A stretch of 64,000 nucleotides of DNA from Actinomycetota bacterium (GTDB taxonomy: Bacteria; Actinomycetota; Acidimicrobiia; IMCC26256; PALSA-555), in contig VGBR01000004.1 in NCBI GenBank assembly GCA_016870355.1, positions 1 to 64,000 on the forward strand, in the 5' to 3' direction. The notes below the pieces were generated by a model. That model did not search any database, was not told where the DNA came from, and saw nothing but the letters and a program-made list of their open reading frames with translations. Position 1 is the stretch's first letter. Every line of letters begins with the position of its first letter. The position numbers and the translations under genes were made by a program. This document shows positions 1 through 64,000 of this stretch, piece by piece.

Positions 1-30
1 CCGGCGGTTGGCAAAGCCGCCGCCGACGCG
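1..30 (+). repeat. Partial copy of the 63-bp repeat, cut by the window edge
   Basis: The first 30 bases match the last 30 bases of the 63-bp repeat found at 3503-3565 and (inverted) 3830-3892, with two mismatches. It contains the GGCGG...GGCAAAGCC...CC hairpin of that repeat. The rest of the copy would lie to the left of the window. It sits downstream of the ftsL-like gene. Confidence 0.6.
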
Positions 31-31
31 C

Positions 32-64
32 GAAGCGGCCGCCGGCACTGCCGGCGGCCGCTTC
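32..64 (-). terminator. Strong GC hairpin downstream of ftsL-like gene
   Basis: The arms GAAGCGGCCGCCGGCA (32-47) and its exact reverse complement (49-64) form a 33-base palindrome with a single central base. It lies 70 bases past the stop of the minus-strand ftsL-like gene. There is no clear U tract, so it may be a hairpin-type terminator or an mRNA 3'-end stabiliser. It would separate ftsL from the expected ftsI. Confidence 0.5.
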
Positions 65-133
65 CTCGGCACAGGGGGGTATGCCGATCGAGGCGCGCGC
101 GAATCGGGGAGGTACGTCGTCAAGGCCCGGCGC

Positions 134-640
134 TCACGGCGAGTCGCCGAGGGTCGGCTTCACCTCGGTCCAACCGTTCATGGTCGTGCTGGGCGCGTCG
201 GCGGGCGGCGGGGCTTCCCCACTGATCGGGACGGGCGTCGGCGGAGTACCCGGAGGCACCATCCCCATCTGCCGAGCCGCTTCGGTGATGCGAACGGGAG
301 ACGAGAGCTGCGCGTACTCGTAGCGCGCATTTTCGTAGCGACGCTCCGCGATCGCCGTCCGCCGCTCGAGCTCGTCGAGCGCGACCTGACTCTGAGCGAG
401 CAGCGCGTGGAAGCCGACCACGGTCAGCGACGTGATCACCGCACCGCTCACGAGCGCGAGCGTCCGGCGACGCCGGCGCACCTGGGTGCGAACCGGAACC
501 ACCTGGAGCGCGGGCCGCGGTGCCGGCGCGCGATACGGACCCCACGTCTTGGGGAACGCGAGCGCGGTCGCACCGTGCGTGCGCGGTGCACGAGCAGGGG
601 CCGAGCGACGCGTCGGGCGCTCGAGGACGGTTGCGGTCAT
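134..640 (-). CDS. ftsL: FtsL-like division protein
   Basis: The 168-residue protein has a basic, proline- and alanine-rich cytoplasmic N-terminus, one membrane segment at about residues 60-80 (LALVSGAVITSLTVVGFHAL), then a coiled-coil-like stretch (ELERRTAIAERRYENARYEY) and a short extracytoplasmic tail ending in a proline-rich region. This is the topology of FtsL/septum formation initiator proteins, which bridge FtsB/FtsQ and the FtsW-FtsI synthase at the septum. The ATG overlaps the rsmH stop in an ATGA quartet, which fixes the start and implies translational coupling. Sequence similarity in FtsL is weak, so the call rests on topology and on position directly after rsmH in the mraZ cluster. 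Confidence 0.8.
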   Translation of the reverse strand: MTATVLERPTRRSAPARAPRTHGATALAFPKTWGPYRAPAPRPALQVVPVRTQVRRRRRTLALVSGAVITSLTVVGFHALLAQSQVALDELERRTAIAERRYENARYEYAQLSSPVRITEAARQMGMVPPGTPPTPVPISGEAPPPADAPSTTMNGWTEVKPTLGDSP

Positions 641-1578
641 GAGGGTGAGCTCGCCCGGACCTTCTCGGCCGCACGAAGCCGCGCGCTCTGCGCACGTCGG
701 TTCGTCGCGATCTCGGCCGGACGCGGCCGCATCGGCCGACGCGTGAGCACCCGCACAAGCGGCTTGCGGACAGGCTCCACGGGCAACCCTGGCGGCTGCT
801 CGCTCACACCCGTCCACTGGGTGAAGCGATCCTTGACCAAGCGGTCCTCGAGCGAGTGGTAGCTCAGCACGAGGATGCGGCCACCTGGCGCGAGCAGATG
901 CACGGACTCGTCGAGGCCGGCCTCGAGGTTCGGCAGCTCGCGGTTGACCTCCATCCGGATCGCCTGGAACGTGCGGCGCGCCGGGTGCGGGCCACGACGA
1001 CGCGCGCGTGCAGGGATCGCGTCCTTCACCGCGGCGACGAGGTCGCCGGTCGTCTCGAGCGGGCGACGCGCGACGATCTGCGCGGCGATGCGCTTCGCGA
1101 ACTTCTCTTCGCCGTAGCGCTGGAGCACGTCGACGAGTGCTTCCTCGTCGTACTCGTTGAGGACCTTCTCGGCCGTCAGCTCACCGGCCGAATCCATCCT
1201 CATATCGAGTGGTGCGTCACCCCAGTACGAGAAGCCGCGTTCGGGCCAGTCGAGCTGCGGGCTGCTGACACCCAGATCGAACAGGATTCCCATGATCACT
1301 CCCTCGCTCGCCTCGCTCGCGATCGCCGCCAGCTGGCTGAAGTTGCCGTGCACCACCCGGACTCGCTCCCCGAACTCGGCGAGTGCCGCAGTTGCGGCGG
1401 TCACCGCTTCGGGGTCTCGATCCATCCCGAGGACTCGGATGTCGGGCCGGTCTTCGAGGAGCGCACGGGCGTGCCCGCCTCCCCCGACCGTTGCGTCGAC
1501 GATCCAACCTGCAGGTACCGCTCTGAGGAGCTCGACCACTTCCTCGGTCATCGCTGCTTGGTGCTCGTACCGAGTCAT
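637..1578 (-). CDS. rsmH: 16S rRNA (cytosine1402-N4)-methyltransferase RsmH
   Basis: The 313-residue protein matches RsmH (MraW) along its length. It begins with the conserved HxxxM block (YEHQAAMTEEVVELL), then the SAM-binding DATVGGGGHA near residue 30, GMDRDPEAV, the family motif ILFDLGVSSPQLD, RGFSYWGDAPLDMRMD, and a C-terminal LSYHSLEDRLVK. It methylates N4 of C1402 in the ribosomal P site. It is the second gene of the division cluster after mraZ, separated from it by a 240-base structured leader, and overlaps the ftsL-like gene by four bases. The basic, arginine-rich C-terminus is normal for the family. Confidence 0.97.
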   Translation of the reverse strand: MTRYEHQAAMTEEVVELLRAVPAGWIVDATVGGGGHARALLEDRPDIRVLGMDRDPEAVTAATAALAEFGERVRVVHGNFSQLAAIASEASEGVIMGILFDLGVSSPQLDWPERGFSYWGDAPLDMRMDSAGELTAEKVLNEYDEEALVDVLQRYGEEKFAKRIAAQIVARRPLETTGDLVAAVKDAIPARARRRGPHPARRTFQAIRMEVNRELPNLEAGLDESVHLLAPGGRILVLSYHSLEDRLVKDRFTQWTGVSEQPPGLPVEPVRKPLVRVLTRRPMRPRPAEIATNRRAQSARLRAAEKVRASSPS

Positions 1579-1634
1579 GACCGGTTCCTCTGTTACCGTT
1601 CGGCGCTGCGGGTTCGTCGCTCGGGTCCCGCCCA

Positions 1635-1752
1635 GGTCTGCTGCCAGCCCCCCGACCGGACGAGTGCCGTTCGGTTTTCTCCCCGAATCGACTCGGTGGA
1701 AGCGGGCGGAGTAGGGGCTTCACCGCGCCGACCGGAGGGCTGGCAGCAGACC
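1635..1752 (-). ncRNA. Structured leader of rsmH, candidate mraW RNA motif
   Basis: In the 240 bases between mraZ and rsmH, GGTCTGCTGCCAGCCC (1635-1650) is exactly complementary to 1737-1752, forming a 16-bp stem that closes an 86-base interior containing further complementary stretches. The element is on the rsmH message about 60 bases before the start codon. A cis-regulatory mraW RNA motif upstream of rsmH is known in actinobacteria; position and long-range stem fit, but I could not compare the consensus base by base. Confidence 0.5.
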
Positions 1753-1818
1753 CGCAACGGGTCCGTGATGTTGGCTGCGTCGCTCGCGAGGACTCCTTTC
1801 GTCGCTTGTCGTTGTCCG

Positions 1819-2253
1819 TCAGACCACGATGCCGGGGAGGCTGTCGTCGCCAGCCAGGAGCGCCTCGCCCTGGGCGCGGTGTGCGCGCCAGCGCTCGGCG
1901 TCCCAGATCTCGATGTGGGTGAGCGCGCCGTTGACCACGACCTCGCGGTCGAGCCCGGCGTACTCGCGAAGCGGAGGCGGCACCGGGACGCGTCCCTGCT
2001 TGTCGGGCACGACCTGGCTGGCGAGGGCAAAGATCGTCCGCGCCACCACCATGCGGTCACCGCCCTCTCGGGCGAGCTCCTTGGCGCGGGTCACCACGCC
2101 CTCCCACTCCGCGGGGGTGTAGACGGCGAGGCACTTGCTCTGTCCCGCGGCCAGGTACGCGCCGCCCTCGAGGGCGGGGCGAAACCGGGCAGGCAAGATG
2201 AGCCGTCCCTTGTCGTCCAGGGAGTGTGGGAACTCCCCGAGAAATGCATCCAC
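1819..2253 (-). CDS. mraZ: Transcriptional regulator MraZ
   Basis: The 144-residue protein has the two SpoVT-AbrB-like halves of MraZ, each with its signature loop: DDKGRLILPARFR near residue 13 and DKQGRVPVPPPLR near residue 84. MraZ is a ring-forming DNA-binding protein that represses or modulates the division and cell wall (dcw) cluster by binding direct repeats upstream of its own gene. It is the first gene of the cluster here, as is usual. Length and motif spacing are normal. Repeats of the form GGAAAGTGG lie about 45-85 bases upstream of the start, consistent with autoregulation. Confidence 0.96.
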   Translation of the reverse strand: MDAFLGEFPHSLDDKGRLILPARFRPALEGGAYLAAGQSKCLAVYTPAEWEGVVTRAKELAREGGDRMVVARTIFALASQVVPDKQGRVPVPPPLREYAGLDREVVVNGALTHIEIWDAERWRAHRAQGEALLAGDDSLPGIVV

Positions 2254-2295
2254 GGTCCCCCTCTAGGGAGAGCGCACCCCCACCAGGGTGTTCCC

Positions 2296-2336
2296 TCCAC
2301 TTTCCACCATTTCCGAGCAATCTAGACCCACTTTCC
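2296..2336 (-). promoter_or_regulatory. Candidate MraZ boxes upstream of mraZ
   Basis: On the mraZ coding strand three similar decamers occur: GGAAAGTGGG (2336-2327), GGAAATGGTG (2314-2305) and GGAAAGTGGA (2305-2296). MraZ is known to bind short GTGG/TGGG direct repeats upstream of its own gene, so these are natural operator candidates. The spacing is not perfectly regular. Confidence 0.45.
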
Positions 2337-2899
2337 CCCCCCGCCAACCCACCTTCTCCCCCATCTCCCCCATTCGTCACCCAACCCCCACCCCTCCTCC
2401 CCCCTTCGCTCGTCACCTCGGGGCGCCATGCCCGCGTCTGGCGCGCCGAAGCCCGGGTCCACGCCTTGGCGGGAGGCGGTGGGTGCCCGGGACGCTCCGT
2501 CGTGGCGCGGTGCTCCGCCGCAGCGCGAGCGGCGCCCTGCGGGCGCTAGAGGCGAGGGCCTGCGTCTCCGCAATGCGCCTCGACGAAGGCCCCGGGACCC
2601 ACCGCAGTTCACGAGAGCTGCGCGCTAAGCGGCCTTTCGACCGCGGGTGCGGGGCGGAGGCGACGGTGTCGGGTGCGGCGCAGTTGCACCGATCGGCCGA
2701 GACCCGGCTCGAAGAGCCGACGGCCGATCCGCCTCTGGCGGATGGCCGGCGTAGGGGCTCGGGCGAAGTTAGGTGCAGCGCCGTCGCCCGATGCCTCGCC
2801 GCAGTCCCCCGCACTGGCGAACGTGACCGCGAGGGTCCCGCGGAGAGCTCACGCGCGTCTGCGCCTAGGAGTCCGGGGTTGTGGCGAGAAAGAGCGGGG
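2337..2899. other. 560-bp stretch without a recognisable gene
   Basis: Between the mraZ promoter region and the HNH gene there is a C/T-rich tract (about 2330-2410) and then very GC-rich sequence. Open frames exist in several phases but are arginine/alanine/proline-rich translations with no family resemblance, start context or conserved motif. I searched by eye for tRNA T-loops, tmRNA, SRP RNA and RNase P RNA cores and found none I could defend. A short gene or unrecognised RNA is not excluded. Confidence 0.4.
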
Positions 2900-3505
2900 C
2901 TACGCGGGGACGGCCTCTCTTGGCGCGTTCGGCTCTCTTTCGCTCGGCAAGTAGGAGGTCCAGGCTGGGTCTGGGTTGCCTGCTGTTGCTACTAGCCAGA
3001 GGGCTGCGTGGGGAGCTCTCGGTGTTCTCTTCAGCCTGAGGTTGGCTTCTTGGAGTAGCCGGTCTTCTTTCTTGGCGTTGCAGTTGCGGCAGCTGGCTAC
3101 GACGTTTTCCCAGGTGTGGGTGCCGCCTCGGCTTCTTGGGACTACGTGGTCGATGTTCTCTGCGTTGCGGTTGCAGTACTGGCAGCGGTGGTGGTCACGC
3201 GCGAAGACGGCTCGTCTGCTGAGTGGGACGCGGGTTCTGAAGGGCACGCGTACGAAGTGCACCAGTCGGATGACCGAGGGGGCGGGGATGCTGGTGCGTT
3301 CGGAGCGGAACTCGGCGCCGTTGCGCTCGAGGATCTCCGCCTTCTCCTTGAGCACGAGCACGACGGCTCGGCGGGCCGAGACGACGCAGAGCGGCTCGAA
3401 GCTGGCGTTGAGCAGCAGCGCTCTCCCCAACTCGAGCGACCTCCTCTCGGACCAGACTGGCGAGGAGTCTACCGGCGCGCCCGCGCCGGCTTGGTCCGAC
3501 TCCAT
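2900..3505 (-). CDS. HNH endonuclease family protein
   Basis: The 201-residue frame contains the actinobacterial HNH pattern: ALLLNASFEPLCVVSARRAVVLVL, then VPLSRRAVFARDHHRCQYC, the catalytic region NIDHVVPRSRGGTHTWENVVASC, and a second zinc pair CRNC. The two CxxC pairs hold a structural zinc and the DHVVPRSRGG segment supplies the metal-binding histidines of the beta-beta-alpha-metal fold. Such stand-alone HNH proteins are widespread in actinobacteria; their role is not established. The first ATG lies at the very edge of the 63-bp repeat, so the first ~25 residues (poorly conserved) may not be native, and a start near SLELGRALLLN is possible. Confidence 0.85.
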   Translation of the reverse strand: MESDQAGAGAPVDSSPVWSERRSLELGRALLLNASFEPLCVVSARRAVVLVLKEKAEILERNGAEFRSERTSIPAPSVIRLVHFVRVPFRTRVPLSRRAVFARDHHRCQYCNRNAENIDHVVPRSRGGTHTWENVVASCRNCNAKKEDRLLQEANLRLKRTPRAPHAALWLVATAGNPDPAWTSYLPSEREPNAPREAVPA

Positions 3506-3565
3506 TGGTCGGCATCGCAGGCGATGCCTCCTGCTCCGGCGGTCGGCGAAGCCGCCGCCTACGCG
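3503..3565 (+). repeat. 63-bp repeat, left copy (inverted with 3830-3892)
   Basis: This 63-base sequence is repeated in inverted orientation at 3830-3892 with one mismatch. Each copy holds two small hairpins: GGCATCG-cagg-CGATGCC and GGCGG...GGC-(g/a)aa-GCC...CC. The left copy runs from the ATG of the HNH gene to the 3' end of the small gene at 3559-3789. Confidence 0.9.
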
Positions 3566-3789
3566 TTCGTTGCCAGCTGTCGGCGGTGTTCGTCGCGGCA
3601 CCACTCGAGGTAGGTCACGAGGTCGCCGGGCGCGGGCGCGCTGTCACTGCCGTACTGCGTCTCCAGGCGGAAGTGGAGGTAGGCCGGGTCCGGGCGCGGG
3701 ATGAACGGTGGTCGCCGCCACCATCCGGGCCGGCTCGTGCGCGCGAGCTGGCGCAGCGCCGTGCGCCACAGCGTCGGACGGATCGCCAC
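3559..3789 (-). CDS. Small conserved protein lying between inverted repeats
   Basis: A 76-residue reading, starting at a GTG, gives a coherent protein: IRPTLWRTALRQL, GWWRRPPFIPRPDPAYLHFRLETQYG and a C-terminus PGDLVTYLEWCRDEHRRQL. I recall similar short proteins with a GWWRR...PDPAYLRFR...YLRWCR pattern from other actinobacteria; their function is unknown to me. The aromatic and proline content is unlike the shadow frames around it. Its last residues are encoded by the left 63-bp repeat and it starts just before the right copy, so the gene fills the space between them. A start further upstream (SWARAALAV) is possible. Confidence 0.65.
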   Translation of the reverse strand: MAIRPTLWRTALRQLARTSRPGWWRRPPFIPRPDPAYLHFRLETQYGSDSAPAPGDLVTYLEWCRDEHRRQLATNA

Positions 3790-3829
3790 TGCGAGGGCAG
3801 CGCGCGCCCACGAGCCTCGCGGCGTCGAC

Positions 3830-3892
3830 CGCGTAGGCGGCGGCTTTGCCGACCGCCGGAGCAGGAGGCATCGCCTGCGATGCCGACCAATG
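3830..3892 (-). repeat. 63-bp repeat, right copy (inverted)
   Basis: This is the reverse complement of 3503-3565 with a single difference in the second hairpin loop (aaa instead of gaa). It ends 28 bases before the moxR promoter. Confidence 0.9.
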
Positions 3893-3920
3893 CAGGTGCC
3901 CACAGTCACAACGGTAGGTC

Positions 3921-3936
3921 CAGGTACCCTGCCCTC
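3921..3936 (+). promoter_or_regulatory. moxR promoter predicting a leaderless mRNA
   Basis: CAGGTACCCTGC contains a TACCCT hexamer (3925-3930) matching the actinobacterial TAnnnT -10. The next six bases lead straight into the ATG at 3937, so the expected transcription start is the A of the start codon. No Shine-Dalgarno sequence precedes the gene. The same CAGGTACCCTGC string occurs at 20420 and 29478. Confidence 0.55.
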
Positions 3937-4908
3937 ATGGCGCAACCTGCGGCGGCGCGGCGCGTAGACGTCGCCGGGATCTTCGAAGCCTTGTTGCGCA
4001 ACATCGAACGGGTGATCCAAGGCAAGCGCGAGCAGGTGCGGCTCGCGTTGGTCTGCTTGTTCGCCGAGGGCCACCTGCTCATCGAGGACGTGCCCGGGGT
4101 CGGCAAGACCTCGCTGGCCAAGGCGATCGCTCGCTCGATCGCCGCGACGGCGCATCGCATCCAGTTCACCCCGGACCTCCTTCCTTCCGACGTCGTCGGG
4201 GTGTCGGTGTGGAACCGGGCGACGAACGAGTTCGAGTTCCGCCCGGGTGCGGTCTTCGCGCACGTCGTGCTGGCCGACGAGATCAACCGCGCGTCGCCGA
4301 AGACGCAGTCGGCGCTGCTTGAATCGATGGAAGAGCACCAGGTGACGGTGGACTCGCGCACGTACGCGCTGCCACGACCGTTCCTCGTGATCGCGACCCA
4401 GAACCCGGTCGAGCTCGAAGGCACCTATCCCCTGCCGGAAGCGCAGCTCGACCGCTTCCTCATGCGCGTACCGATGGGCTATCCGAGCCGCGACGCCGAA
4501 GTCGCCATCCTCGACAGCCAAGGTGTCGCACACGCGGGAGTCGACCAGCTCGAAGCGGTCGTGTCCGCAGCCGACGTGGCGGCCGCAGCCGACGCGATCG
4601 TGTCGGTGCACGTCGCTCCCGCGTTGCAGGCGTACATCGTCGATCTGGCCGAAGCGACCCGTCGGCATCCTGATCTCGTGCTCGGCGTCTCCCCTCGTGG
4701 TGCGCTGGCACTGCAGCGCGCCGCACGCGCGCTCGCCGCGAGCACCGGGCGCGACTACGTCATCCCTGACGACATCAAGCTCCTTTCCCCCGCCGTGCTC
4801 GAGCACCGAGTGCTGCTCGGACCAGAAGCCGAGCTGCGCGGCGTGACGACCGCCGACGTGGTGCACGCCGCCGTGGCATCGGTCGCGGTGCCCGGCACCT
4901 CCGGCTGA
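3937..4908 (+). CDS. MoxR family AAA+ ATPase
   Basis: The 323-residue protein is a MoxR-type AAA+ ATPase: Walker A GVGKTS at 54-59, Walker B VVLADEINRA at 110-119, the sensor-1 stretch FLVIATQNPVELEGTYPLPEAQLDRF near 150-175, and a C-terminal lid with SPRGALALQRAARA. MoxR ATPases act as chaperone-like partners of the protein families encoded next to them. The DUF58 and transglutaminase genes that follow within a few bases form the classic MoxR-DUF58-TgpA trio, probably concerned with cell-envelope assembly or stress. The ATG is chosen because the upstream extension is repeat-derived and a -10 box lies six bases before it. Confidence 0.95.
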   Translation: MAQPAAARRVDVAGIFEALLRNIERVIQGKREQVRLALVCLFAEGHLLIEDVPGVGKTSLAKAIARSIAATAHRIQFTPDLLPSDVVGVSVWNRATNEFEFRPGAVFAHVVLADEINRASPKTQSALLESMEEHQVTVDSRTYALPRPFLVIATQNPVELEGTYPLPEAQLDRFLMRVPMGYPSRDAEVAILDSQGVAHAGVDQLEAVVSAADVAAAADAIVSVHVAPALQAYIVDLAEATRRHPDLVLGVSPRGALALQRAARALAASTGRDYVIPDDIKLLSPAVLEHRVLLGPEAELRGVTTADVVHAAVASVAVPGTSG

Positions 4909-4916
4909 CCTCCGCC

Positions 4917-6128
4917 ATGGAAGGTCGCGGCGTCGCCCCGCCCGCGCCCGGCGTCACCCTGACGCGGCGCGGATGGACGCTCGCAGGCGCCGCGGCCGGG
5001 CTGGTGCTCGGTAGCCGCGTGCTCGGAGCCGGACCGCTGGCCGGGCTCGGCATCGGCGCGGCACTCCTCCTTGGCGTCGGCGTCGTGTGGGTACGAGCGC
5101 GTCGACCCGCGCTGCGGATGACGCGATCGGTCCGACCGGCGCGACTGCACGTCGGCACCGAGGGGCGCATCGTGCTGGAAGGTGTCACGACGACGGCAAC
5201 GCCGTTGCTCACGCTCACCGATCGGATCGACGACGGCAAGCGCGCCGCGCGCTTTCTGGTGCCGCCGGGTGACGCTGACGAAACGATCCGTGCCGTGTAT
5301 CGGATCCCGACCCGGCGACGCGGGCGTCACCTCGTCGGCCCGCTCGTCGGTTCGATCACCGATCCGTTCGGAGTCGTGCGCCGGACGTTCCCGATCACCG
5401 AACCCAACGACGTCGTGATCTGTCCGCGGGTGCATGCAGTAGTTCCACCCGCGCGTGGCGGTGGTGGTGAGCCCGCCGCGCACGCTGAAGGTGCGCGGGC
5501 TCCTGCGCTCGAGCCGCTCGGAGAGTTCTTGGCCCTGCGCGACTACGAGCCGGGTGACGATCCGAGGCGGGTGCACTGGCGCATGAGCGCGCGCCGGGGC
5601 GAGCTGCTCGTACGGCAGGACGAGGCGGCGTCACCCGGACGGGTGGTCCTCGTGCTCGACACCCGATCGCACGTGCACGATGAGGCGAGCTTTGAGTCTG
5701 CCGTCGAAATCGTCGCCTCGTTGGCCGTGGCCCTCCGACGCGCGCACGCACCACTCGAAGCGGTCACGACCAAAGGAGAGGTGCTGGGTCGGCCCGGGCC
5801 AGGCATGGTGGAGCTGTTGCTCGAGCGGCTCGCCGTGGTCTCCACGGGCGACCCCGACTACCTGACGCGGGTGGTGGCCGGGCTCCGCGATCGCCTCGGT
5901 ATCGGCGCGGTGGTCGGTGCCACCGGCTACCTCGACGACGAGTTCGCAGACGCGCTGGCCCTGCTGCGGCCGCGTTGTCTCGTCACCGCGATCGCCACCG
6001 GGTCGTCGAGCGACGCGCGCGCTCTCATCCCGGTCGTCGACGCTTCGACCGACTTCCCTGCGGCATGGAATCGCTTCGCCTCCCGAAGCTCACGGCGATG
6101 GAACCTCGTCAGCTCCCGGTCGTTGTAG
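4917..6128 (+). CDS. DUF58 domain-containing membrane protein
   Basis: The 403-residue protein has two adjacent N-terminal membrane segments (about residues 18-60), a beta-rich middle with DPFGVVRR, and the DUF58 core LRDYEPGDDPRRVHWRMSARRGELLVRQ near residues 205-230, followed by a von Willebrand A-like start VVLVLDTRS. The DDPRRVHW motif is diagnostic of DUF58. The gene begins eight bases after moxR and its 3' end overlaps the transglutaminase gene, so the three are one operon. Its biochemical role is unknown; the family usually partners MoxR at the membrane. Confidence 0.93.
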   Translation: MEGRGVAPPAPGVTLTRRGWTLAGAAAGLVLGSRVLGAGPLAGLGIGAALLLGVGVVWVRARRPALRMTRSVRPARLHVGTEGRIVLEGVTTTATPLLTLTDRIDDGKRAARFLVPPGDADETIRAVYRIPTRRRGRHLVGPLVGSITDPFGVVRRTFPITEPNDVVICPRVHAVVPPARGGGGEPAAHAEGARAPALEPLGEFLALRDYEPGDDPRRVHWRMSARRGELLVRQDEAASPGRVVLVLDTRSHVHDEASFESAVEIVASLAVALRRAHAPLEAVTTKGEVLGRPGPGMVELLLERLAVVSTGDPDYLTRVVAGLRDRLGIGAVVGATGYLDDEFADALALLRPRCLVTAIATGSSSDARALIPVVDASTDFPAAWNRFASRSSRRWNLVSSRSL

Positions 6129-8392
6129 CGCTCGGCGCGGTCAGCGCCACGCTTGTGGTCGCGTTCGGCCGCGTGTTCGCGACCGGCGACTACGTGCTCC
6201 CCCTCCTCCTCGCCGCGCTCCTTCCGCACGCGATCTGTGCACTGACGCGGTGGCGCGGACTCAGCAGCGCGGCGTCGATCGGCGCGTCGACTGCGGGGCT
6301 GCTCGTGCTGTTGATCGTGACGGTGCCGGACGTGATCACCGATCTCGGCGGCCGGCTCAGCGGCGGGTGGCGTGTGATCACGGTCGACGAAGTGCCGATC
6401 CGCGCCACCCATGGTGCAGTGCTGTTGGCGGCGATCGTCGTGTGGATCGCAGCTGTGGCCGCCGACGAGCTCGCGTTCCGACGCCAGGCGTCACTGGGCG
6501 CACTCGCGCCGGGCTTGATGGTCCTCATCTGGATCGCGGCGCTCGGCCTCGACGACGGCCAATGGGTGGTCGTGGCGGCGTTCGGTGCCTGTGCGAGCGT
6601 GTTCCTCGGATTCCAGCACCAGGTCCTGCTCGAGCATCGGCGCACCCGTCTCGGACCGCGGCGGGTGGTCGACGCACCCCGTTTCCTTGCGGCGGGCGCG
6701 GTCACTGCCGTCGTTGCGATCGGCCTCGGGGTAGCTGCCGCGCCCGTGCTGCCTGGTGGCGACAAGCCCTTGTTCGAGACGTCGGGCAGCGGCCGCGAAA
6801 ACTCGGGCGACAGCTATCGCACCAGCGTGCCGCCGCTGCTCGATGTGGGCGACAAGCTCCGTCTCGGCGACGAACAGGTCCTCTTCTCGGTCGAGGCTGA
6901 GCGCGAGGACTACTGGCGGATCGTCGCACTCGATAAGTACCGCTCGGTCGGCGGCGGGCAATGGACCCTCACCGCCGAAGGCGACGAGCGCGTCGCCGAG
7001 GGCCTCGACGAGTCCGACGCCGAGTTCCCGCTCGAGCAGCATTTCCGGATCCGCGGCTTGAGCGAGCGGTGGATGCCCGCCGCGTTCGAGCCCGTCGAGG
7101 TGAGCACCTCGGACGTCCTGGTGGTGCGCTCGTCATCCACGCTGGTGACGCTCGAAGACAGTGTCTTCGGGATGCGCTACACGGTGATCTCCAACGCGCC
7201 GACATTGGCGTTGGACGACAGTGCAGCCGCCCGCAGTGACGACCCCGTTCCTGACGAGCTGCGCGAGTTCACCGATCTGCCGGGCGACTTCCCGGCGAGC
7301 GTGATCGAGCAAGCCGAGCTCATCACGGCTGGTCTGGCCACGCCTTACGAGCGTGCGTTGGCACTGCGCGAGTTCTTCCGCGACGGATCCTTCACCTACG
7401 ACCCGAGCGTCGAGTTCGGCGACGACGAAGCGGCCATCGTGAGCTTCTTGGAGAGCAAGAACGGGTACTGCGTGCAGTTCGCGAGCGCGTACGCCACAAT
7501 GGCCCGCGCGATCGGCATCCCGGCGCGCGTCGCAGTCGGGTTCACCCCTGGCACGCTCGAAGACGGCGTCTACAAGGTGACGAACCACGACGCGCACGCG
7601 TGGCCCGAGGTGTGGCTCGGCGAATCGATCGGTTGGACGCACGCGTTCGACCCGACGCCGCCGAGCGCGAGTGCACCCGGCGGCAGCGACCTGCCCGGCG
7701 AACCCGAGGCGACCACCGCTCCCGTCACACCTACGACGACGGTGACGTCGCCAACCACCGGGTCGACCACCGTGACTTCCCCACCGTCGACCACACCGGT
7801 CACCGGCACCGACGGCGGCGTCACTGTGGATCCCGACCCGAACACGACCGATGAGGGCGCAGGGGGGGTCCCGTGGTTCGCGGCCGTGGTGCTCGCGGTG
7901 CTCGTGCTCATCCTCGGTCCGATCGCGATCGTGCTCGGCTTGAAGGCGAGTCGACGTTCGCGTCGGCGTCGTCACGCCGACCCCGCGGTGGCGATCACCG
8001 GCGCGTGGGCCGAAGCGGTCGACGACCTCACCGACCATCGCCACGCGTGGGCCCCGTCGAGCACGCCGCTCGAGGTCGCACGGCAGGTTCCCGTACGTGC
8101 AGGTGACACGACGGCCGAACCGCTGCGCGCGCTTGCCGATGCATACGGAGCAGTGCGCTACGGGGCGGCTCAGCCCGATCCCGATGAAGTCGACGACGTC
8201 TGGGATCACGTCGACACCCTCCATCGCGAGCTCGGCCGTTCACTCGGCTTCGTCGGACGGCTGCGCGCCCGCATGGATCCGTCGACGCTGCGTCGCCGCG
8301 AACCGGTGTCGTCGGGAGTGGGGCGCGCCTCGCCTCAGGAACCAGACCCGGCGGGGTGGTCGAAACCCCGCAAGCCCTCCACGAACGACTGA
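6065..8392 (+). CDS. Transglutaminase-like membrane protein (TgpA family)
   Basis: The 775-residue protein starts with about six membrane segments (residues 15-230), has a large extracytoplasmic region, and a transglutaminase-like core with the triad Cys in NGYCVQFASAYATMAR (near 469), His in NHDAHAWPEV (near 510) and Asp in AFDPTPPS. A threonine/proline-rich linker and another membrane segment (FAAVVLAVLVLILGPIAIVL) follow, then a cytoplasmic tail resembling DUF4129. This is the architecture of TgpA. Starts at 6065 or 6098 both overlap the DUF58 gene. The 3' end overlaps the convergent MerR gene by 58 bases, which is unusual for this compact genome and suggests read-through interference. Confidence 0.92.
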   Translation: MESLRLPKLTAMEPRQLPVVVALGAVSATLVVAFGRVFATGDYVLPLLLAALLPHAICALTRWRGLSSAASIGASTAGLLVLLIVTVPDVITDLGGRLSGGWRVITVDEVPIRATHGAVLLAAIVVWIAAVAADELAFRRQASLGALAPGLMVLIWIAALGLDDGQWVVVAAFGACASVFLGFQHQVLLEHRRTRLGPRRVVDAPRFLAAGAVTAVVAIGLGVAAAPVLPGGDKPLFETSGSGRENSGDSYRTSVPPLLDVGDKLRLGDEQVLFSVEAEREDYWRIVALDKYRSVGGGQWTLTAEGDERVAEGLDESDAEFPLEQHFRIRGLSERWMPAAFEPVEVSTSDVLVVRSSSTLVTLEDSVFGMRYTVISNAPTLALDDSAAARSDDPVPDELREFTDLPGDFPASVIEQAELITAGLATPYERALALREFFRDGSFTYDPSVEFGDDEAAIVSFLESKNGYCVQFASAYATMARAIGIPARVAVGFTPGTLEDGVYKVTNHDAHAWPEVWLGESIGWTHAFDPTPPSASAPGGSDLPGEPEATTAPVTPTTTVTSPTTGSTTVTSPPSTTPVTGTDGGVTVDPDPNTTDEGAGGVPWFAAVVLAVLVLILGPIAIVLGLKASRRSRRRRHADPAVAITGAWAEAVDDLTDHRHAWAPSSTPLEVARQVPVRAGDTTAEPLRALADAYGAVRYGAAQPDPDEVDDVWDHVDTLHRELGRSLGFVGRLRARMDPSTLRRREPVSSGVGRASPQEPDPAGWSKPRKPSTND

Positions 8393-8790
8393 CGGTCGCG
8401 CGAGAACTCGCGCACATCGGCTTCGACGTCGGCCGCGATGCGATCGACCGCAACGAAGAGCGCAAGCTGCCCATGACGCAACGCGTCGAGGATCTGCCCG
8501 TCGTCTCGACACGCCCAGACGTGCTCGCCGTCGGTGACCACCTGCAACTCCCCGATGTCCTCACCCGCCGCGAGCAGCTCTCCCACCGCGCGTCGGACGC
8601 GTGTCATCGAAAGCCCGGCATCCAGCAACGACCGCACCATTCGCAGCACGACCAGATCACGGAACGAGTAGGGCCCGCCGCCGTCCGCGGGATCGGACTG
8701 CGGCACCACCAGCCCACACCGCTCCCAGTACTCGAGCTGCGCCGCGGAGCACCCGGCCAACCGTGCCGCCTGCTGACCGCTGAAGCCCAC
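8335..8790 (-). CDS. MerR family transcriptional regulator
   Basis: The 151-residue protein opens with a winged-helix DNA-binding domain of the MerR type: GFSGQQAARLAGCSAAQLEYWERCGLV, SFRDLVVLRMVRSLLDAGLSMTRVRRAV. The second half has no cysteine pair or recognised ligand domain. The GTG start is preceded by the palindrome GGGTGT-aca-ACACCC, whose centre supplies a TACAAC hexamer seven bases before the start. That arrangement suggests a leaderless, autoregulated gene. Its ligand and targets are not visible; the neighbouring DUF3040 gene is transcribed in the same direction. Confidence 0.88.
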   Translation of the reverse strand: MGFSGQQAARLAGCSAAQLEYWERCGLVVPQSDPADGGGPYSFRDLVVLRMVRSLLDAGLSMTRVRRAVGELLAAGEDIGELQVVTDGEHVWACRDDGQILDALRHGQLALFVAVDRIAADVEADVREFSRDRQSFVEGLRGFDHPAGSGS

Positions 8791-8793
8791 GTC

Positions 8794-8808
8794 GGGTGTT
8801 GTACACCC
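8794..8808 (-). promoter_or_regulatory. Palindromic operator overlapping the MerR -10 box
   Basis: GGGTGT-tgt-ACACCC is a perfect 6+6 inverted repeat ending five bases upstream of the start of the MerR gene. On the gene's strand it contains TACAAC, seven bases before the GTG. Binding by the MerR protein itself is the simplest reading, but it is inferred. Confidence 0.5.
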
Positions 8809-8839
8809 CCGCGACGGGTGCCGCGCTCAGAGAGCGGGC

Positions 8840-8871
8840 AGTGCAGCGGCGGCTGTGCCGACCGCTGCACT
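8840..8871 (-). terminator. Two-step hairpin downstream of the DUF3040 gene
   Basis: AGTGCAGCGG (8840-8849) pairs with CCGCTGCACT (8862-8871), with an inner GGC-tgt-GCC. It lies 41 bases past the DUF3040 stop and before the MerR promoter, so it probably ends the DUF3040 transcript. Confidence 0.5.
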
Positions 8872-8912
8872 TCCGAGAGCCCGACGCTTGCGAGGGCGAC
8901 CAGAAAAAGCGG

Positions 8913-9296
8913 TCAGGAAGGGTCTTCGTCGTCTCGCTGCCAGCGGTCGCGCCCGCGCCGTCCGGCATTGCCGAACATCCCCTTGAGCGCCCCGCCGCGG
9001 TTCGCGCTCAGCGACTCCAGTCCGGCGCGCCCCATCTTGCGCACGTGGTGCTCGATCACCAGCAGGCAGGCCAGCATGGCGAGGAAGCCGAGCACCGCCA
9101 GCGGCAGCACACTGGTGAACGTGGTGACGAGGAGCACGAGGCCGACGATCAGCCCGAGCACGGCGTACTTGATCATCCGCGCCGAGTGCCGGTACAGGGT
9201 CGTGTCCGACACCTGCTGCACGAGCTTCGGGTCGGTGACCGAGAGGTTGGCCTCGATCTCCCGAAGGATGCGTTGTTCGTCCTCGGACAGCGGCAT
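8913..9296 (-). CDS. DUF3040 membrane protein
   Basis: The 127-residue protein begins with MPLSEDEQRILREIEANL, the signature start of the actinobacterial DUF3040 family, followed by a short soluble helix, two adjacent membrane segments (about residues 44-83) and a basic, glycine-rich tail (GNAGRRGRDRWQRDDED). The function is unknown; in many actinobacteria the gene lies near mraZ and dinB, as here. The ATG is fixed by the conserved N-terminus. Confidence 0.92.
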   Translation of the reverse strand: MPLSEDEQRILREIEANLSVTDPKLVQQVSDTTLYRHSARMIKYAVLGLIVGLVLLVTTFTSVLPLAVLGFLAMLACLLVIEHHVRKMGRAGLESLSANRGGALKGMFGNAGRRGRDRWQRDDEDPS

Positions 9297-9402
9297 GAAA
9301 GGGCTCGTTCGGTGTGCGAGATCGGATCGTGCGACCCGGCGCGCCATTGTCGCGCACCAATGGCCTGGTCTCAACGCGAGGCGACCGGCCGACTGGTACG
9401 CC

Positions 9403-10455
9403 TCAAGGGCCGATCGGTGTGAGCACGCCGCCCGCGGCCGACGACCGGTACGCGGCATCAACCACATGGTGTGCGCGGAGCGCGATCGACGCGTCGGGCC
9501 AGCCTTGCTTGCCACCGGCCGTAATCCCGTCGAGGAACGCCTTGGTCGGTACCGCGTACTGCACGATCGGCGCGAGGTACTCGGCCGGCACGTCGAGCTG
9601 CCGCTCCCACGTGGGCAGCTCGCCGGGCACGAGAGTCTCCCCCTGACTCGTCTCGATGTGCAGCGGCCCGAGGTGATCGTCGTCGGCCCACAGGTACGCG
9701 TCTTCGCAGAACATTTCGAGCCGTCGGCTCGAGCTCCGGCTGAGGATCTGATGCCAGACGCTCAGCAACGTCGCGTGCGAGCCGTCCGGATATCCGAGCG
9801 TGAGGACCGCCACGTCGTCGATCCCGGGATGACCGAAGCGCATTGCCGTCTCCGCTCGCACCGACGCCGGCGGTCCGAGGATCCACGCCAGCACATCGAC
9901 GTCGTGGATCGAATGCTCGAGCAGCGTCCCGCCCCCGGCCTTGGCGACGTCGGCCCGCCATTCGGACGCGTACTGACCCTGGGTCGGGAAGAACTGGTCG
10001 TCGCGCAGCGAGGTCGCGAGCGGCCGCCCGTACGCCCCAGACGCGACGGCATCAGCGGTCGCCGCGAACACGGGGGCGTGCCTGAGGACCAGGCCGACCT
10101 GGTGTGGCACCTGCTCCAGGAGCGCCGCTACGACCTCACATTCGGCGAGCGTCGGCGCGAGCGGCTTCTCACAGAACACCGCGCGACCACCGTCGACCGC
10201 GGCCTGCACCACTGCCCGGTGCTCGGCGGTCCAGGTGCACACCCAGACCACGTCGACCGCGTCGACCAACGCCTCGAGATCCGTGCCGGAGATGGCGCCG
10301 TGCGGCTCGGCCATGCGGGCCGCCCGCTCACCGTCGATGTCGCAGGTGTGCGTGACGGCAGCGTCAACCAGCCCCGCCCGGATGACGGCGCGCAGCGCAA
10401 CCGAGTGCACCATCCCGATGAACCCGCACCCGACGAGCCCGATGTGCAACGTCAC
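9403..10455 (-). CDS. Gfo/Idh/MocA family NAD(P)-dependent oxidoreductase
   Basis: The 350-residue protein has an N-terminal Rossmann fold with GLVGCGFIGMVHS (residues 6-18), the family's FCEKPLAPTLAECE block near residue 94 that carries the catalytic lysine of the EKP motif, and a C-terminal alpha/beta domain including GGGTLLEHSIHDVDVLAWILGP. Members oxidise or reduce sugars and inositols; the substrate cannot be told here. The GTG start overlaps the dinB stop by four bases, so it is the third gene of a NUDIX-dinB-oxidoreductase operon. Confidence 0.9.
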   Translation of the reverse strand: MTLHIGLVGCGFIGMVHSVALRAVIRAGLVDAAVTHTCDIDGERAARMAEPHGAISGTDLEALVDAVDVVWVCTWTAEHRAVVQAAVDGGRAVFCEKPLAPTLAECEVVAALLEQVPHQVGLVLRHAPVFAATADAVASGAYGRPLATSLRDDQFFPTQGQYASEWRADVAKAGGGTLLEHSIHDVDVLAWILGPPASVRAETAMRFGHPGIDDVAVLTLGYPDGSHATLLSVWHQILSRSSSRRLEMFCEDAYLWADDDHLGPLHIETSQGETLVPGELPTWERQLDVPAEYLAPIVQYAVPTKAFLDGITAGGKQGWPDASIALRAHHVVDAAYRSSAAGGVLTPIGP

Positions 10456-11669
10456 GCGTCGCGCTCGCTGCGCGTGCGGACCAATCGGGCCGGCATCACT
10501 GCCTCGTCGCCGTAGCGCGCTCGAACCCGGTCGACACTGCGTTCGAGGTCGCCGCGATCGCGGCGCGTCTTTTCGCTGCCGCGAGGGCTCTCCGCGTCAT
10601 CCAGCCCGAACGCTTCCTGGACCGCGACTGCCTCTTGCAGCTGCGACACCGAGAGACCGAGAAGACGGAGGCCGGCGCCGAGGTCAACCGCCCGCAACAG
10701 CTCGGTGCCAATGCGCGCGAAGTCGGCCGCGAGGTCGGTCGGCTCAGCGATCGTCCGGGAGCGCGTGATCGTCTTGAAGTCGCCGTAGCGGAGCTTCAGA
10801 TGGACGGTACGACCGGCGAGGCCTGCTCTGCGCAACCGTGATGCGACTTTGTCGGCGAATCGGAGCACCTCGCGTTCGAGGATCGTGCGATCCACCACGT
10901 CGCGCGGAAAGGTCTCTTCGTGACCGACCGACTTGGCCCGCCGTTCGGTCTCGACGCCACGATCGTCGTGGTTCCAGGCGAGTGCATGGAGGTGTCGACC
11001 ATGCGCGTCGCCGACCGCACGGGTGAGCGTCTCCTCGGGTAGCGCAGCCAGGTCGCCGATGGTGCGGATGCCGAAGCGATCGAGACGCTTCCGGGTCGCG
11101 GGTCCGACTCCCCAGAGCCGTTCGACCGGGAGCGGATGGAGGAACTCGAGCTCCTTGCCGGATTCGACGACGATGAGACCGTCGGGCTTCGAGAGGTCGC
11201 TCGCGATCTTGGCGAGGAACTTCGTGGTGGCGACGCCAACCGACGCGGTCAGTCCAGTGTCGTCACGCACACGCGCCTTGATGGCCACTGCGATCTCCGG
11301 ACCAGTGCCATGCAGACGACGGGCACCGTGGACGTCGAGGAACGCTTCGTCCATCGACAGCGGCTCGACCAGCGGTGTGAACGACCGCAGGATGCCCATG
11401 ACGTCATGGCTGGCCTCTTCGTAGCGCTCGAAGCGCGGCGCGAGGAACACCCCTTCGGGACAGGCGCGCCGGGCGCGACCCATGGGCGTCGCTGAGTACA
11501 CGCCGAAGCGCCGGGCTTCGTAGCTTGCCGCGGCCACGACACCGCGGGGACCCAGGCCACCGACGATGACGGGTCGACTCTGGAGCGAAGGGTCGTCGAG
11601 CTGCTCGACCGACGCGTAGAAGGCGTCGAGGTCGACATGCAGGATTGCCGGTTCGGTGCCCTCGCTCAC
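10452..11669 (-). CDS. dinB: DNA polymerase IV (DinB)
   Basis: The 405-residue protein is a Y-family polymerase. ILHVDLDAFYASVEQ at residues 9-23 provides the first catalytic Asp (D13), the steric residues Y18 and YEARRFGVYSATPMGRARRACP follow, and SMDEAFLDV at 105-113 provides the D-E pair. A helix-hairpin-helix (LWGVGPATRKRLDRFGIRTIGDLA) and little-finger region complete it. It performs error-prone translesion synthesis. The GTG overlaps the NUDIX stop (GTGA), which is why this start is preferred to longer readings. No clear C-terminal clamp-binding peptide is visible. Confidence 0.95.
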   Translation of the reverse strand: MSEGTEPAILHVDLDAFYASVEQLDDPSLQSRPVIVGGLGPRGVVAAASYEARRFGVYSATPMGRARRACPEGVFLAPRFERYEEASHDVMGILRSFTPLVEPLSMDEAFLDVHGARRLHGTGPEIAVAIKARVRDDTGLTASVGVATTKFLAKIASDLSKPDGLIVVESGKELEFLHPLPVERLWGVGPATRKRLDRFGIRTIGDLAALPEETLTRAVGDAHGRHLHALAWNHDDRGVETERRAKSVGHEETFPRDVVDRTILEREVLRFADKVASRLRRAGLAGRTVHLKLRYGDFKTITRSRTIAEPTDLAADFARIGTELLRAVDLGAGLRLLGLSVSQLQEAVAVQEAFGLDDAESPRGSEKTRRDRGDLERSVDRVRARYGDEAVMPARLVRTRSERDA

Positions 11670-12163
11670 GTGGCGCGGCGCACGGAGAGCGCCTCGTGAC
11701 TCGAACCGTGCACGTCGTAGCGGTAGCCGCGGGGCGCGGTCGGTCCCCAGCGTTCGGCGAGCCATTCGCACAACGGCTCGTGCACCCAACGAGCGCCCGG
11801 TGCGAGCCGCACCAGACATTCGTCGATCGGGAGGAACTGCGCCTCGACGACGATGCCGTCGGGATCCTCGACTCGCAGGTCACCCTCATAGGTGACGGCG
11901 CGATGGATCTCCGCGCGCAGGATCCATCCGAGTTCGACGGCTTCGCACACCACCTCGTAGAGCGGGCCTTCCCACTCCGTGACGCGCAACCCGGTCTCTT
12001 CCTCGACTTCTCGCGTCAGGCCCTCGAGGAGCGAATCATCCTCCGCGTCGATCACACCGCCCGGGGTGCTCCATTCCTCGCGTCCGCCCCGACGCACGTT
12101 GCGCACGAGGAGCACTCCGTCAGATGCTTCGACGAGGGCACCGGCCACGAGCCACTCCCGCAT
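11666..12163 (-). CDS. NUDIX hydrolase
   Basis: The 165-residue protein has a Nudix box, GGVIDAE...REVEEETGL at residues 35-59, with the REVEEETG helix intact but one extra residue in the loop before it. Nudix enzymes hydrolyse nucleoside diphosphate derivatives. Being first in an operon with dinB suggests a nucleotide-pool or mutation-avoidance role (inference). A TATCCT hexamer ends seven bases before the ATG, predicting a leaderless transcript, and the gene overlaps dinB by four bases. Confidence 0.88.
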   Translation of the reverse strand: MREWLVAGALVEASDGVLLVRNVRRGGREEWSTPGGVIDAEDDSLLEGLTREVEEETGLRVTEWEGPLYEVVCEAVELGWILRAEIHRAVTYEGDLRVEDPDGIVVEAQFLPIDECLVRLAPGARWVHEPLCEWLAERWGPTAPRGYRYDVHGSSHEALSVRRAT

Positions 12164-12233
12164 GTGGCTCAGGATATGACCCGGCTGTGACACGTTCGAT
12201 GCCACGCCACAGCCGCCCCGTACCATCACCACT

Positions 12234-12509
12234 GTGAACGAGCCGGTCGGTCGTGAAGCGCCGCCCACCATGCCCTCGCGCACCGCGTTCCTGCTCGCGT
12301 TCGGCAGCGTCATCGTCGCCGGCGTCCTCGGCGGCATCATCGGCTACGGCGTCGCCGACCTCGACTGCGAGCGCAACTGCGACCCGAACCGGCTGCTCGC
12401 AACGGTCCTCGGTGCAGCGTTCGGCGCCCTCGGCGTCGGAATCGTCGCAGTCCTCGTCCTGCGCGCCATGTCCGAATGGCGACGCGGTAAGAACCCTTCG
12501 TCGAACTAG
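12234..12509 (+). CDS. Small two-helix membrane protein
   Basis: The 91-residue protein has two strong membrane segments (TAFLLAFGSVIVAGVLGGIIGYGVA and LLATVLGAAFGALGVGIVAVLVL) joined by a short loop with two cysteines (DLDCERNCDPN), and a basic cytoplasmic tail. I do not recognise a family. TACCAT lies seven bases before the GTG, so the mRNA may be leaderless. The stop codon overlaps the stop of the convergent PIG-L gene within a CTAG palindrome. Confidence 0.75.
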   Translation: MNEPVGREAPPTMPSRTAFLLAFGSVIVAGVLGGIIGYGVADLDCERNCDPNRLLATVLGAAFGALGVGIVAVLVLRAMSEWRRGKNPSSN

Positions 12510-13225
12510 GCGCCGAAGGACACTCGCCGGAACGCTTCGGCGTACGCCACACCCGCACCGAGACCGGCTTGCTCGGCGCTGGTGCGGAGGAACTCCCGGA
12601 ACCACTCCCCGGTCTCGGTGAGCTGGCTCTGGTGGCAGAAGAGCGCGTCGATCTTGCGCTCCAACGTGTCACTGATGTCGACCCAGCAATTCGGTTCGAG
12701 CGTGCCCGACAGGTAGACGGCGCCGACGTGGTGCACGTCGAGCCCTTCGGCGCGGTGCTCGGGGAAGTAATGAGGGTTGCCGGCGGCGGGAGCGACGGCG
12801 TCGAGCGTCGCCCAGCCCGTGACTCGGTGATCGCGGTGGTTGAAGTATGCGTCTCCGAAGAGCACGGCCATCGGGTCAGGACACAGGACGATCTCGGGCT
12901 TCACCTCGCGCACGCAGCGAACGATCGAACCGACGAGATCCCGGTTGTCGTTGATCTCGCCGTCGCCGTAGTCGAGGTGGAAGTGGTCGACGAAGCCGAG
13001 CTTGGCTGACGCGGCTTCGGTCTCCTCGATGCGGATGCGCGCGAGCTCGTCGAGGTCAGCGTCGGGGTCGTTGGTGCCCTTCTCCCCGCGAGTGGTGATG
13101 AGCACCCACACCGACGTGCCGGCGTCGGCCCAGCGGGCCAGCGTGCCGCCCGCGGAGATCTCGGGGTCGTCCGGGTGGGCGTAGACGGCAAGTGCCCGCG
13201 CGGGGGCGTCGGTGATCAGCGTCAT
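12506..13225 (-). CDS. PIG-L family deacetylase
   Basis: The 239-residue protein has the zinc site of the LmbE/PIG-L family: AVYAHPDDPEISAGGTLARW at residues 13-32 (HPDD) and FNHRDHRVTGWATLDAV near 145-160 (HxxH-type third ligand). Members remove acetyl groups from N-acetylglucosaminyl compounds; in actinobacteria several act in mycothiol biosynthesis or conjugate turnover (MshB/Mca). The exact substrate is uncertain. The ATG overlaps the threonine aldolase stop (ATGA). Confidence 0.9.
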   Translation of the reverse strand: MTLITDAPARALAVYAHPDDPEISAGGTLARWADAGTSVWVLITTRGEKGTNDPDADLDELARIRIEETEAASAKLGFVDHFHLDYGDGEINDNRDLVGSIVRCVREVKPEIVLCPDPMAVLFGDAYFNHRDHRVTGWATLDAVAPAAGNPHYFPEHRAEGLDVHHVGAVYLSGTLEPNCWVDISDTLERKIDALFCHQSQLTETGEWFREFLRTSAEQAGLGAGVAYAEAFRRVSFGA

Positions 13226-14271
13226 CGATCGAGTGCGCGCAGCGCAGCGATCGCACGGTCGATGCCCGGGTCGTCGACGTCCTTGTGCGTCACGAACCTC
13301 ACGGTACGTGCGTCGATGGTGCCGCACCGCACTCCCTGCTCTTCCAGGCGGGTGACGATCTTGTCGGGCAGGTCCTGGACTGGCGCACACACGATGTTCG
13401 TCTGCACTGCACTCGGGTCGATGCTCCCGGGGAACTGGTCGGCCAGCGCTTCGGCGAGTCGACGGGCTCGGCCGTGGTCCTCGGCGAGCCGGTCGACCAT
13501 CTGCTCGAGCGCAACGATTCCAGCCGCGGCCAGCACCCCCACCTGGCGCATCGCTCCGCCCATGCGAGCGCGTTCGTCGCGGGCTGCGGTCATGACATCG
13601 AGCGATCCGCACAGCAGCGAACCGACCGGCGCGGACAGCCCTTTCGACAGACAGAACATCACGGTGTCGCATCCCGTTGCGAGGTCCGCCGGGGATGCGC
13701 CGACGGCCACCGCCGCGTTCCAGATGCGCGCGCCGTCGCAATGCACTCGGAGGCCGTGACGCCGCGCGGTCGCGGCCACTGCGTCGACGTCCTCGGCGCG
13801 CCACGGTCGCCCGCTGTCCGGCATGTGCGTGTTCTCGATCGAGATCGCCGAAAGCGGCGGCAGGTGGTGCGCCTGATCGGCAACCGCGTCCTCGATCTGC
13901 TGCGCGGTCAGGACCCCACTCGGATCCGCGAGCGGCCGCAGCTGCACGCCGGCATTGCGAGCCGCGGCGGCTCCTTCGTAGCGGTACACGTGAGCACGTT
14001 CCGGGCACGCGACCTCAGTGCCGACCCGAGTGATGAGCCGCAGCGCGAGCTGGTTGGCCATCGTGCCGGATGGAACGAAGAGGGCGGCGTCCTTGCCCAG
14101 CAACCCCGCAGCCAACGCTTCCAGGCGATTGACGGTCGGGTCCTCCCCGTACACGTCGTCACCGACCTCGGCGTCGGCCATCGCACGCCGCATCTCGGGA
14201 GTTGGCGTCGTGACGGTGTCAGAGCGCAGATCGACCCAGCCGTCATCGGCACGTTCAGCCATGCTTCGCAC
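13222..14271 (-). CDS. ltaE: Low-specificity L-threonine aldolase
   Basis: The 349-residue PLP enzyme matches beta-eliminating lyases of the threonine aldolase type: [20 protein letters not shown] at the start, [29 protein letters not shown] (phosphate binding), [17 protein letters not shown] (the Asp that pairs with the pyridine N) and the Schiff-base lysine in [12 protein letters not shown]. It cleaves L-threonine or allo-threonine to glycine and acetaldehyde. It overlaps the tesB 3' end by 17 bases from the first ATG, or less from the second Met (MAERAD), and runs into the PIG-L gene. Confidence 0.93.
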
Positions 14272-15130
14272 GATCCTTGATCGGGCGCAGGAGGCCCTCT
14301 TGGATCACCGTGACCGCGACGATCCCGTCTTCGCGGAACACGTGGCCGACCGCGAGACCGCGAGCGTTCGACGCCGACGGGCTTTGCTGGTGGTACAGCA
14401 ACCACTCGTCGGCGCGGAACGGGCGGTGGAACCACATCGCGTGATCGAGGCTCGCCATCATGAACCGGCCGTCGTGGCCGATGGCGTGGGGCAAGGTCGC
14501 GGTGTCGAGCAGCGTGAGGTCCGATGCGTAGGCGACAACGCAAGCGTGCAACAGCGGATCGTCGGGCAGCGCACCATTCGTCTTGATCCACACGTCTTGG
14601 GTTGGTTCGCGCGGCGCGGGCTCCAACCAGTGCGGATCCTTCACCGGACGCGAGTCGATCGGGCGGTCGCGCACGAGCCATTCGACCATGCTCTCGCCGA
14701 GTCGCGGCAGGTAGGGCTCGAGCCGTTCGCGGAACGTCGGGAGCTCCTCCGGCGCCGGCACCGCGGGCATCTCCATCGAGTGGTCGGGGCCGTCCTCGAT
14801 GATCTGGAACGATGCGGCAAGGTTGAAGATCGCCTTGCCGTGTTGGATCGCGACGACGCGGCGCGTCGTGAACGATTGCCCGTCGCGGATGCGGTCGACC
14901 TCGAAGATCACCGGGATGTTGGGATCGCCGGGCCGCAAGAAGTATGAGTGGAGCGAGTGGACGGGACGATCGTCGCTCACCGTGCGGCCGGCGGCGATGA
15001 GTGCTTGCGCGGCGACCTGACCGCCGAAGATGCGTTGCCGGTCCTCGTCGGGGCTCACGCCGCGAAAGAGGTTCTCCTCGAGCGCCTCCAGCTCCAACAG
15101 GTCGAGAAGATCGTCGAGCGGTGTTCCCAT
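14255..15130 (-). CDS. tesB: Acyl-CoA thioesterase II (TesB)
   Basis: The 291-residue protein is a double hot-dog thioesterase: [17 protein letters not shown] and [33 protein letters not shown] in the first half, and [35 protein letters not shown] in the second, which supplies the catalytic Asp of the D-T-Q set. It hydrolyses medium- and long-chain acyl-CoAs to free acid and CoA. It lies 28 bases after the phosphofructokinase gene and overlaps ltaE, so the four minus-strand genes 12.5-16.2 kb are probably one operon. Confidence 0.94.
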
Positions 15131-15158
15131 CAGCCCTCACCGCCCGCGCCGTCGCGCC

Positions 15159-16190
15159 TCACCCGAGAAACACTTCCAGCTGCTCCAGCAGCTCGCGCGG
15201 GACGGTCTTGAGCTCCTTGATCGCGTCACCGATCGGGATGCGCACGATGTCGGTCCCCGCCAACGCGACCATCTTGCCGAAGTCCCGCGCCTGCGCGGCA
15301 TCGGCGGCTGCGAGCCCGAAGCGAGTTGCGAGAATGCGATCGAAGGCGGTCGGTGTGCCGCCGCGCAAGATGTGACCAAGGATCGTCACGCGCGTCTCGA
15401 ACCCGGTGCGCTCCTCGATCTCAGGTCCGAGCAGGTTCCCGATGCCGCCGAGCCGCACGTGGCCGAACTCGTCGACTCCCGGGTCTTGCGTGGCCATCGT
15501 GCCCTCCTTGGGCACCGCGCCCTCGGCGACCACCACGATCGAGAAGCCCGCGCCGCGCGAATGACGCTGCGCGATCCGGTCGCACACTGCCCCGACGTCG
15601 AACGGCTCTTCGGGTACGAGGACCACGTCGGCACTACCGGCCAGTCCTGAGTGCACCGCGATCCATCCGGCATGGCGGCCCATGACCTCCACGACCATCA
15701 CGCGGTCGTGGCTTTCTGCGGTCGTGTGCAATCGATCGATCGCGTCGGTGGCGATCTGCACCGCGGTGTCGAAACCGAAGGTGACGTCAGTCCCCGAGAG
15801 GTCGTTGTCGATCGTCTTGGGAACGCCCACGACGGCGACGCCGTGGTCAGAAGCAAGGCGTGCCGCAACACCGAGTGTGTCCTCGCCGCCAATGGCAACC
15901 AGCGCATCGATGCCCACGCGCTCGATGGTGGCGAGCACCGCCTCCACTTGCGCAGGATCCTTGAAGGGATTGGTGCGCGACGTGGGAAGGATGGTGCCGC
16001 CGCGGTGCAAGATTCCGCGGGTCGCCGAGATCGAGAGCGGCATCTGCTCGTCCTCGACCAGGCCGCGCCAACCGTGACGGAAGCCGACCAGCTGGTGCTC
16101 GTAGTGCGCTTCGCCCTGACGCACAACGGCCCGGATGACGGCATTCAACCCCGGACAGTCGCCACCACCCGTGAGGAGACCGATGCGCAT
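15159..16190 (-). CDS. 6-phosphofructokinase, sequence signature of the PPi-dependent type
   Basis: The 343-residue protein is a group III-type phosphofructokinase: GGGDCPGLNAVIR at 8-20, GGEDTLG at 101-107, the catalytic PKTIDNDLSGTDVTFGFDTA near 124-142 and MGRHAGWIA. Asp at position 104 (where ATP enzymes have Gly) and Lys in PKTIDND (where ATP enzymes have Gly) are the residues associated in the literature with use of pyrophosphate instead of ATP. It phosphorylates fructose 6-phosphate, reversibly if PPi is used. The ATG before RIGLLTGGG has a GAGAGGA ribosome site; the longer reading MGTTREREEL is less likely. Confidence 0.9.
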   Translation of the reverse strand: MRIGLLTGGGDCPGLNAVIRAVVRQGEAHYEHQLVGFRHGWRGLVEDEQMPLSISATRGILHRGGTILPTSRTNPFKDPAQVEAVLATIERVGIDALVAIGGEDTLGVAARLASDHGVAVVGVPKTIDNDLSGTDVTFGFDTAVQIATDAIDRLHTTAESHDRVMVVEVMGRHAGWIAVHSGLAGSADVVLVPEEPFDVGAVCDRIAQRHSRGAGFSIVVVAEGAVPKEGTMATQDPGVDEFGHVRLGGIGNLLGPEIEERTGFETRVTILGHILRGGTPTAFDRILATRFGLAAADAAQARDFGKMVALAGTDIVRIPIGDAIKELKTVPRELLEQLEVFLG

Positions 16191-16299
16191 GAGTTCCTCT
16201 CGTTCGCGCGTCGTGCCCATCCTGCCTCAACCGGCCCGAGCCGGCCGCCGGGAGGATGAGCGCGCGGATCAAGGGCGGCGCCGGTAATGTCGTCGGCGC

Positions 16300-16806
16300 G
16301 TGGCGCGTGCTTCGAAGCAGAAGGTCGAGGACGCGGCGAAAGCCGTCCTGATCGAGGGTGAGCGGGTCACCTCAACCGGCGAGTGCTGGGCCGTGCAAGC
16401 CCGGTCCCGTGTGCCCCTGGCGTTCCTCGCGCGCCGCCAGTACTTGATGGCCCTCACCGACCGCCGCGTGCTCGTGTTCAACGCGGGTCGCGGCGGCCCG
16501 ACTGCCTCCGACCTCGTGATCGGCAAGCGCTACAAGACCTTCACCTTGGAGAAGGTCAAGCGGCGTCGACCGCTGGTGCAGGTCTCGCTGCTCGCGTCTG
16601 GCGGCAACCGGCTGGTCTTCGAGTTCCGTCGCCGCCAGCGTGAGCTCGCAGGTGAGCTGATCGCGCGGCTCACCCCTCCTCCCCCGTCGCACGCGGCTCA
16701 GCTGCCGAACGCAGCGCCCACGCTCGCCGCGAAGCTGGCCGACGTGCTCGACGAACCGGGCGACACGAAGTCCGGCGAGTCGGTGTTCTGGGGTTCGCAA
16801 TCCTGA
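16300..16806 (+). CDS. PH-like domain protein of unknown function
   Basis: The 168-residue protein begins with a lysine-rich helix (SKQKVEDAAKAVLIEGERV), followed by beta-rich sequence reminiscent of bacterial PH domains (YLMALTDRRVLVFNAGRGGPT, YKTFTLEKVKRRRPLVQVSLLASGGNRLVFEF) and a low-complexity tail. The LTDRRVLVF segment is typical of bPH/YdbS-like folds. No enzyme motif is present and I cannot assign a role. The GTG follows TAATGT by nine bases. It runs 28 bases ahead of the glycerol kinase gene. Confidence 0.7.
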   Translation: MARASKQKVEDAAKAVLIEGERVTSTGECWAVQARSRVPLAFLARRQYLMALTDRRVLVFNAGRGGPTASDLVIGKRYKTFTLEKVKRRRPLVQVSLLASGGNRLVFEFRRRQRELAGELIARLTPPPPSHAAQLPNAAPTLAAKLADVLDEPGDTKSGESVFWGSQS

Positions 16807-16834
16807 CGGGTCGGCGCGCCCGGACCACCTCCCG

Positions 16835-18331
16835 ATGAGCATCACCCTTGCGATCGACGCGGGCACGACCGGCGTGCGCACGGTGGCCGTCGACGAGCAC
16901 GGCGCTCCGGGCCTGTTCGCGTACCGCGAGTTCCCGCAGCACTTCCCCCGCCCTGGTTGGGTGGAGCACGACGCCGACGACATCTGGGCCGCGACCGCGG
17001 CCACGCTCGCCGAAGTCGTGGAGCAACTCGGCACGGTCGACACCGTCGCCGGCATCGGCATCACGAACCAGCGCGAGACCACCGTGGTGTGGGATCGGGT
17101 GACCGGCCGACCGCGGCACCACGCAGTCGTGTGGCAGGACCGCCGCACAGCGGGTCGTTGCGATGACTTGCGTGTCGGCGGGCACGAGGCGCTCATCCGC
17201 GCGCGCACCGGGCTCGTGCTCGATCCCTACTTCTCCGCCACGAAGCTCGAATGGCTCTTCACCAAAGGCGGCGTCGACACGGACGCGGACCTTGCGTTCG
17301 GCACGGTCGACTCGTGGGTGCTCTGGAACCTCACCGGCGGGACCCACGGCGGTGTGCACAGCACGGATACGACGAACGCGAGTCGAACTCTGCTCTTCGA
17401 CCTCGACACGCTCGACTGGTCCGACGATCTCCTTGCCCTCTTCGGTGTGCCGCGCTCATGCCTTCCCGAGGTGCGACCGAGCCTCGGACGCTTCGGGGTC
17501 ACCGACCCCACGTGCGCGGCGGGCCTGCGCGTCCCGGTCAGCGGGATTGCAGGTGACCAACAGGCGGCGCTCTTCGGTCAGGCCTGCTTCGAGCCGGGAA
17601 TGACCAAGAACACCTACGGCACCGGCTCGTTCGTCCTGATGAACGTCGGCTCGAACCGACCCGCGCCGGTCGACGGCCTCCTGACCACAGTCGCATGGAC
17701 GACTGCCAACGACGTCGCCTACGCGCTCGAGGGCGCGATCTTTGCCACCGGCGCGGCGGTCCAGTGGCTGCGCGACGGGCTCGGCATCATCGACGACGCC
17801 GCGGAGACGGGCCCGCTCGCCGAGAGCGTCCCCGACACCGGCGGCGTCGTGATGGTTCCCGCACTCACCGGCCTCGGATCACCGTGGTGGGACCCATACG
17901 CGCGCGGCGCCATCCTCGGCATCACCCGAGGCACCACCCGCGCGCATCTCGCTCGCGCGGTCGTCGAGTCCATGGCGTGGCAGACCCGCGACGTCGTCGA
18001 CGCCATGACCGCAGCGTCCGGCCACGCCATCACCGAGCTCCGAGTCGACGGCGGCGCCAGCGTCATGAACATCCTCTGCCAGTTCCAATCCGACGTCCTC
18101 AACGTCCCGGTACGCCGTCCAAAGGTGAAGGAGACCACCGCCCTCGGCGCGGCGTATCTCGCAGGAATCGCCGAAGGCGTCTGGAGCTCCCCGGTCGACG
18201 CAGCAGCAGCCTGGCAAGAAGAAGCCGCGTACGAACCGGAGATGTCGACCGACGAAGTGCAACCCCGCTACGAGGAGTGGAAGCGCGCGGTCGAACGATC
18301 CCGAGGCTGGGCGACCGAAGCCGCCGAGTAG
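16835..18331 (+). CDS. glpK: Glycerol kinase
   Basis: The 498-residue FGGY kinase matches GlpK in length and motifs: IDAGTTGVRTVAVDEHG at 6-22, GWVEHDADDIW, the GITNQRETTVVWDRVTGRPRHHAVVWQDRRT block (residues 71-100), DSWVLWNLTGG, TKNTYGTGSFVLMNVG and the C-terminal RVDGGASVMNILCQFQ. It phosphorylates glycerol to sn-glycerol 3-phosphate, feeding lipid synthesis; the PlsC acyltransferase next door fits. Its stop codon is directly followed by the stop of the convergent plsC gene with no base in between. Confidence 0.96.
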   Translation: MSITLAIDAGTTGVRTVAVDEHGAPGLFAYREFPQHFPRPGWVEHDADDIWAATAATLAEVVEQLGTVDTVAGIGITNQRETTVVWDRVTGRPRHHAVVWQDRRTAGRCDDLRVGGHEALIRARTGLVLDPYFSATKLEWLFTKGGVDTDADLAFGTVDSWVLWNLTGGTHGGVHSTDTTNASRTLLFDLDTLDWSDDLLALFGVPRSCLPEVRPSLGRFGVTDPTCAAGLRVPVSGIAGDQQAALFGQACFEPGMTKNTYGTGSFVLMNVGSNRPAPVDGLLTTVAWTTANDVAYALEGAIFATGAAVQWLRDGLGIIDDAAETGPLAESVPDTGGVVMVPALTGLGSPWWDPYARGAILGITRGTTRAHLARAVVESMAWQTRDVVDAMTAASGHAITELRVDGGASVMNILCQFQSDVLNVPVRRPKVKETTALGAAYLAGIAEGVWSSPVDAAAAWQEEAAYEPEMSTDEVQPRYEEWKRAVERSRGWATEAAE

Positions 18332-19042
18332 CTACGCGGCAGCAGTAGAAGGTTGGAGCGGTGCGACGTGCGCGATGTCGGTCGGTACGTCCTCGGCGCG
18401 CTTCGTCGCGTACGTGTCCTGGTACTCGTACGCTCCGCAGAGCTGGACGATCTCGAACATGAGCTCATCGGTCAGCTGCCGCAGCGCGAGTCCCTCGGTG
18501 TCCTCGGCGTAGCGAGCCGCGTCGATGGGCGCACCGAAGCGGATGTTCACGGTGCGGAAGAGGCGCGGCAGCTTCTTGTTCACCGGCTGACACTCGTCAG
18601 TGCCGACCATCCCGACCGGGATGATGGGTGCACCCGTTCGCATGGCGAGGCGCGCCACCCCGGTGTGCCCGCGGTGAGTGAACCCGTCACGGGTGCGCGT
18701 GCCCTCGGGGTAGATCGCGAACACCCCGCCACTCTCGAGGACGTCGGTGGCCGCGGCGAGTGCTCCCTCGCTGGCGCTCCCGCCCTCGCGACGGATGGGG
18801 ATCTGGCCGACACCGCGGAAGAACCACGCGGTCTTCTTCGAGTCGAAGTACTCGGCCTTGGCGACGAAGGTGACCCGGCGCCCGACGACCAGCGGCAGGA
18901 AGAGCGAGTCGAGGAACGAGCGGTGGTTCGCGGCGAGGATCACCGGACCCTTGCGGGGCACGTTGACACGCCCATGCACTCGAACCCGGTACAGCCCGCG
19001 GAGAAGGGGCGTGAGCACCCCCTTCATGATCCAGTAGAGCAT
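18332..19042 (-). CDS. 1-acyl-sn-glycerol-3-phosphate acyltransferase (PlsC-like)
   Basis: The 236-residue protein shows acyltransferase motifs I-IV: AANHRSFLDSLFLP (HX4D, near residue 37), VAKAEYFDSKKTAWFFRGVGQIPIRR, IYPEGTRTRDG near 110 and APIIPVGMVG. It transfers an acyl chain to lysophosphatidate in phospholipid synthesis at the inner membrane face. The N-terminus (MKGVLTPLLRGLYRVRVHG) is amphipathic rather than fully membrane-spanning. The C-terminal ~30 residues are variable. Confidence 0.92.
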   Translation of the reverse strand: MLYWIMKGVLTPLLRGLYRVRVHGRVNVPRKGPVILAANHRSFLDSLFLPLVVGRRVTFVAKAEYFDSKKTAWFFRGVGQIPIRREGGSASEGALAAATDVLESGGVFAIYPEGTRTRDGFTHRGHTGVARLAMRTGAPIIPVGMVGTDECQPVNKKLPRLFRTVNIRFGAPIDAARYAEDTEGLALRQLTDELMFEIVQLCGAYEYQDTYATKRAEDVPTDIAHVAPLQPSTAAA

Positions 19043-19116
19043 CCGAGTTCAGACTAGAAGCGCTGAGGCTTGGTTACGAGGGGCGAGCGCGGCCCGCGAC
19101 CGCTGGATTGCAACGG

Positions 19117-20292
19117 TCAACCGAGCTTTTCGAGCGCCTTCCGGATCCCGCGGACGGCCTGGCCGATCCGCTGCTCGTTCTCCACAAGGGCGAAGCGCAC
19201 GAACCCCTCGCCACCGGGACCGAACCCCATGCCCGGGGCGACGGCGACCTTTGCGTCCTGCACGAGCTTCTTGGCGAACTCGAGGCTGCCGAGCTCCTCG
19301 TAGGGCTCGGGGATCTTCGCCCAGACGAACATCGTGCCCATGGGCTTCTCGATCTCCCACCCGATTCGGGCGAGGCCGTCGATCAACGCGTCACGCCGGC
19401 CGCGGTAGACCTCGTTCACCTGCTTCGGGAAGTCGGGCTCTTCGTTCATCGCGACCGTTGCCGCGATCTGGATCGGCTGGAACGTGCCGTAGTCGAGGTA
19501 GCTCTTGATCTTCGCCAACGCAGCGACGACTTCGGCGTTGCCGAGCACGAAGCCCATGCGCCACCCGGCCATCGAGAACGACTTCGTGAGCGTGTAGATC
19601 TCGACCGCGACGTCGGTCGCCCCCTCGACCTGGAGGATCGACGGTGGATCGTGCCCGTCGAACGCGAGGTCGGCGTAGGCGTTGTCGTGCACCAACAGCA
19701 CGTCGTGCTCACGGGCGAAGTCGACCATCGCCTGCATGAACTCGAAGTCGACGCAGGTCGTGGTCGGGTTGTGCGGGAAGGACAGCACGATGACCCGCGG
19801 CCGGGGCCAGGACTCCTCCCAGGCCTCGAGCAGGTTGGCGAAGAAGTCCTGGTCGGGTCCGAGCCGGACATGGCGGACGTCGGCGCCGGCGAACAACGGA
19901 CCCCAGATGTGGATCGGGTACGACGGGCTCGGCACGAGCGCAGCGTCACCCGGCCCGAGCAGCACCCACATCAGGTGCGAGAACCCCTCCTTCGCACCGA
20001 TGGCTGTGCACGCCTGCGTCTCGGGATCGAGCTCGACCCCGAAGCGACGCTGGTAGAGGTCGGTGATCGCGAGGCGAAGCTTCGGGATGCCGCGGCTGGC
20101 GGAGTAGCGGTGGTTCTTCGGGTTGCGCGCCGCATCGCACAGCTTCTCGACCGCCACCGTCGGTGACGGGAGATCGGGATTTCCGAAGCCGAGGTCGACG
20201 ACGTCTTCGCCAGCTCGCCGCGCATCGATCTTCAGTGCATCGATGGTGGCGAACACATACGGCGGCAAAGCGTCGATGCGGCGGAAGTCCAC
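19117..20292 (-). CDS. Class I/II aminotransferase (alanine/LL-DAP aminotransferase-like)
   Basis: The 391-residue PLP enzyme begins [18 protein letters not shown], has [23 protein letters not shown], the cofactor-stacking region [18 protein letters not shown] (N175), HDNAYADL (D203) and the Schiff-base lysine K237 in [15 protein letters not shown]. This pattern is shared by AlaC-type alanine aminotransferases and LL-diaminopimelate aminotransferases, so glutamate-pyruvate transamination is likeliest. The GTG start is six bases after TACCGT, predicting a leaderless mRNA. Upstream lies a repeat-rich divergent promoter region shared with the enoyl-CoA hydratase gene. Confidence 0.9.
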
Positions 20293-20358
20293 GCAACGAC
20301 GGTACCAGGGGTGCGCGCCAGGATCCTCGGGGCTCTTGCAGGTGTCAGCGTCACTGGC

Positions 20359-20431
20359 GGAGACGGAGCCTGCGGAGTCGACCGAGAGTGGACGGAGCCT
20401 GCGGAGTCGACCGACAGGGCAGGTACCCTGC
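20359..20431 (+). repeat. Two tail repeats plus CAGGTACCCTGC promoter element
   Basis: Two near-identical units, GGAGACGGAGCC...GGAGTCGACCG at 20359-20384 and GGACGGAGCC...GGAGTCGACCG at 20390-20413, are followed seven bases later by CAGGTACCCTGC (20420-20431) with a TACCCT -10 candidate. The same tail, the same 7-base gap and the same promoter string recur at 29446-29489, also ahead of an enoyl-CoA hydratase gene. Confidence 0.7.
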
Positions 20432-20482
20432 GCCGCAGCGAACGACGCAGAGAAGCGAACGACGCACATTGAAGGAGCCGGG

Positions 20483-21292
20483 ATGTCGGAGAAGCTGTCG
20501 ATCTCGACGGAGCACTGCACGACCGAGCGCGATGGACCTGTCGTGATCATCACCATGAACCGGCCAGAGAAGAAGAACGCGCTCAGCCCCGCAATGCTCG
20601 TCGGCTTGGCCGACGCGTACGCCTACGTCGACGACACCGTTGACGTACGCGCCGCCGTGCTCACCGGTGCCGGCGGCGCGTTCTCCTCAGGCATGGACCT
20701 CGTCTCGTTGAACCAACCGCGGAGCGAGTACGTCGAGAAGCGGATGAGCGAAGAGCCGGACATCCACTGGAAGGGTCTGCTGCGCAACTACCGCTGCTCC
20801 AAGCCGATGATCGCCGCGGTCGAGGGCTACGCGGTCGCTGGCGGCACGGAGATGCTCCAGGGCACCGACATCCGGATCGCGGGCGAGGGGGCAACGTTCG
20901 GGGTGTGGGAGGCCCGCCGTGGCCTGTTTCCGCTCGGCGGGTCCGCCTGTCGCCTCCCCCGTCAGCTCCCGTACACGATCGCGATGGACATCCTCCTTTC
21001 TGCCCGCGCCGTCAGTGCACACGAGGCGCTCGCCATCGGGCTCATCGGCCGGGTCGTCCCCGACGGGCAGGCGCTCCCGGTCGCGATCGGCGTCGCGCAG
21101 CAAGTCGCGGAATGTGGGCCACTGGCCACGAAGGCGATCCTGCGCGCCTGGCGTGAGACCGAGCACATGTCCGACTACGACGCGATGCAGCACCAGGACA
21201 AGATCGGGTGGGAGGTGTTCGCGAGCGAGGACGCGAAGGAGGGGCCGCGCGCGTTCGCCGAAAAGCGCAAGCCGGTCTTCAAGGGCAAGTAG
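20483..21292 (+). CDS. Enoyl-CoA hydratase/isomerase family protein
   Basis: The 269-residue crotonase-fold protein has [20 protein letters not shown] near residue 23, the first oxyanion-hole segment [13 protein letters not shown] near 65, and the second, [42 protein letters not shown], near 108-150. The hydratase glutamates at the usual positions are not obvious, so the reaction (hydration, isomerisation or C-C cleavage of acyl-CoA) is open. GAAGGAG lies six bases before the ATG. The stop codon's last base starts the GTG of the following thioesterase-like gene. Confidence 0.92.
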
Positions 21293-21966
21293 TGCCCGCA
21301 GGAACCGAGTGGTATCCGGACGCGGCGACCTTCACAACGCCCGGGCGACTTCAGCTCGCAGCGTCGACCCGGCGCCTCGTAGACGCACTCCTCACCCTGC
21401 CGGCTGAGGACGCGCAACTCGAGCTCATCGCACAGCAACTCGACGCAATGTTGGCCGCGCTGCATGAGCGAGCGACTACCCGCGGGGCGGGCACGCCGCC
21501 ACGCAGAGAGCGAGCAAATCATGGCGACTTCTTGCCGCGCAGCCCATTGGTCGGCGAGGTGAACGCGGTCGCGCCACCGTTCGATTGGGAGCTAGTCGAC
21601 GAAACGTTGCGATCGACCGGTCGTTTCACCGCGTGTCATGAGGGTCCGCCGGGCTACGTCCACGGAGGCTGGGTCGCGCTCGCGTTCGACGAAGCACTCG
21701 GGATCACCAACGTCGCCACCGGCCATCCAGGGATGACCGCACGGCTCACGATTCGCTATCGCAAGCCGACGCCGCTGGGTGTCGATCTCGTGATCGAATC
21801 GCACATCGACAAGATCGAAGGTCGGCGAGTCCAAACGGTCGGCCGCATGCTGCACGGCGAGACGGTGACCGCAGAAGCCGAAGGTGTGTTCGTAAACATC
21901 GGCGCGGAGCGCGCGCTCGAGTACTTCGGTGAGCGCACCGGGGAGCCGGTCGACCCACTCCCCTGA
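21292..21966 (+). CDS. Hot-dog fold (PaaI-like) thioesterase family protein
   Basis: The 224-residue protein has an N-terminal helical part (residues 1-85) and a C-terminal single hot-dog domain: FTACHEGPPGYVHGGWVALAFDEALG, which carries the HGG...DEALG pattern of PaaI/THEM4-type thioesterases, then TARLTIRYRKPTPLGVDLVIE. It probably hydrolyses an acyl-CoA. Its GTG shares the last base of the crotonase stop codon (TAGTG), so the two are translationally coupled. The N-terminal extension is longer than in small PaaI enzymes. Confidence 0.85.
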   Translation: MPAGTEWYPDAATFTTPGRLQLAASTRRLVDALLTLPAEDAQLELIAQQLDAMLAALHERATTRGAGTPPRRERANHGDFLPRSPLVGEVNAVAPPFDWELVDETLRSTGRFTACHEGPPGYVHGGWVALAFDEALGITNVATGHPGMTARLTIRYRKPTPLGVDLVIESHIDKIEGRRVQTVGRMLHGETVTAEAEGVFVNIGAERALEYFGERTGEPVDPLP

Positions 21967-21969
21967 CGA

Positions 21970-22782
21970 TCAGACGGCGCTCCGCACGTCGCCGAGCAAC
22001 CGAGCGGTGCGCGGGTCGCTGGCATCGATGGCACCGACGATCACCCACGCGGCACCTGCGTCCGCCAAGGCGGCGAACGTTCCCGCGACGGTCTCGGGTC
22101 CTCCCACGAGTGCGTCCGGCGGTGGATTCAGCCGTGAGGCCCGGTCCCGTGCCGCGTCGTCGGACTCGTCGAGCACCACGAGCCCACTCCAGCTGCACTC
22201 GAACGGCGAACGCGCCGCGGCGGCGCTGACCTCCGCCGCTCGAGCGGCGAACTTGGCGGGATCGAGTCCCCACGCGTTCCACCCATCCGCCTCACGCGCC
22301 GCAATAGCGCGAACGGGTGCAGCGAGACCACCGACCCAGATCGGTGCGCCGTGATCACGGGCCGCGCGCACCGTCGCTTCGAGCCGGGCGATGCGGACGT
22401 CCATCTCATGGAAGTCGAGCCCGAAGGTCTGGTTCTCCTCCTTGCTCTCCGAATCACCCGCGCCGATCCCGATCGCGCACCGGCCTGGCGCCAAGCGCGC
22501 CGCGGTCTCGACGATGTTCGCGGTCGTTGCCGGCGGACGCAGGGAGGACCGGAGTACGAGGGTGCCGATCGTGACTCGCGAGGTCGCGCCGGCCACGGCG
22601 CCGAGCAGCGCGGTTGCCTCGAGCGCGGGTCGACGCTCGCCGTCGCGGCCACGTCGGAACAGGTGGTCGTAGACGAACACCCCGTCCACGCCCGCCTCGT
22701 CGGCAACGCGCGCGACCTCCAACGCCACCTCCGGCTTCTCCACGAACGAAGGGAGCGTGATGCCGAGCCGCATACGGTCCAT
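21970..22782 (-). CDS. LLM class F420-dependent oxidoreductase family protein
   Basis: The 270-residue protein is a TIM-barrel luciferase-like monooxygenase of the F420 type: LGITLPSF at the start, ADEAGVDGVFVYDHLF, TSRVTIGTLVLRSSLRPPATTANIVETAARLAPGRCAIGIGAGD and PIWVGGLAAPVRAIAAREADGWNAWGL. The substrate is not predictable. It lies at the end of a run of overlapping minus-strand genes (SRPBCC, ROK kinase, LLM), its ATG overlapping the ROK stop by one base. Confidence 0.88.
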   Translation of the reverse strand: MDRMRLGITLPSFVEKPEVALEVARVADEAGVDGVFVYDHLFRRGRDGERRPALEATALLGAVAGATSRVTIGTLVLRSSLRPPATTANIVETAARLAPGRCAIGIGAGDSESKEENQTFGLDFHEMDVRIARLEATVRAARDHGAPIWVGGLAAPVRAIAAREADGWNAWGLDPAKFAARAAEVSAAAARSPFECSWSGLVVLDESDDAARDRASRLNPPPDALVGGPETVAGTFAALADAGAAWVIVGAIDASDPRTARLLGDVRSAV

Positions 22783-23753
22783 TACCCGTCGATCTCGAGC
22801 TCGCGAGCGAATGCGGCGGCGCCGACGACCCCGGCGCGCGAACCCAACTCGGCGGCTACCACGCGCACCGCGGGGCGGTAGTCGGCACCCTCGAGATGGT
22901 GATCGAACGCCGCTCGGATCGGCTCGAGGAGCAGATCACCGAGTGCGACGAGCCCTCCCGACACCACGATGATCTCGGGATCAAGGATGTTGGCGAGCCC
23001 GACGAAGCCAAGCGCGACGAAGCCTGCGTACTCCTCGATGATGGCGAGCCCGTCCTCTTCTCTTGCCTCCGCCGCGTCGCCAACGTGGTAACCGGTGATC
23101 TCGTCGACCTGGCCGTCGGCTCGCGCGAGCACGTTGGGTGCGCGACCCTCCGCTGCCCGAGTACGCCCGAGTTCGCCGAGCGCCGTTCCCGATGCCGCCG
23201 CTTCCCAATGCCCCGGCTCCCCACACGCGCACGGGGGGCCGTCCGGATCCAGCTGCCAGTGCCCGACCTCGGCCGCGAAGCCGTGCGCGCCGCGGTAGAT
23301 GCCGCCGTCGAGGATGATTCCGCCGCCGACTCCCGTCCCGAGCGTGATCAAGAGGGCATGCCGACAACCGCGCGCGGCGCCGTGACACACCTCGCCCCAC
23401 GCGGCCGCGTTCGCGTCGTTGTCGACCACGATCGGCACGCCGAGCGTCTCTCGCAACGACTTCCCGAGCGGCGCGCGTCGCAACATCGGAAGGTTCGGCG
23501 CGTAGTGGACGGTGCCTTCGAAGTCGACCATCCCCGCGGTGCCGACGCCGACCGCCGTCACCGTGTCCGGCGGTGTGAGGCCACGAACGTTCTCGGCCAT
23601 CGCGGCAACGAGATCTTCGAACGTGTCGGGCGTCGGCACCTGTTCCTCAGCGACGATGTCGCCGTCGCGCGACACGAGGGCAACGCGAAGGTTCGTGCCC
23701 CCGAGATCGATGCCGATCGTCGGCGAAGCCGACGGGTTGGTCGCTCTCGTCAC
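22782..23753 (-). CDS. ROK family glucokinase
   Basis: The 323-residue protein has the ROK phosphate-binding IGIDLGGTNLRVALV at residues 12-26, DNDANAAAWGE with the catalytic Asp, LITLGTGVGGGIILDGGIYRG, EVGHW, and the zinc loop CACGEPGHWE. The usual loop is CxCGxxGCxE; the third cysteine is histidine here, a conservative ligand change. ROK kinases of this type phosphorylate glucose. The GTG overlaps the SRPBCC stop by four bases. Longer readings upstream are antisense-like and arginine-rich. Confidence 0.9.
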   Translation of the reverse strand: MTRATNPSASPTIGIDLGGTNLRVALVSRDGDIVAEEQVPTPDTFEDLVAAMAENVRGLTPPDTVTAVGVGTAGMVDFEGTVHYAPNLPMLRRAPLGKSLRETLGVPIVVDNDANAAAWGEVCHGAARGCRHALLITLGTGVGGGIILDGGIYRGAHGFAAEVGHWQLDPDGPPCACGEPGHWEAAASGTALGELGRTRAAEGRAPNVLARADGQVDEITGYHVGDAAEAREEDGLAIIEEYAGFVALGFVGLANILDPEIIVVSGGLVALGDLLLEPIRAAFDHHLEGADYRPAVRVVAAELGSRAGVVGAAAFARELEIDG

Positions 23754-24601
23754 TCGGCGACGTCGAGGTGCCGCAGGATCTCCGCGTCCGAGAGCTCGGT
23801 CGACGGGTCCGCGTCTGTCTGCTCCCGCCGCAGGTCCTGTTGCTCGTGCACCGCGTCGCTGACGGCATCGACGACGCATTGTGCGGCCAGCAGCAGCTCC
23901 TGGGCGGCACGCACCACGTGCTCCGCCACCTCGGGGCTGGCTTCGAGCAACGCTCTCACCAACGACTCGATCGCTGTCGGCGGCAAGAGGTTCTGTGCTG
24001 ACTCGTCGTCGGACTCTGGTTCGCTGGTGCTGCCGTTGGACCCGGTTGCGTCGGCGATCGTGGCGCGCAGCTCGCGTGGAGGCTCGACCTTGCTGTCGTC
24101 GTCCGGCTTGCTGTCGTCGTCAGACTGGATGTGATCGTCGGTGGTCACCTCACGAAGCGGCTCACTCATCGACTCGGCCTCCTTCTTCAGCTCTTTCAGC
24201 GCGGTGCCCATGATCATCCCGGCGGCGCGGCGCTTGATCAGGCCCGGCAGCGGGATCGCGACGTCGACGACGAGGTCGTAGGTCACGCGCGTACCCGAAT
24301 CCTCGACTTCGAACCCGTACCGCCCGTCGAGGCGACGGAGGACGTCGCCCTCGACGAGCGACCACGAAAAGGCGTCAGGCGCCTCGCCGTAGTCGTACAC
24401 CAGCACGTAGCGAATGCTGCGCCCCAGCCCCGCGACCCGGTACTCCACCCGCGTACCCCGCCCCTGCTCGTCGCGTTCGAGCACCGCCGCGTGCTTCACG
24501 TCCTTGGCCCAGTCGGCGTAGCGCTCGTAGTCGGTCGCGACGGCCCAGCACCGCTCTGGCGATGCCGCCACCGAGATCTGGTCGTGCGCTTCGTCGGCCA
24601 T
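23750..24601 (-). CDS. SRPBCC family protein with acidic C-terminal extension
   Basis: The 283-residue protein has an N-terminal START-like domain (residues 1-145): QISVAASPERCWAVATDYERYADWAKDVKHAAVLERD, RVEYRVAGLGRSIRYVLVYDY and a closing helix LIKRRAAGMIMGTALKELKKEAE. The last ~130 residues are acidic and low-complexity (SDDDSKPDDDSK) with one more helical patch. Such polyketide-cyclase-like proteins bind hydrophobic ligands; the biological ligand is unknown. It starts a co-transcribed group with the ROK kinase and LLM genes. Confidence 0.85.
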   Translation of the reverse strand: MADEAHDQISVAASPERCWAVATDYERYADWAKDVKHAAVLERDEQGRGTRVEYRVAGLGRSIRYVLVYDYGEAPDAFSWSLVEGDVLRRLDGRYGFEVEDSGTRVTYDLVVDVAIPLPGLIKRRAAGMIMGTALKELKKEAESMSEPLREVTTDDHIQSDDDSKPDDDSKVEPPRELRATIADATGSNGSTSEPESDDESAQNLLPPTAIESLVRALLEASPEVAEHVVRAAQELLLAAQCVVDAVSDAVHEQQDLRREQTDADPSTELSDAEILRHLDVAE

Positions 24602-24648
24602 GGACCTCCATCGAACCAAGCCCCTTGGCCCTGTGCAAACCAGGTGAT

Positions 24649-24703
24649 CGAGTGGCTTGGCCGCTCGCATCTCCGGCGGAGACCGAGCTTGCGGAGTCGA
24701 CCG
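24649..24703 (+). repeat. Composite repeat: hairpin plus GGAGnCGAGC...GAGTCGACC tail
   Basis: CGAGTGGC-ttg-GCCGCTCG (24649-24667, one G-T pair) is followed 10 bases later by the 26-base tail at 24678-24703 that matches those at 20359, 29446 and 51745. It fills most of the gap between the SRPBCC start and the membrane protein stop. Confidence 0.65.
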
Positions 24704-24712
24704 GAAGAGGCC

Positions 24713-25126
24713 CTACGAGGTCGAGCCTGGTCGTGGTGGAAACCTGCCGTAGCGCGCGGCCCAGAGGCCGACGAGACCGAGCGACAACATCGGGACCAGT
24801 GCACCGAAGGGCTCGGACGCGGTGGTGCCGATGGCGATCACGACGTTGACCGCCAGGGCCCAGAACAGCTGCATCCGAACCTCGCGAGGTGCGTCACCAA
24901 CCGTGAGGAACAGGTTGGCGACCACGATGTCGTCTCCTTGCGCGCTCCTCGTGAAGGCAGCCGCGAACACCCAGGGCCACACGACCATCGACAGCGCGAA
25001 GAGCAGCAGTGCAGTAGCGACCGCGGGAGCCTTGAACGAGTCGACGCCGAGCGCATGCGGCACCGCCGTCGCCGCGAACAACAGGTTCGACGCCCACGAT
25101 GTCGCGATGATCCGTCCGCCCGGCAC
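24713..25126 (-). CDS. Small multi-spanning membrane protein
   Basis: The 137-residue protein has about four membrane segments: near residues 12-28, 35-57 (ATALLLFALSMVVWPWVFAAAF), 85-102 (QLFWALAVNVVIAIGTTA) and 108-125. No family motif is recognised. It precedes, on the same strand, the SRPBCC-ROK-LLM group and follows the glycosyltransferase gene by about 30 bases, so it may belong to either transcript. Confidence 0.75.
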   Translation of the reverse strand: MPGGRIIATSWASNLLFAATAVPHALGVDSFKAPAVATALLLFALSMVVWPWVFAAAFTRSAQGDDIVVANLFLTVGDAPREVRMQLFWALAVNVVIAIGTTASEPFGALVPMLSLGLVGLWAARYGRFPPRPGSTS

Positions 25127-25156
25127 GATTGCCGAGGCTAGCGACGCACCCCCACG

Positions 25157-26284
25157 TTACGGGTGCTCGAAAACGGTGAGGTCGCCGCGGGCGAGTGGGG
25201 CGAGTCGTTGCACGAGCGCGTCGTAGGAGTAGCCCGTCTCCGCCCGTTGCCGCGCCGCGGCTCCCATTCGGGTCCGCGCTTCGTCGTCACCCAGCAGTTG
25301 ACCTAGGACGTCGCGCACGGCAACGACGTCGCGGGGCTCGACGACATGCCCAGTCTCGCCGTCCAGCACTGCTTCGGCCGATCCCCCGCTGCGGCCGGCG
25401 ACCACCGGGATCCCGCACGCTGCAGCCTCGAGGAACACGATCCCGAAGCCCTCGGCTTCCAACCCGGCCCATCGATCGCGACACAGCATCGCGAACACGT
25501 CTGCGCACGCGTAGAGAGCGGGTAGATCCGCGTCGGACACGCGGCCGAGGAAGTGCGCCCGATCTCCGAGGCGTCGCGCCCGTCGGCGCAGCCGCTGCTC
25601 GTCGCGTCCCGTGCCTGCGATCGCGACGTGAACACCGTCGAGGCCGTGCACCGCATCGAGCACGACGTCGAAGCCCTTGCGCGGGACCAAGCGACTCACA
25701 CCGAGCACCAGCGCAGCTTCGATCGGAATGCCGAATTGCGCCCGAGTCGCAGCGCGCACTTCGGCGGCGACAGGCCGGAAGCGGTCGGGATCGACACCGG
25801 GTGGCAAAACCAGCGTCGGCACCGCTCGTCCGGCCACTCGGGTCACGACGGATGACGTGTACGCGCCGGCCACGATCACACCCGCCGCGCCGCGAAGCAC
25901 ACGCCGACCGATCCGATGGGTGACCGGAAGGCGCCCATAGACCATGACCTCTGCCCCGTGAGCAACCACTACATAGGGCGCGCTGGTCAACTTCGGGCCG
26001 ATTGCTCCGAGCGGTACCATCGGGTCGACGAACACGACATCGGCGCCCACCTCAGAGGCCAGCGCGTCGACGCGTCGGCGCATGGCCCGCGTCGGCAAGA
26101 GGAAGCCGGCGTCGGCACGCACGATGCGCAGCGCCTGACGCGCGTCCCACTCGGCTGCGTCGGCATGCGCTGTCGTGAACACACTCGTCTCGTCGGCCGG
26201 CAGTCGGCGCCACAGCTCGTAGAGATAGGACTGGATCCCACCGACCTTGGGCGGGAAGTCGTTCGTGGCGAGAAGCGACGTCAC
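25157..26284 (-). CDS. GT4-type glycosyltransferase (PimB-like)
   Basis: The 375-residue protein has an N-terminal acceptor domain starting LATNDFPPKVGGIQSYLYELWRRL, HGAEVMVYGRLP, and a GT-B donor domain with LGVSRLVPRKGFDVVLDAV, LPALYACADVFAMLCRDRW and the E-x7-E motif EGFGIVFLEAAACGIPVVAG. The FPPKVGGIQ...HGAE pattern is that of PimB'-type mannosyltransferases of phosphatidylinositol mannoside synthesis in actinobacteria, which transfer mannose from GDP-mannose at the membrane. The GTG overlaps the MFS stop by four bases. Confidence 0.87.
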   Translation of the reverse strand: MTSLLATNDFPPKVGGIQSYLYELWRRLPADETSVFTTAHADAAEWDARQALRIVRADAGFLLPTRAMRRRVDALASEVGADVVFVDPMVPLGAIGPKLTSAPYVVVAHGAEVMVYGRLPVTHRIGRRVLRGAAGVIVAGAYTSSVVTRVAGRAVPTLVLPPGVDPDRFRPVAAEVRAATRAQFGIPIEAALVLGVSRLVPRKGFDVVLDAVHGLDGVHVAIAGTGRDEQRLRRRARRLGDRAHFLGRVSDADLPALYACADVFAMLCRDRWAGLEAEGFGIVFLEAAACGIPVVAGRSGGSAEAVLDGETGHVVEPRDVVAVRDVLGQLLGDDEARTRMGAAARQRAETGYSYDALVQRLAPLARGDLTVFEHP

Positions 26285-27477
26285 GGGGCCGGATGCTCGG
26301 ACGCGAGCGCGCCCGCGTCGTCGAGCACGACGGGATGGGTGGTCGTCGTTGGTCGGAGCCGCAGGCCGATGACACCGATGGCGGCGGCGACCGCGCCGGC
26401 CGCAAACGCCGCTCGGTAGCCGCCGAACGATGCGACGCCTCCGACGATGAGGGAACCCAGCCCCTGGGAGAGGTCGAAGAAGCCACTGAACGTGCCGAGC
26501 ACCGATGCTCGTTCGGTGTCGGGCGCGGCACCGAGCGCTAACAGCAACAGGGCGGGATAGAGCAACGACGCCCCGGCCGCGAGCGCAACCGTTCCGGCGA
26601 TGAGGCCGGCGGTGGTCCCCCAACTCGCCATGACCAACATGCCGAGCGTCGTGAAGGCGAGGGCAAGCGTGCCCGCGGTTCGACCACCCAGGACGTCGGG
26701 GAGCTTGGCGCCCACCACCCGAACCACCAGCACCAGCCCGCCGTAGATCAAGAACACCGTCTCGGCGCTCCCCAGGCTCACGTCGTCTACATAGAGAGGT
26801 ACGAACGCGCTGAAGGCGGCAAGCGCGATGAGGCCGGAGAACAACACCGTGCCCGGGCCGACCGCGGCGCGGTTGATGATCCGCTTGTCGATCGGCTCCC
26901 CCTCGGGACGGGGCACCTCGCGACTGAACGCGCCCAGCAGCGCGGCGAGGCCACCGAGCGCGCCACTCACGATCCAGACCGTGCCCGACCCTTCAGCATC
27001 GAGCACGGCTTCGCCGATCGCGGGGCCGAACGCCATCCCGCCGTACACGGCCACCGACCAATAGCTGAAGGCCTCGCCGCGACGGTCCATCGGCGCGAGG
27101 TCGGCGATCATCGCCGCGGCACCGACGAAGAACGCCGCCTCACCGAGTCCCGTGAGGGCTCGAGCGAAGATCAGGAACGGGAGGGAGTCGACGGCGCCGT
27201 ACAGAAGGACCGAGCCTCCGACCACGAGAGCCCCGCTGACGATGAGCACGCGTCGCCCAAACCGATCACCGAGACGACCCGCGTACGGTCGCAGCAACAC
27301 CGCGCCGACGAACAGTGCGCCGACCGCGACGCCGACTTCGACGCTTCCGCCATTGAGGTCGTGCTTCACGTACTGCGGCACGACCGGCAGGACCACGCCG
27401 AGAGCCAAGAAGTACAGCAATCCCGACGCGACCACGAGCGCGAATCGTGCGGTGATCAGGCGTTCGCGCGACTCCAT
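26281..27477 (-). CDS. MFS transporter
   Basis: The 398-residue protein has about twelve membrane segments and the MFS signature RPYAGRLGDRFGRRVLIVSGALV between helices 2 and 3 (about residues 63-85), with a weaker repeat LPDVLGGRTAGTLALAF in the second half. The substrate is not predictable; drug-export-like MFS proteins have this pattern. It is coupled by a GTGA overlap to the glycosyltransferase gene and follows an enoyl-CoA hydratase gene after seven bases. Confidence 0.92.
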   Translation of the reverse strand: MESRERLITARFALVVASGLLYFLALGVVLPVVPQYVKHDLNGGSVEVGVAVGALFVGAVLLRPYAGRLGDRFGRRVLIVSGALVVGGSVLLYGAVDSLPFLIFARALTGLGEAAFFVGAAAMIADLAPMDRRGEAFSYWSVAVYGGMAFGPAIGEAVLDAEGSGTVWIVSGALGGLAALLGAFSREVPRPEGEPIDKRIINRAAVGPGTVLFSGLIALAAFSAFVPLYVDDVSLGSAETVFLIYGGLVLVVRVVGAKLPDVLGGRTAGTLALAFTTLGMLVMASWGTTAGLIAGTVALAAGASLLYPALLLLALGAAPDTERASVLGTFSGFFDLSQGLGSLIVGGVASFGGYRAAFAAGAVAAAIGVIGLRLRPTTTTHPVVLDDAGALASEHPAP

Positions 27478-27484
27478 CCGAAGA

Positions 27485-28156
27485 TCAGATGTCGAGCGTG
27501 GTGTCGAGGTTGATCCCCGCGCGTCGTAGGATCTTCGCCTTCATACGCACCAGCACATTGCGCGGCGCCGCCGCGATCTCTGTGGCCGTCGTGCGCGCCT
27601 CGTCGAGGACGTCCGCCTGCGACGAGACCCGGCTGACCAGGCCGAGCCGGAGCGCGGCCTCGGCATCGATGCGACGGCCAGTCAGCGCGAGGTCACGCGC
27701 GACTGCTCCACCGACGAGATCGTGCAGTGGCGCGTACACAACCTGACTGAACGCGTGCTCGGGATGCGCGAACACCGCGGTGTGAGCCGCGATCCGAAGG
27801 TCGCACATGGCCGCGAGATCGAATCCACCTCCGTACGCTGGCCCGTTGACGGCCGCGACCGTCGGGAGCGGGAACTCGATCACGGTGCGGTGCCACCGGT
27901 CACTCGACGCCCACAGCTCGTCGGCTCGCTCAGGCTGGGCGAACTCGTCCAGATCGAAGCCCGCGCTGAACACCTCTCCGTCCCCGGTGATGATCACGAC
28001 TCGGCAGCCCTCGTCGGCGGCGAGCCCGTCGAGCGCGTCGCTCATCTGATCGCGGAGGGCGATCGAGAGCGCGTTGCGCTTGTCGGCTCGAGTGAGCGTG
28101 ACGACCGCGATCCCTGCCTCGTCGGGCGCGTCGCAGGCGACGAGCGACTCGCTCAC
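27485..28156 (-). CDS. Enoyl-CoA hydratase/isomerase family protein (short)
   Basis: The 223-residue crotonase has VVTLTRADKRNALSIALRDQM near residue 18, the oxyanion segment GEVFSAGFDLDEF near 60, and AAVNGPAYGGGFDLAAMCDLRIAAHTAVFAHPEHAF near 100-135. It is about 30-40 residues shorter than usual, the loss being at the C-terminal helical region. The GTG start forms a GTGA overlap with the flavoprotein stop, which supports this start over longer readings. Confidence 0.88.
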   Translation of the reverse strand: MSESLVACDAPDEAGIAVVTLTRADKRNALSIALRDQMSDALDGLAADEGCRVVIITGDGEVFSAGFDLDEFAQPERADELWASSDRWHRTVIEFPLPTVAAVNGPAYGGGFDLAAMCDLRIAAHTAVFAHPEHAFSQVVYAPLHDLVGGAVARDLALTGRRIDAEAALRLGLVSRVSSQADVLDEARTTATEIAAAPRNVLVRMKAKILRRAGINLDTTLDI

Positions 28157-29355
28157 GATGCCAGCGCCGCACGCGCGTCGTCGATGCTCGCGCGCTCGCT
28201 CACCAGCCGACGCAGCTGCATCAACACGCGTGGACGGCTGAACGCCACACCGCCGACCAACCGGCCGTTGCGACCGACCGCGGCCGCGAAGCGCAGCTCT
28301 CCGAAGGACCCGTCGACGACCTCGATCGTGTCGTCGCCGCGCACGTGGCCTGCCACCTGGATCTTCACGTCGTACTGATCGGACCACACGAACGGCACGG
28401 GCGCGAACGGTACTGCCGCGTCGTCCGATGTCAGGAGCCGTTGCGCCGCCGCGATCCCCTGCTCGGCTGCGTTCGTCCAGTGCTCCAGGCGCATCAGCTC
28501 GTCGTCGAACAACGGGTTCGGCCAGCGGCAGACGTCTCCCGCGCACACGATTCCCGGAGCTGCGAGCAAGGTCGCGTCACACACGACGCCGTTGTCGATG
28601 GTGAGTCCCGAACCGTCGAGCCATGCCGTCGTGGGCACAACGCCGACCCCGACCACCACCACATCGGCATCGACGGTCGAGCCATCGTCGAGGCGCACCT
28701 GCTCGACCCGATCCTTCCCTTCGAACCCGGCCACGCCCACAGCGGTGCGCAGATCGACGCCGCGGTCTCGGTGCAACCGGGCCAGCACGTTGCCGAGCTC
28801 GGGACCGAGGCCGCGCACCATCGGCGCGGGGAGCGCTTCGAGCATCGTCACGTCGAGGTGTCGTCCCCGACATGTCGCGGCAACTTCGGCGCCGATGAAG
28901 CCGGCCCCGACCACCACCACGCGGGGGTTGCGCTCGAGCTCGGTGCGGATGGCGAGGCAATCGTCGAGGGTCCGCAGCACGTGGACGCCTTCGAGCGAGG
29001 GGGTGTCTGGCAGCTCCCGCGGATGGGCTCCCGTCGCGATCACGCATCCCTCGAACTCGATGCGCTCGCCATCGTCGAGCGTCACCACTCTCCCCGCGAC
29101 GTCGAGGTCGGTCGCCCGCCGTCCGAGCCGGAGGTCGAGCGAAAGGTCGTCGTAGGACTGGCGCCGGAGCGCGATCTCATCGGGTTGAGTCGAGCCGGCG
29201 AGCACGTCCTTCGAGAGCGGCGGACGGTCGTACGGGAGGTGCGCTTCCTCCCCGATCATCACGACGCGCCCGTCGAACCCGAGCCGGCGCAGCTCCTCCG
29301 CCGCGCGCAAGCCCGCCAGTGACGCGCCGACCACTGCGTAGGTCGTCGTCGGCAT
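28153..29355 (-). CDS. FAD-dependent oxidoreductase (ferredoxin/rubredoxin reductase-like)
   Basis: The 400-residue flavoprotein has an N-terminal FAD motif YAVVGASLAGLRAAEELRRLG (6-26), YDRPPLSKDVLAG, CVIATGAHPRELP, the second dinucleotide fold VVVVGAGFIGAEVAATCR near 146-163, GIVCAGDVCRWPNPLF and a reductase C-terminal domain starting near 320. These are typical of reductases that pass electrons from NAD(P)H to ferredoxins of P450s or ring-hydroxylating oxygenases. The P450/ferredoxin pair at 51.5-53 kb lacks its own reductase, so this is a possible partner (inference). TAGGGT lies nine bases before the ATG. Confidence 0.9.
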   Translation of the reverse strand: MPTTTYAVVGASLAGLRAAEELRRLGFDGRVVMIGEEAHLPYDRPPLSKDVLAGSTQPDEIALRRQSYDDLSLDLRLGRRATDLDVAGRVVTLDDGERIEFEGCVIATGAHPRELPDTPSLEGVHVLRTLDDCLAIRTELERNPRVVVVGAGFIGAEVAATCRGRHLDVTMLEALPAPMVRGLGPELGNVLARLHRDRGVDLRTAVGVAGFEGKDRVEQVRLDDGSTVDADVVVVGVGVVPTTAWLDGSGLTIDNGVVCDATLLAAPGIVCAGDVCRWPNPLFDDELMRLEHWTNAAEQGIAAAQRLLTSDDAAVPFAPVPFVWSDQYDVKIQVAGHVRGDDTIEVVDGSFGELRFAAAVGRNGRLVGGVAFSRPRVLMQLRRLVSERASIDDARAALAS

Positions 29356-29412
29356 GACCGGGCGACCCTACCCGTGCCATCCTTCGGCCAAAGGTGAACG
29401 ACCGCGCGTAGA

Positions 29413-29489
29413 CATCGGGTGTGGCTTCGCCACCCCGATGCCGGTGGAGACGGAGCCCGCAGAGTCGACCAATGATGCAGGTACCCTGC
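29413..29489 (+). repeat. Composite repeat and CAGGTACCCTGC promoter element
   Basis: A hairpin with core GGC-ttc-GCC (29413-29440, one bulge) is followed after five bases by the 26-base tail (29446-29471) and then, seven bases beyond GTCGACC, by CAGGTACCCTGC (29478-29489). The TACCCT is a -10 candidate for the enoyl-CoA hydratase gene at 29545. Tail, gap and promoter string match 20390-20431. Confidence 0.65.
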
Positions 29490-29544
29490 GGCGCAGAGAG
29501 CCGGGGCCCGAATGGCCCGGCGCGGAGAGCCAAGAGTGGAATCG

Positions 29545-30363
29545 ATGACTGATGAAGACCTTCTGTCGACCACCGAGAACAACGTGCGGTGGTTGACGAT
29601 CAACCGACCGGACTCGGGCAACGCGATCACGCCCGACGTGCGCAACCGCATCATCGACCACCTCGCCGAAGCGAATGAGTCCTACGACATCCGCGCCGTG
29701 GTGATCACCGCCAGCGGCGAGAAGCACTTCTGCACCGGCGCGGACCTGCGGGCGGGTGGCGCGCAGCCGCCACCGAAGCCCGAGGGGATGCCCGAGCGGG
29801 TGACCGGCGACGCGTCCCGCATGATCCGCTCCGGGATCCAGCGCCTCATCGGCGGCATCCTCGACTGTGAGAAGCCGGTCATCGCGGCGGTGAACGGCAC
29901 CGCGGCCGGCGGAGGCGCGCAGATCGTCATGGCGTGCGACCTCGCTGTGGCGGCGGACAACGCGCGGTTGATCCAGGTGTTCGTGCGGCGCGGCCTCATC
30001 CCCGACGGCGGCGGCGCATACCTGCTCCCCCGCGTCGTCGGCATGAAGAAGGCCAAGGAGCTCGTGTTCTTCGGCGACGACGTCAATGCCGACGAGGCGG
30101 AGCGGCTCGGGCTCTACAACAAGGTGGTGCCCCAGGCCGAGCTGCACGCGACGGCCAAGGAGTGGGCGGAGCGGCTCGCCTCCGGCCCGACGCGCACGAT
30201 CGGGTACGCGAAGCGACTGCTCAACCAGTCGCCCGATGTCGACCGGGCCACGAGCTTCGAACAGGAATCGCATCTCGTCGAGCTCGTGACGGCCACCGAG
30301 GACTGCATGGAGGGCCGCATGAGCTTCATGGAGCGCCGCGATCCCGAGTTCAAAGGCTGGTAG
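29545..30363 (+). CDS. Enoyl-CoA hydratase/isomerase family protein
   Basis: The 272-residue crotonase shows WLTINRPDSGNAITPDVRNRI near residue 16, GEKHFCTGADLRAGG near 66 and AAVNGTAAGGGAQIVMACDLAVAADNARLIQVFVRRGLIPDGGGAYLLPRVVG near 112-165, where PDGG marks the usual second catalytic-residue position. It probably hydrates or isomerises an acyl-CoA. It is followed five bases later by a thiolase-like gene and then a DUF35 gene, forming a catabolic operon. Confidence 0.92.
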   Translation: MTDEDLLSTTENNVRWLTINRPDSGNAITPDVRNRIIDHLAEANESYDIRAVVITASGEKHFCTGADLRAGGAQPPPKPEGMPERVTGDASRMIRSGIQRLIGGILDCEKPVIAAVNGTAAGGGAQIVMACDLAVAADNARLIQVFVRRGLIPDGGGAYLLPRVVGMKKAKELVFFGDDVNADEAERLGLYNKVVPQAELHATAKEWAERLASGPTRTIGYAKRLLNQSPDVDRATSFEQESHLVELVTATEDCMEGRMSFMERRDPEFKGW

Positions 30364-30368
30364 CTGCC

Positions 30369-31529
30369 GTGGCCAAGGCATTCCTCCAAGACAAGGTCGC
30401 CATCGCCGGGATCGGGCAGACATCGTTCGGCAAGGGGATCGAGGACAGCGAGCTGTCGCTCGGCTGCCAAGCGATCTCGATGGCGCTCGACGAGTGTGGC
30501 ATCGCGCCTTCGGAGGTCGACGGCACTGCGTCGTTCACGATGGAGCTCAACCGCGAGGTCGACATCGCCCGCAACGTGGGCTTCGGCGACGTGACCTTCT
30601 TCTCGCAGGTCGGCTACGGCGGCGGGGCCGGCTGCGGCACCATCTTGCATGCAGCGATGGCCGTCGCCACCGGGCAGTGCCGAGTCGCCGTGGCGTGGCG
30701 AGCCCGCAAGCGCGCCGCGAAGGCGAGTCGGCCGTGGTCGCAGGTACCGGCACGGCTCGACGACCACTGGATGTGGAGCCGCCCGTTCGGGCTGCTTCGC
30801 CCGGTCGACGAGGTGGCGATGCTCACTCGGCGCTACATGCATGAGTACGGCGCCACCCGGGACCACCTGGCGAACGTCGCGATCGCGTTCCGCAAGCACG
30901 CCAACCGCAATCCGAACGCCACGATGCGCGAGAAGACGCTCAGTCGTGAGCAGTACATGGAAGCGCGCTGGATCTCCGAGCCCCTGTGCCTCTTCGACAA
31001 CTGCCTGGAAACCGACGGCGCGCTTGCCGCGGTGCTCGTGCCCGCGGAGCGCGCCAAGGACTTGCCGACGAAGCCGGTGTACGTGCACTCGGCCGCGCAG
31101 GGCATTCCGCCCCAGCACCAGACGATGATCAACTACTTCAACGAGGATCCGCTGCTCGGTCCCTCGTGGGCTGCGGCCGGTCAGCTGTGGGGTGGGTCGG
31201 AGTTCAAGCCCGACGACGTGAAGGTCGCGCAGATCTACGACGCGTTCAGCCCGCTCGTGCCGCTCTCGCTCGAGGGCTACGGCTTCTGCGGACGAGGTGA
31301 AGGCGCGGAGTTCACGAACGACGGCGCGCTCGAGTGGCCGAACGGTCGTCTGCCGACCAACACCGCCGGCGGCGGCATGTCGGAGGCGTACGTGCACGGC
31401 TTCAACCTCGTGCTCGAAGGCGTGCGTCAGATGCGCGGCACGTCGACGAGTCAGGTCGAGAACGCCGACAGCTGTCTCGTCACGAGCGGTGAGGGTGTGC
31501 CGACGAGCGCACTCCTCCTGAGAAATTGA
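30369..31529 (+). CDS. Thiolase-like lipid-transfer protein (Ltp family)
   Basis: The 386-residue protein has the thiolase fold of the Ltp/SCP-X type: VAIAGIGQTSFGKGIEDSELSLGCQAISMALDECGI at the N-terminus, VGYGGGAGCGTILHAAMAVATGQCRVAVAW near 75-105, AQIYDAFSPLVPLSLEGYGFCGRGEG near 285-310 and LPTNTAGGGMSEAYVHGFN near 325. In steroid side-chain degradation such proteins act as retro-aldolases together with a DUF35 OB-fold partner; the DUF35 gene follows here. Catabolism of a sterol-like or branched acyl-CoA is inferred. GTG start five bases after the crotonase stop. Confidence 0.88.
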   Translation: MAKAFLQDKVAIAGIGQTSFGKGIEDSELSLGCQAISMALDECGIAPSEVDGTASFTMELNREVDIARNVGFGDVTFFSQVGYGGGAGCGTILHAAMAVATGQCRVAVAWRARKRAAKASRPWSQVPARLDDHWMWSRPFGLLRPVDEVAMLTRRYMHEYGATRDHLANVAIAFRKHANRNPNATMREKTLSREQYMEARWISEPLCLFDNCLETDGALAAVLVPAERAKDLPTKPVYVHSAAQGIPPQHQTMINYFNEDPLLGPSWAAAGQLWGGSEFKPDDVKVAQIYDAFSPLVPLSLEGYGFCGRGEGAEFTNDGALEWPNGRLPTNTAGGGMSEAYVHGFNLVLEGVRQMRGTSTSQVENADSCLVTSGEGVPTSALLLRN

Positions 31530-31595
31530 CCCAACCATGCGAAGCGAGCGGAGCGGATGCGACGGTGGTGGAATGAGCGGAGCGGAAGCGGAGCA

Positions 31596-32039
31596 ATGGT
31601 GATGATGGAAGCCAAGCTGCTGTTGCCCGACGTCGAAGAAGAGAACGGCGCGCCGTTCTGGGCTGGCGCGGCTCGCGATGAGCTGCTCGTGCAAGCGTGC
31701 GGCGCGTGTGGGAACTGGCGGTTCCCACCGCGACCGATGTGCCCGCACTGTCGATCGGTCGAGACGAAGTGGGAGCGCGCGTCCGGCAACGCCAAGGTGT
31801 GGGGGTTCGTCGTGCCCCATCCCCCACTCCTGCCCGCCTATGCGGAGCTCGCGCCCTACAACGTGATCGTGGTGGAGCTCGACGAGGACCCGACGATCCG
31901 AATGGTCGGGAACCTGCTTGCGTCACCCGATGGCGCCCTCAACGAGATCGACCCGTCGACGATCGAGATCGGCGAGCCGGTGCGCGTCGTCTTCCAGAAG
32001 GTCGACGACGTCACCCTGCCGAGATGGGTTCGGGCCTGA
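31596..32039 (+). CDS. DUF35/OB-fold zinc-ribbon protein
   Basis: The 147-residue protein has the DUF35 layout: an N-terminal helix, a rubredoxin-like zinc ribbon with CGACGNWRFPPRPMCPHC (two CxxC pairs, residues 34-51), then an OB-fold (KVWGFVVPHPPLLPAYAELAPYNVIVVELDED). Members bind and stabilise thiolase-like enzymes and can bind acyl-CoA. The adjacent Ltp-type thiolase is the obvious partner. Starts at ATG 31596 or the ATGs just after; the longer upstream reading covers a repetitive GCGGAGCGGA sequence. Confidence 0.88.
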   Translation: MVMMEAKLLLPDVEEENGAPFWAGAARDELLVQACGACGNWRFPPRPMCPHCRSVETKWERASGNAKVWGFVVPHPPLLPAYAELAPYNVIVVELDEDPTIRMVGNLLASPDGALNEIDPSTIEIGEPVRVVFQKVDDVTLPRWVRA

Positions 32040-32060
32040 CGCCGCGCTCGCCCCGAAAGA

Positions 32061-32092
32061 GAAGAGCCCCGACCCTGAGGTCGGGGCTCTTC
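32061..32092 (+). terminator. Strong 14-bp hairpin ending the crotonase-Ltp-DUF35 operon
   Basis: GAAGAGCCCCGACC (32061-32074) pairs perfectly with 32079-32092 around a ctga loop. It lies 21 bases after the DUF35 stop, and on the other strand 60 bases past the end of the 41-residue gene, so it may act in both directions. Confidence 0.8.
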
Positions 32093-32152
32093 GTACACCG
32101 GGATGGCGGCGGGACGGGGGGAGACCCGCCGCGCCACCGGCGTAGTTCTTGT

Positions 32153-32278
32153 TCAGGCCGCCTTGCGCTCGGCCGCCGGCTCGGTGCCGGTGCGGAGGTC
32201 GGACAGTGCCCGCTCCCACCGGAGCTGCCGAGCGAGCCAAGCCAGTGCCTTCGCACGATCCTGGGTCTCGGTCGCCAT
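32153..32278 (-). CDS. 41-residue protein divergent from MerR regulator
   Basis: A short gene reads MATETQDRAKALAWLARQL and continues RWERALSDLRTGTEPAAERKAA: one charged amphipathic helix with a basic end. It has an unusually good ribosome site, GAGAGGAGG, eight bases before the ATG. It is driven from the same 60-base control region as the divergent MerR gene, whose overlapping promoters are clear. I do not recognise a family. The RBS, the start and the promoter together make it a real gene rather than chance; its function may be tied to the MerR protein. Confidence 0.7.
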   Translation of the reverse strand: MATETQDRAKALAWLARQLRWERALSDLRTGTEPAAERKAA

Positions 32279-32335
32279 GTGTGTCCTCCTCTCGATCTTG
32301 CGGCCCTTGTGCTTTTGTGCACAAGAACCGGTGTA

Positions 32336-32395
32336 TTGACACTGAGAGTATCTACTCATAGTGTAGACGCTGTCAAGTTTCGTGACGGACGTCAC
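32336..32395. promoter_or_regulatory. Overlapping divergent promoters with dyads (MerR / 41-residue gene)
   Basis: TTGACA (32336-32341), a 17-base spacer and TAGTGT (32359-32364) make a textbook promoter for the MerR gene. In the opposite direction TTGACA (32376-32371) with TAGATA 16 bases on serves the small gene. CTACTCA-t-AGTGTAG between them is an imperfect dyad, a likely MerR operator. GTGA-cggacg-TCAC (32382-32395) resembles a Crp-type half-site pair. The stretch is strikingly AT-rich for this genome. Confidence 0.7.
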
Positions 32396-32434
32396 ATTGG
32401 GCATCACCAGGGATGCCCCCCGAGCCGAGGGACG

Positions 32435-33169
32435 ATGACCGACACCACTCCTCCTGCTCCGAGCACGGCCCCTCACGCCGGGGTGCGGATCGACGACCTC
32501 GCCCGCCAAGCGGGACTCACCGTCGGCACCATTCGCTACTACCAGCGTGAGGGGCTGCTGCCGGCGGCTGAGCGCTGCGGGCGGGCCAACCTCTACGGCC
32601 CCGAGCACGTCGAGCGGCTCGAGCGCATCAAGGAGCTCCAGGCCCGTCGCTTCTCGCTCGCCGCGATCAAGGCCCTCCTGGCCGAGCAGCGCGAGGGCCT
32701 CGTCGAGGGGATCTTCGCCGACGTCGGCGGCCGCGCCTACACGCTCGAGGAGCTGATCGAACGGTCAGGGATCGACACCGAGCTGGCCGACGCGCTGCGC
32801 GCGTCCGCGCTCCTGCGTGAGCCCGGTGAGTACGGGCGCGACGCGTACGACGCCGAAGACCTCGACCTGCTCCGCAGCATGGCCGAGCTCCACGCACTGG
32901 GGATGCCCCTGCACGCGCTCGTCGAGCTCGGGCGGATCTATGCCGGCGGCATCGAAGCCACCCAGCTCGAGATCATCGATCTGTTCACCACCGGTGGCTC
33001 GATCCCCTGGTCCGACCACGAGCTCGTCGACTTCCAGGACACCGCAGGCCGCGCCGCGATTGAGATCGTCCCCAAGGCGCGAAAGATCGTCGACTACCTC
33101 CACCACCGAACGATCCAGCGCCTCACCCTCGGAGCGATCGAGCGTGGAGCGCTTCCTCAGGTCGACTGA
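32435..33169 (+). CDS. MerR family transcriptional regulator
   Basis: The 244-residue protein has a MerR DNA-binding domain (residues 17-85): RIDDLARQAGLTVGTIRYYQREGLLPAAER, LYGPEHVERLERIKELQARRFSLAAIKALL. A second, helical domain (YTLEELIERSGIDTELADALRASALLREPGEYGRDAYDAEDLDLLRSMAELHALGMPL) looks like a repeat of the MerR-type fold rather than a ligand pocket. Regulators of this kind occur beside lipid-catabolic genes in actinobacteria. Its own promoter overlaps that of the 41-residue gene. Confidence 0.9.
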   Translation: MTDTTPPAPSTAPHAGVRIDDLARQAGLTVGTIRYYQREGLLPAAERCGRANLYGPEHVERLERIKELQARRFSLAAIKALLAEQREGLVEGIFADVGGRAYTLEELIERSGIDTELADALRASALLREPGEYGRDAYDAEDLDLLRSMAELHALGMPLHALVELGRIYAGGIEATQLEIIDLFTTGGSIPWSDHELVDFQDTAGRAAIEIVPKARKIVDYLHHRTIQRLTLGAIERGALPQVD

Positions 33170-33190
33170 GTACGTAGCCCTCGGCTCGCC

Positions 33191-33278
33191 CCGGGGTGGC
33201 TTCGCCGCCCCGGAACAACAGCGCGCAGCACCAAGTCGCGCCGGGAGGGGCTGACGGGGAGGGCCTGCCCTCCCCGTC
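33191..33278. terminator. Two tandem hairpins between convergent genes
   Basis: CCGGGGTGGC-ttc-GCCGCCCCGG (33191-33213, one G-T pair) is followed by the perfect 12-bp hairpin GACGGGGAGGGC-ct-GCCCTCCCCGTC (33253-33278), whose last base touches the amidohydrolase stop codon. The MerR gene ends at 33169. Together they probably terminate both transcripts. A nearly identical second hairpin is at 46175. Confidence 0.7.
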
Positions 33279-34447
33279 TAATCGTCGAGGTGCCAGATGC
33301 GCGCGGCGTTGCCGCCGACGATGGCCGCCTTCTCGTCGTTCGGGATGTGACCCATCGTGTCTTCGATCACCTTGCGCGAGTACGGCCAGTCGTTGCCGTG
33401 GTGCGGGTAGTCGCTCGACCACATGATGTTGTCGAGGCCAGCCGCGTGCCGCAGCGCGATGCCGGAGCGGTCGGTGATGAAGGTGGCCGCGTTGTTGCGG
33501 TACCAGTAGAACGAAGGTGGGTGCTTGATCGGCAGGTCGCCCCAGACGCGGTTGCGCCAGTAGCGGTCGTCCACCGCTTCGATGAAGTGCGGGATCCAGC
33601 CCACACCGCTCTCGATCCAGCACACCATGAGCTCGGGGAACCGCTCGAACACGCCATTGAAGATCATCTGCGTGATCGCGCCGGCCGTCGCCGAGAACAC
33701 GTTGCTCATCCCACCGATCGCCTTGGCGCGCGTCGCAGCACTCGTCATGTCGTAGAGGCCAGGACCCGACGACGCCGCTTCCGCGGCCTTGCGTTGTGCG
33801 GCCCGCGCCTTCCGGCTGATGATGTTGATGTGGATCGACACCGGGAGGCCCTCGTCGCACGCGGCCGCCCAGAACGGGTCGTCGTCCTCGGAGACGCTCT
33901 CTCCACCTGACGGCCAGTTGGAGATGATCACGCCCTTGGCGCCGCGCGCCTTGGCCTTGCGGATGCCGTCGACCGCGGTATCGATGCCGATCGACGGCAT
34001 CTGGGCCAGGCCGATCAGACGCGTCGGGTCCGGTGCGCAGAACTCCTCGAACAAGAAGTTGTTGTACGCCTCGATGCCGGCGAGCAGGAAGTCGTCGTCG
34101 CTGTCACCGAGAAAGTGGCCGACCGTGCGCTGCGGTGGGAAGAGGAGCTCCGCCCACACGCCGTCGGTGTCCATGTCCTTGAGCCGCTCGGCGCCGTTGT
34201 AGCAACCGGCGCGGGCGTCCTCGTAGGTGACGCCGTACCACTTGAACTCGTCGAACGGCTTGCCCGGGGTCGACACGAGGCCGATCGGGTCGGGCGTGCT
34301 GCCCGCGTGCAACCACGCGTCGCCGCCCTCGTGGTCCTTCACGAGCTGCGGTGCCTTGTCCTGGTACTTCTCCGGGAGCCAGTTCTTCCAGAGGTCCGGC
34401 GGCTCGAGGATGTGGCAGTCGGCGTCGACGATTCGCAGTTCGGACAT
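33278..34447 (-). CDS. Amidohydrolase-2 family protein
   Basis: The 389-residue protein begins RIVDADCHILEPPDLW, the DxH start of amidohydrolase-2 TIM barrels, and continues with VYGV-like LLFPPQRTVGHF, LPVSIHINII (a metal His), and the C-terminal IMWSSDYPHHGNDWPYSR with the catalytic Asp. Related enzymes decarboxylate or hydrolyse aromatic and acyl compounds; the substrate is unknown. GAGGGG precedes the ATG. It diverges from the CoA-transferase gene across a TGAC-N6-GTCA dyad. Confidence 0.9.
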   Translation of the reverse strand: MSELRIVDADCHILEPPDLWKNWLPEKYQDKAPQLVKDHEGGDAWLHAGSTPDPIGLVSTPGKPFDEFKWYGVTYEDARAGCYNGAERLKDMDTDGVWAELLFPPQRTVGHFLGDSDDDFLLAGIEAYNNFLFEEFCAPDPTRLIGLAQMPSIGIDTAVDGIRKAKARGAKGVIISNWPSGGESVSEDDDPFWAAACDEGLPVSIHINIISRKARAAQRKAAEAASSGPGLYDMTSAATRAKAIGGMSNVFSATAGAITQMIFNGVFERFPELMVCWIESGVGWIPHFIEAVDDRYWRNRVWGDLPIKHPPSFYWYRNNAATFITDRSGIALRHAAGLDNIMWSSDYPHHGNDWPYSRKVIEDTMGHIPNDEKAAIVGGNAARIWHLDD

Positions 34448-34506
34448 GCAAACCCCTCGTTCGTTCCAGCAGATGCGCGTCCAATTGTGGCCGCGAATGC
34501 CAAGAG

Positions 34507-34525
34507 TACGCTGACGCCGCTGTCA
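34507..34525. promoter_or_regulatory. TGAC-N6-GTCA operator between divergent genes
   Basis: TGAC-gccgct-GTCA (34512-34525) begins on the last base of TACGCT (34507-34512), a -10 candidate for the plus-strand gene. It lies 25 bases before the CoA-transferase GTG and 64 bases before the amidohydrolase ATG. Matching dyads sit at 40138 and 56451 with the same geometry. Confidence 0.65.
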
Positions 34526-34550
34526 GGCGACAACCCCTCTGGAGTGACCC

Positions 34551-36896
34551 GTGGCCACGTTGTTGGATGGACTTCGCGTCGTAGACCTCGCTGGCGAGCC
34601 CGGCGCGATCGCTGCCCGGGTCCTGGGTGACCTCGGCGCCGACATCGTCATGGTCGAACCCACCGGCGGCTCTCCCCTGCGGGCGATCCCCACCCACTTC
34701 CTCGCATGGGGTGCGGGCAAGGCCAGCCTCGAGGTCTCGGGGCCCGACGACCCCGCCCTCGACGACATCTTGAAGGCAGCCGACGTCGTGATCGACACCC
34801 CGGGCGAAGCCGGCACGTTGCAGGTCGATCCCAGCCGAGCCCCCCAAGCCGTGTGGGTCAGCATCACGCCCTTCGGCTTGACCGGACCCCGCGCCGGGTG
34901 GCGGGCGTCTGATCTTGGCGTGCTCGCTTCGAGCGGGAACATGTACGCCACTGGAGATCCGGACCGCGCGCCGGTGCGTTGCACCGAGCCTTCGGGGTAC
35001 GCGCACACCGGAGGCGAGGCTGCGTTCGCGGCACTGAGCGGCTTGTGGACCGGCAAGCCCCAACGCGTCGACCTCTCGATGCAGGAGTGCGTCGACATCG
35101 CGAGCATGGCGCAACCGGCGCGCTACCACCGCGGCGGTTACCGCGGTGCGCGCCAGGGCGCCATCATGGGCCGAGCGCGCGAGATCTGGCCGTGCAAGGA
35201 CGGCTACGTGTCGTTCGGGCTCCGGGGCGGGAAAGCGCGCATCCCGAGCCTGAACCTCATCACCAAGCTGGTGGCGGACGACGGCATCGACGCGTCGGTG
35301 CTCCTCGCGCAGGACTGGGACACGTGGGACCTTCCCACTGCGCCCGAAGAGGCGATCCGTGGCGTCGAGAAGGCGCTCCTCGAGTACTTCTCGCGGCACA
35401 CGATGCAGGAGCTCTATGACTTCGCGTGCGAGACGAACATGATGCTCGCACCGGCGAACTCCCCCAAGGAGATCCTCGCGAGCAAGCAGCTCGAGGCGCG
35501 GGGGTTCTTCGCACCGCTCGGTGACGCCAAGCAGTTCGCCGTGTCGTTCGCGCAGGTGCGCTCGAACGACGGTGACGTCGACCAGATCTCACCGCGTTCG
35601 CCTGCTCCTGAGCTAGGGACCGCGCGCACGACGTGGGACGGCGCCGCGAGTGGCTCGGGACCATCGGGATGGAAGCCCGGCCAAGGCTCGTGGCACGAGC
35701 TCAAGCTGTTGGAGTTCGGCTCTGGCGCCGCGGGTCCCATCGCGACTCGATACTTCGTGGAGCACGGGGCGACGGTCATTCGAGTCGAGTCGGCATCCCG
35801 ACCTGACTTCCTACGCATGATGGCGATCGGGCCGAGCAATCCGCACGGTGTCGAAGGGTCCGAGCTGTACGACGCGCTGAACGTCGGCAAGAAGAACGTG
35901 ACGCTCAACCTCAAGACTCCTGAAGCCGTCGCGCTCGTCAAGCGGCTGGTGGTCGAGTGGGCCGACGCGATCGCCGAGAACTACGCGCCGAAGGCCATGC
36001 GCAAGTTCGGTCTCGACTACGACTCACTCGTCGAGGTGAAGCCCGATCTGGTGATGATCAGTGCGTGCCTCAACGGTCAGACCGGTCCGCACAAGGACTA
36101 CCCCGGGTTCGGCGGCCAGGGATCTGCACTCTCTGGGTTCAACTGGCTGACGGGATGGCCCGACCGCGAGCCCGTCGGCCCGATGGGCACGATCACCGAC
36201 TCGCTCGCGCCGCGCTACGTCGCTACCGGTCTCGCGGCGGCGCTGCACTACCACCGCCGCACCGGTCGCGGTTGCTACCTCGACCTCGCCCAGGTCGAGT
36301 CGGGCATCTGGACGTTGCAGCCATGGTTGCTCGACTACCAGCTCGACGGCTTCCTCGGTGTGCGTGACGGCAACCGTTCGCGCCGCGCCGTGCCACACGG
36401 CGCGTTCCCATGCGCCGACGAGGGTGGCGTCGGTGATCGATGGGTGGCGATCGCGTGCTGGACCGACGACGAGTGGTCGATGCTCGCATCGGTCATCGGC
36501 GTCGACGATCCCGGGCTCGCGAAGTTCGCGGACCGCATGGCGCGCATCGACGAAGTCGAGAGCATCGTGGGCGCGTGGACGAAGTCACGCCAGCGGTTCG
36601 AGATCGCCGAGCAGCTGCAGGGGCTCGGACTCGAAGCGGTGCCGGTCTTCGACTTCGGCGATGTGCACCACGACCCCCAGCTCGCGCACCGCGGCCACTT
36701 CGTGGCGCTCGACCACCCGTTCATGGGGCCTGGCTTCTACGAGCACGACGGCTTCCGCATCGCCGACGCGCCCGCCGAGGGCTACGACCGCGCCAGCCCC
36801 ACCATGGGCCAGGACAACGACTGGGTGCTCGGCGACCTCTTGGGGTTGTCAGCCGAAGAACAGCACAGACTCAAAGCGGCAGGCGTCGTCGAGTAG
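34551..36896 (+). CDS. Tandem-fused CaiB/BaiF CoA-transferase family protein
   Basis: The 781-residue protein consists of two class III CoA-transferase domains in one chain. Domain 1 (about 1-360): LLDGLRVVDLAGEPGAIAARVLGDLGADIVMVEP, GPRAGWRASDLG, QRVDLSMQECVDIAS. Domain 2 (about 380-781): LKLLEFGSGAAGPIATRYFVEHGATVIRVES, DALNVGKKNVTLNLKTPE, PGFGGQGSALSGFNWLTG, CYLDLAQVESGIW. Single-domain members are about 400 residues. At the position of the formyl-CoA transferase nucleophile Asp (MQDA) both halves have Glu. It probably activates or racemises an acyl-CoA of the catabolic region. No plus-strand gene follows directly. Confidence 0.9.
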   Translation: MATLLDGLRVVDLAGEPGAIAARVLGDLGADIVMVEPTGGSPLRAIPTHFLAWGAGKASLEVSGPDDPALDDILKAADVVIDTPGEAGTLQVDPSRAPQAVWVSITPFGLTGPRAGWRASDLGVLASSGNMYATGDPDRAPVRCTEPSGYAHTGGEAAFAALSGLWTGKPQRVDLSMQECVDIASMAQPARYHRGGYRGARQGAIMGRAREIWPCKDGYVSFGLRGGKARIPSLNLITKLVADDGIDASVLLAQDWDTWDLPTAPEEAIRGVEKALLEYFSRHTMQELYDFACETNMMLAPANSPKEILASKQLEARGFFAPLGDAKQFAVSFAQVRSNDGDVDQISPRSPAPELGTARTTWDGAASGSGPSGWKPGQGSWHELKLLEFGSGAAGPIATRYFVEHGATVIRVESASRPDFLRMMAIGPSNPHGVEGSELYDALNVGKKNVTLNLKTPEAVALVKRLVVEWADAIAENYAPKAMRKFGLDYDSLVEVKPDLVMISACLNGQTGPHKDYPGFGGQGSALSGFNWLTGWPDREPVGPMGTITDSLAPRYVATGLAAALHYHRRTGRGCYLDLAQVESGIWTLQPWLLDYQLDGFLGVRDGNRSRRAVPHGAFPCADEGGVGDRWVAIACWTDDEWSMLASVIGVDDPGLAKFADRMARIDEVESIVGAWTKSRQRFEIAEQLQGLGLEAVPVFDFGDVHHDPQLAHRGHFVALDHPFMGPGFYEHDGFRIADAPAEGYDRASPTMGQDNDWVLGDLLGLSAEEQHRLKAAGVVE

Positions 36897-36909
36897 CGCC
36901 TCGCTCTCG

Positions 36910-37321
36910 TCACCCCCGTGGACCGACGGGGCGCGCCTTGGACGCGCCGATCAAGCGGCCTTCGGCGTCGAGGGCGAGCACCTGCACCGCCGAAGGCTCT
37001 TCCAGCCCCGGGCCGCGGCCGCGCCGAGGTCCGCCCCGAGGCGAACCGTGGTGGCCTCCCCGGACCAGGCCCACACCGGCGCGCCTGCCTTCGTGCGCAC
37101 CGACACGAGGTAGATGTCGGCGCCGCGCACTTGCTTCCAGCGGAACGTGGGCCGCTCCCCCTTGGTCGCCTTCACCGTGATCGCGACGAGGTCACCGTCG
37201 GCGACTGCTTCGGCCAGCGGATCCCTCGAGTCACCGGCGCGCGTGCTCGCCCCGGCGGGTGACGGACCAACGTCAGCCCCGCACTGACGACCATGACCCC
37301 CACGAGCCAGCCCCGCTTCAT
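36910..37321 (-). pseudogene. Frameshifted exported protein (Fn3-like fold)
   Basis: Coding sense changes frame twice. A start MKRGWLVGVMVVSAGLTLV (signal peptide, ATG at 37321, ATGA overlap with the upstream gene) passes to a second frame reading DPLAEAVADGDLVAITVKAT, RPTFRWKQVRGADIYLVSV and WAWSGEATTVRLGADLG, and this passes near 37000-37025 to a third frame ending LEEPSAVQVLALDAEGRLIGA with a TGA at 36910. Restored, it would be a ~135-residue secreted protein with a FxWxxVxGADxYxVxV beta-sandwich pattern. Genuine decay and base-calling errors in the GC-rich runs are both possible. Confidence 0.65.
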
Positions 37322-37785
37322 CGCAGGCTCCGCTCGAGCTCCAACGCCTCCGCGGCGAGATCGCCCTGACCGAGCACCGCCGCGGTGAGCGCGACCGCTT
37401 CGGCTGCGCGGGCGTCCCCCGCGGCTTGTGCCTGGGCAAGCTTCTCGCGCAAGACGTCCACCAGCTGGGCCTCCCGCTCGGGCGGGGCATCCACGAACGC
37501 GCCGGTCCGTAGGCCGATCTCCACCAGGATCTGGAGATCCTGGGCCGGAAGGTCCGCACTGCCGGCGGCGACGGCATCGAGGACCTGCCCGATCACAGCT
37601 GCGAACGGAGTGCTCCAGTTGCGTCCCTCGCACCGGCGGACGTCGCGCAGCGTCGCGTGCACCCGCTCCATCTCACCGAGGATCACCACGAGGGCGCGGC
37701 GGTCGAGCGGGCGTTCGCCGGTGAGCGCAGCGTTGAGCACGGTCACCAGCTCGCTGGCCAGCGTTTCGATCGTCTCAGCGAGCAT
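37318..37785 (-). CDS. Hypothetical helical protein
   Basis: The 155-residue protein is almost entirely helical and acidic: TIETLASELVTVLNAALTGERPLD, VILGEMERVHATLRDVRRCEG, VDVLREKLAQAQAAGDARAAEAVALTAAVLGQGDLAAEALELER. No signal peptide or motif is recognised. It overlaps the frameshifted exported gene by four bases (ATGA) and follows another exported protein gene, so four small minus-strand genes at 36.9-38.7 kb form a probable operon. Its frame is intact, unlike two of its neighbours. Confidence 0.7.
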   Translation of the reverse strand: MLAETIETLASELVTVLNAALTGERPLDRRALVVILGEMERVHATLRDVRRCEGRNWSTPFAAVIGQVLDAVAAGSADLPAQDLQILVEIGLRTGAFVDAPPEREAQLVDVLREKLAQAQAAGDARAAEAVALTAAVLGQGDLAAEALELERSLR

Positions 37786-37818
37786 TTCGTCGTCGGGGTC
37801 GCTGAGCCGGTGCGCGTA

Positions 37819-38193
37819 CTAGGGCCCGCTGGCGGTGACCGACCCTCCCGCAGCCGCGGCCGATGCCGCGCCCCCGACCACCCCGTTCGCCCGGATCGGC
37901 ATCACGCTCGGTCCGGGTAGCACCGCGGGGGTGACGACCACCCGCGTGATCACGATCCCCTCGATGGACCACGCTCCCGTGACCCGCCGGTTCACCACGT
38001 CGAGCCCCAGCGGCCCGTCGGCAGAGAGGATCGTGGTGATGTGACCACCCTCGACGGAAAAGCCGTAGGTGGCAAGCGCTTGGAAGCGCCCGCTCCACGT
38101 CCCTTCCACCAACGCCGCCTCGCCCCCGGCGCGCGCCGGCGACGTGACCGCGACCGCGGCGACGAGCGCCGCAAGGCCCGCCGTGACACGCAC
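37819..38193 (-). CDS. Putative exported protein
   Basis: The 124-residue protein begins with a signal peptide (GLAALVAAVAVTSPARAGG, cleavage probably after ARA) and continues as a small beta-rich domain: LVEGTWSGRFQALATYGFSVEGGHITTILSADGPLGLDVVNRRVTGAWSIEG. The sequence ends in an alanine/glycine-rich tail. No family is recognised. The upstream frameshifted gene overlaps its start region, so the true start could be a little further upstream. Confidence 0.65.
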   Translation of the reverse strand: MRVTAGLAALVAAVAVTSPARAGGEAALVEGTWSGRFQALATYGFSVEGGHITTILSADGPLGLDVVNRRVTGAWSIEGIVITRVVVTPAVLPGPSVMPIRANGVVGGAASAAAAGGSVTASGP

Positions 38194-38724
38194 TCGTGTC
38201 CGGGTCCTCGCAGGCGCGTCGCGATCTTCTCGGCGAGGGCCACGATCTGCTCCCGCACCGTGTCCGGATCCTGATCGGGTGCCACCAGGCTCAACGAGAA
38301 CGCCGACCTCGTCGTACGCCCGTACAACGCGAGCACGGCCCCCGTGACGTCGTCGGTGCGCAGGAACGCCTCGGTGCCGATCCCGTCGAGCTCCTCATCG
38401 GTGACACCCGGCGGCATCACCAACGCCACACCGTCGTAGCTCACCGCGTCGGGAGTGCCCGCGCCGAGGTCGACCTGCCCGGGGAAGCACGACCCACTGG
38501 CACTGGAGGTAGCCACCCGACCCACTCGAGCTCTTCGCCGTGACCGCGACGCCGACGATCGCCTCGATCTCCGCTGGCTTCAACACCCGCTTGCACGACA
38601 CCTTCCTCTTCGTCGATGTCGCGGCCTCTGCTCCGATCGCACCAGCTGTTGCCGCCACAAGGATCCCCAGGGTGACGAGCACTCGCGCCACCGGCTGCCC
38701 ACGATGCCTGCTTCGTCGCGTCAC
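38194..38724 (-). pseudogene. Frameshifted DUF3558-like exported protein
   Basis: The N-terminal frame reads a signal peptide (VARVLVTLGILVAATAGAIGAEA) and SCKRVLKPAEIEAIVGVAVTAKSSSGSGGYLQCQW; near 38485 the coding sense moves to another frame reading FPGQVDLGAGTPDAVSYDGVALVMPPG and ending near KIATRLR. The cysteine-flanked first part and CxW resemble the DUF3558 type of exported actinobacterial proteins. A single-base indel in gtgggtcgtgcttcccc would join the halves. The second frame has no stop before 37992, so the 3' end is also uncertain. Confidence 0.6.
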
Positions 38725-38792
38725 GCGTGCTTCCCTGCATCCGCCATGCGCACCATCTTGGTCCCCCCGAGCAGGGCGTGACGGATCGCTCG

Positions 38793-39566
38793 TTACGCCG
38801 GCATTGCCAGGCCGCCGTCAATCACCAGCGTCTGGCCGGTGCAGAACTTGGCGTCGTCGCTGGCAAAGAACACTGCCGCGCCGGCGAGGTCTTCGGGCTC
38901 GAGGCGTTGCTTCATCGCGGTCATCGCGGTCATGCCGCCAAGGAACTCCTCGGGCACCACCTTCTTGGTCGCCTCGGTCATCGTGATGCCTGGCGCGATG
39001 CAGTTCACCGTGATCCCGTACTGACCCAGCTGCGCGGCCATGAACTTGGTGAGGCCGACCACTCCCCACTTCGTGATGCTGTAGCTGAAGTTGCCGAGGC
39101 CGGAGAACTCCATCGGCGGGAACAGGTAGGAGTACGCCGCACCCGACGACTGGTTGATGATGCGCCCTGAACCCTGCGTCACCATGTACGGCGCGACTGC
39201 GCGAGCCATCAGCCATGCGCCGTGCTGGTTCACGCTCATGACCTTCTGCAGGTACTCGAAGCTCACATCGGTGTTGTCGATGTCGTGGTACAGCGCCGCG
39301 TTGTTGATCAGGATGTCGATCGTGCCGAACGTCTCGGCAGTCTCCTTGGCGCAAGCTTCGGCTGACTCTGGGTCGGCAATGTCGGTGCGAACGTAGATCG
39401 CCTCACCCTTGCCCTCGAGCTCTTGCATACCGGCCTTGCCGCGCTCCTCGTCGAGCTCGGCGACCACGACCTTGGCGCCCTCCTCGAGGAAGCGCTTCGC
39501 GTAGCCGAGACCGATGCCCTGGCCCGCGCCAGTGATGATCGCGACCTTGCCGTCGAGACGAGCCAT
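38793..39566 (-). CDS. SDR family oxidoreductase
   Basis: The 257-residue short-chain dehydrogenase has the NAD(P) motif TGAGQGIGLGYA (12-23), DI and NNAALYHD, the catalytic Ser in NQSSGAAYS and the Y-x3-K as YSITKWGVVGL near 155-165, then GITVNCIAPGITMTEA and a C-terminal GQTLVIDGGLAMPA. An acidic residue after beta-2 (AELDEERG) suggests NAD preference. It follows the FAS1-like hydratase gene by 11 bases and probably oxidises a hydroxyacyl-CoA. Confidence 0.93.
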   Translation of the reverse strand: MARLDGKVAIITGAGQGIGLGYAKRFLEEGAKVVVAELDEERGKAGMQELEGKGEAIYVRTDIADPESAEACAKETAETFGTIDILINNAALYHDIDNTDVSFEYLQKVMSVNQHGAWLMARAVAPYMVTQGSGRIINQSSGAAYSYLFPPMEFSGLGNFSYSITKWGVVGLTKFMAAQLGQYGITVNCIAPGITMTEATKKVVPEEFLGGMTAMTAMKQRLEPEDLAGAAVFFASDDAKFCTGQTLVIDGGLAMPA

Positions 39567-39577
39567 GACGTCGCGAG

Positions 39578-40072
39578 CTACTTCCGGTGGATCAGGTTGA
39601 AGGTCTCGGTGACGACGGGCTCGCCGGACTTCTCGTCCTTCCAGACGGTCTGCATGACGATGAACGTCATCACCTTGCCCTTGCTCTCTTTCTCATAGAG
39701 ATCCTTGATCACACCCTCGCTCACGAGGACATCGCCGACGACGATCGGGCGATGGAACACGAAGTCCTGCTCACCGTGAAGGACGATCCCGCCTTCTTTC
39801 ATGAGGTTCCCCATGACCTCGTTCATCGGGTGTGTGCCCTTCGTAGGATCGGGCGGCTGCTCTTGGCCGACCTTTCCCATGTGCAACATCGCGAAGCTGA
39901 ACGTGGGCGGCGCGGGAAGGTCGTCGAAGCCCGCAACCTTCGCCGCGCTCGGGTCCGAGTACACGGGGTTGTGGTCCTTCAGCGCGCTGGCGAAGAACGA
40001 CACCGGCCCACGCTCGATGCGCACCCGGTTCGCACTCGTCGGCTTTCCGATCACGCTGGTATCGACCGCCAT
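39578..40072 (-). CDS. FAS1-like (MaoC N-terminal) dehydratase domain protein
   Basis: The 164-residue hot-dog protein reads VRIERGPVSFFASALKDHNPVYSDP, APPTFSFAMLHMG, ILHGEQDFVFHRPIVVGDVLVSEGVIKDLYEKESKGKVMTFIVMQTVWKD. This is the FAS1-like half of two-subunit or two-domain enoyl-CoA hydratases; the catalytic MaoC half is usually a separate neighbour but is not visible here. A homologue is at 56488. GGGGGGAG lies before the ATG. It diverges from the SDR gene at 40181 across the TGAC-N6-GTCA dyad. Confidence 0.88.
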   Translation of the reverse strand: MAVDTSVIGKPTSANRVRIERGPVSFFASALKDHNPVYSDPSAAKVAGFDDLPAPPTFSFAMLHMGKVGQEQPPDPTKGTHPMNEVMGNLMKEGGIVLHGEQDFVFHRPIVVGDVLVSEGVIKDLYEKESKGKVMTFIVMQTVWKDEKSGEPVVTETFNLIHRK

Positions 40073-40132
40073 CGTGTGCTCCCCCCAACGCGTTGGCCTG
40101 TCGTCGTTTGACGCTCGCGGCAGGCGTCGCGG

Positions 40133-40151
40133 TACCGTGACGCCGCCGTCA
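40133..40151. promoter_or_regulatory. TGAC-N6-GTCA operator between divergent genes
   Basis: TGAC-gccgcc-GTCA (40138-40151) starts on the last base of TACCGT (40133-40138). It lies 29 bases before the SDR ATG and 65 bases before the hydratase ATG, the same layout as at 34512 and 56451. Confidence 0.65.
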
Positions 40152-40180
40152 GTTTTCAACGGACTCGGAAGGACGCGCAA

Positions 40181-41116
40181 ATGGGGATGCTCGGCGGGAA
40201 GGTGGCGATCGTCACCGGTGCCGGACGTGGAGTTGGTCGCGGTGAGGCGGTCATGCTCGCCGATCACGGTGCGAAGGTGATCGTGAACGACCTGGGTGGG
40301 TCGGTCACCGGTGAGGGATCCGACCAGCGGGCCGCCGATGAGGTGGTCGACGTCATCAAGTCTCGCGGTGGCGAGGCCGCGTCGAACTACGACGACGTCT
40401 CGGACTACCAGGGTGCCGAGAACCTCGTGAAGTCCGCGATCCAGACGTTTGGTGGACTCGACGTGCTCGTGAACAACGCCGGCATCCTGCGCGACAAGAT
40501 GATCTTCACGATGCCCGAGGAGGACTTTGACTCGGTCGTGCGCGTGCATATGAAGGGCACGTGGAACACGATGTCCCACGCCTCCAAGTTCTGGCGGGAG
40601 CGGTCCAAGGAAGGCAACCAGCCGCGCGCCTCAATCGTGAACACGGTGTCGAGCGCCGGGCTCCAGGGCCAGGCGAGCCAGTCCAACTACGGCGCGGCCA
40701 AGGCCGGCATCGCCGCGATGACGATCATCGCCAGCCTCGAGCTCGCACGCTACGGCGTGCGCGCCAACTGCATCGGCCCGGGTGGGTTCACCCGCATGGT
40801 CGGCCAGGCCATGGAGGGCGTCGAGGTCAAGAACCCCGAGGAGTACACCGAGTTCGACGGCATGAACCCCGGCAACTCCGCGCCGGGCGTCGTCTACCTC
40901 GCATCCGACGACTCGATCCCGCTGACGGGTCAGGTGCTGCGCGTCGTCGGCAACAACCTCGCGCTCTACAAGCCGTGGGAGCTCGGCGAGCAGTTCCTGA
41001 GCACCGACAAGGAAGGGAACCCCACGCAGTGGGATCCGGCCGAGATCGGCCCGACGCTGAACAAGTACGTGTTCAACACGGTGAACCCCGGCATCGCGCG
41101 GATCCAGCGGGGATAA
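40181..41116 (+). CDS. SDR family 3-hydroxyacyl-CoA dehydrogenase-like protein
   Basis: The 311-residue protein resembles the dehydrogenase unit of peroxisomal multifunctional enzyme type 2: VAIVTGAGRGVGRGEAVMLADHGAKVIVNDLGGSVTGEGSDQRAADEVVD, DVLVNNAGILRDKMIFTM, IVNTVSSAGLQGQASQSNYGAAKAGIAAMT (Ser, Tyr, Lys) and RANCIGPGGFTRM. It would oxidise 3-hydroxyacyl-CoA with NAD. The 5-base gap to the next crotonase gene and the hydratase gene across the operator suggest a beta-oxidation module. Confidence 0.93.
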   Translation: MGMLGGKVAIVTGAGRGVGRGEAVMLADHGAKVIVNDLGGSVTGEGSDQRAADEVVDVIKSRGGEAASNYDDVSDYQGAENLVKSAIQTFGGLDVLVNNAGILRDKMIFTMPEEDFDSVVRVHMKGTWNTMSHASKFWRERSKEGNQPRASIVNTVSSAGLQGQASQSNYGAAKAGIAAMTIIASLELARYGVRANCIGPGGFTRMVGQAMEGVEVKNPEEYTEFDGMNPGNSAPGVVYLASDDSIPLTGQVLRVVGNNLALYKPWELGEQFLSTDKEGNPTQWDPAEIGPTLNKYVFNTVNPGIARIQRG

Positions 41117-41121
41117 GAGCG

Positions 41122-41955
41122 ATGGGCTCCTGGCCGGACTACGAGACCCTTCTCTACGAAGAGAAGGACGGCGTCGCCTGGGTCACGATGAACCGCCCCG
41201 AGAGGTTGAACGCGTTCAACTCGCTCATGCAACGCGAGCTGCACGACTGTTGGCGCAAGCTGCGGTTCTACGAAGACGTCCGTTGCATCGTGCTCACTGG
41301 CGCAGGCGAGAAGGCGTTCTGTACCGGCATCGACCGCATGGAGCAGATGGGTGGTCAGCACGACGAGACCACCGACCCAGATGTCGTCGGGCGAGGTTCC
41401 ACGCCGTTCCACTTCAACGACCCGGGCGACAACATCGGGCCGAAGTCGAGCGATCTCTGGAAGCCCGTGATCGCCGCAGTGAACGGGATGGCGTGCGGCG
41501 GCGCGTTCTACATGCTGGGTGAGGTCGAGTTCATCATCGCGGCCGAGCACGCGACGTTCTTCGACCCGCACGTCACGTACGGCATGACCGCGGCCTTCGA
41601 ACCGATCCACATGCACGACCGCATGCCCTTCGGCGACATCATGCGACTCTCGCTGCTCGGGAACTACGAGCGCCTCTCCGCACAACGAGCGTTCGACACC
41701 GGCCTGGTCTCGGAGGTCGTGCCCAAGGAGCAGCTGCACGATGCAGCGGCATGGGCCGCCAACGCGATTGCAGCGCAGCCACCTCTCGCGATCGAGGGCA
41801 CGCTCCGAGCGATCTGGGCGGCGCGTGAGCTCTCGAATCGTCAAGCGGTTGCGATGGCATATGCGTACGTGGCGATGGGCACGAACCAGGACTCCATCGC
41901 CGAGGGTCAGAAGATGTTCGAGAGCGGCAAGCGGGTCGACTGGAAGCTTCGGTAA
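41122..41955 (+). CDS. Enoyl-CoA hydratase/isomerase family protein
   Basis: The 277-residue crotonase has AWVTMNRPERLNAFNSLMQRELHDCW near residue 18, GEKAFCTGIDRMEQMGG near 66 and AAVNGMACGGAFYMLGEVEFIIAAEHATFFDPHVTYGMTAAFEP near 115-158. An insert (DPDVVGRGSTPFHFNDPGDNIGPKSSD) precedes the second oxyanion segment. It follows the SDR gene after five bases and so belongs to that operon. Confidence 0.92.
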   Translation: MGSWPDYETLLYEEKDGVAWVTMNRPERLNAFNSLMQRELHDCWRKLRFYEDVRCIVLTGAGEKAFCTGIDRMEQMGGQHDETTDPDVVGRGSTPFHFNDPGDNIGPKSSDLWKPVIAAVNGMACGGAFYMLGEVEFIIAAEHATFFDPHVTYGMTAAFEPIHMHDRMPFGDIMRLSLLGNYERLSAQRAFDTGLVSEVVPKEQLHDAAAWAANAIAAQPPLAIEGTLRAIWAARELSNRQAVAMAYAYVAMGTNQDSIAEGQKMFESGKRVDWKLR

Positions 41956-42025
41956 GGGAGACGGGCGGCGTGCCACGCGCGGCGAGTGAGCGAAGCGATC
42001 GAGCTCGCCGGAGCAGCGAACGGTC

Positions 42026-42048
42026 GCGGGCCGGGTATCCCGGCCCGC
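42026..42048 (+). other. 10-bp hairpin abutting a GTG start
   Basis: GCGGGCCGGG-tat-CCCGGCCCGC occupies exactly the place where a ribosome site for the gene at 42050 would be, ending one base before the GTG. It may be the terminator of the upstream operon, a REP-type hairpin, or a translation-control element. Confidence 0.6.
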
Positions 42049-42049
42049 A

Positions 42050-43207
42050 GTGAGCGCGACCAGCAAGCAGGCCGCGATCGTCGGCGCCGCGCTGTCCGAA
42101 TGCGGTCGGGTCGACGTCAAGACTCCCTTTGAGCTCCACTACCAAGCCGCGAGCCGCGCGCTGGCCGACGCTGGGCTCACCCGTGACGACGTCGACGGCT
42201 TCGGGTCCGTCGGCACGGGGCTGCTCGCACCGATCGAAGTCGCCGAGTACCTCGGGCTCAGCCCGACGTGGGTCGACGGCACGGGCGTCGGAGGAAGCAC
42301 GTGGGAGTTCATGGTCGAGCACGCGGCGGCAGCGATCCAGGCCGGGCACGCCAACGTCGTGGTGCTCGTGTACGGGTCGACGACGCGCGCTGACCTCAAG
42401 GCGCGCCGCCGGGCGACGGCCAACCTCTCGTTCGGTGTGCGCGGCCCGATCCAGTTCGAGGTGCCATACGGCCACACGCTCATCTCGAAGTATGCGATGA
42501 CGGCGCGACGTCACATGCACGAGTTCGGCACTACGATCGAGCAGCTCGCCGAGATCTCGGTGTCGAGCCGTTACAACGCCTCTCTCAATCCGGACGCCTA
42601 CTACCGCGACCCAATCACCCTCGACGATGTGCAGTCGTCGCGCATGATGGCCGACCCGCTCACGAAGCTGCACTGCTGCATCCGCAGCGACGGCGGCGGC
42701 GCAGTCGTCCTCACCTCAGCCGAACGAGCGCGTGACCTCCGGAGGCCACCCGTCGTCGTGCTCGGGACGGGTGAAGCCGTCTCCCACACGACGATGAGCG
42801 AGTGGGACGACTTCACCGAATCCCCGGCCGCACGGTCGGGTGCGCTTGCGTTTGCGCGCGCCGGACTCACGCCAGCCGACGTCGACACGTGCCAGTTCTA
42901 CGACGCGTTCACGCCGATGGTGCTGCTCACGTTCGAAGCTCTCGGCTTCTGCGGCAAGGGTGAAGGTGGAGCGTTCGTCGAAGACCGCCGGATGCGCGTC
43001 GGAGGCGCGCTTCCGACCAACACCGACGGAGGCGGGCTCTCGGCCTGCCATCCCGGCATGCGCGGGATGTTCTTGCTGGTCGAGGCGGTCCGGCAGCTCC
43101 GGGGCGAAGCCGGTGACCGTCAGGTGCAGAACGCTCGGATCGCCTGCGTGAACGGGACCGGCGGCTGGTTCTCCTCAGCCAGCACCGTGCTGCTGGGCAG
43201 CAGCTGA
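42050..43207 (+). CDS. Thiolase-like lipid-transfer protein (Ltp family)
   Basis: The 385-residue protein has the thiolase-like fold: AAIVGAALSECGRVDVKTPFELHYQAASRALADAGLTRDDVDGF, WVDGTGVGGSTWEFMVEHAAAAIQAGHANVVVLVYGS, TCQFYDAFTPMVLLTFEALGFCGKGEGGAFV and LPTNTDGGGLSACHPGMRGMFLLVEAV. The nucleophilic Cys of true thiolases, expected within GVGGSTWEF, is absent, so it is not a degradative thiolase; an aldolase-type or binding role is likely. No DUF35 gene is adjacent. The start is GTG behind a hairpin. Confidence 0.87.
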   Translation: MSATSKQAAIVGAALSECGRVDVKTPFELHYQAASRALADAGLTRDDVDGFGSVGTGLLAPIEVAEYLGLSPTWVDGTGVGGSTWEFMVEHAAAAIQAGHANVVVLVYGSTTRADLKARRRATANLSFGVRGPIQFEVPYGHTLISKYAMTARRHMHEFGTTIEQLAEISVSSRYNASLNPDAYYRDPITLDDVQSSRMMADPLTKLHCCIRSDGGGAVVLTSAERARDLRRPPVVVLGTGEAVSHTTMSEWDDFTESPAARSGALAFARAGLTPADVDTCQFYDAFTPMVLLTFEALGFCGKGEGGAFVEDRRMRVGGALPTNTDGGGLSACHPGMRGMFLLVEAVRQLRGEAGDRQVQNARIACVNGTGGWFSSASTVLLGSS

Positions 43208-43247
43208 TCCGGTCATCCAGCCGCGACTGCGGCTCCGTAGACCGATC

Positions 43248-43997
43248 GTGACGATCACCGATACGCCCAAGGACCGTCGGCCAGCCTCCGCGTCAGCCCG
43301 TCGAGACGTGCCGCGGTGGGTCGAGCTGGCGCCGGTCGTGGTCCTCGTGCTGGCGTTCTCGGCCAAGGCCATCGTCAGCCCGAACTCCGTGCGCGACGTG
43401 TTCTCGGGCACCCAGGCCTTCTTGATCGCAGCCGCGATCTTCGGTACCTGGGTCGTGCTCTGGCTGGTCGTGTTGCCGCGGCTGATCAGCAACGGATGGC
43501 TTCGGGTCGGCGTCCTCTCCGTGCTCACGCTCGTGTTGGTCGTCTCGCTCGTGGTGCCCTCGCTCTTCGACAAGAAGGTCGTCGAGACGCTGCCCGCACG
43601 CGACCAGGACTCCTCGGCACCGCAAGCCGTTGATCCCGAGGCACCGAGCCCCACGACCGAGGCCACCCCGGTCTCAGTGGCGACGGGGAAGCTGCGCGGG
43701 ATCGATCACGATGCGACCGGCTCGGTGGTCCTGTACCAGCGCTCCGACGGCTCGTTCATCGTCGGCCTCGAGAACATCGACATCGAACCCGGCCCCGACT
43801 ACAAGGTCTACGTCGTGCCCGGCGCCAACCGCGAGGCCCCAGGTGACGATGGCATGTTCCTGTCGGACCTGCGCGGGAACCAGGGCACCCAGTACTACGA
43901 CGTCCCTGCTGACGCACGTGTGGTTGCCGGTGAGTGGACGGTGCTGATCTGGTGTCGAGCATTCGCGGTTCCGATCGCGAACGCGACTCCCGCATAG
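43248..43997 (+). CDS. DM13 domain membrane protein
   Basis: The 249-residue protein has two or three membrane segments between residues 28 and 105 (PVVVLVLAFSAKAIV, AFLIAAAIFGTWVVLWLVVLP, VLSVLTLVLVVSLVVPSLF), a Ser/Pro/Thr-rich linker and an extracytoplasmic DM13 domain (about 145-249): GIDHDATGSVVLYQRSDGSFIVGLENIDIEPGPDYKVYVVPG and a terminal VLIWCRAFAVPI with the characteristic cysteine. DM13 domains are proposed redox or electron-transfer modules. The DNA around its GTG is a small dyad (GTGACGATCAC). Confidence 0.88.
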   Translation: MTITDTPKDRRPASASARRDVPRWVELAPVVVLVLAFSAKAIVSPNSVRDVFSGTQAFLIAAAIFGTWVVLWLVVLPRLISNGWLRVGVLSVLTLVLVVSLVVPSLFDKKVVETLPARDQDSSAPQAVDPEAPSPTTEATPVSVATGKLRGIDHDATGSVVLYQRSDGSFIVGLENIDIEPGPDYKVYVVPGANREAPGDDGMFLSDLRGNQGTQYYDVPADARVVAGEWTVLIWCRAFAVPIANATPA

Positions 43998-44000
43998 AGG

Positions 44001-44648
44001 TCAGAACCTGGCGTTGAAGAAGCCACGATGCACGATCGTGCTGAGCGTGTCGAGCACCGTCTCGTCGTCGATCACCACACGACGTGACGCGACTGCGTAG
44101 CTGAAGCGCTCCAGCATCGCCATGAGCGCGCCGACAGCGGCCTCGTCGCTCACAGCGAGGGCAGAGCCAGCCTCCCGCATGCGCCGTCCGAGGCGGTCAC
44201 CGATCGCCGTGAAGGCCTTCACGCCCAACCGGTCGATCTCCCGCTCCCCCACCTGATCTTCCATCCAGGCGCGGATCACCGGGCCGTAGCGGCGATAGGT
44301 CTCGAGAAAGCGGCCGAGGAATGAGCGCAGCTCGGCCCGACCGGCTGCGTCCGATGTGATGGGTCCGATCGTGTCGGCGAGCTTCGCCAGCTCTTGCGCG
44401 CAGTCGACGGCCAGCGCGCGCAGGAGGTCTTCCTTGTTCGTGAAGTAGAGATAGAAGGTTCCGTGCGAGGTCCTCGCTTCCCGCACGACGTCGTCGACAC
44501 GACTGGCGTGGTAGCCGCGCTCGGCGAAGACACACAGACCGGCTTCGAGCAACCGGCTCATCGTCTCGCGCCCTTGCGCGCGCAGCTCGCGCTGACGCGC
44601 AGGCGTTCCCGCGGTCTCGTCGTTCGCCGACTTGTACGATTCGCCCAC
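44001..44648 (-). CDS. TetR/AcrR family transcriptional regulator
   Basis: The 215-residue protein has a TetR helix-turn-helix domain (residues 25-75): RETMSRLLEAGLCVFAERGYHASRVDDVVREARTSHGTFYLYFTNKEDLLRAL, followed by a helical ligand domain. The GTG at 44648 is preferred; longer readings are antisense to the ligase gene. It diverges from the acyl-CoA ligase gene with only 34 bases between the start codons, so it very probably regulates that gene in response to an acyl-CoA. No TGAC-N6-GTCA dyad lies in that gap. Confidence 0.9.
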   Translation of the reverse strand: MGESYKSANDETAGTPARQRELRAQGRETMSRLLEAGLCVFAERGYHASRVDDVVREARTSHGTFYLYFTNKEDLLRALAVDCAQELAKLADTIGPITSDAAGRAELRSFLGRFLETYRRYGPVIRAWMEDQVGEREIDRLGVKAFTAIGDRLGRRMREAGSALAVSDEAAVGALMAMLERFSYAVASRRVVIDDETVLDTLSTIVHRGFFNARF

Positions 44649-44682
44649 CGAGTCTCCCGGCACAGGAACGATCCGGACAACG

Positions 44683-46167
44683 ATGCTCACCGCCACCCTA
44701 CGCGAGGCCGCCCGCCGCTTCGGAAGTGCGCCCGCGTACACGACCGCTGGCGGCTGGACGGTCTCGTACAACGATCTCGATCGGGTGTCCGACGCGGTCG
44801 CGGCCGGGTTGACGCATCGCGGTGTGCGCGGCGGCGACGTAGTCAGCGTGATCTTGCCGCCCGGCCCGGAGTACGTCGTTGCGTACCTCGCAGCCGCGAA
44901 GGTCGGTGCGATCACCGCAGGCGTGAACGATCGCCTGACCGCAGGTGAACGCGACGCGGTGCTCGTCCGCGCTGAGCCACGTCTGGTGCTGGCGGCGCCG
45001 GGCTTCGCGCCTTCCGATCACGAGTCGATCGAGATCCCTGCGGCTGAGTCGGTCGACGGGCTCCTTGCTGATCTTCAGCGGTCCGAGCCGGTTGCTGATC
45101 TACCCGAAGATCCCGAACGGCCGGTCGCGATCATCTTCACGTCCGGCACCACCGGCACACCCAAGGGCGCCCTCTACTGCAACCGTCAGCTGTCGTTCAT
45201 CACGCACAACGACGTCGGTGACACGTGGGGTGGCGGAGTTCGCAACTTCAACGGCACATCGTTCGCGCACCTCGGCTTCATGACCAAGCTGCCCGGCAAC
45301 TTGCAACGCGGTGGGCTCACGTTCCTCATGACTCGCTGGACGGCTCAGGGTGCACTGGAGATGATCGAGCGTGAGGGCATGGTGTCGGCCGGCGGTGTGC
45401 CAACCCAGCTCGCGTTGATGTTGCGGCACCCGAAGTTCGACGAGTTCGACCTCAGCAGCGTGAAGATGATCGTCACCGGTGGCGGCCCGCTCTCACCGGG
45501 CTTGGCCGAGGAGACCCGTCGCCGCTTTCGCGCACCACTCGCGACTCGGTACTCGTGCACTGAGGCCGGCATCGGACTGGGCACCGCGTTCGACGACCCC
45601 GAGGAAGACGCGGTGATCAGCGTCGGGCGCCCGCACCCTGCGGTCGAGCTCGGCGTGTTCGACGAGGACGACCGGCCCGTTGCCGAGGGCGAAGTGGGTG
45701 GCGTCTGCTTGCGCTCGGCCGCCACGATGACTGGCTACTGGAAGGATCCCGAAGCGACGCGCGCGGCGTTCACGGCGGATGGGTACGTGCGCACCGGCGA
45801 CCTGGGTTGGGTCGACGACCAGGACCGGCTTCGACTCGTCGGCCGCAGCAAGGAGATGTACGTACGCGGTGGTTACAACGTCTACCCCGTCGAGGTGGAA
45901 GCGGTGCTCTCGACGCATCCCGCCGTGGCCGCCGCCGCGGTGGTTCCCCGTGCCGACGCCGTGATGGGGGAAGTAGGCGTGGTGTTCGTCGTGCCTCGCG
46001 ACCCGGGCACGCCACCGTCACTGGAAGAGCTGCGCGACTTCGGAGGGGACCGGCTCGCGGGCTACAAGCTGCCCGAGGACGTGCGAGTCGTCGAAGCGCT
46101 CCCCCTCACGGCTGGCGAGAAGGTCGATCGGCGAGCACTCGCCACGCTCCTCGGTCACGATGGCTGA
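44683..46167 (+). CDS. AMP-forming acyl-CoA ligase (FadD-like)
   Basis: The 494-residue adenylate-forming enzyme has the complete core set: P-loop IIFTSGTTGTPKGALY near 145-160, RYSCTEAGIG, GYWKDPEATRAAFTADGYVRTGDLGWVDDQDRLRLVGRSKEMYVRGGYNVYPVEVE (A7-A8) and a C-terminal LPLTAGEKVDRRAL with the catalytic Lys. It activates a fatty or other carboxylic acid to the acyl-CoA. A TetR gene diverges from it. It precedes an acyl-CoA dehydrogenase gene, separated by two hairpins. Confidence 0.93.
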   Translation: MLTATLREAARRFGSAPAYTTAGGWTVSYNDLDRVSDAVAAGLTHRGVRGGDVVSVILPPGPEYVVAYLAAAKVGAITAGVNDRLTAGERDAVLVRAEPRLVLAAPGFAPSDHESIEIPAAESVDGLLADLQRSEPVADLPEDPERPVAIIFTSGTTGTPKGALYCNRQLSFITHNDVGDTWGGGVRNFNGTSFAHLGFMTKLPGNLQRGGLTFLMTRWTAQGALEMIEREGMVSAGGVPTQLALMLRHPKFDEFDLSSVKMIVTGGGPLSPGLAEETRRRFRAPLATRYSCTEAGIGLGTAFDDPEEDAVISVGRPHPAVELGVFDEDDRPVAEGEVGGVCLRSAATMTGYWKDPEATRAAFTADGYVRTGDLGWVDDQDRLRLVGRSKEMYVRGGYNVYPVEVEAVLSTHPAVAAAAVVPRADAVMGEVGVVFVVPRDPGTPPSLEELRDFGGDRLAGYKLPEDVRVVEALPLTAGEKVDRRALATLLGHDG

Positions 46168-46174
46168 CAACTCT

Positions 46175-46250
46175 CACGGGGAGGGCAGGCCCTCCCCGTG
46201 TGCCCCGCCCGACGCGACACTGAGATTGACGGCCGGCAAAGCCGGCCGTC
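46175..46250 (+). terminator. Two tandem hairpins after the acyl-CoA ligase gene
   Basis: CACGGGGAGGGC-ag-GCCCTCCCCGTG (46175-46200) starts eight bases after the ligase stop and is followed by GACGGCCGGC-aaa-GCCGGCCGTC (46228-46250). The first is nearly the same sequence as the hairpin at 33253-33278. They probably terminate transcription before the acyl-CoA dehydrogenase gene. Confidence 0.65.
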
Positions 46251-46280
46251 TGCGAGCCAACGGCTAGTTTCCGAATTCCT

Positions 46281-47411
46281 ATGGAGCTGGAGTTCTCTGC
46301 CGAGCAAGACGAGCTGCGTGACGGCGTACGGGCGATGTTGGTCCGCGAGTGCCCGATCAGCCTCGTGCGCGAGGTCGTCGAAGACGGCGCGTCTGTCGAT
46401 GGGTTGTGGAAGCACATGGTCGAGCTGGGCTGGCCGGCGCTCACGATCGCCGAAGAGCACGGTGGGCTCGGGCTCGGTTGCGTCGAGATGGCGGTCGTGG
46501 TCGAGGAGCTTGGTCGGGTTGCCGCGCCCGGGCCTTACCTCTCGACCGTCACGCAGTTCGTGCCAGTGGTGCACGAAGCCGGCTCGGCCGAGCAGCAGGC
46601 CCGCTTCCTCGGCCCGGTCGCCGAAGGCACGCTGACGGGTGCGCTCGCGCTGGCCGAGCCAACCGCCGCGTTCGATCCCGCGCACGTCACCACCACCGCC
46701 ACACGAGCCGCGAGCGGCTGGACACTCCGCGGCCGGAAGGACGCGGTGCTCGGAGGAGCGACCGCAGACGAGATCGCGATCGTGGCGCGGGTCGAAGGCA
46801 CGAGCGATGACGATGGTGTCGGTGTGTTCGTCGTCGCGAGCGGCGATCTCGACATCACGCCCATGACTGCGCTCGACATGACTCGCGGCTTGGCCCGGAT
46901 CAACCTCGACACCGTCACCGTGCCCGACGATCGGGTGCTCGGCGAACCCGGGCCTTCGGTCGCCACGGCCGTCCGGCGAGCGATCGAAGAAGCAGTGGCG
47001 GCGCTGTCACTCGACACAGTCGGTGTGTGCCAGTCCATCCTCGACGTCACGCTTGAGTACGCCAAGCATCGGGAGCAGTTCGGCGTCCCGATCGGATCGT
47101 TCCAGGCGATCAAGCACAAGTTCGCCGACATGCTTGTGGTGCTCGAGCGCGCCCGCGCGACGGGCTACTTCGCGGCACTGACCATCGCTGAGGACGACGA
47201 ACGTCGTTCGCTGGCCACATCGACAGCAAAGGTCGCGGCAGGCGACTGCGAGCGGAAGATGAGCCGGGAAGGCATCCAGATCCACGGAGGCATCGGCTAC
47301 ACGTGGGAGCACGACATGCACCTCTATGTGCGCCACGCCAAGACCAACGGCCTTCTCTTGGGTACCGCCGCGGATCACCGAGCAAGGATCGCTGATCTCC
47401 TCGGCGTCTAG
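46281..47411 (+). CDS. Acyl-CoA dehydrogenase family protein
   Basis: The 376-residue protein has the three-domain acyl-CoA dehydrogenase fold: MELEFSAEQDELRDGVRAML, LGWPALTIAEEHGGLGLGCVEMAVVVEELG, LTGALALAEPTAAFDP, RIAIEEAVA-like FAD region with YAKHREQFGVPIGSFQAIKHKFADM near 255-280, and GIQIHGGIGYTWEHDMHLYVRHAKTNGLL at the end. The EHD position matches FadE subunits of alpha2-beta2 sterol-type dehydrogenases. TAGTTT lies ten bases before the ATG, so the leader is very short. Confidence 0.93.
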   Translation: MELEFSAEQDELRDGVRAMLVRECPISLVREVVEDGASVDGLWKHMVELGWPALTIAEEHGGLGLGCVEMAVVVEELGRVAAPGPYLSTVTQFVPVVHEAGSAEQQARFLGPVAEGTLTGALALAEPTAAFDPAHVTTTATRAASGWTLRGRKDAVLGGATADEIAIVARVEGTSDDDGVGVFVVASGDLDITPMTALDMTRGLARINLDTVTVPDDRVLGEPGPSVATAVRRAIEEAVAALSLDTVGVCQSILDVTLEYAKHREQFGVPIGSFQAIKHKFADMLVVLERARATGYFAALTIAEDDERRSLATSTAKVAAGDCERKMSREGIQIHGGIGYTWEHDMHLYVRHAKTNGLLLGTAADHRARIADLLGV

Positions 47412-47420
47412 CGCCGGACG

Positions 47421-47450
47421 CGACGACGCCCGGCCGAAGCCGGGCGTCGT
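47421..47450. terminator. 13-bp hairpin between convergent genes
   Basis: GACGACGCCCGGC (47421-47433) pairs perfectly with 47438-47450 around cgaa. It lies 9 bases past the acyl-CoA dehydrogenase stop and 21 bases past the convergent PuuD-like stop, so it can serve both. Confidence 0.75.
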
Positions 47451-47471
47451 CAGTGGATTCGAGCCGGTCGC

Positions 47472-48224
47472 TTACCCGAAGATGATCTCCCAGAGCGCGT
47501 ACCAGACGGCAGCGAGCACCAGCGCCGCGCCGATCGCGCGCTTGTGGTTCTCGTAGATCCAGGTACCGAGGTTCGTACCTCGGTTGAAGAGGCAGTTCGC
47601 CTCGAGCCCGGCCCACAGCACCAGCGTGATCGCCCAGAAGATCCCGCGGTCGTCGAGGAGTCCCTCGTTGTTGCCATAGGCGGTGAAGAAGTGAGCGGTA
47701 CCGACCATGAACATCAACATCGCGAACGAGAAGATGGCGTTCTGACGTGACGCGAGCAGCGCCTTGCGACCGGCGTCGGCAGCACCCGGGTCGGCCTCGC
47801 CTCCACCCAAGACGTTGCGGGCGTTCGCGATGACCTTCTTCTGGTTCGGCCAGATCACGAGCCAGACGTTCAGGAACATCGTGATGCCGAGCAGCATGCC
47901 GACGACGACGCTGAGACCCGAACCCGTCTTCATGTAGTCGCTGCTGAACAGCTGCGGGTCGCCGTCGTACTCCTGGTGGATGGCGAGGAGCAGGCCGAAC
48001 ACCAGCGTGGCGGCGGCTGCCCACCGGAACCACCACAGCGCCCGCGACGCGAGCTTGTCGACGGTCTGGTTGCGCGTGCCCGGCTCGAGCTCGGCGAACG
48101 CCGGCACCTGCACGAAGTTGAAGTAGTAGAGCAGCCCGATCCAGGCGATGCCCACCAGGACGTGGCCCCACCGCAGCAGGAAGTCGATCCCGAACTTCTC
48201 GAAGATCTGGATTTCGGCCAGCAC
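47472..48224 (-). CDS. PuuD-type urate hydroxylase membrane domain protein
   Basis: The 250-residue protein matches the membrane domain of PuuD (DUF989): LRWGHVLVGIAWIGLLYYFNFVQVPAFAEL, LWWFRWAAAATLVFGLLLA, GMLLGITMFLNVWLVIWPNQKKVIANA, RQNAIFSFAMLMFMVGTAHF and a final pair of helices, about six to seven in all. Full PuuD has a C-terminal cytochrome c domain that is absent here, and no other purine catabolic gene is in the window, so urate oxidation is not certain. The GTG has an AGGGGG ribosome site. Confidence 0.85.
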   Translation of the reverse strand: MLAEIQIFEKFGIDFLLRWGHVLVGIAWIGLLYYFNFVQVPAFAELEPGTRNQTVDKLASRALWWFRWAAAATLVFGLLLAIHQEYDGDPQLFSSDYMKTGSGLSVVVGMLLGITMFLNVWLVIWPNQKKVIANARNVLGGGEADPGAADAGRKALLASRQNAIFSFAMLMFMVGTAHFFTAYGNNEGLLDDRGIFWAITLVLWAGLEANCLFNRGTNLGTWIYENHKRAIGAALVLAAVWYALWEIIFG

Positions 48225-48361
48225 GCTCGGTACCCCCTGTGAGTGGCGTGAAGTTACGCGGAACGTAGCACCCGCACCCCACAACAGACGTGGATGGCGT
48301 GACACTTGGGCGCTTCGGGGGTCATGGCGGGCACCCCTGTCCCTAACCCTGCGAGGTCACC

Positions 48362-49213
48362 ATGCGCCGAACGCTCCCGCTCGTGCTCACGATCATTGCC
48401 GAGGTCGGCGCGGTGATCGTGCTCTACCGATTCGTCCGCGAGCCGGAGTTTGCCGTCGCGATCGCGTTCGGCTTCGCGACCTGGTTGCTCGTGTCGACCG
48501 TCCTGTACCTGGCAGCACGGCTCGCGCGGATCCCCACGGCCGTGGCAGCTGCAGGTCGTCTCACCTTGCCGGTGCTTCGGCGACGAGTCGACCGAGCCCT
48601 GGCGGCATCGATCATGAGCGGAGCGCTCGTGATGAGCGGCGCACCGGCGATGGCCGGCACTGCGCCACCGTCCGACCAGGTGGTTGACGCCACGGTCGTC
48701 GTCGAAGAGCCCGCGCCCCTCCCTGACCCGTTGCCCGATCCGGACCCGAACGTCGACATCGCGCCACCCATCGATGTGCGAACCGGACGCGCCGGCGACC
48801 CTGCCGCGCAGACCGAAGCGTCGACGGTGCCGGTCGAGGACTCCGACGACACCAAGACGCAAGTCCCCGCTCCCGAGAAGACGGCGCCGAAGCCGTCAAC
48901 GCCACTGCCGACGGTAAAGGCAACAGATCCGGAGCCGACCGCCCCAGGTGCACCATCGCCGCCGTCACCGGCACCCACAACGGCAGCTGCGCCAAGCAGG
49001 GGCCAGACGCACGCCGTCGTCTCCGGAGACAACCTCTGGGAGATCGCGGCGCAGCACCTCGCGAGCACACAAGGTCGGGAGCGCGCGTCGCTCTCGCCGG
49101 CCGACATCCACCCCTATTGGGTCCGCGTGTGCGACGCGAACCGATCGAAGATCCGCTCCGGCGATGTCAACCTCATCGAACCCGGCGAGCAGATCGACCT
49201 CCCCCCGCTGTAG
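48362..49213 (+). CDS. LysM domain membrane protein
   Basis: The 283-residue protein has two N-terminal membrane segments (VLTIIAEVGAVIVLYRFV and FAVAIAFGFATWLLVSTVLYLAA), a further hydrophobic stretch near 80-100, a long Pro/Thr/Ala/Glu-rich linker (residues 100-220) and a C-terminal LysM domain: HAVVSGDNLWEIAAQHLA...PADIHPYWVRVCDANRSKIRSGDVNLIEPGEQIDLPPL. LysM binds peptidoglycan. This layout is common in actinobacteria for cell-wall-associated proteins, some linked to division. The insert within the LysM (SLSPADIHPYWVRV) is typical of this subgroup. Confidence 0.88.
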   Translation: MRRTLPLVLTIIAEVGAVIVLYRFVREPEFAVAIAFGFATWLLVSTVLYLAARLARIPTAVAAAGRLTLPVLRRRVDRALAASIMSGALVMSGAPAMAGTAPPSDQVVDATVVVEEPAPLPDPLPDPDPNVDIAPPIDVRTGRAGDPAAQTEASTVPVEDSDDTKTQVPAPEKTAPKPSTPLPTVKATDPEPTAPGAPSPPSPAPTTAAAPSRGQTHAVVSGDNLWEIAAQHLASTQGRERASLSPADIHPYWVRVCDANRSKIRSGDVNLIEPGEQIDLPPL

Positions 49214-49228
49214 CCCAAGCCCATCCCG

Positions 49229-49282
49229 AGGTTTCTCGGCACGTTGAACCCAACTATGTGTCGTTCAGCGTGCCGAAAACCT
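49229..49282. terminator. Long imperfect hairpin between convergent genes
   Basis: AGGTTTCTCGGCACGTTGAAC (49229-49249) pairs with 49263-49282 (a 20-bp stem with one bulge and a few mismatches) around a 13-base loop. The AAAACC end on one side and GGTTT on the other give short A/T runs. It lies between the LysM gene and the stop of the acyl-CoA dehydrogenase fusion. Confidence 0.7.
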
Positions 49283-49284
49283 GG

Positions 49285-51468
49285 CTAGGGGTCGCGTGGG
49301 AGGCCGAGGACTCGTTCGCCGATGATGTTGCGCTGGATCTCGCTGGTGCCGCCGGCGATCGTGAGGTTGCGGTTGAACAGGAAGCCGCGACTCCAGGTGA
49401 GACCGTCGCCGTCGGCGATCGCGCCGTCGACCCCGAGCAGACCGACGCCCACCTCTTGAACCCGCTGGTCGTGCACGACACCCAGCAGCTTGCGGACCGA
49501 CGCCTCGGACCCGCTCGGGTCGGCACCAGCCAGCGTCGCCAGCGTGAGCCGGAAGCCAAGGCATGCAAGCGCGTGCGCGGTGGCCACCAGCCCGCCGACG
49601 GTGTCGAGCACGAGCGGGTCATGGTGCTGATCGGCGCGAACGACCATCTCGAGCATCTTCTCGAGGCCTGCGCCGAAGCTCATGCCGCCGCCCATGAACA
49701 CGCGCTCGTTGGCGAGCGTCGTGCGGGCCGCGCGCCACCCGTCGTGCTCGGCGCCGACGAGACAGTCGTCGGGGATGAACGCGTCGTCGAAGAACACCTC
49801 GTTGAACATCGCGTCACCGGTGAGCTCTCGAAGCGGCCGGATGTCGACGCCTTCGGTGTTCTTCATGTCGACCATGAAGCACGAGATCCCGTCGTGCTTC
49901 GCCGCTTCGGGGTTCGTGCGCGCGAGCAGGATCCCCCAGTCGGCGTAGTGCGCCATCGACGTCCACACCTTCTGGCCGTTCACCAGCCAGCCGCCCTCGA
50001 CGCGAGTTGCCTTCGTGGTGAGGCTCGCGAGGTCGGAGCCGGCACCCGGTTCGCTGAAGAGCTGGCACCACGTGATCTCACCGTGCAGCGTCGGCGGGAT
50101 CCACCGTTCCTGTTGCTCTTGGGTGCCGTACATGATGACGGGCGGCAGCGCCCACCCGCCGACCATGATCGAAGGCCGTTGCACCTTCGCGGCACGGAAC
50201 TCGTCGTCGATCACGATCTGCTCGACCGCATCGGCTTCGCGTCCCCACGGCTTCGGCCATGCGGGCATCAGGTAGCCCGCGTCGGCGACGCGCTTGCGCT
50301 GGTCGGTCGCCTCGAGCGGTGTCATGTCCTCGAGGAACGCACATACCTCGGCTCGCGTCTGCTCTCCTCGCTCCCCGAGGTCGACGGTCAGCCTCCGCCG
50401 TTCACCACCGAGCGCGAGTGAGCAGACGCGCTGCCGCCACCGGCTGGCCGGCCCCATGACGTTGCGCATCGCCATGGCCCGCTTCAGGTACATGTGCGCG
50501 TCGTGCTCCCAGGTGAACCCGATGCCACCGAGCACCTGGATGCAGTCCTTGGCGTTCTCGAACGCGGCGTCGAGCGCGAGACCTGCCGCGACCGCCGAGA
50601 CGAGCGCTCGCTCGTGGTCGTCGGCGCGCGCCGCGTCCCACACCGCCGCACGGGCGAGCTCGACGCGACACAACATGTCGGCGCACTTGTGCTTGATGCC
50701 CTGGAACTGACCGATCGGACGGCCGAACTGCACTCGGTCCTTCGCGTAGGCCGCTGCGGTGTCGACGCACCACTGCGCCAGACCGACCGCTTCCGCCGCC
50801 ATGAGCGTGCCCACCAGCTCGAGCACGCCGAACGGCTCCACTCCATCGAGACGCCGATTCGCGGGGACGACGAGGTCGTTGACTCCCACGAACGCGAGGC
50901 GGCGGGTCGAGTCGACACTGGGCAGCTCGTTGATCTCGACGTCTTCGGTGGGGATCACCACCCAGACGGCGCCATCCTCGGTGCCGGCCGGGGCGACGAT
51001 CAGATCGGCCAGGTGCGCGCCCGCGACCGCCTTGATCGCACCCCCGAGGTGGATGCCCTCCGCGCTCTCCTTGCCGATGAGTCCGCAACCGTCACCGCCC
51101 GCGAGTGCACCCGTCAGCGAGCCACTGGCAAATGCCGGCAGGAGCTCGGCCTTGGCCGCCTCGTTCTTCGACGACGCGATGACGGCGGTCGCGAGCACGG
51201 TGGGAAGCAGTGGCCCAGGCGCGAGCGCGTACCCGAGCTCCTCGAGGACCACCGCGAGCTCGAGCAACCCGTAGCCCGATCCGCCGTGCGCTTCGTCGAC
51301 GTGCAGTCCGAGCCATCCCTGCTGCGCGAGGTCGTCCCAGAACGACGGCTTTTCATCCATCGGTTCGTCGAGGCGGGCGCGCATGACGGCGGGTGGACAG
51401 TGCTGCTCCACCCAGCCACGCACGGCTTCATGGAGCGCGACGTGTTCCTCTGTGACTCCGATCGGCAT
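49285..51468 (-). CDS. Tandem-fused acyl-CoA dehydrogenase
   Basis: The 727-residue protein joins two acyl-CoA dehydrogenase units. Unit 1 (about 1-355): VTEEHVALHEAVRGWVEQHC, YAKDRVQFGRPIGQFQGIKHKCADM and QVLGGIGFTWEHDAHMYLKRA. Unit 2 (about 360-727): MPAWPKPWGREADAVEQIVIDDEFR, ITWCQLFSEPGAGSDLASL, VWTSMAHYADWGILLARTN, TLANERVFMGGG and TIAGGTSEIQRNIIGERVLG. In sterol catabolism such units are usually two separate subunits of an alpha2-beta2 enzyme; here they are one chain. It ends the P450-ferredoxin-dehydrogenase operon, starting 18 bases after the ferredoxin gene. Confidence 0.93.
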   Translation of the reverse strand: MPIGVTEEHVALHEAVRGWVEQHCPPAVMRARLDEPMDEKPSFWDDLAQQGWLGLHVDEAHGGSGYGLLELAVVLEELGYALAPGPLLPTVLATAVIASSKNEAAKAELLPAFASGSLTGALAGGDGCGLIGKESAEGIHLGGAIKAVAGAHLADLIVAPAGTEDGAVWVVIPTEDVEINELPSVDSTRRLAFVGVNDLVVPANRRLDGVEPFGVLELVGTLMAAEAVGLAQWCVDTAAAYAKDRVQFGRPIGQFQGIKHKCADMLCRVELARAAVWDAARADDHERALVSAVAAGLALDAAFENAKDCIQVLGGIGFTWEHDAHMYLKRAMAMRNVMGPASRWRQRVCSLALGGERRRLTVDLGERGEQTRAEVCAFLEDMTPLEATDQRKRVADAGYLMPAWPKPWGREADAVEQIVIDDEFRAAKVQRPSIMVGGWALPPVIMYGTQEQQERWIPPTLHGEITWCQLFSEPGAGSDLASLTTKATRVEGGWLVNGQKVWTSMAHYADWGILLARTNPEAAKHDGISCFMVDMKNTEGVDIRPLRELTGDAMFNEVFFDDAFIPDDCLVGAEHDGWRAARTTLANERVFMGGGMSFGAGLEKMLEMVVRADQHHDPLVLDTVGGLVATAHALACLGFRLTLATLAGADPSGSEASVRKLLGVVHDQRVQEVGVGLLGVDGAIADGDGLTWSRGFLFNRNLTIAGGTSEIQRNIIGERVLGLPRDP

Positions 51469-51486
51469 ACCCGACGATCTCCTCGG

Positions 51487-51696
51487 TTACGCGATGCGTT
51501 CTTCGCCGCGCCAGACCGCGATCGCTTGCGTCGGGCAACCCTGCGCGGCCAGCACGATCTTCTCTTCTGGATCTCCGTCAGGGTCGATGACGTGCGAGAT
51601 GTTGTCGTCGCCCATCTCGAAGGTCTTCGGCGCCCAGAACTCGCAGTTGCCGCCACCCATGCACTTCTCGGCGTCGACCTCGATCCGCAGTGTCAC
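51487..51696 (-). CDS. 3Fe-4S ferredoxin of a P450 system
   Basis: The 69-residue protein has CMGGGNC (C-x5-C) near residues 12-18 and GCPTQAI near 52-58. The central cysteine of a 4Fe-4S site is Gly, giving the C-x2-G-x2-C...CP pattern of actinobacterial 3Fe-4S ferredoxins that deliver electrons to P450s. The GTG overlaps the P450 stop by four bases, which fixes the pairing. No dedicated ferredoxin reductase is adjacent; the flavoprotein at 28153-29355 is a candidate. Confidence 0.93.
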   Translation of the reverse strand: MTLRIEVDAEKCMGGGNCEFWAPKTFEMGDDNISHVIDPDGDPEEKIVLAAQGCPTQAIAVWRGEERIA

Positions 51697-53003
51697 GTCA
51701 CACTCGCGAGGCGCTCGGTGTGGCTCTGCCGCCCGAGCGCGGTGGGAGCCGGAGCTTGCGGAGGCGACCCGGAAGGGTTGAACAACACGGGAATCGCGGT
51801 CGGCGACCGGAAGGTCTCGCCGTGGATGTGCACGTCGTCGCGCTCGATGGCTTCGGCGTCGAAGCGAAGGCTCGGACAGCGATCCAGCAACCGGTTCACC
51901 GCGGTGCGCATCTCCATCCGCGCCAGGTGCATCCCCAGGCACATGTGCACGCCGACACCGAAGGAGATCATGGGAACGGACTCGCGGAAGATGTCGAACT
52001 CGTCGGCCCGCTCCCAACGGGTCTCGTCACGGTTCGCGGATCCGACGTTGGCGATCACCTGCGAACCAGCAGGAACAGGAGTGCCGGCAATCTCGGTGTC
52101 CTTCGTCGCGATGCGTGACGTGATCAGGAGCGGCGGACCCCAGCGGATCGATTCCTCGACGGCCTGCGTCATCAACGACCGGTCGGCACGGATGGCGTCG
52201 AGCTGGTCTGGATTGCTGAGCAGACCGAAGAGGAAGTTGCCCGTCGCGCGGTAAGTGGTCTCGGCGCCGGCGGGAAGCAGCAGCTGGAGGAATGAAAACG
52301 TCTCTTCGTCACTGATCCGCTCACCGTCGATCTCAGCAACGGCGATCTCGGTGACGATGTCGTCACGAGGGTGCTTGCGGCGATCCTCAACGACGTCGGC
52401 GAAGTAGGCCCGCAGCTCGCGGGCCGCGATGAATCCCGTCTTCGGGTTGGCCGCGAAGTTGGTGATCGCGTTCGCCCACTGGTGGAACTGGAGGTGGTCC
52501 TCGTGCGGAAGACCGAGGATCACCGCGATCACCTGTACCGGGTACGTGTAGGTGAACTCCTGCACGAGCTCGGCGTGGCCGCGGTCGACGAACCGGTCGA
52601 TCATCCCGTCGACAACTGGGCGCACCAGCTCGTCTTCCCAGTGCGCGATCGACTTGGGGCGGAACGGGAACTGCACGAGGGAACGAAGGCGCTTGTGATC
52701 CGGTTCGTCCATCCCGACGAGGACGTGCTCGCCCATCACCGGTGCCATGTCAGCGCGGATGCTTTCGGATGAGAACGTGGTGTTGTCCCTCATCACCGCT
52801 GCGACGTCGTCGTAGCGGTACACCTCGAACGCGTCGACGATGTTCCCGTGCTCGTCGCGGGCGTTGCGGGTGGCGATGGGCTTCGAGCGGCGGCACTCGG
52901 CGAGCCGCGGATAGGGATCGCGAGCGCCAGGCGGGTCGATCGGGTACTGCGCGAGCGGGTCCCAGTCCGAGAACTGGCCGGCCGCGTCCAACACAGTGGT
53001 CAC
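51693..53003 (-). CDS. Cytochrome P450
   Basis: The 436-residue P450 shows the I-helix LLPAGAETTYRA (about 247-258), the K-helix EESIRWGPPL (ExxR), and the heme loop FGVGVHMCLGMHLARMEM with the cysteine ligand near residue 359. AGAETT replaces the commoner AGHETT. The pattern resembles CYP families acting on terpenoids and steroids (inference). TACGCT lies eight bases before the GTG, so the mRNA is probably leaderless. The normal fold ends near AIPVLFN; the last ~26 residues (SGSPPQAPAPTALGRQSHTE...) are encoded largely by a composite repeat element. Confidence 0.94.
   Translation of the reverse strand: MTTVLDAAGQFSDWDPLAQYPIDPPGARDPYPRLAECRRSKPIATRNARDEHGNIVDAFEVYRYDDVAAVMRDNTTFSSESIRADMAPVMGEHVLVGMDEPDHKRLRSLVQFPFRPKSIAHWEDELVRPVVDGMIDRFVDRGHAELVQEFTYTYPVQVIAVILGLPHEDHLQFHQWANAITNFAANPKTGFIAARELRAYFADVVEDRRKHPRDDIVTEIAVAEIDGERISDEETFSFLQLLLPAGAETTYRATGNFLFGLLSNPDQLDAIRADRSLMTQAVEESIRWGPPLLITSRIATKDTEIAGTPVPAGSQVIANVGSANRDETRWERADEFDIFRESVPMISFGVGVHMCLGMHLARMEMRTAVNRLLDRCPSLRFDAEAIERDDVHIHGETFRSPTAIPVLFNPSGSPPQAPAPTALGRQSHTERLASVT
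51711..51770 (+). repeat. Composite repeat inside the 3' end of the P450 gene
   Basis: A hairpin with core GGC-tct-GCC (51711-51740) is followed after four bases by the 26-base tail (51745-51770) that matches the copies at 20359, 24678 and 29446. Unlike those, it is within a coding region and supplies the extra C-terminal residues of the P450. Confidence 0.65.
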
Positions 53004-53045
53004 GGAATCAGAGCGTACCGGCGGCCGCGGCGCGACGGGTCGAGC

Positions 53046-54389
53046 TCACGACAGCTCGAGGAACCGCTGATACCGCTCCTCCATCGGCTTGGCCCACGCG
53101 GCGTCCGCTTCGATGGTTCGCCCCACACGCGCCCACTTGCGGCCGTCGTTCACGGCGGACACTTCCTCGAGACCGGCCGCGATCCGCGCCAACCACGCCG
53201 AACCGAGCGCGCCACCCTCCGGCACCGAGACGCAGTCGACCGGAATCTGGGTCGCGTCGGCAACGGCTTGCACCCATTCGTCGACGCGCGCACCGCCACC
53301 AGTAGCAACGATGCGCCGGGGCTGGAGCCCGATGTGCTCGCGCGCGGTGTCGAGGACCCGGCGGACGACGAACCCCGACGCTTCGTAGGTGGCCCGACGG
53401 ACCGCGCCTGCGTCGTGCGTCAGATCGAGATCGGCGAGCACGGCGCGTCGGGTGTGGTCGTGCAACGGAGCGCGCTCACCACGCGGATACGGCGCCCACA
53501 CCGGCACGCGTCCGGGCTCGGCGGGTCCGCAGACACCGAGCCACCCGGTCGCCCAGTTCAGGAAAAGACCGCCCGCGTTGCTCGGCCCACCGACGAGCAG
53601 CTTTCCGGGCGCGGTGTGCGGGATCGTCCAGTAGCCCGGCACCGAGTCCGTGCTTGTGGTCACGGCCCAGATGATCAACGTCGTGCCGAGGATGACGAGC
53701 ACATCGCCGTCGTCGTCGGCGCCCGCCACGATCTGCTCCGCCATGGCATCGATCGACCCCGACGCGAGCGCCGGACCGTCGCCGTCGACCTGTCCCGCCT
53801 TCCAGCCCGGTGGGAGCACGCGCGGCATCTGATCCACTCGCACACCGAGCTGTTCGCCGACGGCCGCGCTCCAACCGTCCTGGTAGTCGAAGAACGGGTG
53901 CGCGGTAGCGGCCGTCGTGTGGTCCATCACGGCCTCACCGCAGAGCGACCGGTTGGCGACCGCCTGCGCGGGCCAGAACCCGGCCGCGTCGGGTGCCTCA
54001 CCTTTCGCCCAGGTCATGAATCCGAGCAGCTCACCGCGCTCGGTCGGTGCCTTCGCTCCTCCCCCGCCGGCGGCTTCGCGACCACGTTCGTCGCCGTACA
54101 GCAAACCGGGCACGAGTGGCGTGCCATCGGCATCGACCGCGGTCAACGACGGCACCATCGCGGCGAGGCTGACCGCCTTCACGTCGAGATCCTTCGCCAC
54201 CTGTGTCAACGCCTCGCGCGGTCCGCGTCGCCACGCGACGTCGGCATCGTGCTCGAACCGACCGGGGGATGGAACTCGGAACGCGTGCGGCACCCTTGCA
54301 CTGGCGACGACGTTGCCATCGCCGTCCGCCGCGATCGCCTTCACCGACGACGTGCCGATGTCGACGCCGACCGTGACCTCGGTGCTCAT
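53046..54389 (-). CDS. FGGY-family carbohydrate kinase (xylulokinase-like)
   Basis: The 447-residue kinase has the FGGY N-terminal ATPase fold TVGVDIGTSSVKAIAADGDGNV (6-27), FEHDADVAWRRG, VKAVSLAAMVPSLTAVDADGTPL, and the C-terminal WAPYPRGERAPLHD, VATGGGARVDEWVQAVADATQIPV and PEGGALGSAWLA. The shape is that of xylulokinase and related sugar kinases; the substrate is unclear. Its ATG overlaps the phosphatase stop by four bases. A sugar kinase between thiolase and P450 genes is unexpected. Confidence 0.88.
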   Translation of the reverse strand: MSTEVTVGVDIGTSSVKAIAADGDGNVVASARVPHAFRVPSPGRFEHDADVAWRRGPREALTQVAKDLDVKAVSLAAMVPSLTAVDADGTPLVPGLLYGDERGREAAGGGGAKAPTERGELLGFMTWAKGEAPDAAGFWPAQAVANRSLCGEAVMDHTTAATAHPFFDYQDGWSAAVGEQLGVRVDQMPRVLPPGWKAGQVDGDGPALASGSIDAMAEQIVAGADDDGDVLVILGTTLIIWAVTTSTDSVPGYWTIPHTAPGKLLVGGPSNAGGLFLNWATGWLGVCGPAEPGRVPVWAPYPRGERAPLHDHTRRAVLADLDLTHDAGAVRRATYEASGFVVRRVLDTAREHIGLQPRRIVATGGGARVDEWVQAVADATQIPVDCVSVPEGGALGSAWLARIAAGLEEVSAVNDGRKWARVGRTIEADAAWAKPMEERYQRFLELS

Positions 54390-55135
54390 TTGAGAGATCC
54401 GTTGAGCATGTCGAGCACCTCATCGTGCAGCACGCCGTTGGTCGTCACACACGGCCCGTCGTGTGCCCAACCGTCACCCGAGAGATCGCTGACGCGGCCC
54501 CCGGCCTCTTCGACGATCGGACGCAGCGCGGCGACATCCCAAAGGCTCAGGGTCGGCTCGACCATCACGTCGACGGCACCTTCAGCGACGAGCATGTGAC
54601 CCCAGAAGTCGGCAAAGCCGACCGGTCGCCACGCGCGACGGGTGATCGAACGCCACCCCTCCGCGAGTCCTGCGAGCCGTCGGCGATGGCCCGACTCGAA
54701 GTAGCGCTCGTTGGGCGCGCAGACGTGCGCATCCTCCAACGCGTGGACCTCGGACACCTGGATCCGCTCTCCGTCGGCGAATGCGCCCGAGCCCTTCGCG
54801 GCCCACCACCGACGACCGAACGCCGGCGCGGAGACCACTCCTACTGACATCACTCCCTCGGACTCCAGGGCAATGAGGGTCGCCCACGCGGGAACTCCGC
54901 GCACGTAGCTCATGGTCCCGTCAATGGGATCGACGATCCATCGCCGAGGCGATCCCGCTCCGGTCTCACCCATCTCCTCGCCGAGCACGCCGTCGTCGGG
55001 ACGGTCGGTCGCAAGCTGTTCGCGAAGCGCGGCTTCGACGGCGCGATCGGCTTCGCTCACAGGCGTGAGGTCGGGCTTCGTCTCGACGTGCAGGTCGCGC
55101 GCGCGAAAGCGCGGCATCGTGATCGCGTCGGCCAC
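54386..55135 (-). CDS. Inositol monophosphatase family phosphatase (HisN-like)
   Basis: The 249-residue protein has the lithium-sensitive phosphatase metal site: GEEMGE near 52, WIVDPIDGTMSYVRGVPAWATLIAL near 66-90 and LSLWDVAALRPIVEEAGGRVSDL near 195. The strong PVSEADRAVE start-of-domain and overall pattern resemble actinobacterial HisN (histidinol-phosphatase) and inositol phosphatases. The first canonical start (GTG 55135) omits a helix, ASDLSVALALADVAD, that is encoded in frame just upstream and is typical of the family; the true start may be a non-canonical codon such as CTG 55162 or ATT 55195. Coupled to the FGGY kinase by ATGA. Confidence 0.88.
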   Translation of the reverse strand: MADAITMPRFRARDLHVETKPDLTPVSEADRAVEAALREQLATDRPDDGVLGEEMGETGAGSPRRWIVDPIDGTMSYVRGVPAWATLIALESEGVMSVGVVSAPAFGRRWWAAKGSGAFADGERIQVSEVHALEDAHVCAPNERYFESGHRRRLAGLAEGWRSITRRAWRPVGFADFWGHMLVAEGAVDVMVEPTLSLWDVAALRPIVEEAGGRVSDLSGDGWAHDGPCVTTNGVLHDEVLDMLNGSLK

Positions 55136-55210
55136 GTCGGCCAGCGCCAGCGCGACGCTCAGGTCGGAGGCGAAGTCAGCGGGAATCGCCGGAATGTAGC
55201 GCCGCGCCCG

Positions 55211-56392
55211 TTACGGCGCGAGCACTTCCAGGACGGTGGCGGACCCCATGCCGCCGCCCGCGCACATGCTCGCGACACCGATGCCACCACCGCGGCGACG
55301 AAGCTCGTGCACAAGCGTCGTGACCATGCGCGCGCCCGTGCTCGCAACCGCGTGACCGAGTGAGCAGCCACTGCCGTTCACGTTCACGATCTCGTGATCG
55401 AAGCCGAGAATGCGGCTCGAGGCGACCGCCATCGACGCGAACGCCTCGTTGATCTCGACCAGCTTGACGTCGTCGGTCTTCAGTCCGGCACGGTCGAGCG
55501 CCCTCGGGATCGCGATGGTCGGTCCAAGCCCGGTGTCGGCCGGCGGCAACGCTGATGACGCCCATGACCGCACGATGGCGAGCGGCTCGATGCCGTGATC
55601 CTGCGCGTACCCGTCATCACAGAGCACGAGCGCGCAGGATCCGTCGTTCAGACCAGACGAGTTGCCGGCTGTGATCGAGAACCCGGGGATCTCAGGGTGC
55701 AGCGGCGGGAGTGCCGCGAGCTTCTCGAGCGTGGTCTCGCGCCGCGGGTGCTCGTCGACGTCGAAGACGCGGGTCTCACCCTTCCCCGCCGGCACGTCCA
55801 CCGCGAAGATCTCTTCCTTGAAGCGCCCGTCGTCGGTCGCGGCGATGGCACGCATGTGCGAGTGGTACGCCCAGTGGTCCATCTCTTCGCGGGTGACGTT
55901 GGCGCGCTGCGCGGTGTTCCAACCGACCGTGATCGACATGTCCATGCCCGGCGCGTCGGGCGTCTCGGGGTGACTCGGCGACAGCCACTGCTGCACACCC
56001 GAGAACGGGCCGCCCATCTTCTTGAACACCTGCGGCGACTGCGTGAGGCTTTCCGTGCCGCCAGCGATCACCACGCGGTCCATGCCGGACTTGATGTTGG
56101 CTGCGGCCGTCTGCACCGAGGCGAGGCTCGATGCGCAGTGACGGTTGTGCGCCATGCCCGGCACTTCCATCATCCCGAGCTCGATGGCGGCGTAACGCGC
56201 GATGTCGCCGCCGCCCTGGAGCACCTCGCCGAGCACGATGTCGTCGACGTCGTCGACCGGGATTCCGGACCGCTTCAGCGCCTCGCCGACGGCGAGCTTG
56301 CCGAGCTCGAACGCATCGAAGCTCGCCAGCGAACCCTTGCGCGCAGTCCCGATCGCAGTGCGGGTCGCAGACACGATGACGGCGTCGCCCAT
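55211..56392 (-). CDS. Acetyl-CoA acetyltransferase (thiolase)
   Basis: The 393-residue thiolase has all catalytic residues: the nucleophile Cys in NRHCASSLASVQTAAANI (near 86), NEAFASMAVA, His in NGSGCSLGHAVASTGARMV (near 344) and the base Cys in ASMCAGGGMG (near 378). It cleaves 3-ketoacyl-CoA. AGGAG precedes the ATG. It diverges from the FAS1-like hydratase gene at 56488 across the third TGAC-N6-GTCA dyad, and it may head a minus-strand transcript running through phosphatase, kinase, P450, ferredoxin and dehydrogenase. Confidence 0.95.
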   Translation of the reverse strand: MGDAVIVSATRTAIGTARKGSLASFDAFELGKLAVGEALKRSGIPVDDVDDIVLGEVLQGGGDIARYAAIELGMMEVPGMAHNRHCASSLASVQTAAANIKSGMDRVVIAGGTESLTQSPQVFKKMGGPFSGVQQWLSPSHPETPDAPGMDMSITVGWNTAQRANVTREEMDHWAYHSHMRAIAATDDGRFKEEIFAVDVPAGKGETRVFDVDEHPRRETTLEKLAALPPLHPEIPGFSITAGNSSGLNDGSCALVLCDDGYAQDHGIEPLAIVRSWASSALPPADTGLGPTIAIPRALDRAGLKTDDVKLVEINEAFASMAVASSRILGFDHEIVNVNGSGCSLGHAVASTGARMVTTLVHELRRRGGGIGVASMCAGGGMGSATVLEVLAP

Positions 56393-56437
56393 GAAGGTGC
56401 GCTCCTGTTCGGCGTGATCGGTCGAGAGCGTATCGAC

Positions 56438-56464
56438 TACCGTCCGCGGCTGACATCCACGTCA
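56438..56464. promoter_or_regulatory. TGAC-N6-GTCA operator between divergent genes
   Basis: TGAC-atccac-GTCA (56451-56464) lies seven bases after TACCGT (56438-56443), 23 bases before the plus-strand GTG and 58 bases before the thiolase ATG. The N6 differs from the other two copies while both half-sites and their spacing are kept. Confidence 0.65.
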
Positions 56465-56487
56465 GGGAACGGACCGCAGGAGACTTC

Positions 56488-56946
56488 GTGGCACTCACCG
56501 AGCTCAAGGGGCAGTCGACCGGCACGCAGACAGTGGTGATCGAGCGCGGACCCGTGCGGGTCTTCGCCGAATCGCTGCTCGACGACGACACGACCTACAA
56601 GGGTGACGACGCGCCGGTGCCCCCCACCTTCCCGTTCGTGATGCCGTACTGGGGCTCCATCGGCACCGGCGGCGCCGCTGGGCTTCCCATCGACAAGCTG
56701 CGCGGCCCAGGCCGAGCGATCCTCCACGGTGAGCAGGCGTTCGAGTACTACCGCTGGCCGAAGGTGGGCGACGTGCTCGAAGGCACCGGCACGATCGCCG
56801 ACGTCTACGAGAAGGAGAAGTCGAGCGGTGGAAAGCTCGAGTTCTACGTGACCGAGACGGAGTGGAAGGACGCCAAGACCGGCGACCCGGTCTGCAAGAC
56901 GACCTTCACGCTCGCGATCAACGTCAGCGCACCCAAGGACAAGTAG
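56488..56946 (+). CDS. FAS1-like (MaoC N-terminal) dehydratase domain protein
   Basis: The 152-residue hot-dog protein reads VVIERGPVRVFAESLLDDDTTYKGDD, VPPTFPFVMPYWG, ILHGEQAFEYYRWPKVGDVLEGTGTIADVYEKEKSSGGKLEFYVTETEWKD. It is clearly homologous to the protein at 39578-40072, sharing ERGPV, the PPTFxF motif, LHGEQ and the VGDVL...DVYEKE block. It would act with a catalytic MaoC partner in hydrating enoyl-CoA. The GTG has AGGAG seven bases upstream. A VOC protein gene follows after 11 bases. Confidence 0.88.
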   Translation: MALTELKGQSTGTQTVVIERGPVRVFAESLLDDDTTYKGDDAPVPPTFPFVMPYWGSIGTGGAAGLPIDKLRGPGRAILHGEQAFEYYRWPKVGDVLEGTGTIADVYEKEKSSGGKLEFYVTETEWKDAKTGDPVCKTTFTLAINVSAPKDK

Positions 56947-56957
56947 CAGGCTTCAAG

Positions 56958-57404
56958 ATGCCGGTCGTGTTCAACCACCTCGGGCACTGCGTCACCGACC
57001 TCGAGCGGTCGCGACGCTTCTACGAAGAGCTCTTGGAGTTCGAGTTCCTGCGCGAGATCAACCCTCCCGACGAAGGGTCGAGCAAGCTCCTGCGGCTGAA
57101 CAACCCCATGGGGATGACCGCGGTGTACCTAAAGCGCGACGGGTTCATCCTCGAGCTCCTGCACTTCTCCGGCGAAGGTGCGAAGGCCCTCCCCGTGCGC
57201 GAGCGCGCGATGAACGAGCCCGGGCTCACGCACATCTCAGTGAGCTGCGACATCGACGACATCTGCGCGCGCATCGGCGACTATGGCGGCGAAGTGCTCG
57301 ACGACACCAACATCGGCGTCGGCGTCTTCGTGCGCGATCCCGACGGCCAGCTGATCGAGCTCCTCACGATGGCCTACCGCGACAACCTGGAGCCGGGCCA
57401 CTGA
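56958..57404 (+). CDS. VOC (glyoxalase/dioxygenase-type) family protein
   Basis: The 148-residue protein has two beta-alpha-beta-beta-beta units: VFNHLGHCVTDLERSRRFYEELLEFEFLRE and GLTHISVSCDIDDICARIGDYGG...GVGVFVRDPDGQLIELLTM. His7 (NHLGH region), ELLHF and the second-unit THI and IEL positions give the usual metal ligands. Methylmalonyl-CoA epimerase, glyoxalase I and extradiol dioxygenases share this fold, so the reaction is open. Its TGA overlaps the CTG start of the following ligase gene. Confidence 0.88.
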   Translation: MPVVFNHLGHCVTDLERSRRFYEELLEFEFLREINPPDEGSSKLLRLNNPMGMTAVYLKRDGFILELLHFSGEGAKALPVRERAMNEPGLTHISVSCDIDDICARIGDYGGEVLDDTNIGVGVFVRDPDGQLIELLTMAYRDNLEPGH

Positions 57405-58960
57405 CCGCTGCTTTCGTCGATCTGCTCCACGGCGCGACGCTCGGCGACCAACTACGCGAGCACCGGCGCGCGCGACCGAAGGTCTTGGCGCTGGTCGACG
57501 GCGCGACTCGCCTCACCTATCCCGAGCTCGACGATCGGGTGAACCGACTCGCGCACGCGCTCACCGGAGAAGGCGTCGCCACTGGCGAGCGAGTCCTGTG
57601 GCTCGGGCAGAACTCGTTCCGTGTCATCGAGCTGCTGCTGGCGTGCTCGAAGCTCGGCGCCATGTTCTGCCCAGCCAACTGGCGTCAGAGCCCCGACGAG
57701 CTCGCCTTCGTCATCGACGATCTCGCGCCGAAGGTCGTCATCTGGCAAGAAGAAGAGGTCGGCGAGACGGTCCTTGCTGGACGCGAGCGCGCCACCGCCT
57801 CTGCCCGTTGGATCCGCCATGACGACGACGGCCCGGAGGGATACGAAGCGTTCCTCGTCACGGGTGACGCCGACGACATGGACATTCCGGTCGACGAGGC
57901 GTCGGCCGCAATCATCATCTACACCGCCGCGTTCGGGGGTCGACCAAACGGAGCGATGCTCAGTCACACCGCGTGCATCACCCAAGGAATGGTGTACGGC
58001 CACATCACGGGCGTGACCGGCGAGTCGGTGTTCCTCAACAGCGGACCGCTCTTTCACCTAGGCACACTGATGAACACCTTCTCGGTGTTCGTGGCCGGCG
58101 GCACCAACGTGTTCCTCCGACGGGTCGAGGGCGAGGAGCTCTGCCGCGTGATCGCCGAGGAGCGCTGCACCGGCGCCTTCCTCGTCGGGCCGATGATGGA
58201 TCAGCTCGTCGAGTTCAACGCCGACGGTCGCTACGACCTGTCGAGCCTGCGCCTTCCCCGCGGCCGGAATGAGCTCGACGCGATGTGCAGCCCCGACGAG
58301 AGCCCCTGGGCCGCGGCCCCCGGTGGCTACGGCCAGACCGAAGCAATGGGGATGATGACGTTCACATGCCTCGGCCTCGGCGCGATCGGCACCCACGGAC
58401 GCCCGTCGCCCGTGGTGCAGATTCGCGTCGTCGACGGCGAGGACAACGACGTGCCTACCGGCGAGACGGGCGAGATCGTCGTGCGCGGCCTCACGGTCAT
58501 GAACGGCTACTGGAACCGACCCGAGGAGAACGCGGCGCGCTCGCGCGGCGGCTGGCACCACACGAACGACCTCGGCAAGCGCGAGACCGACGGGTCGCTG
58601 TCGTTCGTCGGACCGAAGACGCGGATGATCAAGTCCGCTGCCGAGAACATCTATCCCGTCGAGGTCGAGCAGTGCATCGTGGCGCACGTCGCGGTCGCCG
58701 AGTGCGCCATCATCGGGATACCCGACCCGAAGTGGGTGCAGAGCGTGAAGGCGATCGTGGTGCGCGCTGAGGGCGCGGCCGTCACCGAGGACGACATCAT
58801 CGAGCACTGCCGCGCGTCGATTGCGTCCTACAAGAAGCCGCGATCCGTGGAGTTCGTGGACGCGCTGCCGAAGATCGGTGGGTTCGCGATCGACTACGAC
58901 GCGCTCGACGAGCAGTTCGGCGGGGGTAACTACCCCGGCGGTCGCACCCGCAGCGCCTGA
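57401..58960 (+). CDS. Adenylate-forming acyl-CoA synthetase-like protein, probable CTG start
   Basis: The coherent N-terminus (TAAFVDLLHGATLGDQLREHRRARPKVLALVDG) begins in frame at CTG 57401, which overlaps the VOC stop as CTGA and has GGAG eight bases upstream; the next canonical start is inside the conserved domain. The 519-residue protein aligns with FadD-type enzymes (GYGQTEAMGM, GYWNRPEENAA, MIKSAAENIYPVEVE) but its P-loop reads IIYTAAFGGRPNGAML instead of TSGTTGxPKG, and the C-terminal catalytic-lysine segment reads LPKIGGFAIDYDAL. Activity as a CoA ligase is therefore uncertain. Confidence 0.85.
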   Translation: MTAAFVDLLHGATLGDQLREHRRARPKVLALVDGATRLTYPELDDRVNRLAHALTGEGVATGERVLWLGQNSFRVIELLLACSKLGAMFCPANWRQSPDELAFVIDDLAPKVVIWQEEEVGETVLAGRERATASARWIRHDDDGPEGYEAFLVTGDADDMDIPVDEASAAIIIYTAAFGGRPNGAMLSHTACITQGMVYGHITGVTGESVFLNSGPLFHLGTLMNTFSVFVAGGTNVFLRRVEGEELCRVIAEERCTGAFLVGPMMDQLVEFNADGRYDLSSLRLPRGRNELDAMCSPDESPWAAAPGGYGQTEAMGMMTFTCLGLGAIGTHGRPSPVVQIRVVDGEDNDVPTGETGEIVVRGLTVMNGYWNRPEENAARSRGGWHHTNDLGKRETDGSLSFVGPKTRMIKSAAENIYPVEVEQCIVAHVAVAECAIIGIPDPKWVQSVKAIVVRAEGAAVTEDDIIEHCRASIASYKKPRSVEFVDALPKIGGFAIDYDALDEQFGGGNYPGGRTRSA

Positions 58961-58975
58961 GCGGAAGCGAACCGA

Positions 58976-59728
58976 ATGGCTGCCTGCTTCCCCGAAGGCG
59001 CGTACCGCCGACGCATCCGACTCACCGTCGTCGACGACGACGGGACCGTCGAGGGTGGGCTCGAGGATGACTTCCATCACTTCGAGGTCACGGTGAGCCA
59101 CGACGGCGAACACGTCACGGCGGTGGAGGCACGAGCGCGGCGATGGCCGTGGACCACCTGCTGTGACGCCGGTGTGCCACTGCGCGCGCTGGAAGGCATG
59201 GAGCTGTCGCCTCGCTGCTTGGCGGTGGGCGACGTGACGGATCCTCGTCTCAACTGCACGCACATGTTCGACCTCGCTGGACTCGCAATCGCTCACGCCG
59301 CTCGTGGTGGCGAGGTAGGCACGACCCGTCAGTACGACGTGGCGATCCCCTCACGGGTCACGGCCAAGACCGTCGACGTGCACATCCAGCGCGATGGCGA
59401 GCTGCTGCACACGTGGATGCTCGAGGGTCGCGAGCTCATCGCGCCACCACCGTTCTCGGAAGCGCCGTGGCGCGGCGGCTTCCTTCGGTGGGCAGACGCC
59501 ACCTTCGCGCCGGACGAGTCCGAGCCGATCATCGTCCTGCGGCGCGCGTGCGAGATCGGGATGGGCCGCGGCATGGACCTCGATGCGGTGGACGCGTCCA
59601 TCGAGATGGAGCCGCTCATGGCCGGCGTCTGCTTCTCGATGCAACCGCCGCAGATCGAAGTCGGGCTCCGCAACAAGGGCACCATCAAAGACTTCGACGC
59701 CAACCCGGATTTACTGCTCCGCGACTAG
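58976..59728 (+). CDS. DUF2889 domain-containing protein
   Basis: The 250-residue protein reads YRRRIRLTVVDDDGTVEGGLEDDFHHFEVTVSHDGEHVTAVEARARRWPWTTCCDAGVPLRALEGMEL, the pattern of DUF2889 (ExDxxHxF..., PWxxC), followed by FDLAGLAIAHAARG and a second half with WMLEGRELIAPPPF. The function is unknown; the family is often encoded near acyl-CoA ligases. It follows the CTG-start ligase after 15 bases. Its stop overlaps the stop of the convergent LLM gene within a CTAG. Confidence 0.85.
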   Translation: MAACFPEGAYRRRIRLTVVDDDGTVEGGLEDDFHHFEVTVSHDGEHVTAVEARARRWPWTTCCDAGVPLRALEGMELSPRCLAVGDVTDPRLNCTHMFDLAGLAIAHAARGGEVGTTRQYDVAIPSRVTAKTVDVHIQRDGELLHTWMLEGRELIAPPPFSEAPWRGGFLRWADATFAPDESEPIIVLRRACEIGMGRGMDLDAVDASIEMEPLMAGVCFSMQPPQIEVGLRNKGTIKDFDANPDLLLRD

Positions 59729-60567
59729 TCGAAGCCGATCTCGTCGGCGAACTTGCGCATGCCGTCGATGGCTTCGCGGGAGCGACGCCACGGTGCGAAG
59801 ACCATTCGCGTCACGCCGATCTCCTCCCAGCGCTTCACGTCGTCACGCGATGCGACCTTCCCTCCCAAGCAGAACTGGAAGGTGGAGGCGTCACGCCCGT
59901 GCTCGTCGAGGAGAGTGCGGAGCTGGCTGACGAGCATCTCGGCGCGTTCGAAGTCGCTGTTCATGCCGATCCACCCGTCGCAGTGCTTCGCGGCGCGCCG
60001 GAGTGCCGCCTTGCTCTCACCGCCGATCAGCAACGGCGGGTGCGGCTTCTGGACCGGCTTCGGCTCGAACATCACCGGATCGAACTGGAAGAACTCGCCC
60101 TCGTGGCGGATCTCTTCGTCGGTCCACAACCGCTTGCAGACCTCGATCGACTCGTCCACGCGGCGCCCGCGGGTCTTGAAGTCGAGGCCGGTGGCGGTCC
60201 ACTCCTCTTCCAACCAGCTCGCACCGATCCCGAACTCGAGCCGACCGCCCGAGAGGATGTCGAGCGTGGTGACGCCACGTGCGGTCGTAAACGGATGCCG
60301 CAAGCCGATGTTGTAGACGTGTGTGCCCAGACGAACGTTCGTCGTCTTGGCCGCGAGGTGTGCGAGCCACGAAAAGCAGTCGTAGATCGGCACGTGTGGC
60401 GGCACCGGTGGATGCTCCTCGCCGGGATGCGGTGACCGGCTCATCTGCGACGTGAGCACCAGATGCTCCGGGAGCCACACCGATTCGTAGCCGAGCGCCT
60501 CCGCTTCGAGCGCGACGTCCATGAACGCGGTGTGGTGGACCGCGCCGAGCGCGATGCCGAACTTCAC
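59725..60567 (-). CDS. LLM class F420-dependent oxidoreductase
   Basis: The 280-residue TIM-barrel protein has FGIALGAVHHTAFMDVALEAEALGYESVWLPEHLVLTSQM, TTNVRLGTHVYNIGLRHPFTTARGVTTLDILSGGRLEFGIGASWLEEEW and KPHPPLLIGGESKAALRRAAKHCDGWIG, all typical of F420-dependent luciferase-like oxidoreductases. The substrate is unknown. The GTG overlaps the SDR stop by four bases, so the two are one transcript and possibly act on the same intermediate. Confidence 0.92.
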   Translation of the reverse strand: MKFGIALGAVHHTAFMDVALEAEALGYESVWLPEHLVLTSQMSRSPHPGEEHPPVPPHVPIYDCFSWLAHLAAKTTNVRLGTHVYNIGLRHPFTTARGVTTLDILSGGRLEFGIGASWLEEEWTATGLDFKTRGRRVDESIEVCKRLWTDEEIRHEGEFFQFDPVMFEPKPVQKPHPPLLIGGESKAALRRAAKHCDGWIGMNSDFERAEMLVSQLRTLLDEHGRDASTFQFCLGGKVASRDDVKRWEEIGVTRMVFAPWRRSREAIDGMRKFADEIGFD

Positions 60568-61367
60568 GCGCCGCGACCCATCGCCGGGTGCGTGAGATAG
60601 CTGCCGTCCTCGTTGCGGTGCCAGCCGCCGGCGATCAGATTGCCCCCGTCCACATGGATGGTGGTACCGGTCACGAAACGGCTCATGTCGCTCGCCAGGA
60701 ACACCGCCGCCGCAGAGATGTCGTCCACATGCCCTTCGACCGGTAGCGGCGTGTGCACGCCCATCTCCTGACCGATTCCCGGTGTCGGGATCACATCCGG
60801 TGCGATGCAGTTGACCCGGATCCACTGTGGTCCGAGCTCCAACGCCAGCGTCCCCGTAAGGCTCGCAACCGCCGCCTTCATCGCGCTGTACACGGCGAAG
60901 CCCGGCGCGGCGCGGTGCGCTTCTATCGAGGTGAGGTTGATGATCGAGCCGCCGCTCTCGGACATCAACGGCACCACGCCGCGAATGAAGTGCGTGACGC
61001 TCACGAAGTTCTCGCGAACGAGCGAATCCTGGCCCTTGGCGTTCACGTCCATGAAGTTGGCGTAGAAACCGCCGCCGGCGTTGTTCACCAAGATGTCGAC
61101 GGAACCGAGCTCGCTGCGAACGCCGTCGAGGAACCCGGTGACGGCGTCGCCATCTCGCACGTCGAGCTCGGCCGCGACCACGCGACGACCCTCCGCCTCG
61201 ATCGCGCTCGCGGTCTTGTCCATGTTCTCGACATCGCGGTCGCAGATCGCCACGTGTGCGCCGAAGCGAGCGAACGTCGTCGCGATCCCCTCACCGATGC
61301 CCACCGCAGCGCCGGTCACGATCGCGACGCGATCGGTCAGCAGCGCGATCGATGGGTCGACGGTCAC
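60564..61367 (-). CDS. SDR family oxidoreductase
   Basis: The 267-residue short-chain dehydrogenase has VAIVTGAAVGIGEGIATTFARFGAHVAICDRD (14-45), VDILVNNAGGGF, INLTSIEAHRAAPGFAVYSAMKAAVASLT (Ser, Tyr, Lys) and WIRVNCIAPDVIPTPG, ending TTIHVDGGNLIAGG. The Asp after beta-2 (CDRD) suggests NAD. Start is GTG. It precedes the LLM gene with overlap and diverges from another SDR gene at 61434. Confidence 0.93.
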   Translation of the reverse strand: MTVDPSIALLTDRVAIVTGAAVGIGEGIATTFARFGAHVAICDRDVENMDKTASAIEAEGRRVVAAELDVRDGDAVTGFLDGVRSELGSVDILVNNAGGGFYANFMDVNAKGQDSLVRENFVSVTHFIRGVVPLMSESGGSIINLTSIEAHRAAPGFAVYSAMKAAVASLTGTLALELGPQWIRVNCIAPDVIPTPGIGQEMGVHTPLPVEGHVDDISAAAVFLASDMSRFVTGTTIHVDGGNLIAGGWHRNEDGSYLTHPAMGRGA

Positions 61368-61433
61368 TGCGGCGCAGGCTACTCGTCACCTTCCCCCTCC
61401 TATGGGGGACGACGCGGTCAGGGTTGTGCGAGC

Positions 61434-62246
61434 ATGCCTGCCATGGCGTACTCACTTGACGGCAAGCACGTGCTCATCACCGGATCGTCGGCCGGCATCG
61501 GCGCCGCACTCGCCGTCGGCTTCGCGGAGCGCGGCGCGACGATCGGGCTGTGCGGTCGCCGAGAGGACAAGCTCGCCGAAGTGCTCGAGCGAGTGCAGAA
61601 GCACGCGCCCGACTCACGCTCGTGGATCATCGACCTCAACGACCTCGAGGGAATCGCCGGTTTCGCGACCGACGTGGAGCAACAGCTTGGCGGTGTCGAC
61701 ATGCTGGTCAACAACGCCGGCATCCCCAAGCGCCGTCACGTTACACGGCTCGACCCCGAGACGGTCGAGTCGGTGATGCGCATCAACTACTTCTCCCCGA
61801 TTCGGCTCACGCTCGCATTGCTCCCGGGCTTGATCGAGCGCGACGGGCGCATCGTCAACATCTCTTCTGTCGCCGCCCGGCTCGGACCACCGATCGAGGC
61901 CGCCTACGGCGCGAGCAAGGCGGCGCTCACTGCCTTCTCGGAGTCGATGGTGGTCGACCTCAGGGACACGAACGTGCTCGTACACGTGGTGAACCCGGGC
62001 GTGTTCGACACAGAGCTGTTCCACCTGCCGGACAACGAGCCCGGGTACCACGAGGGCACACCGATGGAGCCAGTGGAGTCGATCGTCGAGCCGATCGTCG
62101 CTCAGATCGAGGCCGGCACCTTTGAGACGTACGTTCCCGCGTGGTTCAAGGACGTCGCCATCAACAAGTTCAACGACCCCGACGCGTTCTTCATCGGCAC
62201 GAAGGCCTACGCGACAGAGATGGAAGCCAAGCTCGCGAAGTCCTGA
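61434..62246 (+). CDS. SDR family oxidoreductase
   Basis: The 270-residue (261 from the inner ATG) protein reads KHVLITGSSAGIGAALAVGFAERGATIGLCGRREDKL, GVDMLVNNAGIPKRRH, IVNISSVAARLGPPIEAAYGASKAALTAFSESM (Ser, Tyr, Lys) and VHVVNPGVFDTELFH. CGRRE after beta-2 suggests NADP. The long C-terminal segment (EAGTFETYVPAWFKDVAINKF) is like membrane-associated acyl-modifying SDRs. The starts at 61434 and 61443 cannot be separated. Confidence 0.92.
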   Translation: MPAMAYSLDGKHVLITGSSAGIGAALAVGFAERGATIGLCGRREDKLAEVLERVQKHAPDSRSWIIDLNDLEGIAGFATDVEQQLGGVDMLVNNAGIPKRRHVTRLDPETVESVMRINYFSPIRLTLALLPGLIERDGRIVNISSVAARLGPPIEAAYGASKAALTAFSESMVVDLRDTNVLVHVVNPGVFDTELFHLPDNEPGYHEGTPMEPVESIVEPIVAQIEAGTFETYVPAWFKDVAINKFNDPDAFFIGTKAYATEMEAKLAKS

Positions 62247-62260
62247 CGCTTGGGGATGCG

Positions 62261-63028
62261 TCAGTCGAAGAGGTCGGGCTGCTCTTTGGTGATCTTGGCG
62301 TACATCGGCTGGAAGCTGAACCAACCGCCGAGGTGACTGCCGACCTGCGTAGCCGTCAGCGCAGCGTGGTCAGCGTCGATCAAGATCGGAGTGCCCGCGG
62401 CTTCAGCCAAGAGCTGGGCCTGGCACGTGCGCTCCATCGTGACGAACCAGAACGCTGCCTCGTCGACCGAGTGGCCGACGGTCAGGAGCCCGTGGTTGCG
62501 AAGGATGACGGCCTTGTGCTCACCGAGCGCGTGACCGATCCGCTTGCCCTCTTCGAGGTCGAGCACCACACCCGTGTAGTCGTCGAACAGCGCGTGATCG
62601 TCGTAGAACGCGCAGGAGTCCTGCGTGAGCGGATCGAGCAGCCGACCGAGCGACGACCACGACTTTCCGTAGATCGAGTGCGCGTGCGCCGCGGCGATGA
62701 CATCGGGCCGAGCCGCGTGCACCTGCGAGTGGATCGCGAACGCCGCGGTGTTCACCATCGCGTTGCCCTCGACGACCTCGCCCTGCTCGTTCACCCGGAT
62801 CAGGTCGGACACGCGGATGTGACTGAACGCCGTCCCGAGCGGGTTCACCCAGAAGTGATCAAGGTGCTCGGGGTCCCGCGCAGTGATGTGACCCGCGACG
62901 CCTTCGTCGAAGCCGAACTTCCCGAAGAGGCGGAACGCGGCCGCGAGCCGCTCCTTGCGGTGCTGGCGCTCCTCTTCGACGGAATTGAACGTCGGCAGGT
63001 ACGACTTGAGATCGTTTGCTGGGGCCAT
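62261..63028 (-). CDS. Class II aldolase/adducin family protein
   Basis: The 255-residue protein reads ERLAAAFRLFGKFGFDEGVAGHITARDPEHLDHFWVNPLGTAFSHI, VHAARPDVIAAAHAHSIYGKSWSSLGRLLDPLTQDSCAFYDDHALF and VILRNHGLLTVGHSVDEAAFWFVTMERTCQAQL. HAHS and the later NHG histidine are the zinc ligands of fuculose/rhamnulose aldolase-type enzymes. This subgroup (with adducin-like HITARDP) is common beside aldehyde dehydrogenases in catabolic clusters. It starts 25 bases after the aldehyde dehydrogenase stop. Confidence 0.92.
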   Translation of the reverse strand: MAPANDLKSYLPTFNSVEEERQHRKERLAAAFRLFGKFGFDEGVAGHITARDPEHLDHFWVNPLGTAFSHIRVSDLIRVNEQGEVVEGNAMVNTAAFAIHSQVHAARPDVIAAAHAHSIYGKSWSSLGRLLDPLTQDSCAFYDDHALFDDYTGVVLDLEEGKRIGHALGEHKAVILRNHGLLTVGHSVDEAAFWFVTMERTCQAQLLAEAAGTPILIDADHAALTATQVGSHLGGWFSFQPMYAKITKEQPDLFD

Positions 63029-63053
63029 CCGTCCCTCTGGGTCGGCAACCAGG

Positions 63054-64000
63054 CTACGCGGGGTCGGGCAGCCCGAGGGTCTTGGTCTCGAGGTACTCCT
63101 CGAACCCAGCGATGCCGTGCTCACGGCCGATGCCACTGTCCTTGTAGCCACCGAACGGCGAGTCGGGGCCGAACCAGCCGCCGCCGTTCACCGACACCGT
63201 CCCGGTGCGGATGCGGCGGGCGATCCCGATGGCCCGGTCCAGCGACGCCGACGCGACCGAGCCCGACAGCCCGTACTTCGAGTTGTTCGCGATCCGCACC
63301 GCGTCGTCGTCGTCTGTGTACTTGAGTACCGCGAGCACCGGCCCGAAGATCTCCTCCTGAGCGATGGTCGCGTCCTGGTCGACGTCGACGAACAGCGTCG
63401 GTTCCACGAAGTAGCCCTTGGGCAGATGCTCGGGCCGCTTGCCGCCCACGAGCAACTTCGCGCCTTCCGCTGAACCCTTCTCGATGTAGCCGAGCACGCG
63501 CTCGCGCTGGCTCGCGTTGATCAGCGGACCCATGACGTTGCCCGGGTCGGTCGGGTCGCCGTACGGGAAGCTCTCGAACGACGCCTTGAGCATCTCGACG
63601 CCCTCGTCGTAGCGCGACTCCGGCAGGAGCATGCGCGTCGTGATCGCGCACCCCTGGCCGGCGTGCACGCACGTCATCGAACCCATCCCCACCGACGATG
63701 CGAAATCGGCGTCGTCAAGGATGATGTTCGCCGACTTGCCGCCGAGCTCGAGAAACACCTTCTTCAGCGTGTCGGCACCGCGGGCCATGATTCGTCGTCC
63801 CACCCCGGTCGAACCGGTGAAGCTGATCATGTCGACGCGCGGGTCGCCCGTGAGCGCCTCACCGACGGCGGCCTTGTCGCCGGACGTGACGATGTTCACC
63901 ACACCCGGCGGGATGTCGGTCTCCTCAGCGATGACACGACCGATGTAGGTCGCGCTCCACGGCGTGTCGGGTGCCGGCTTGAGCACCACGGTGTTGCCCG
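63054..64000 (-). CDS. Aldehyde dehydrogenase, 5' part beyond the window
   Basis: About 315 C-terminal residues of an NAD(P)-dependent aldehyde dehydrogenase are present and the frame stays open through the right edge (GNTVVLKPAPDTPW). Visible motifs are ISFTGSTGVGRRIMARGADTLKKVFLELGGKSANIILDDAD (NAD fold and catalytic Glu), the nucleophile Cys in HAGQGCAITTRMLLP, and EEIFGPVLAVLKY near the end. It oxidises an aldehyde to the acid. The class II aldolase gene just downstream on the same strand would supply an aldehyde, so the two may work in sequence. Confidence 0.95.
   Translation of the reverse strand, partial: GNTVVLKPAPDTPWSATYIGRVIAEETDIPPGVVNIVTSGDKAAVGEALTGDPRVDMISFTGSTGVGRRIMARGADTLKKVFLELGGKSANIILDDADFASSVGMGSMTCVHAGQGCAITTRMLLPESRYDEGVEMLKASFESFPYGDPTDPGNVMGPLINASQRERVLGYIEKGSAEGAKLLVGGKRPEHLPKGYFVEPTLFVDVDQDATIAQEEIFGPVLAVLKYTDDDDAVRIANNSKYGLSGSVASASLDRAIGIARRIRTGTVSVNGGGWFGPDSPFGGYKDSGIGREHGIAGFEEYLETKTLGLPDPA

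Follow-up and report, generated by a model that had tools for sequence, protein, structure and literature searches.

The closest described counterparts of the locus presented here are the classical MerR-type activators (MerR, CueR, CadR, SoxR). In the excerpt of PMC5045206 dealing with their promoters, a spacer of 19–20 bp and a binding site centred 7–8 bp from the -35 box are given for them. A related arrangement was found at positions 32153–33169 of the window (the whole 64-kb stretch of DNA that was analysed), where a small gene on the minus strand and a gene for a MerR-type regulator on the plus strand diverge from one AT-rich control region. Like the classical systems, the locus combines a MerR-type helix-turn-helix (HTH) domain, a dyad among the promoter boxes and a divergent gene pair. 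Unlike them, it shows spacers of only 17 bp (+) and 18 bp (-), its dyad is centred about 10 bp away from the -35 box on the MerR side, and the opposite gene encodes a small protein.

The small protein itself recalls another described system. According to an excerpt of PMC7652416, a terminal Ala-Ala is the most important element of substrates degraded by ClpXP. Like ssrA-like ClpXP degrons, the small protein carries a C-terminal Ala-Ala on a tail predicted to be without structure; it differs from them at position -3, which is not Leu. A search of open-licence PubMed Central papers for MerR regulators with a divergent small protein yielded nothing on point. We propose, with a probability of roughly 0.55, that both genes form a two-gene module, in which a MerR-type regulator with one dedicated operator controls the small gene through that operator. 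The features of the locus are summarized in Table 1.

Table 1. Features of the gene pair, its control region and its neighbours in the window.
Feature	Position	Strand	Remarks
Ferredoxin-reductase-type flavoprotein	28153..29355	-	neighbour
Enoyl-CoA hydratase	29512..30363	+	conserved neighbour
Thiolase	30360..31529	+	conserved neighbour; start codon not settled
ChsH2-like OB-fold/zinc-ribbon protein	31557..32039	+	conserved neighbour, convergent with small gene
14-bp stem-loop between small gene and convergent ChsH2-like gene	32061..32092	.	putative bidirectional terminator
Small gene, 41 aa (MATETQDRAKALAWLARQLRWERALSDLRTGTEPAAERKAA)	32153..32278	-	conserved family, pN/pS 0.16; predicted helix 2-30, low-confidence tail
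Last two codons of small gene, Ala-Ala	32156..32161	-	conserved C-terminal tail, likely ClpXP degron
Ribosome-binding site GAGAGGAGG of small gene	32285..32293	-	identical string also before the start codon at 3448 (-)
-35-like box TTGACA, MerR side	32336..32341	+	at least 5 of 6 in 12/38 loci, exact in 5
Operator dyad ACACTGAGAGTATCTACTCATAGTGT (consensus ACACTGAGAGTANNTACTCTCAGTGT), 26 bp	32339..32364	.	putative MerR operator
-10 box GATACT, small gene	32347..32352	-	spacer 18, overlaps dyad centre; at least 4 of 6 in 28/38 loci
Weak -10-like box TAGTGT, MerR side	32359..32364	+	spacer 17; at least 4 of 6 in 0/38 loci
-35 box TTGACA, small gene	32371..32376	-	exact, at fixed distance, in 24/38 loci
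CRP-like site CGTGACGGACGTCACA	32381..32396	.	beside dyad; at least 8 of 10 in 31/38 loci
MerR-type regulator, 244 aa	32435..33169	+	N-terminal MerR HTH, C-terminal part all-helical
Amidohydrolase (Amidohydro_2)	33278..34447	-	conserved neighbour, convergent with MerR gene
Double family III CoA-transferase	34551..36896	+	conserved neighbour

The gene pair and its distribution

Both genes of the pair described by the initial annotation were present as reading frames, one of 41 residues from 32278 to 32153 (-) and one of 244 residues from 32435 to 33169 (+). Scanning the contigs of the named genomes with a profile of the MerR-type regulator identified 75 loci, and in 38 of them the MerR gene has the small gene as its divergent neighbour. 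At a MerR E-value below 1e-90 all 35 testable loci possessed the divergent small gene; the three further pairs contained a truncated MerR (L104, L110, L119). Three loci whose MerR gene is no more than 150 bases away from the end of its contig (L076, L107, L111) were left out of this count. The 34 testable MerR loci without the small gene all scored weaker than 1e-77 and comprised L099, L102, L105, L106, L108, L109 and 28 more distant ones. A search for the pair in relatives had been suggested beforehand, together with the notion that a short frame missing beside a conserved MerR gene would speak against it. This did not occur: a conserved, co-inherited pair was found in the 38 loci, with the small gene kept next to all 35 testable close MerR homologs, and the initial observation was borne out more strongly than it had been put.

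Starting from the small protein, the own genome and 60 relatives were searched at the protein level, and 54 of these 61 genomes gave a match at E ≤ 1, a loose cutoff which admits chance matches. At 28 of the first 32 small-gene loci a MerR homolog adjoined on the opposite strand. The exceptions were L002, L003, L020 and L022, with L022 at a contig edge and L003 not family-like and hence dropped from the counts. Among the 28 genomes of the order with at least 90% completeness, 17 contained both genes adjacent to each other and 8 contained neither. The other three carried the small gene with a MerR fragment at a contig edge (G007), MerR at a contig edge (G010) and MerR alone (G012). In the latter, the MerR homolog (E 1.5e-80) has kept an operator-like sequence, and the place of the small gene on the opposite side is taken by a ferredoxin reductase gene. 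Scoring the best candidates per genome, up to 36 for the class and up to 18 for the phylum, the small gene was detected in at least 39 of 198 sampled genomes of the class, all members of the order, and in a sample of 396 phylum genomes at least in the own genome, in G026 and in G228, which belongs to another class. Due to these numbers of candidates, little weight can be placed on absence elsewhere.

Within the order, the pair is present in the complete genome of IMCC26256 (Actinobacteria bacterium, CP011489.1), a designation whose number is presumably, by its form, that of a culture collection. The excerpt of PMC5962788 places IMCC26256 at the deepest branch of the class and calls it uncultivated; MerR and "small protein" are not mentioned in that excerpt. 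The draft genome G034 harbours two MerR/small-gene pairs (L077, L079), each with its own operator, and one of the two small proteins is similar to those found in a different family of this order; transfer or a contaminating contig is therefore possible. Four loci (L067, L072, L107, L110) come from public records titled Bifidobacterium breve which carry genes of this Acidimicrobiia order; these titles look wrong.

The small frame was found to be under purifying selection with a pN/pS of 0.16 (0.41 synonymous and 0.067 nonsynonymous changes per site), calculated from 18 pairwise, mutually non-independent comparisons of a 20-codon core. On the basis of this value and the observed conservation, a chance frame was rejected. 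Overall, the pairing of MerR and small gene and the coding status of the latter are strongly supported by these sequence comparisons. A reading as leader peptide was rejected, since the next gene is convergent and separated by the stem-loop, leaving no regulated gene downstream in the same transcript. Due to this stem-loop, which was absent from the output of a scan for T-run terminators, the small gene looks like a single-gene unit. A toxin-antitoxin reading was rejected as well, since nothing in the analysis, which for the small protein covered Pfam-A, NCBIfam and PDB sequences, provided support.

Operator, promoters and regulator

The initial annotation had described two facing TTGACA boxes over 41 bases, with dyads in between, in an AT-rich island. 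The boxes at 32336–32341 (+) and 32371–32376 (TGTCAA, i.e. TTGACA on the minus strand) indeed span 41 bp, and 32336–32376 was the only facing TTGACA pair spanning 20–60 nt in the 64 kb. The five 71-bp stretches of lowest GC content in the window all start at 32306–32313, with a GC content of 0.42–0.44 compared to 0.68 overall. A conserved dyad of 26 bp lies within 32336–32376 and is kept better than the left-hand TTGACA. The string GAGAGGAGG precedes the small gene as described; its ranking as the best ribosome site of the window has to be shared with an identical copy in front of the start codon at 3448 (-).

For each of the 38 intergenic regions, the top-scoring match to ACACTGAGAGTANNTACTCTCAGTGT reached 16–24 of 24, while 1,900 mononucleotide shuffles averaged 11.9 and did not exceed 16. 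Thus, 34 of the 38 exceeded the shuffle maximum and four (L071, L090, L092, L119) only equalled it. As the consensus was derived from the same 38 regions, a genome-wide scan served as independent test. Allowing up to 3 mismatches, 18 dyad sites were detected in 17 of 58 genomes of the order, all 18, judged by their coordinates, in the intergenic region of a MerR/small-gene pair; the reversed pattern gave 0 sites in the same scan. The own genome contained one site. The 41 genomes without a site at 3 mismatches say nothing about other targets, and weaker operators may exist in any of the genomes. In a profile scan of the window the top site reached 41 bits and the next one, a shifted overlap of the same site, 7 bits. 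A second, weaker dyad site was located 45 bp away in L094 and L100.

A simple scan of 32000–33300 for sigma-70-like promoters returned one candidate, TTGACA-18-GATACT (-), with 10 of 12 matching positions (shuffled mean 0.0). Since the left -35 box is retained in only 12 of the 38 loci and a MerR-side -10 box with 4 of 6 positions in none, the start site of the MerR transcript is unsure. The dyad centre coincides with the small gene's -10 box, about 20 bp from the -35 box of that gene, and falls inside the MerR-side spacer. By this geometry, repression appears likelier than activation as the mode of MerR action, because the spacers miss the length known from the classical activators. Beside the dyad, a CRP-like sequence (TGTGAN6TCACA) reached at least 8 of 10 positions in 31 of the 38 loci (1.7% in the shuffled control) and at least 9 in 27 (0.03%).

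The regulator possesses a MerR-type winged HTH at residues 18–84 (PF13411, E 2.5e-24). The best structural matches of its model cover about residues 13–98, and the remainder was predicted to be all helical, ending in long helices at 159–186 and 208–238. In the HTH, CadR aligned with Z 12.6 and an rmsd of 1.7 over 72 residues, SoxR with Z 12.3 and an rmsd of 1.2 over 69 residues. The top Foldseek rows of the model were chains of Rv1264, an adenylyl cyclase of mycobacteria, and of its regulatory domain Rv1264N (E ~1e-4, rmsd 14–15 Å over the long alignment). Rv1264N binds oleic acid. The corresponding family Ad_Cy_reg (PF16701) was detected in 11 of 36 MerR relatives, with a best value of 6.3e-6, and not in the window protein. 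Rv1264 was not listed in a profile search of the PDB with the C-terminal part, nor was Rv1264N among 50 VIA-align rows. Searches of open-licence PubMed Central for Rv1264N with oleic acid and for MerR with Ad_Cy_reg returned nothing on point. The C-terminal domain of the mycobacterial MerR-type protein Rv1828 aligned with Z 9.2 and an rmsd of 6.2 over 117 C-terminal residues, at 15% identity; as the domain is helical, such a Z may reflect no more than a shared arrangement. Based on the weak Ad_Cy_reg match, a lipid-type ligand for the C-terminal domain is a lead, no more. A viral origin of the regulator was considered as well and rejected: 4 pattern matches in viral contigs did not confirm a relative.

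Distant relatives of the regulator from other Acidimicrobiia (L113–L141, about 30% identical) occur in a different context. Many of them stand first in a menaquinone-type operon which comprises genes for a chorismate-binding enzyme, a MenD-like TPP enzyme (clustered in 19 of 27 loci), an alpha/beta hydrolase and a MenC-like enzyme, all assigned by Pfam on one or two representatives. L119, which is a pair, and L137 were dropped from this neighbour table. A related dyad precedes the MerR gene itself with a score of at least 15 in 22 of 28 loci. These observations suggest a MerR-type regulator of menaquinone synthesis among the distant relatives.

The small protein and its relatives

The small protein gave no Pfam-A or NCBIfam match, nor did one TetR-linked member described below, and the best hit of a PDB sequence search (E 1) was at chance level. 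It represents a family for which neither Pfam nor NCBIfam offers a model and which is tied to a single lineage of regulators. Mean column identity amounts to only about 32%, yet W21, E22, L25, R29, A40 and A41 were invariant in 36 members, and W14, Q18, L19 and L28 nearly so. For L072 and L074 the start codons were picked as GTG by script and are probably too long, with the tails unaffected. The single helix announced by the initial annotation agrees with the predicted structure, a helix of residues 2–30 (confident except at its ends) followed by a non-helical, low-confidence tail of residues 31–41. In our reading, A11, W14, Q18, W21, L25 and L28 are spaced 3-4-3-4-3, as would be expected for one helix face.

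Ala-Ala formed the C-terminus of all 38 complete small proteins (that of the window and 37 others), following a linker variable in both length and sequence; L083, cut by a contig end, was left out. Position -3 was occupied by K, R, Q or A in 36 of the 38 and position -4 by R in 24. Among 170 conserved proteins from the neighbourhood (script-selected frames with a minimum length of 120 residues and homologs in at least five loci), none ended in Ala-Ala, and neither did any of the MerR C-termini inspected. The tmRNA tag of the own genome is AEDNDLALAA and thus ends in ALAA. Due to the conserved tail and the related end of the tag, a ClpXP degron is the likeliest reading of the Ala-Ala ending.

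The family is also found beside TetR genes. The own genome carries a second member (C2:29257, L002), which is divergent to a TetR gene and overlaps an ABC ATPase gene by GTGA. Further TetR-linked members were detected in G017, G030 and, in the other class, G228, and together they come from the own and nine other genomes. In 148 genomes of the class 12 TetR matches were obtained, with a family-like frame in front of 7 (L161–L165, L167, L170) and not of the other 5. A search of the phylum with the TetR query gave 30 loci, with a small frame at L173 (G228) and at L174, the own-genome locus again, and not at the remaining 28. Like the MerR-paired proteins, these members show a family-like core before a regulator gene and a palindromic promoter region. 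In contrast to them, only 3 of 9 unfused members end in Ala-Ala, and in some cases an ABC ATPase gene follows the small frame or overlaps with it. G016 and G030 carry the small frame upstream of TetR, both being on one strand. In G049 (L167) the small frame is continuous with the ABC ATPase frame, a putative translated fusion. An ABC exporter ATPase gene was observed on the far side of the small frame from TetR in L002, L145/L164, L165 and L167.

Possible roles of the small protein

The initial annotation had offered two roles for the small protein, a modulator of its regulator or a small effector. Our data speak in favor of the effector, with all 18 operator sites located at pairs, while the modulator became less favoured. 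As a feedback modulator, the helix of the small protein would dock on the dimerization or effector helices of MerR and switch it on or off. The tight, divergent and co-regulated pair, the regular spacing of the conserved positions along the helix and the long helices at the end of the MerR model are all consistent with such a contact. However, a small protein acting only on MerR would leave a circuit without visible output, as a second operator was not found with up to 3 mismatches allowed, and more distant MerRs exist without any small gene. Moreover, the occurrence of the family core beside TetR genes argues against docking specific for MerR. We therefore regard the modulator as possible, though rather doubtful. 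Less probable still is a role of the small protein as subunit or chaperone for the enzymes encoded by the adjacent gene cluster, with MerR as pathway-specific regulator. The pair is surrounded by a conserved cluster (29512–36896) in which the thiolase gene adjoins the ChsH2-like gene and is accompanied by the hydratase, amidohydrolase and double CoA-transferase genes, a neighbourhood that points to acyl-CoA or sterol-side-chain-like catabolism. On the other hand, a count over 29 of the 39 stretches with a pair, that of the window among the 39, found each of the five families in 16–19 only, a number limited by contig ends and the 6-kb flanks. In IMCC26256 (L081) the pair is present, while thiolase, ChsH2-like, amidohydrolase and CoA-transferase genes were not found within the stretch read, and the TetR-linked relatives have other neighbours. 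An enzyme partner is consequently unlikely.

The small gene might also be an accessory or remnant, a translated, dispensable frame of leader type carried along with the conserved MerR promoter. Its extreme shortness, the lack of Pfam and NCBIfam matches and its absence from G012 would fit. Purifying selection, the invariant W, E, L, R and Ala-Ala positions in an otherwise divergent protein, and the convergent next gene behind a strong stem-loop make this very unlikely. The small protein is probably the output of the regulator and not only its modulator, because the scan allowing up to 3 mismatches revealed no further operator.

For the two-gene module the following course of events can be envisaged. 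MerR would bind the dyad and repress the small gene, whose -10 box carries the dyad centre, as well as its own gene. Binding of a ligand by the helical C-terminal domain, possibly a lipid or an acyl-CoA of the surrounding pathway, would make MerR release the operator or change its state, with a CRP-family protein at the neighbouring site as potential second input. The small protein would then be made, offering a helix with Trp and Leu conserved on one face, then a flexible linker and the Ala-Ala tail, the last of which would lead to its destruction by ClpXP. As a short-lived partner binding another protein via its helix face, it may generate a pulse of output. A more far-reaching and improbable version is a genetically controlled degron carrier, whose helix face grips a target and whose Ala-Ala tail hands this target to ClpXP. 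Such a design needs a helix grip, a variable linker and an invariant tail, to which the conserved helix face, the linker and the Ala-Ala ending of the small protein would correspond.

If the degron carrier were true, a MerR switch with a single operator would set how much of a protein is present by producing the agent of its destruction, and the relatives beside TetR genes might represent a similar device directed at other targets. Annotation usually misses small proteins; in the present case, one encoded by a gene of 126 bases is tied to a regulator across an order of Acidimicrobiia. Its conserved interaction face, the likely degron and the finding of no second operator at the employed cutoff make the role of such regulator-linked mini-proteins directly testable.
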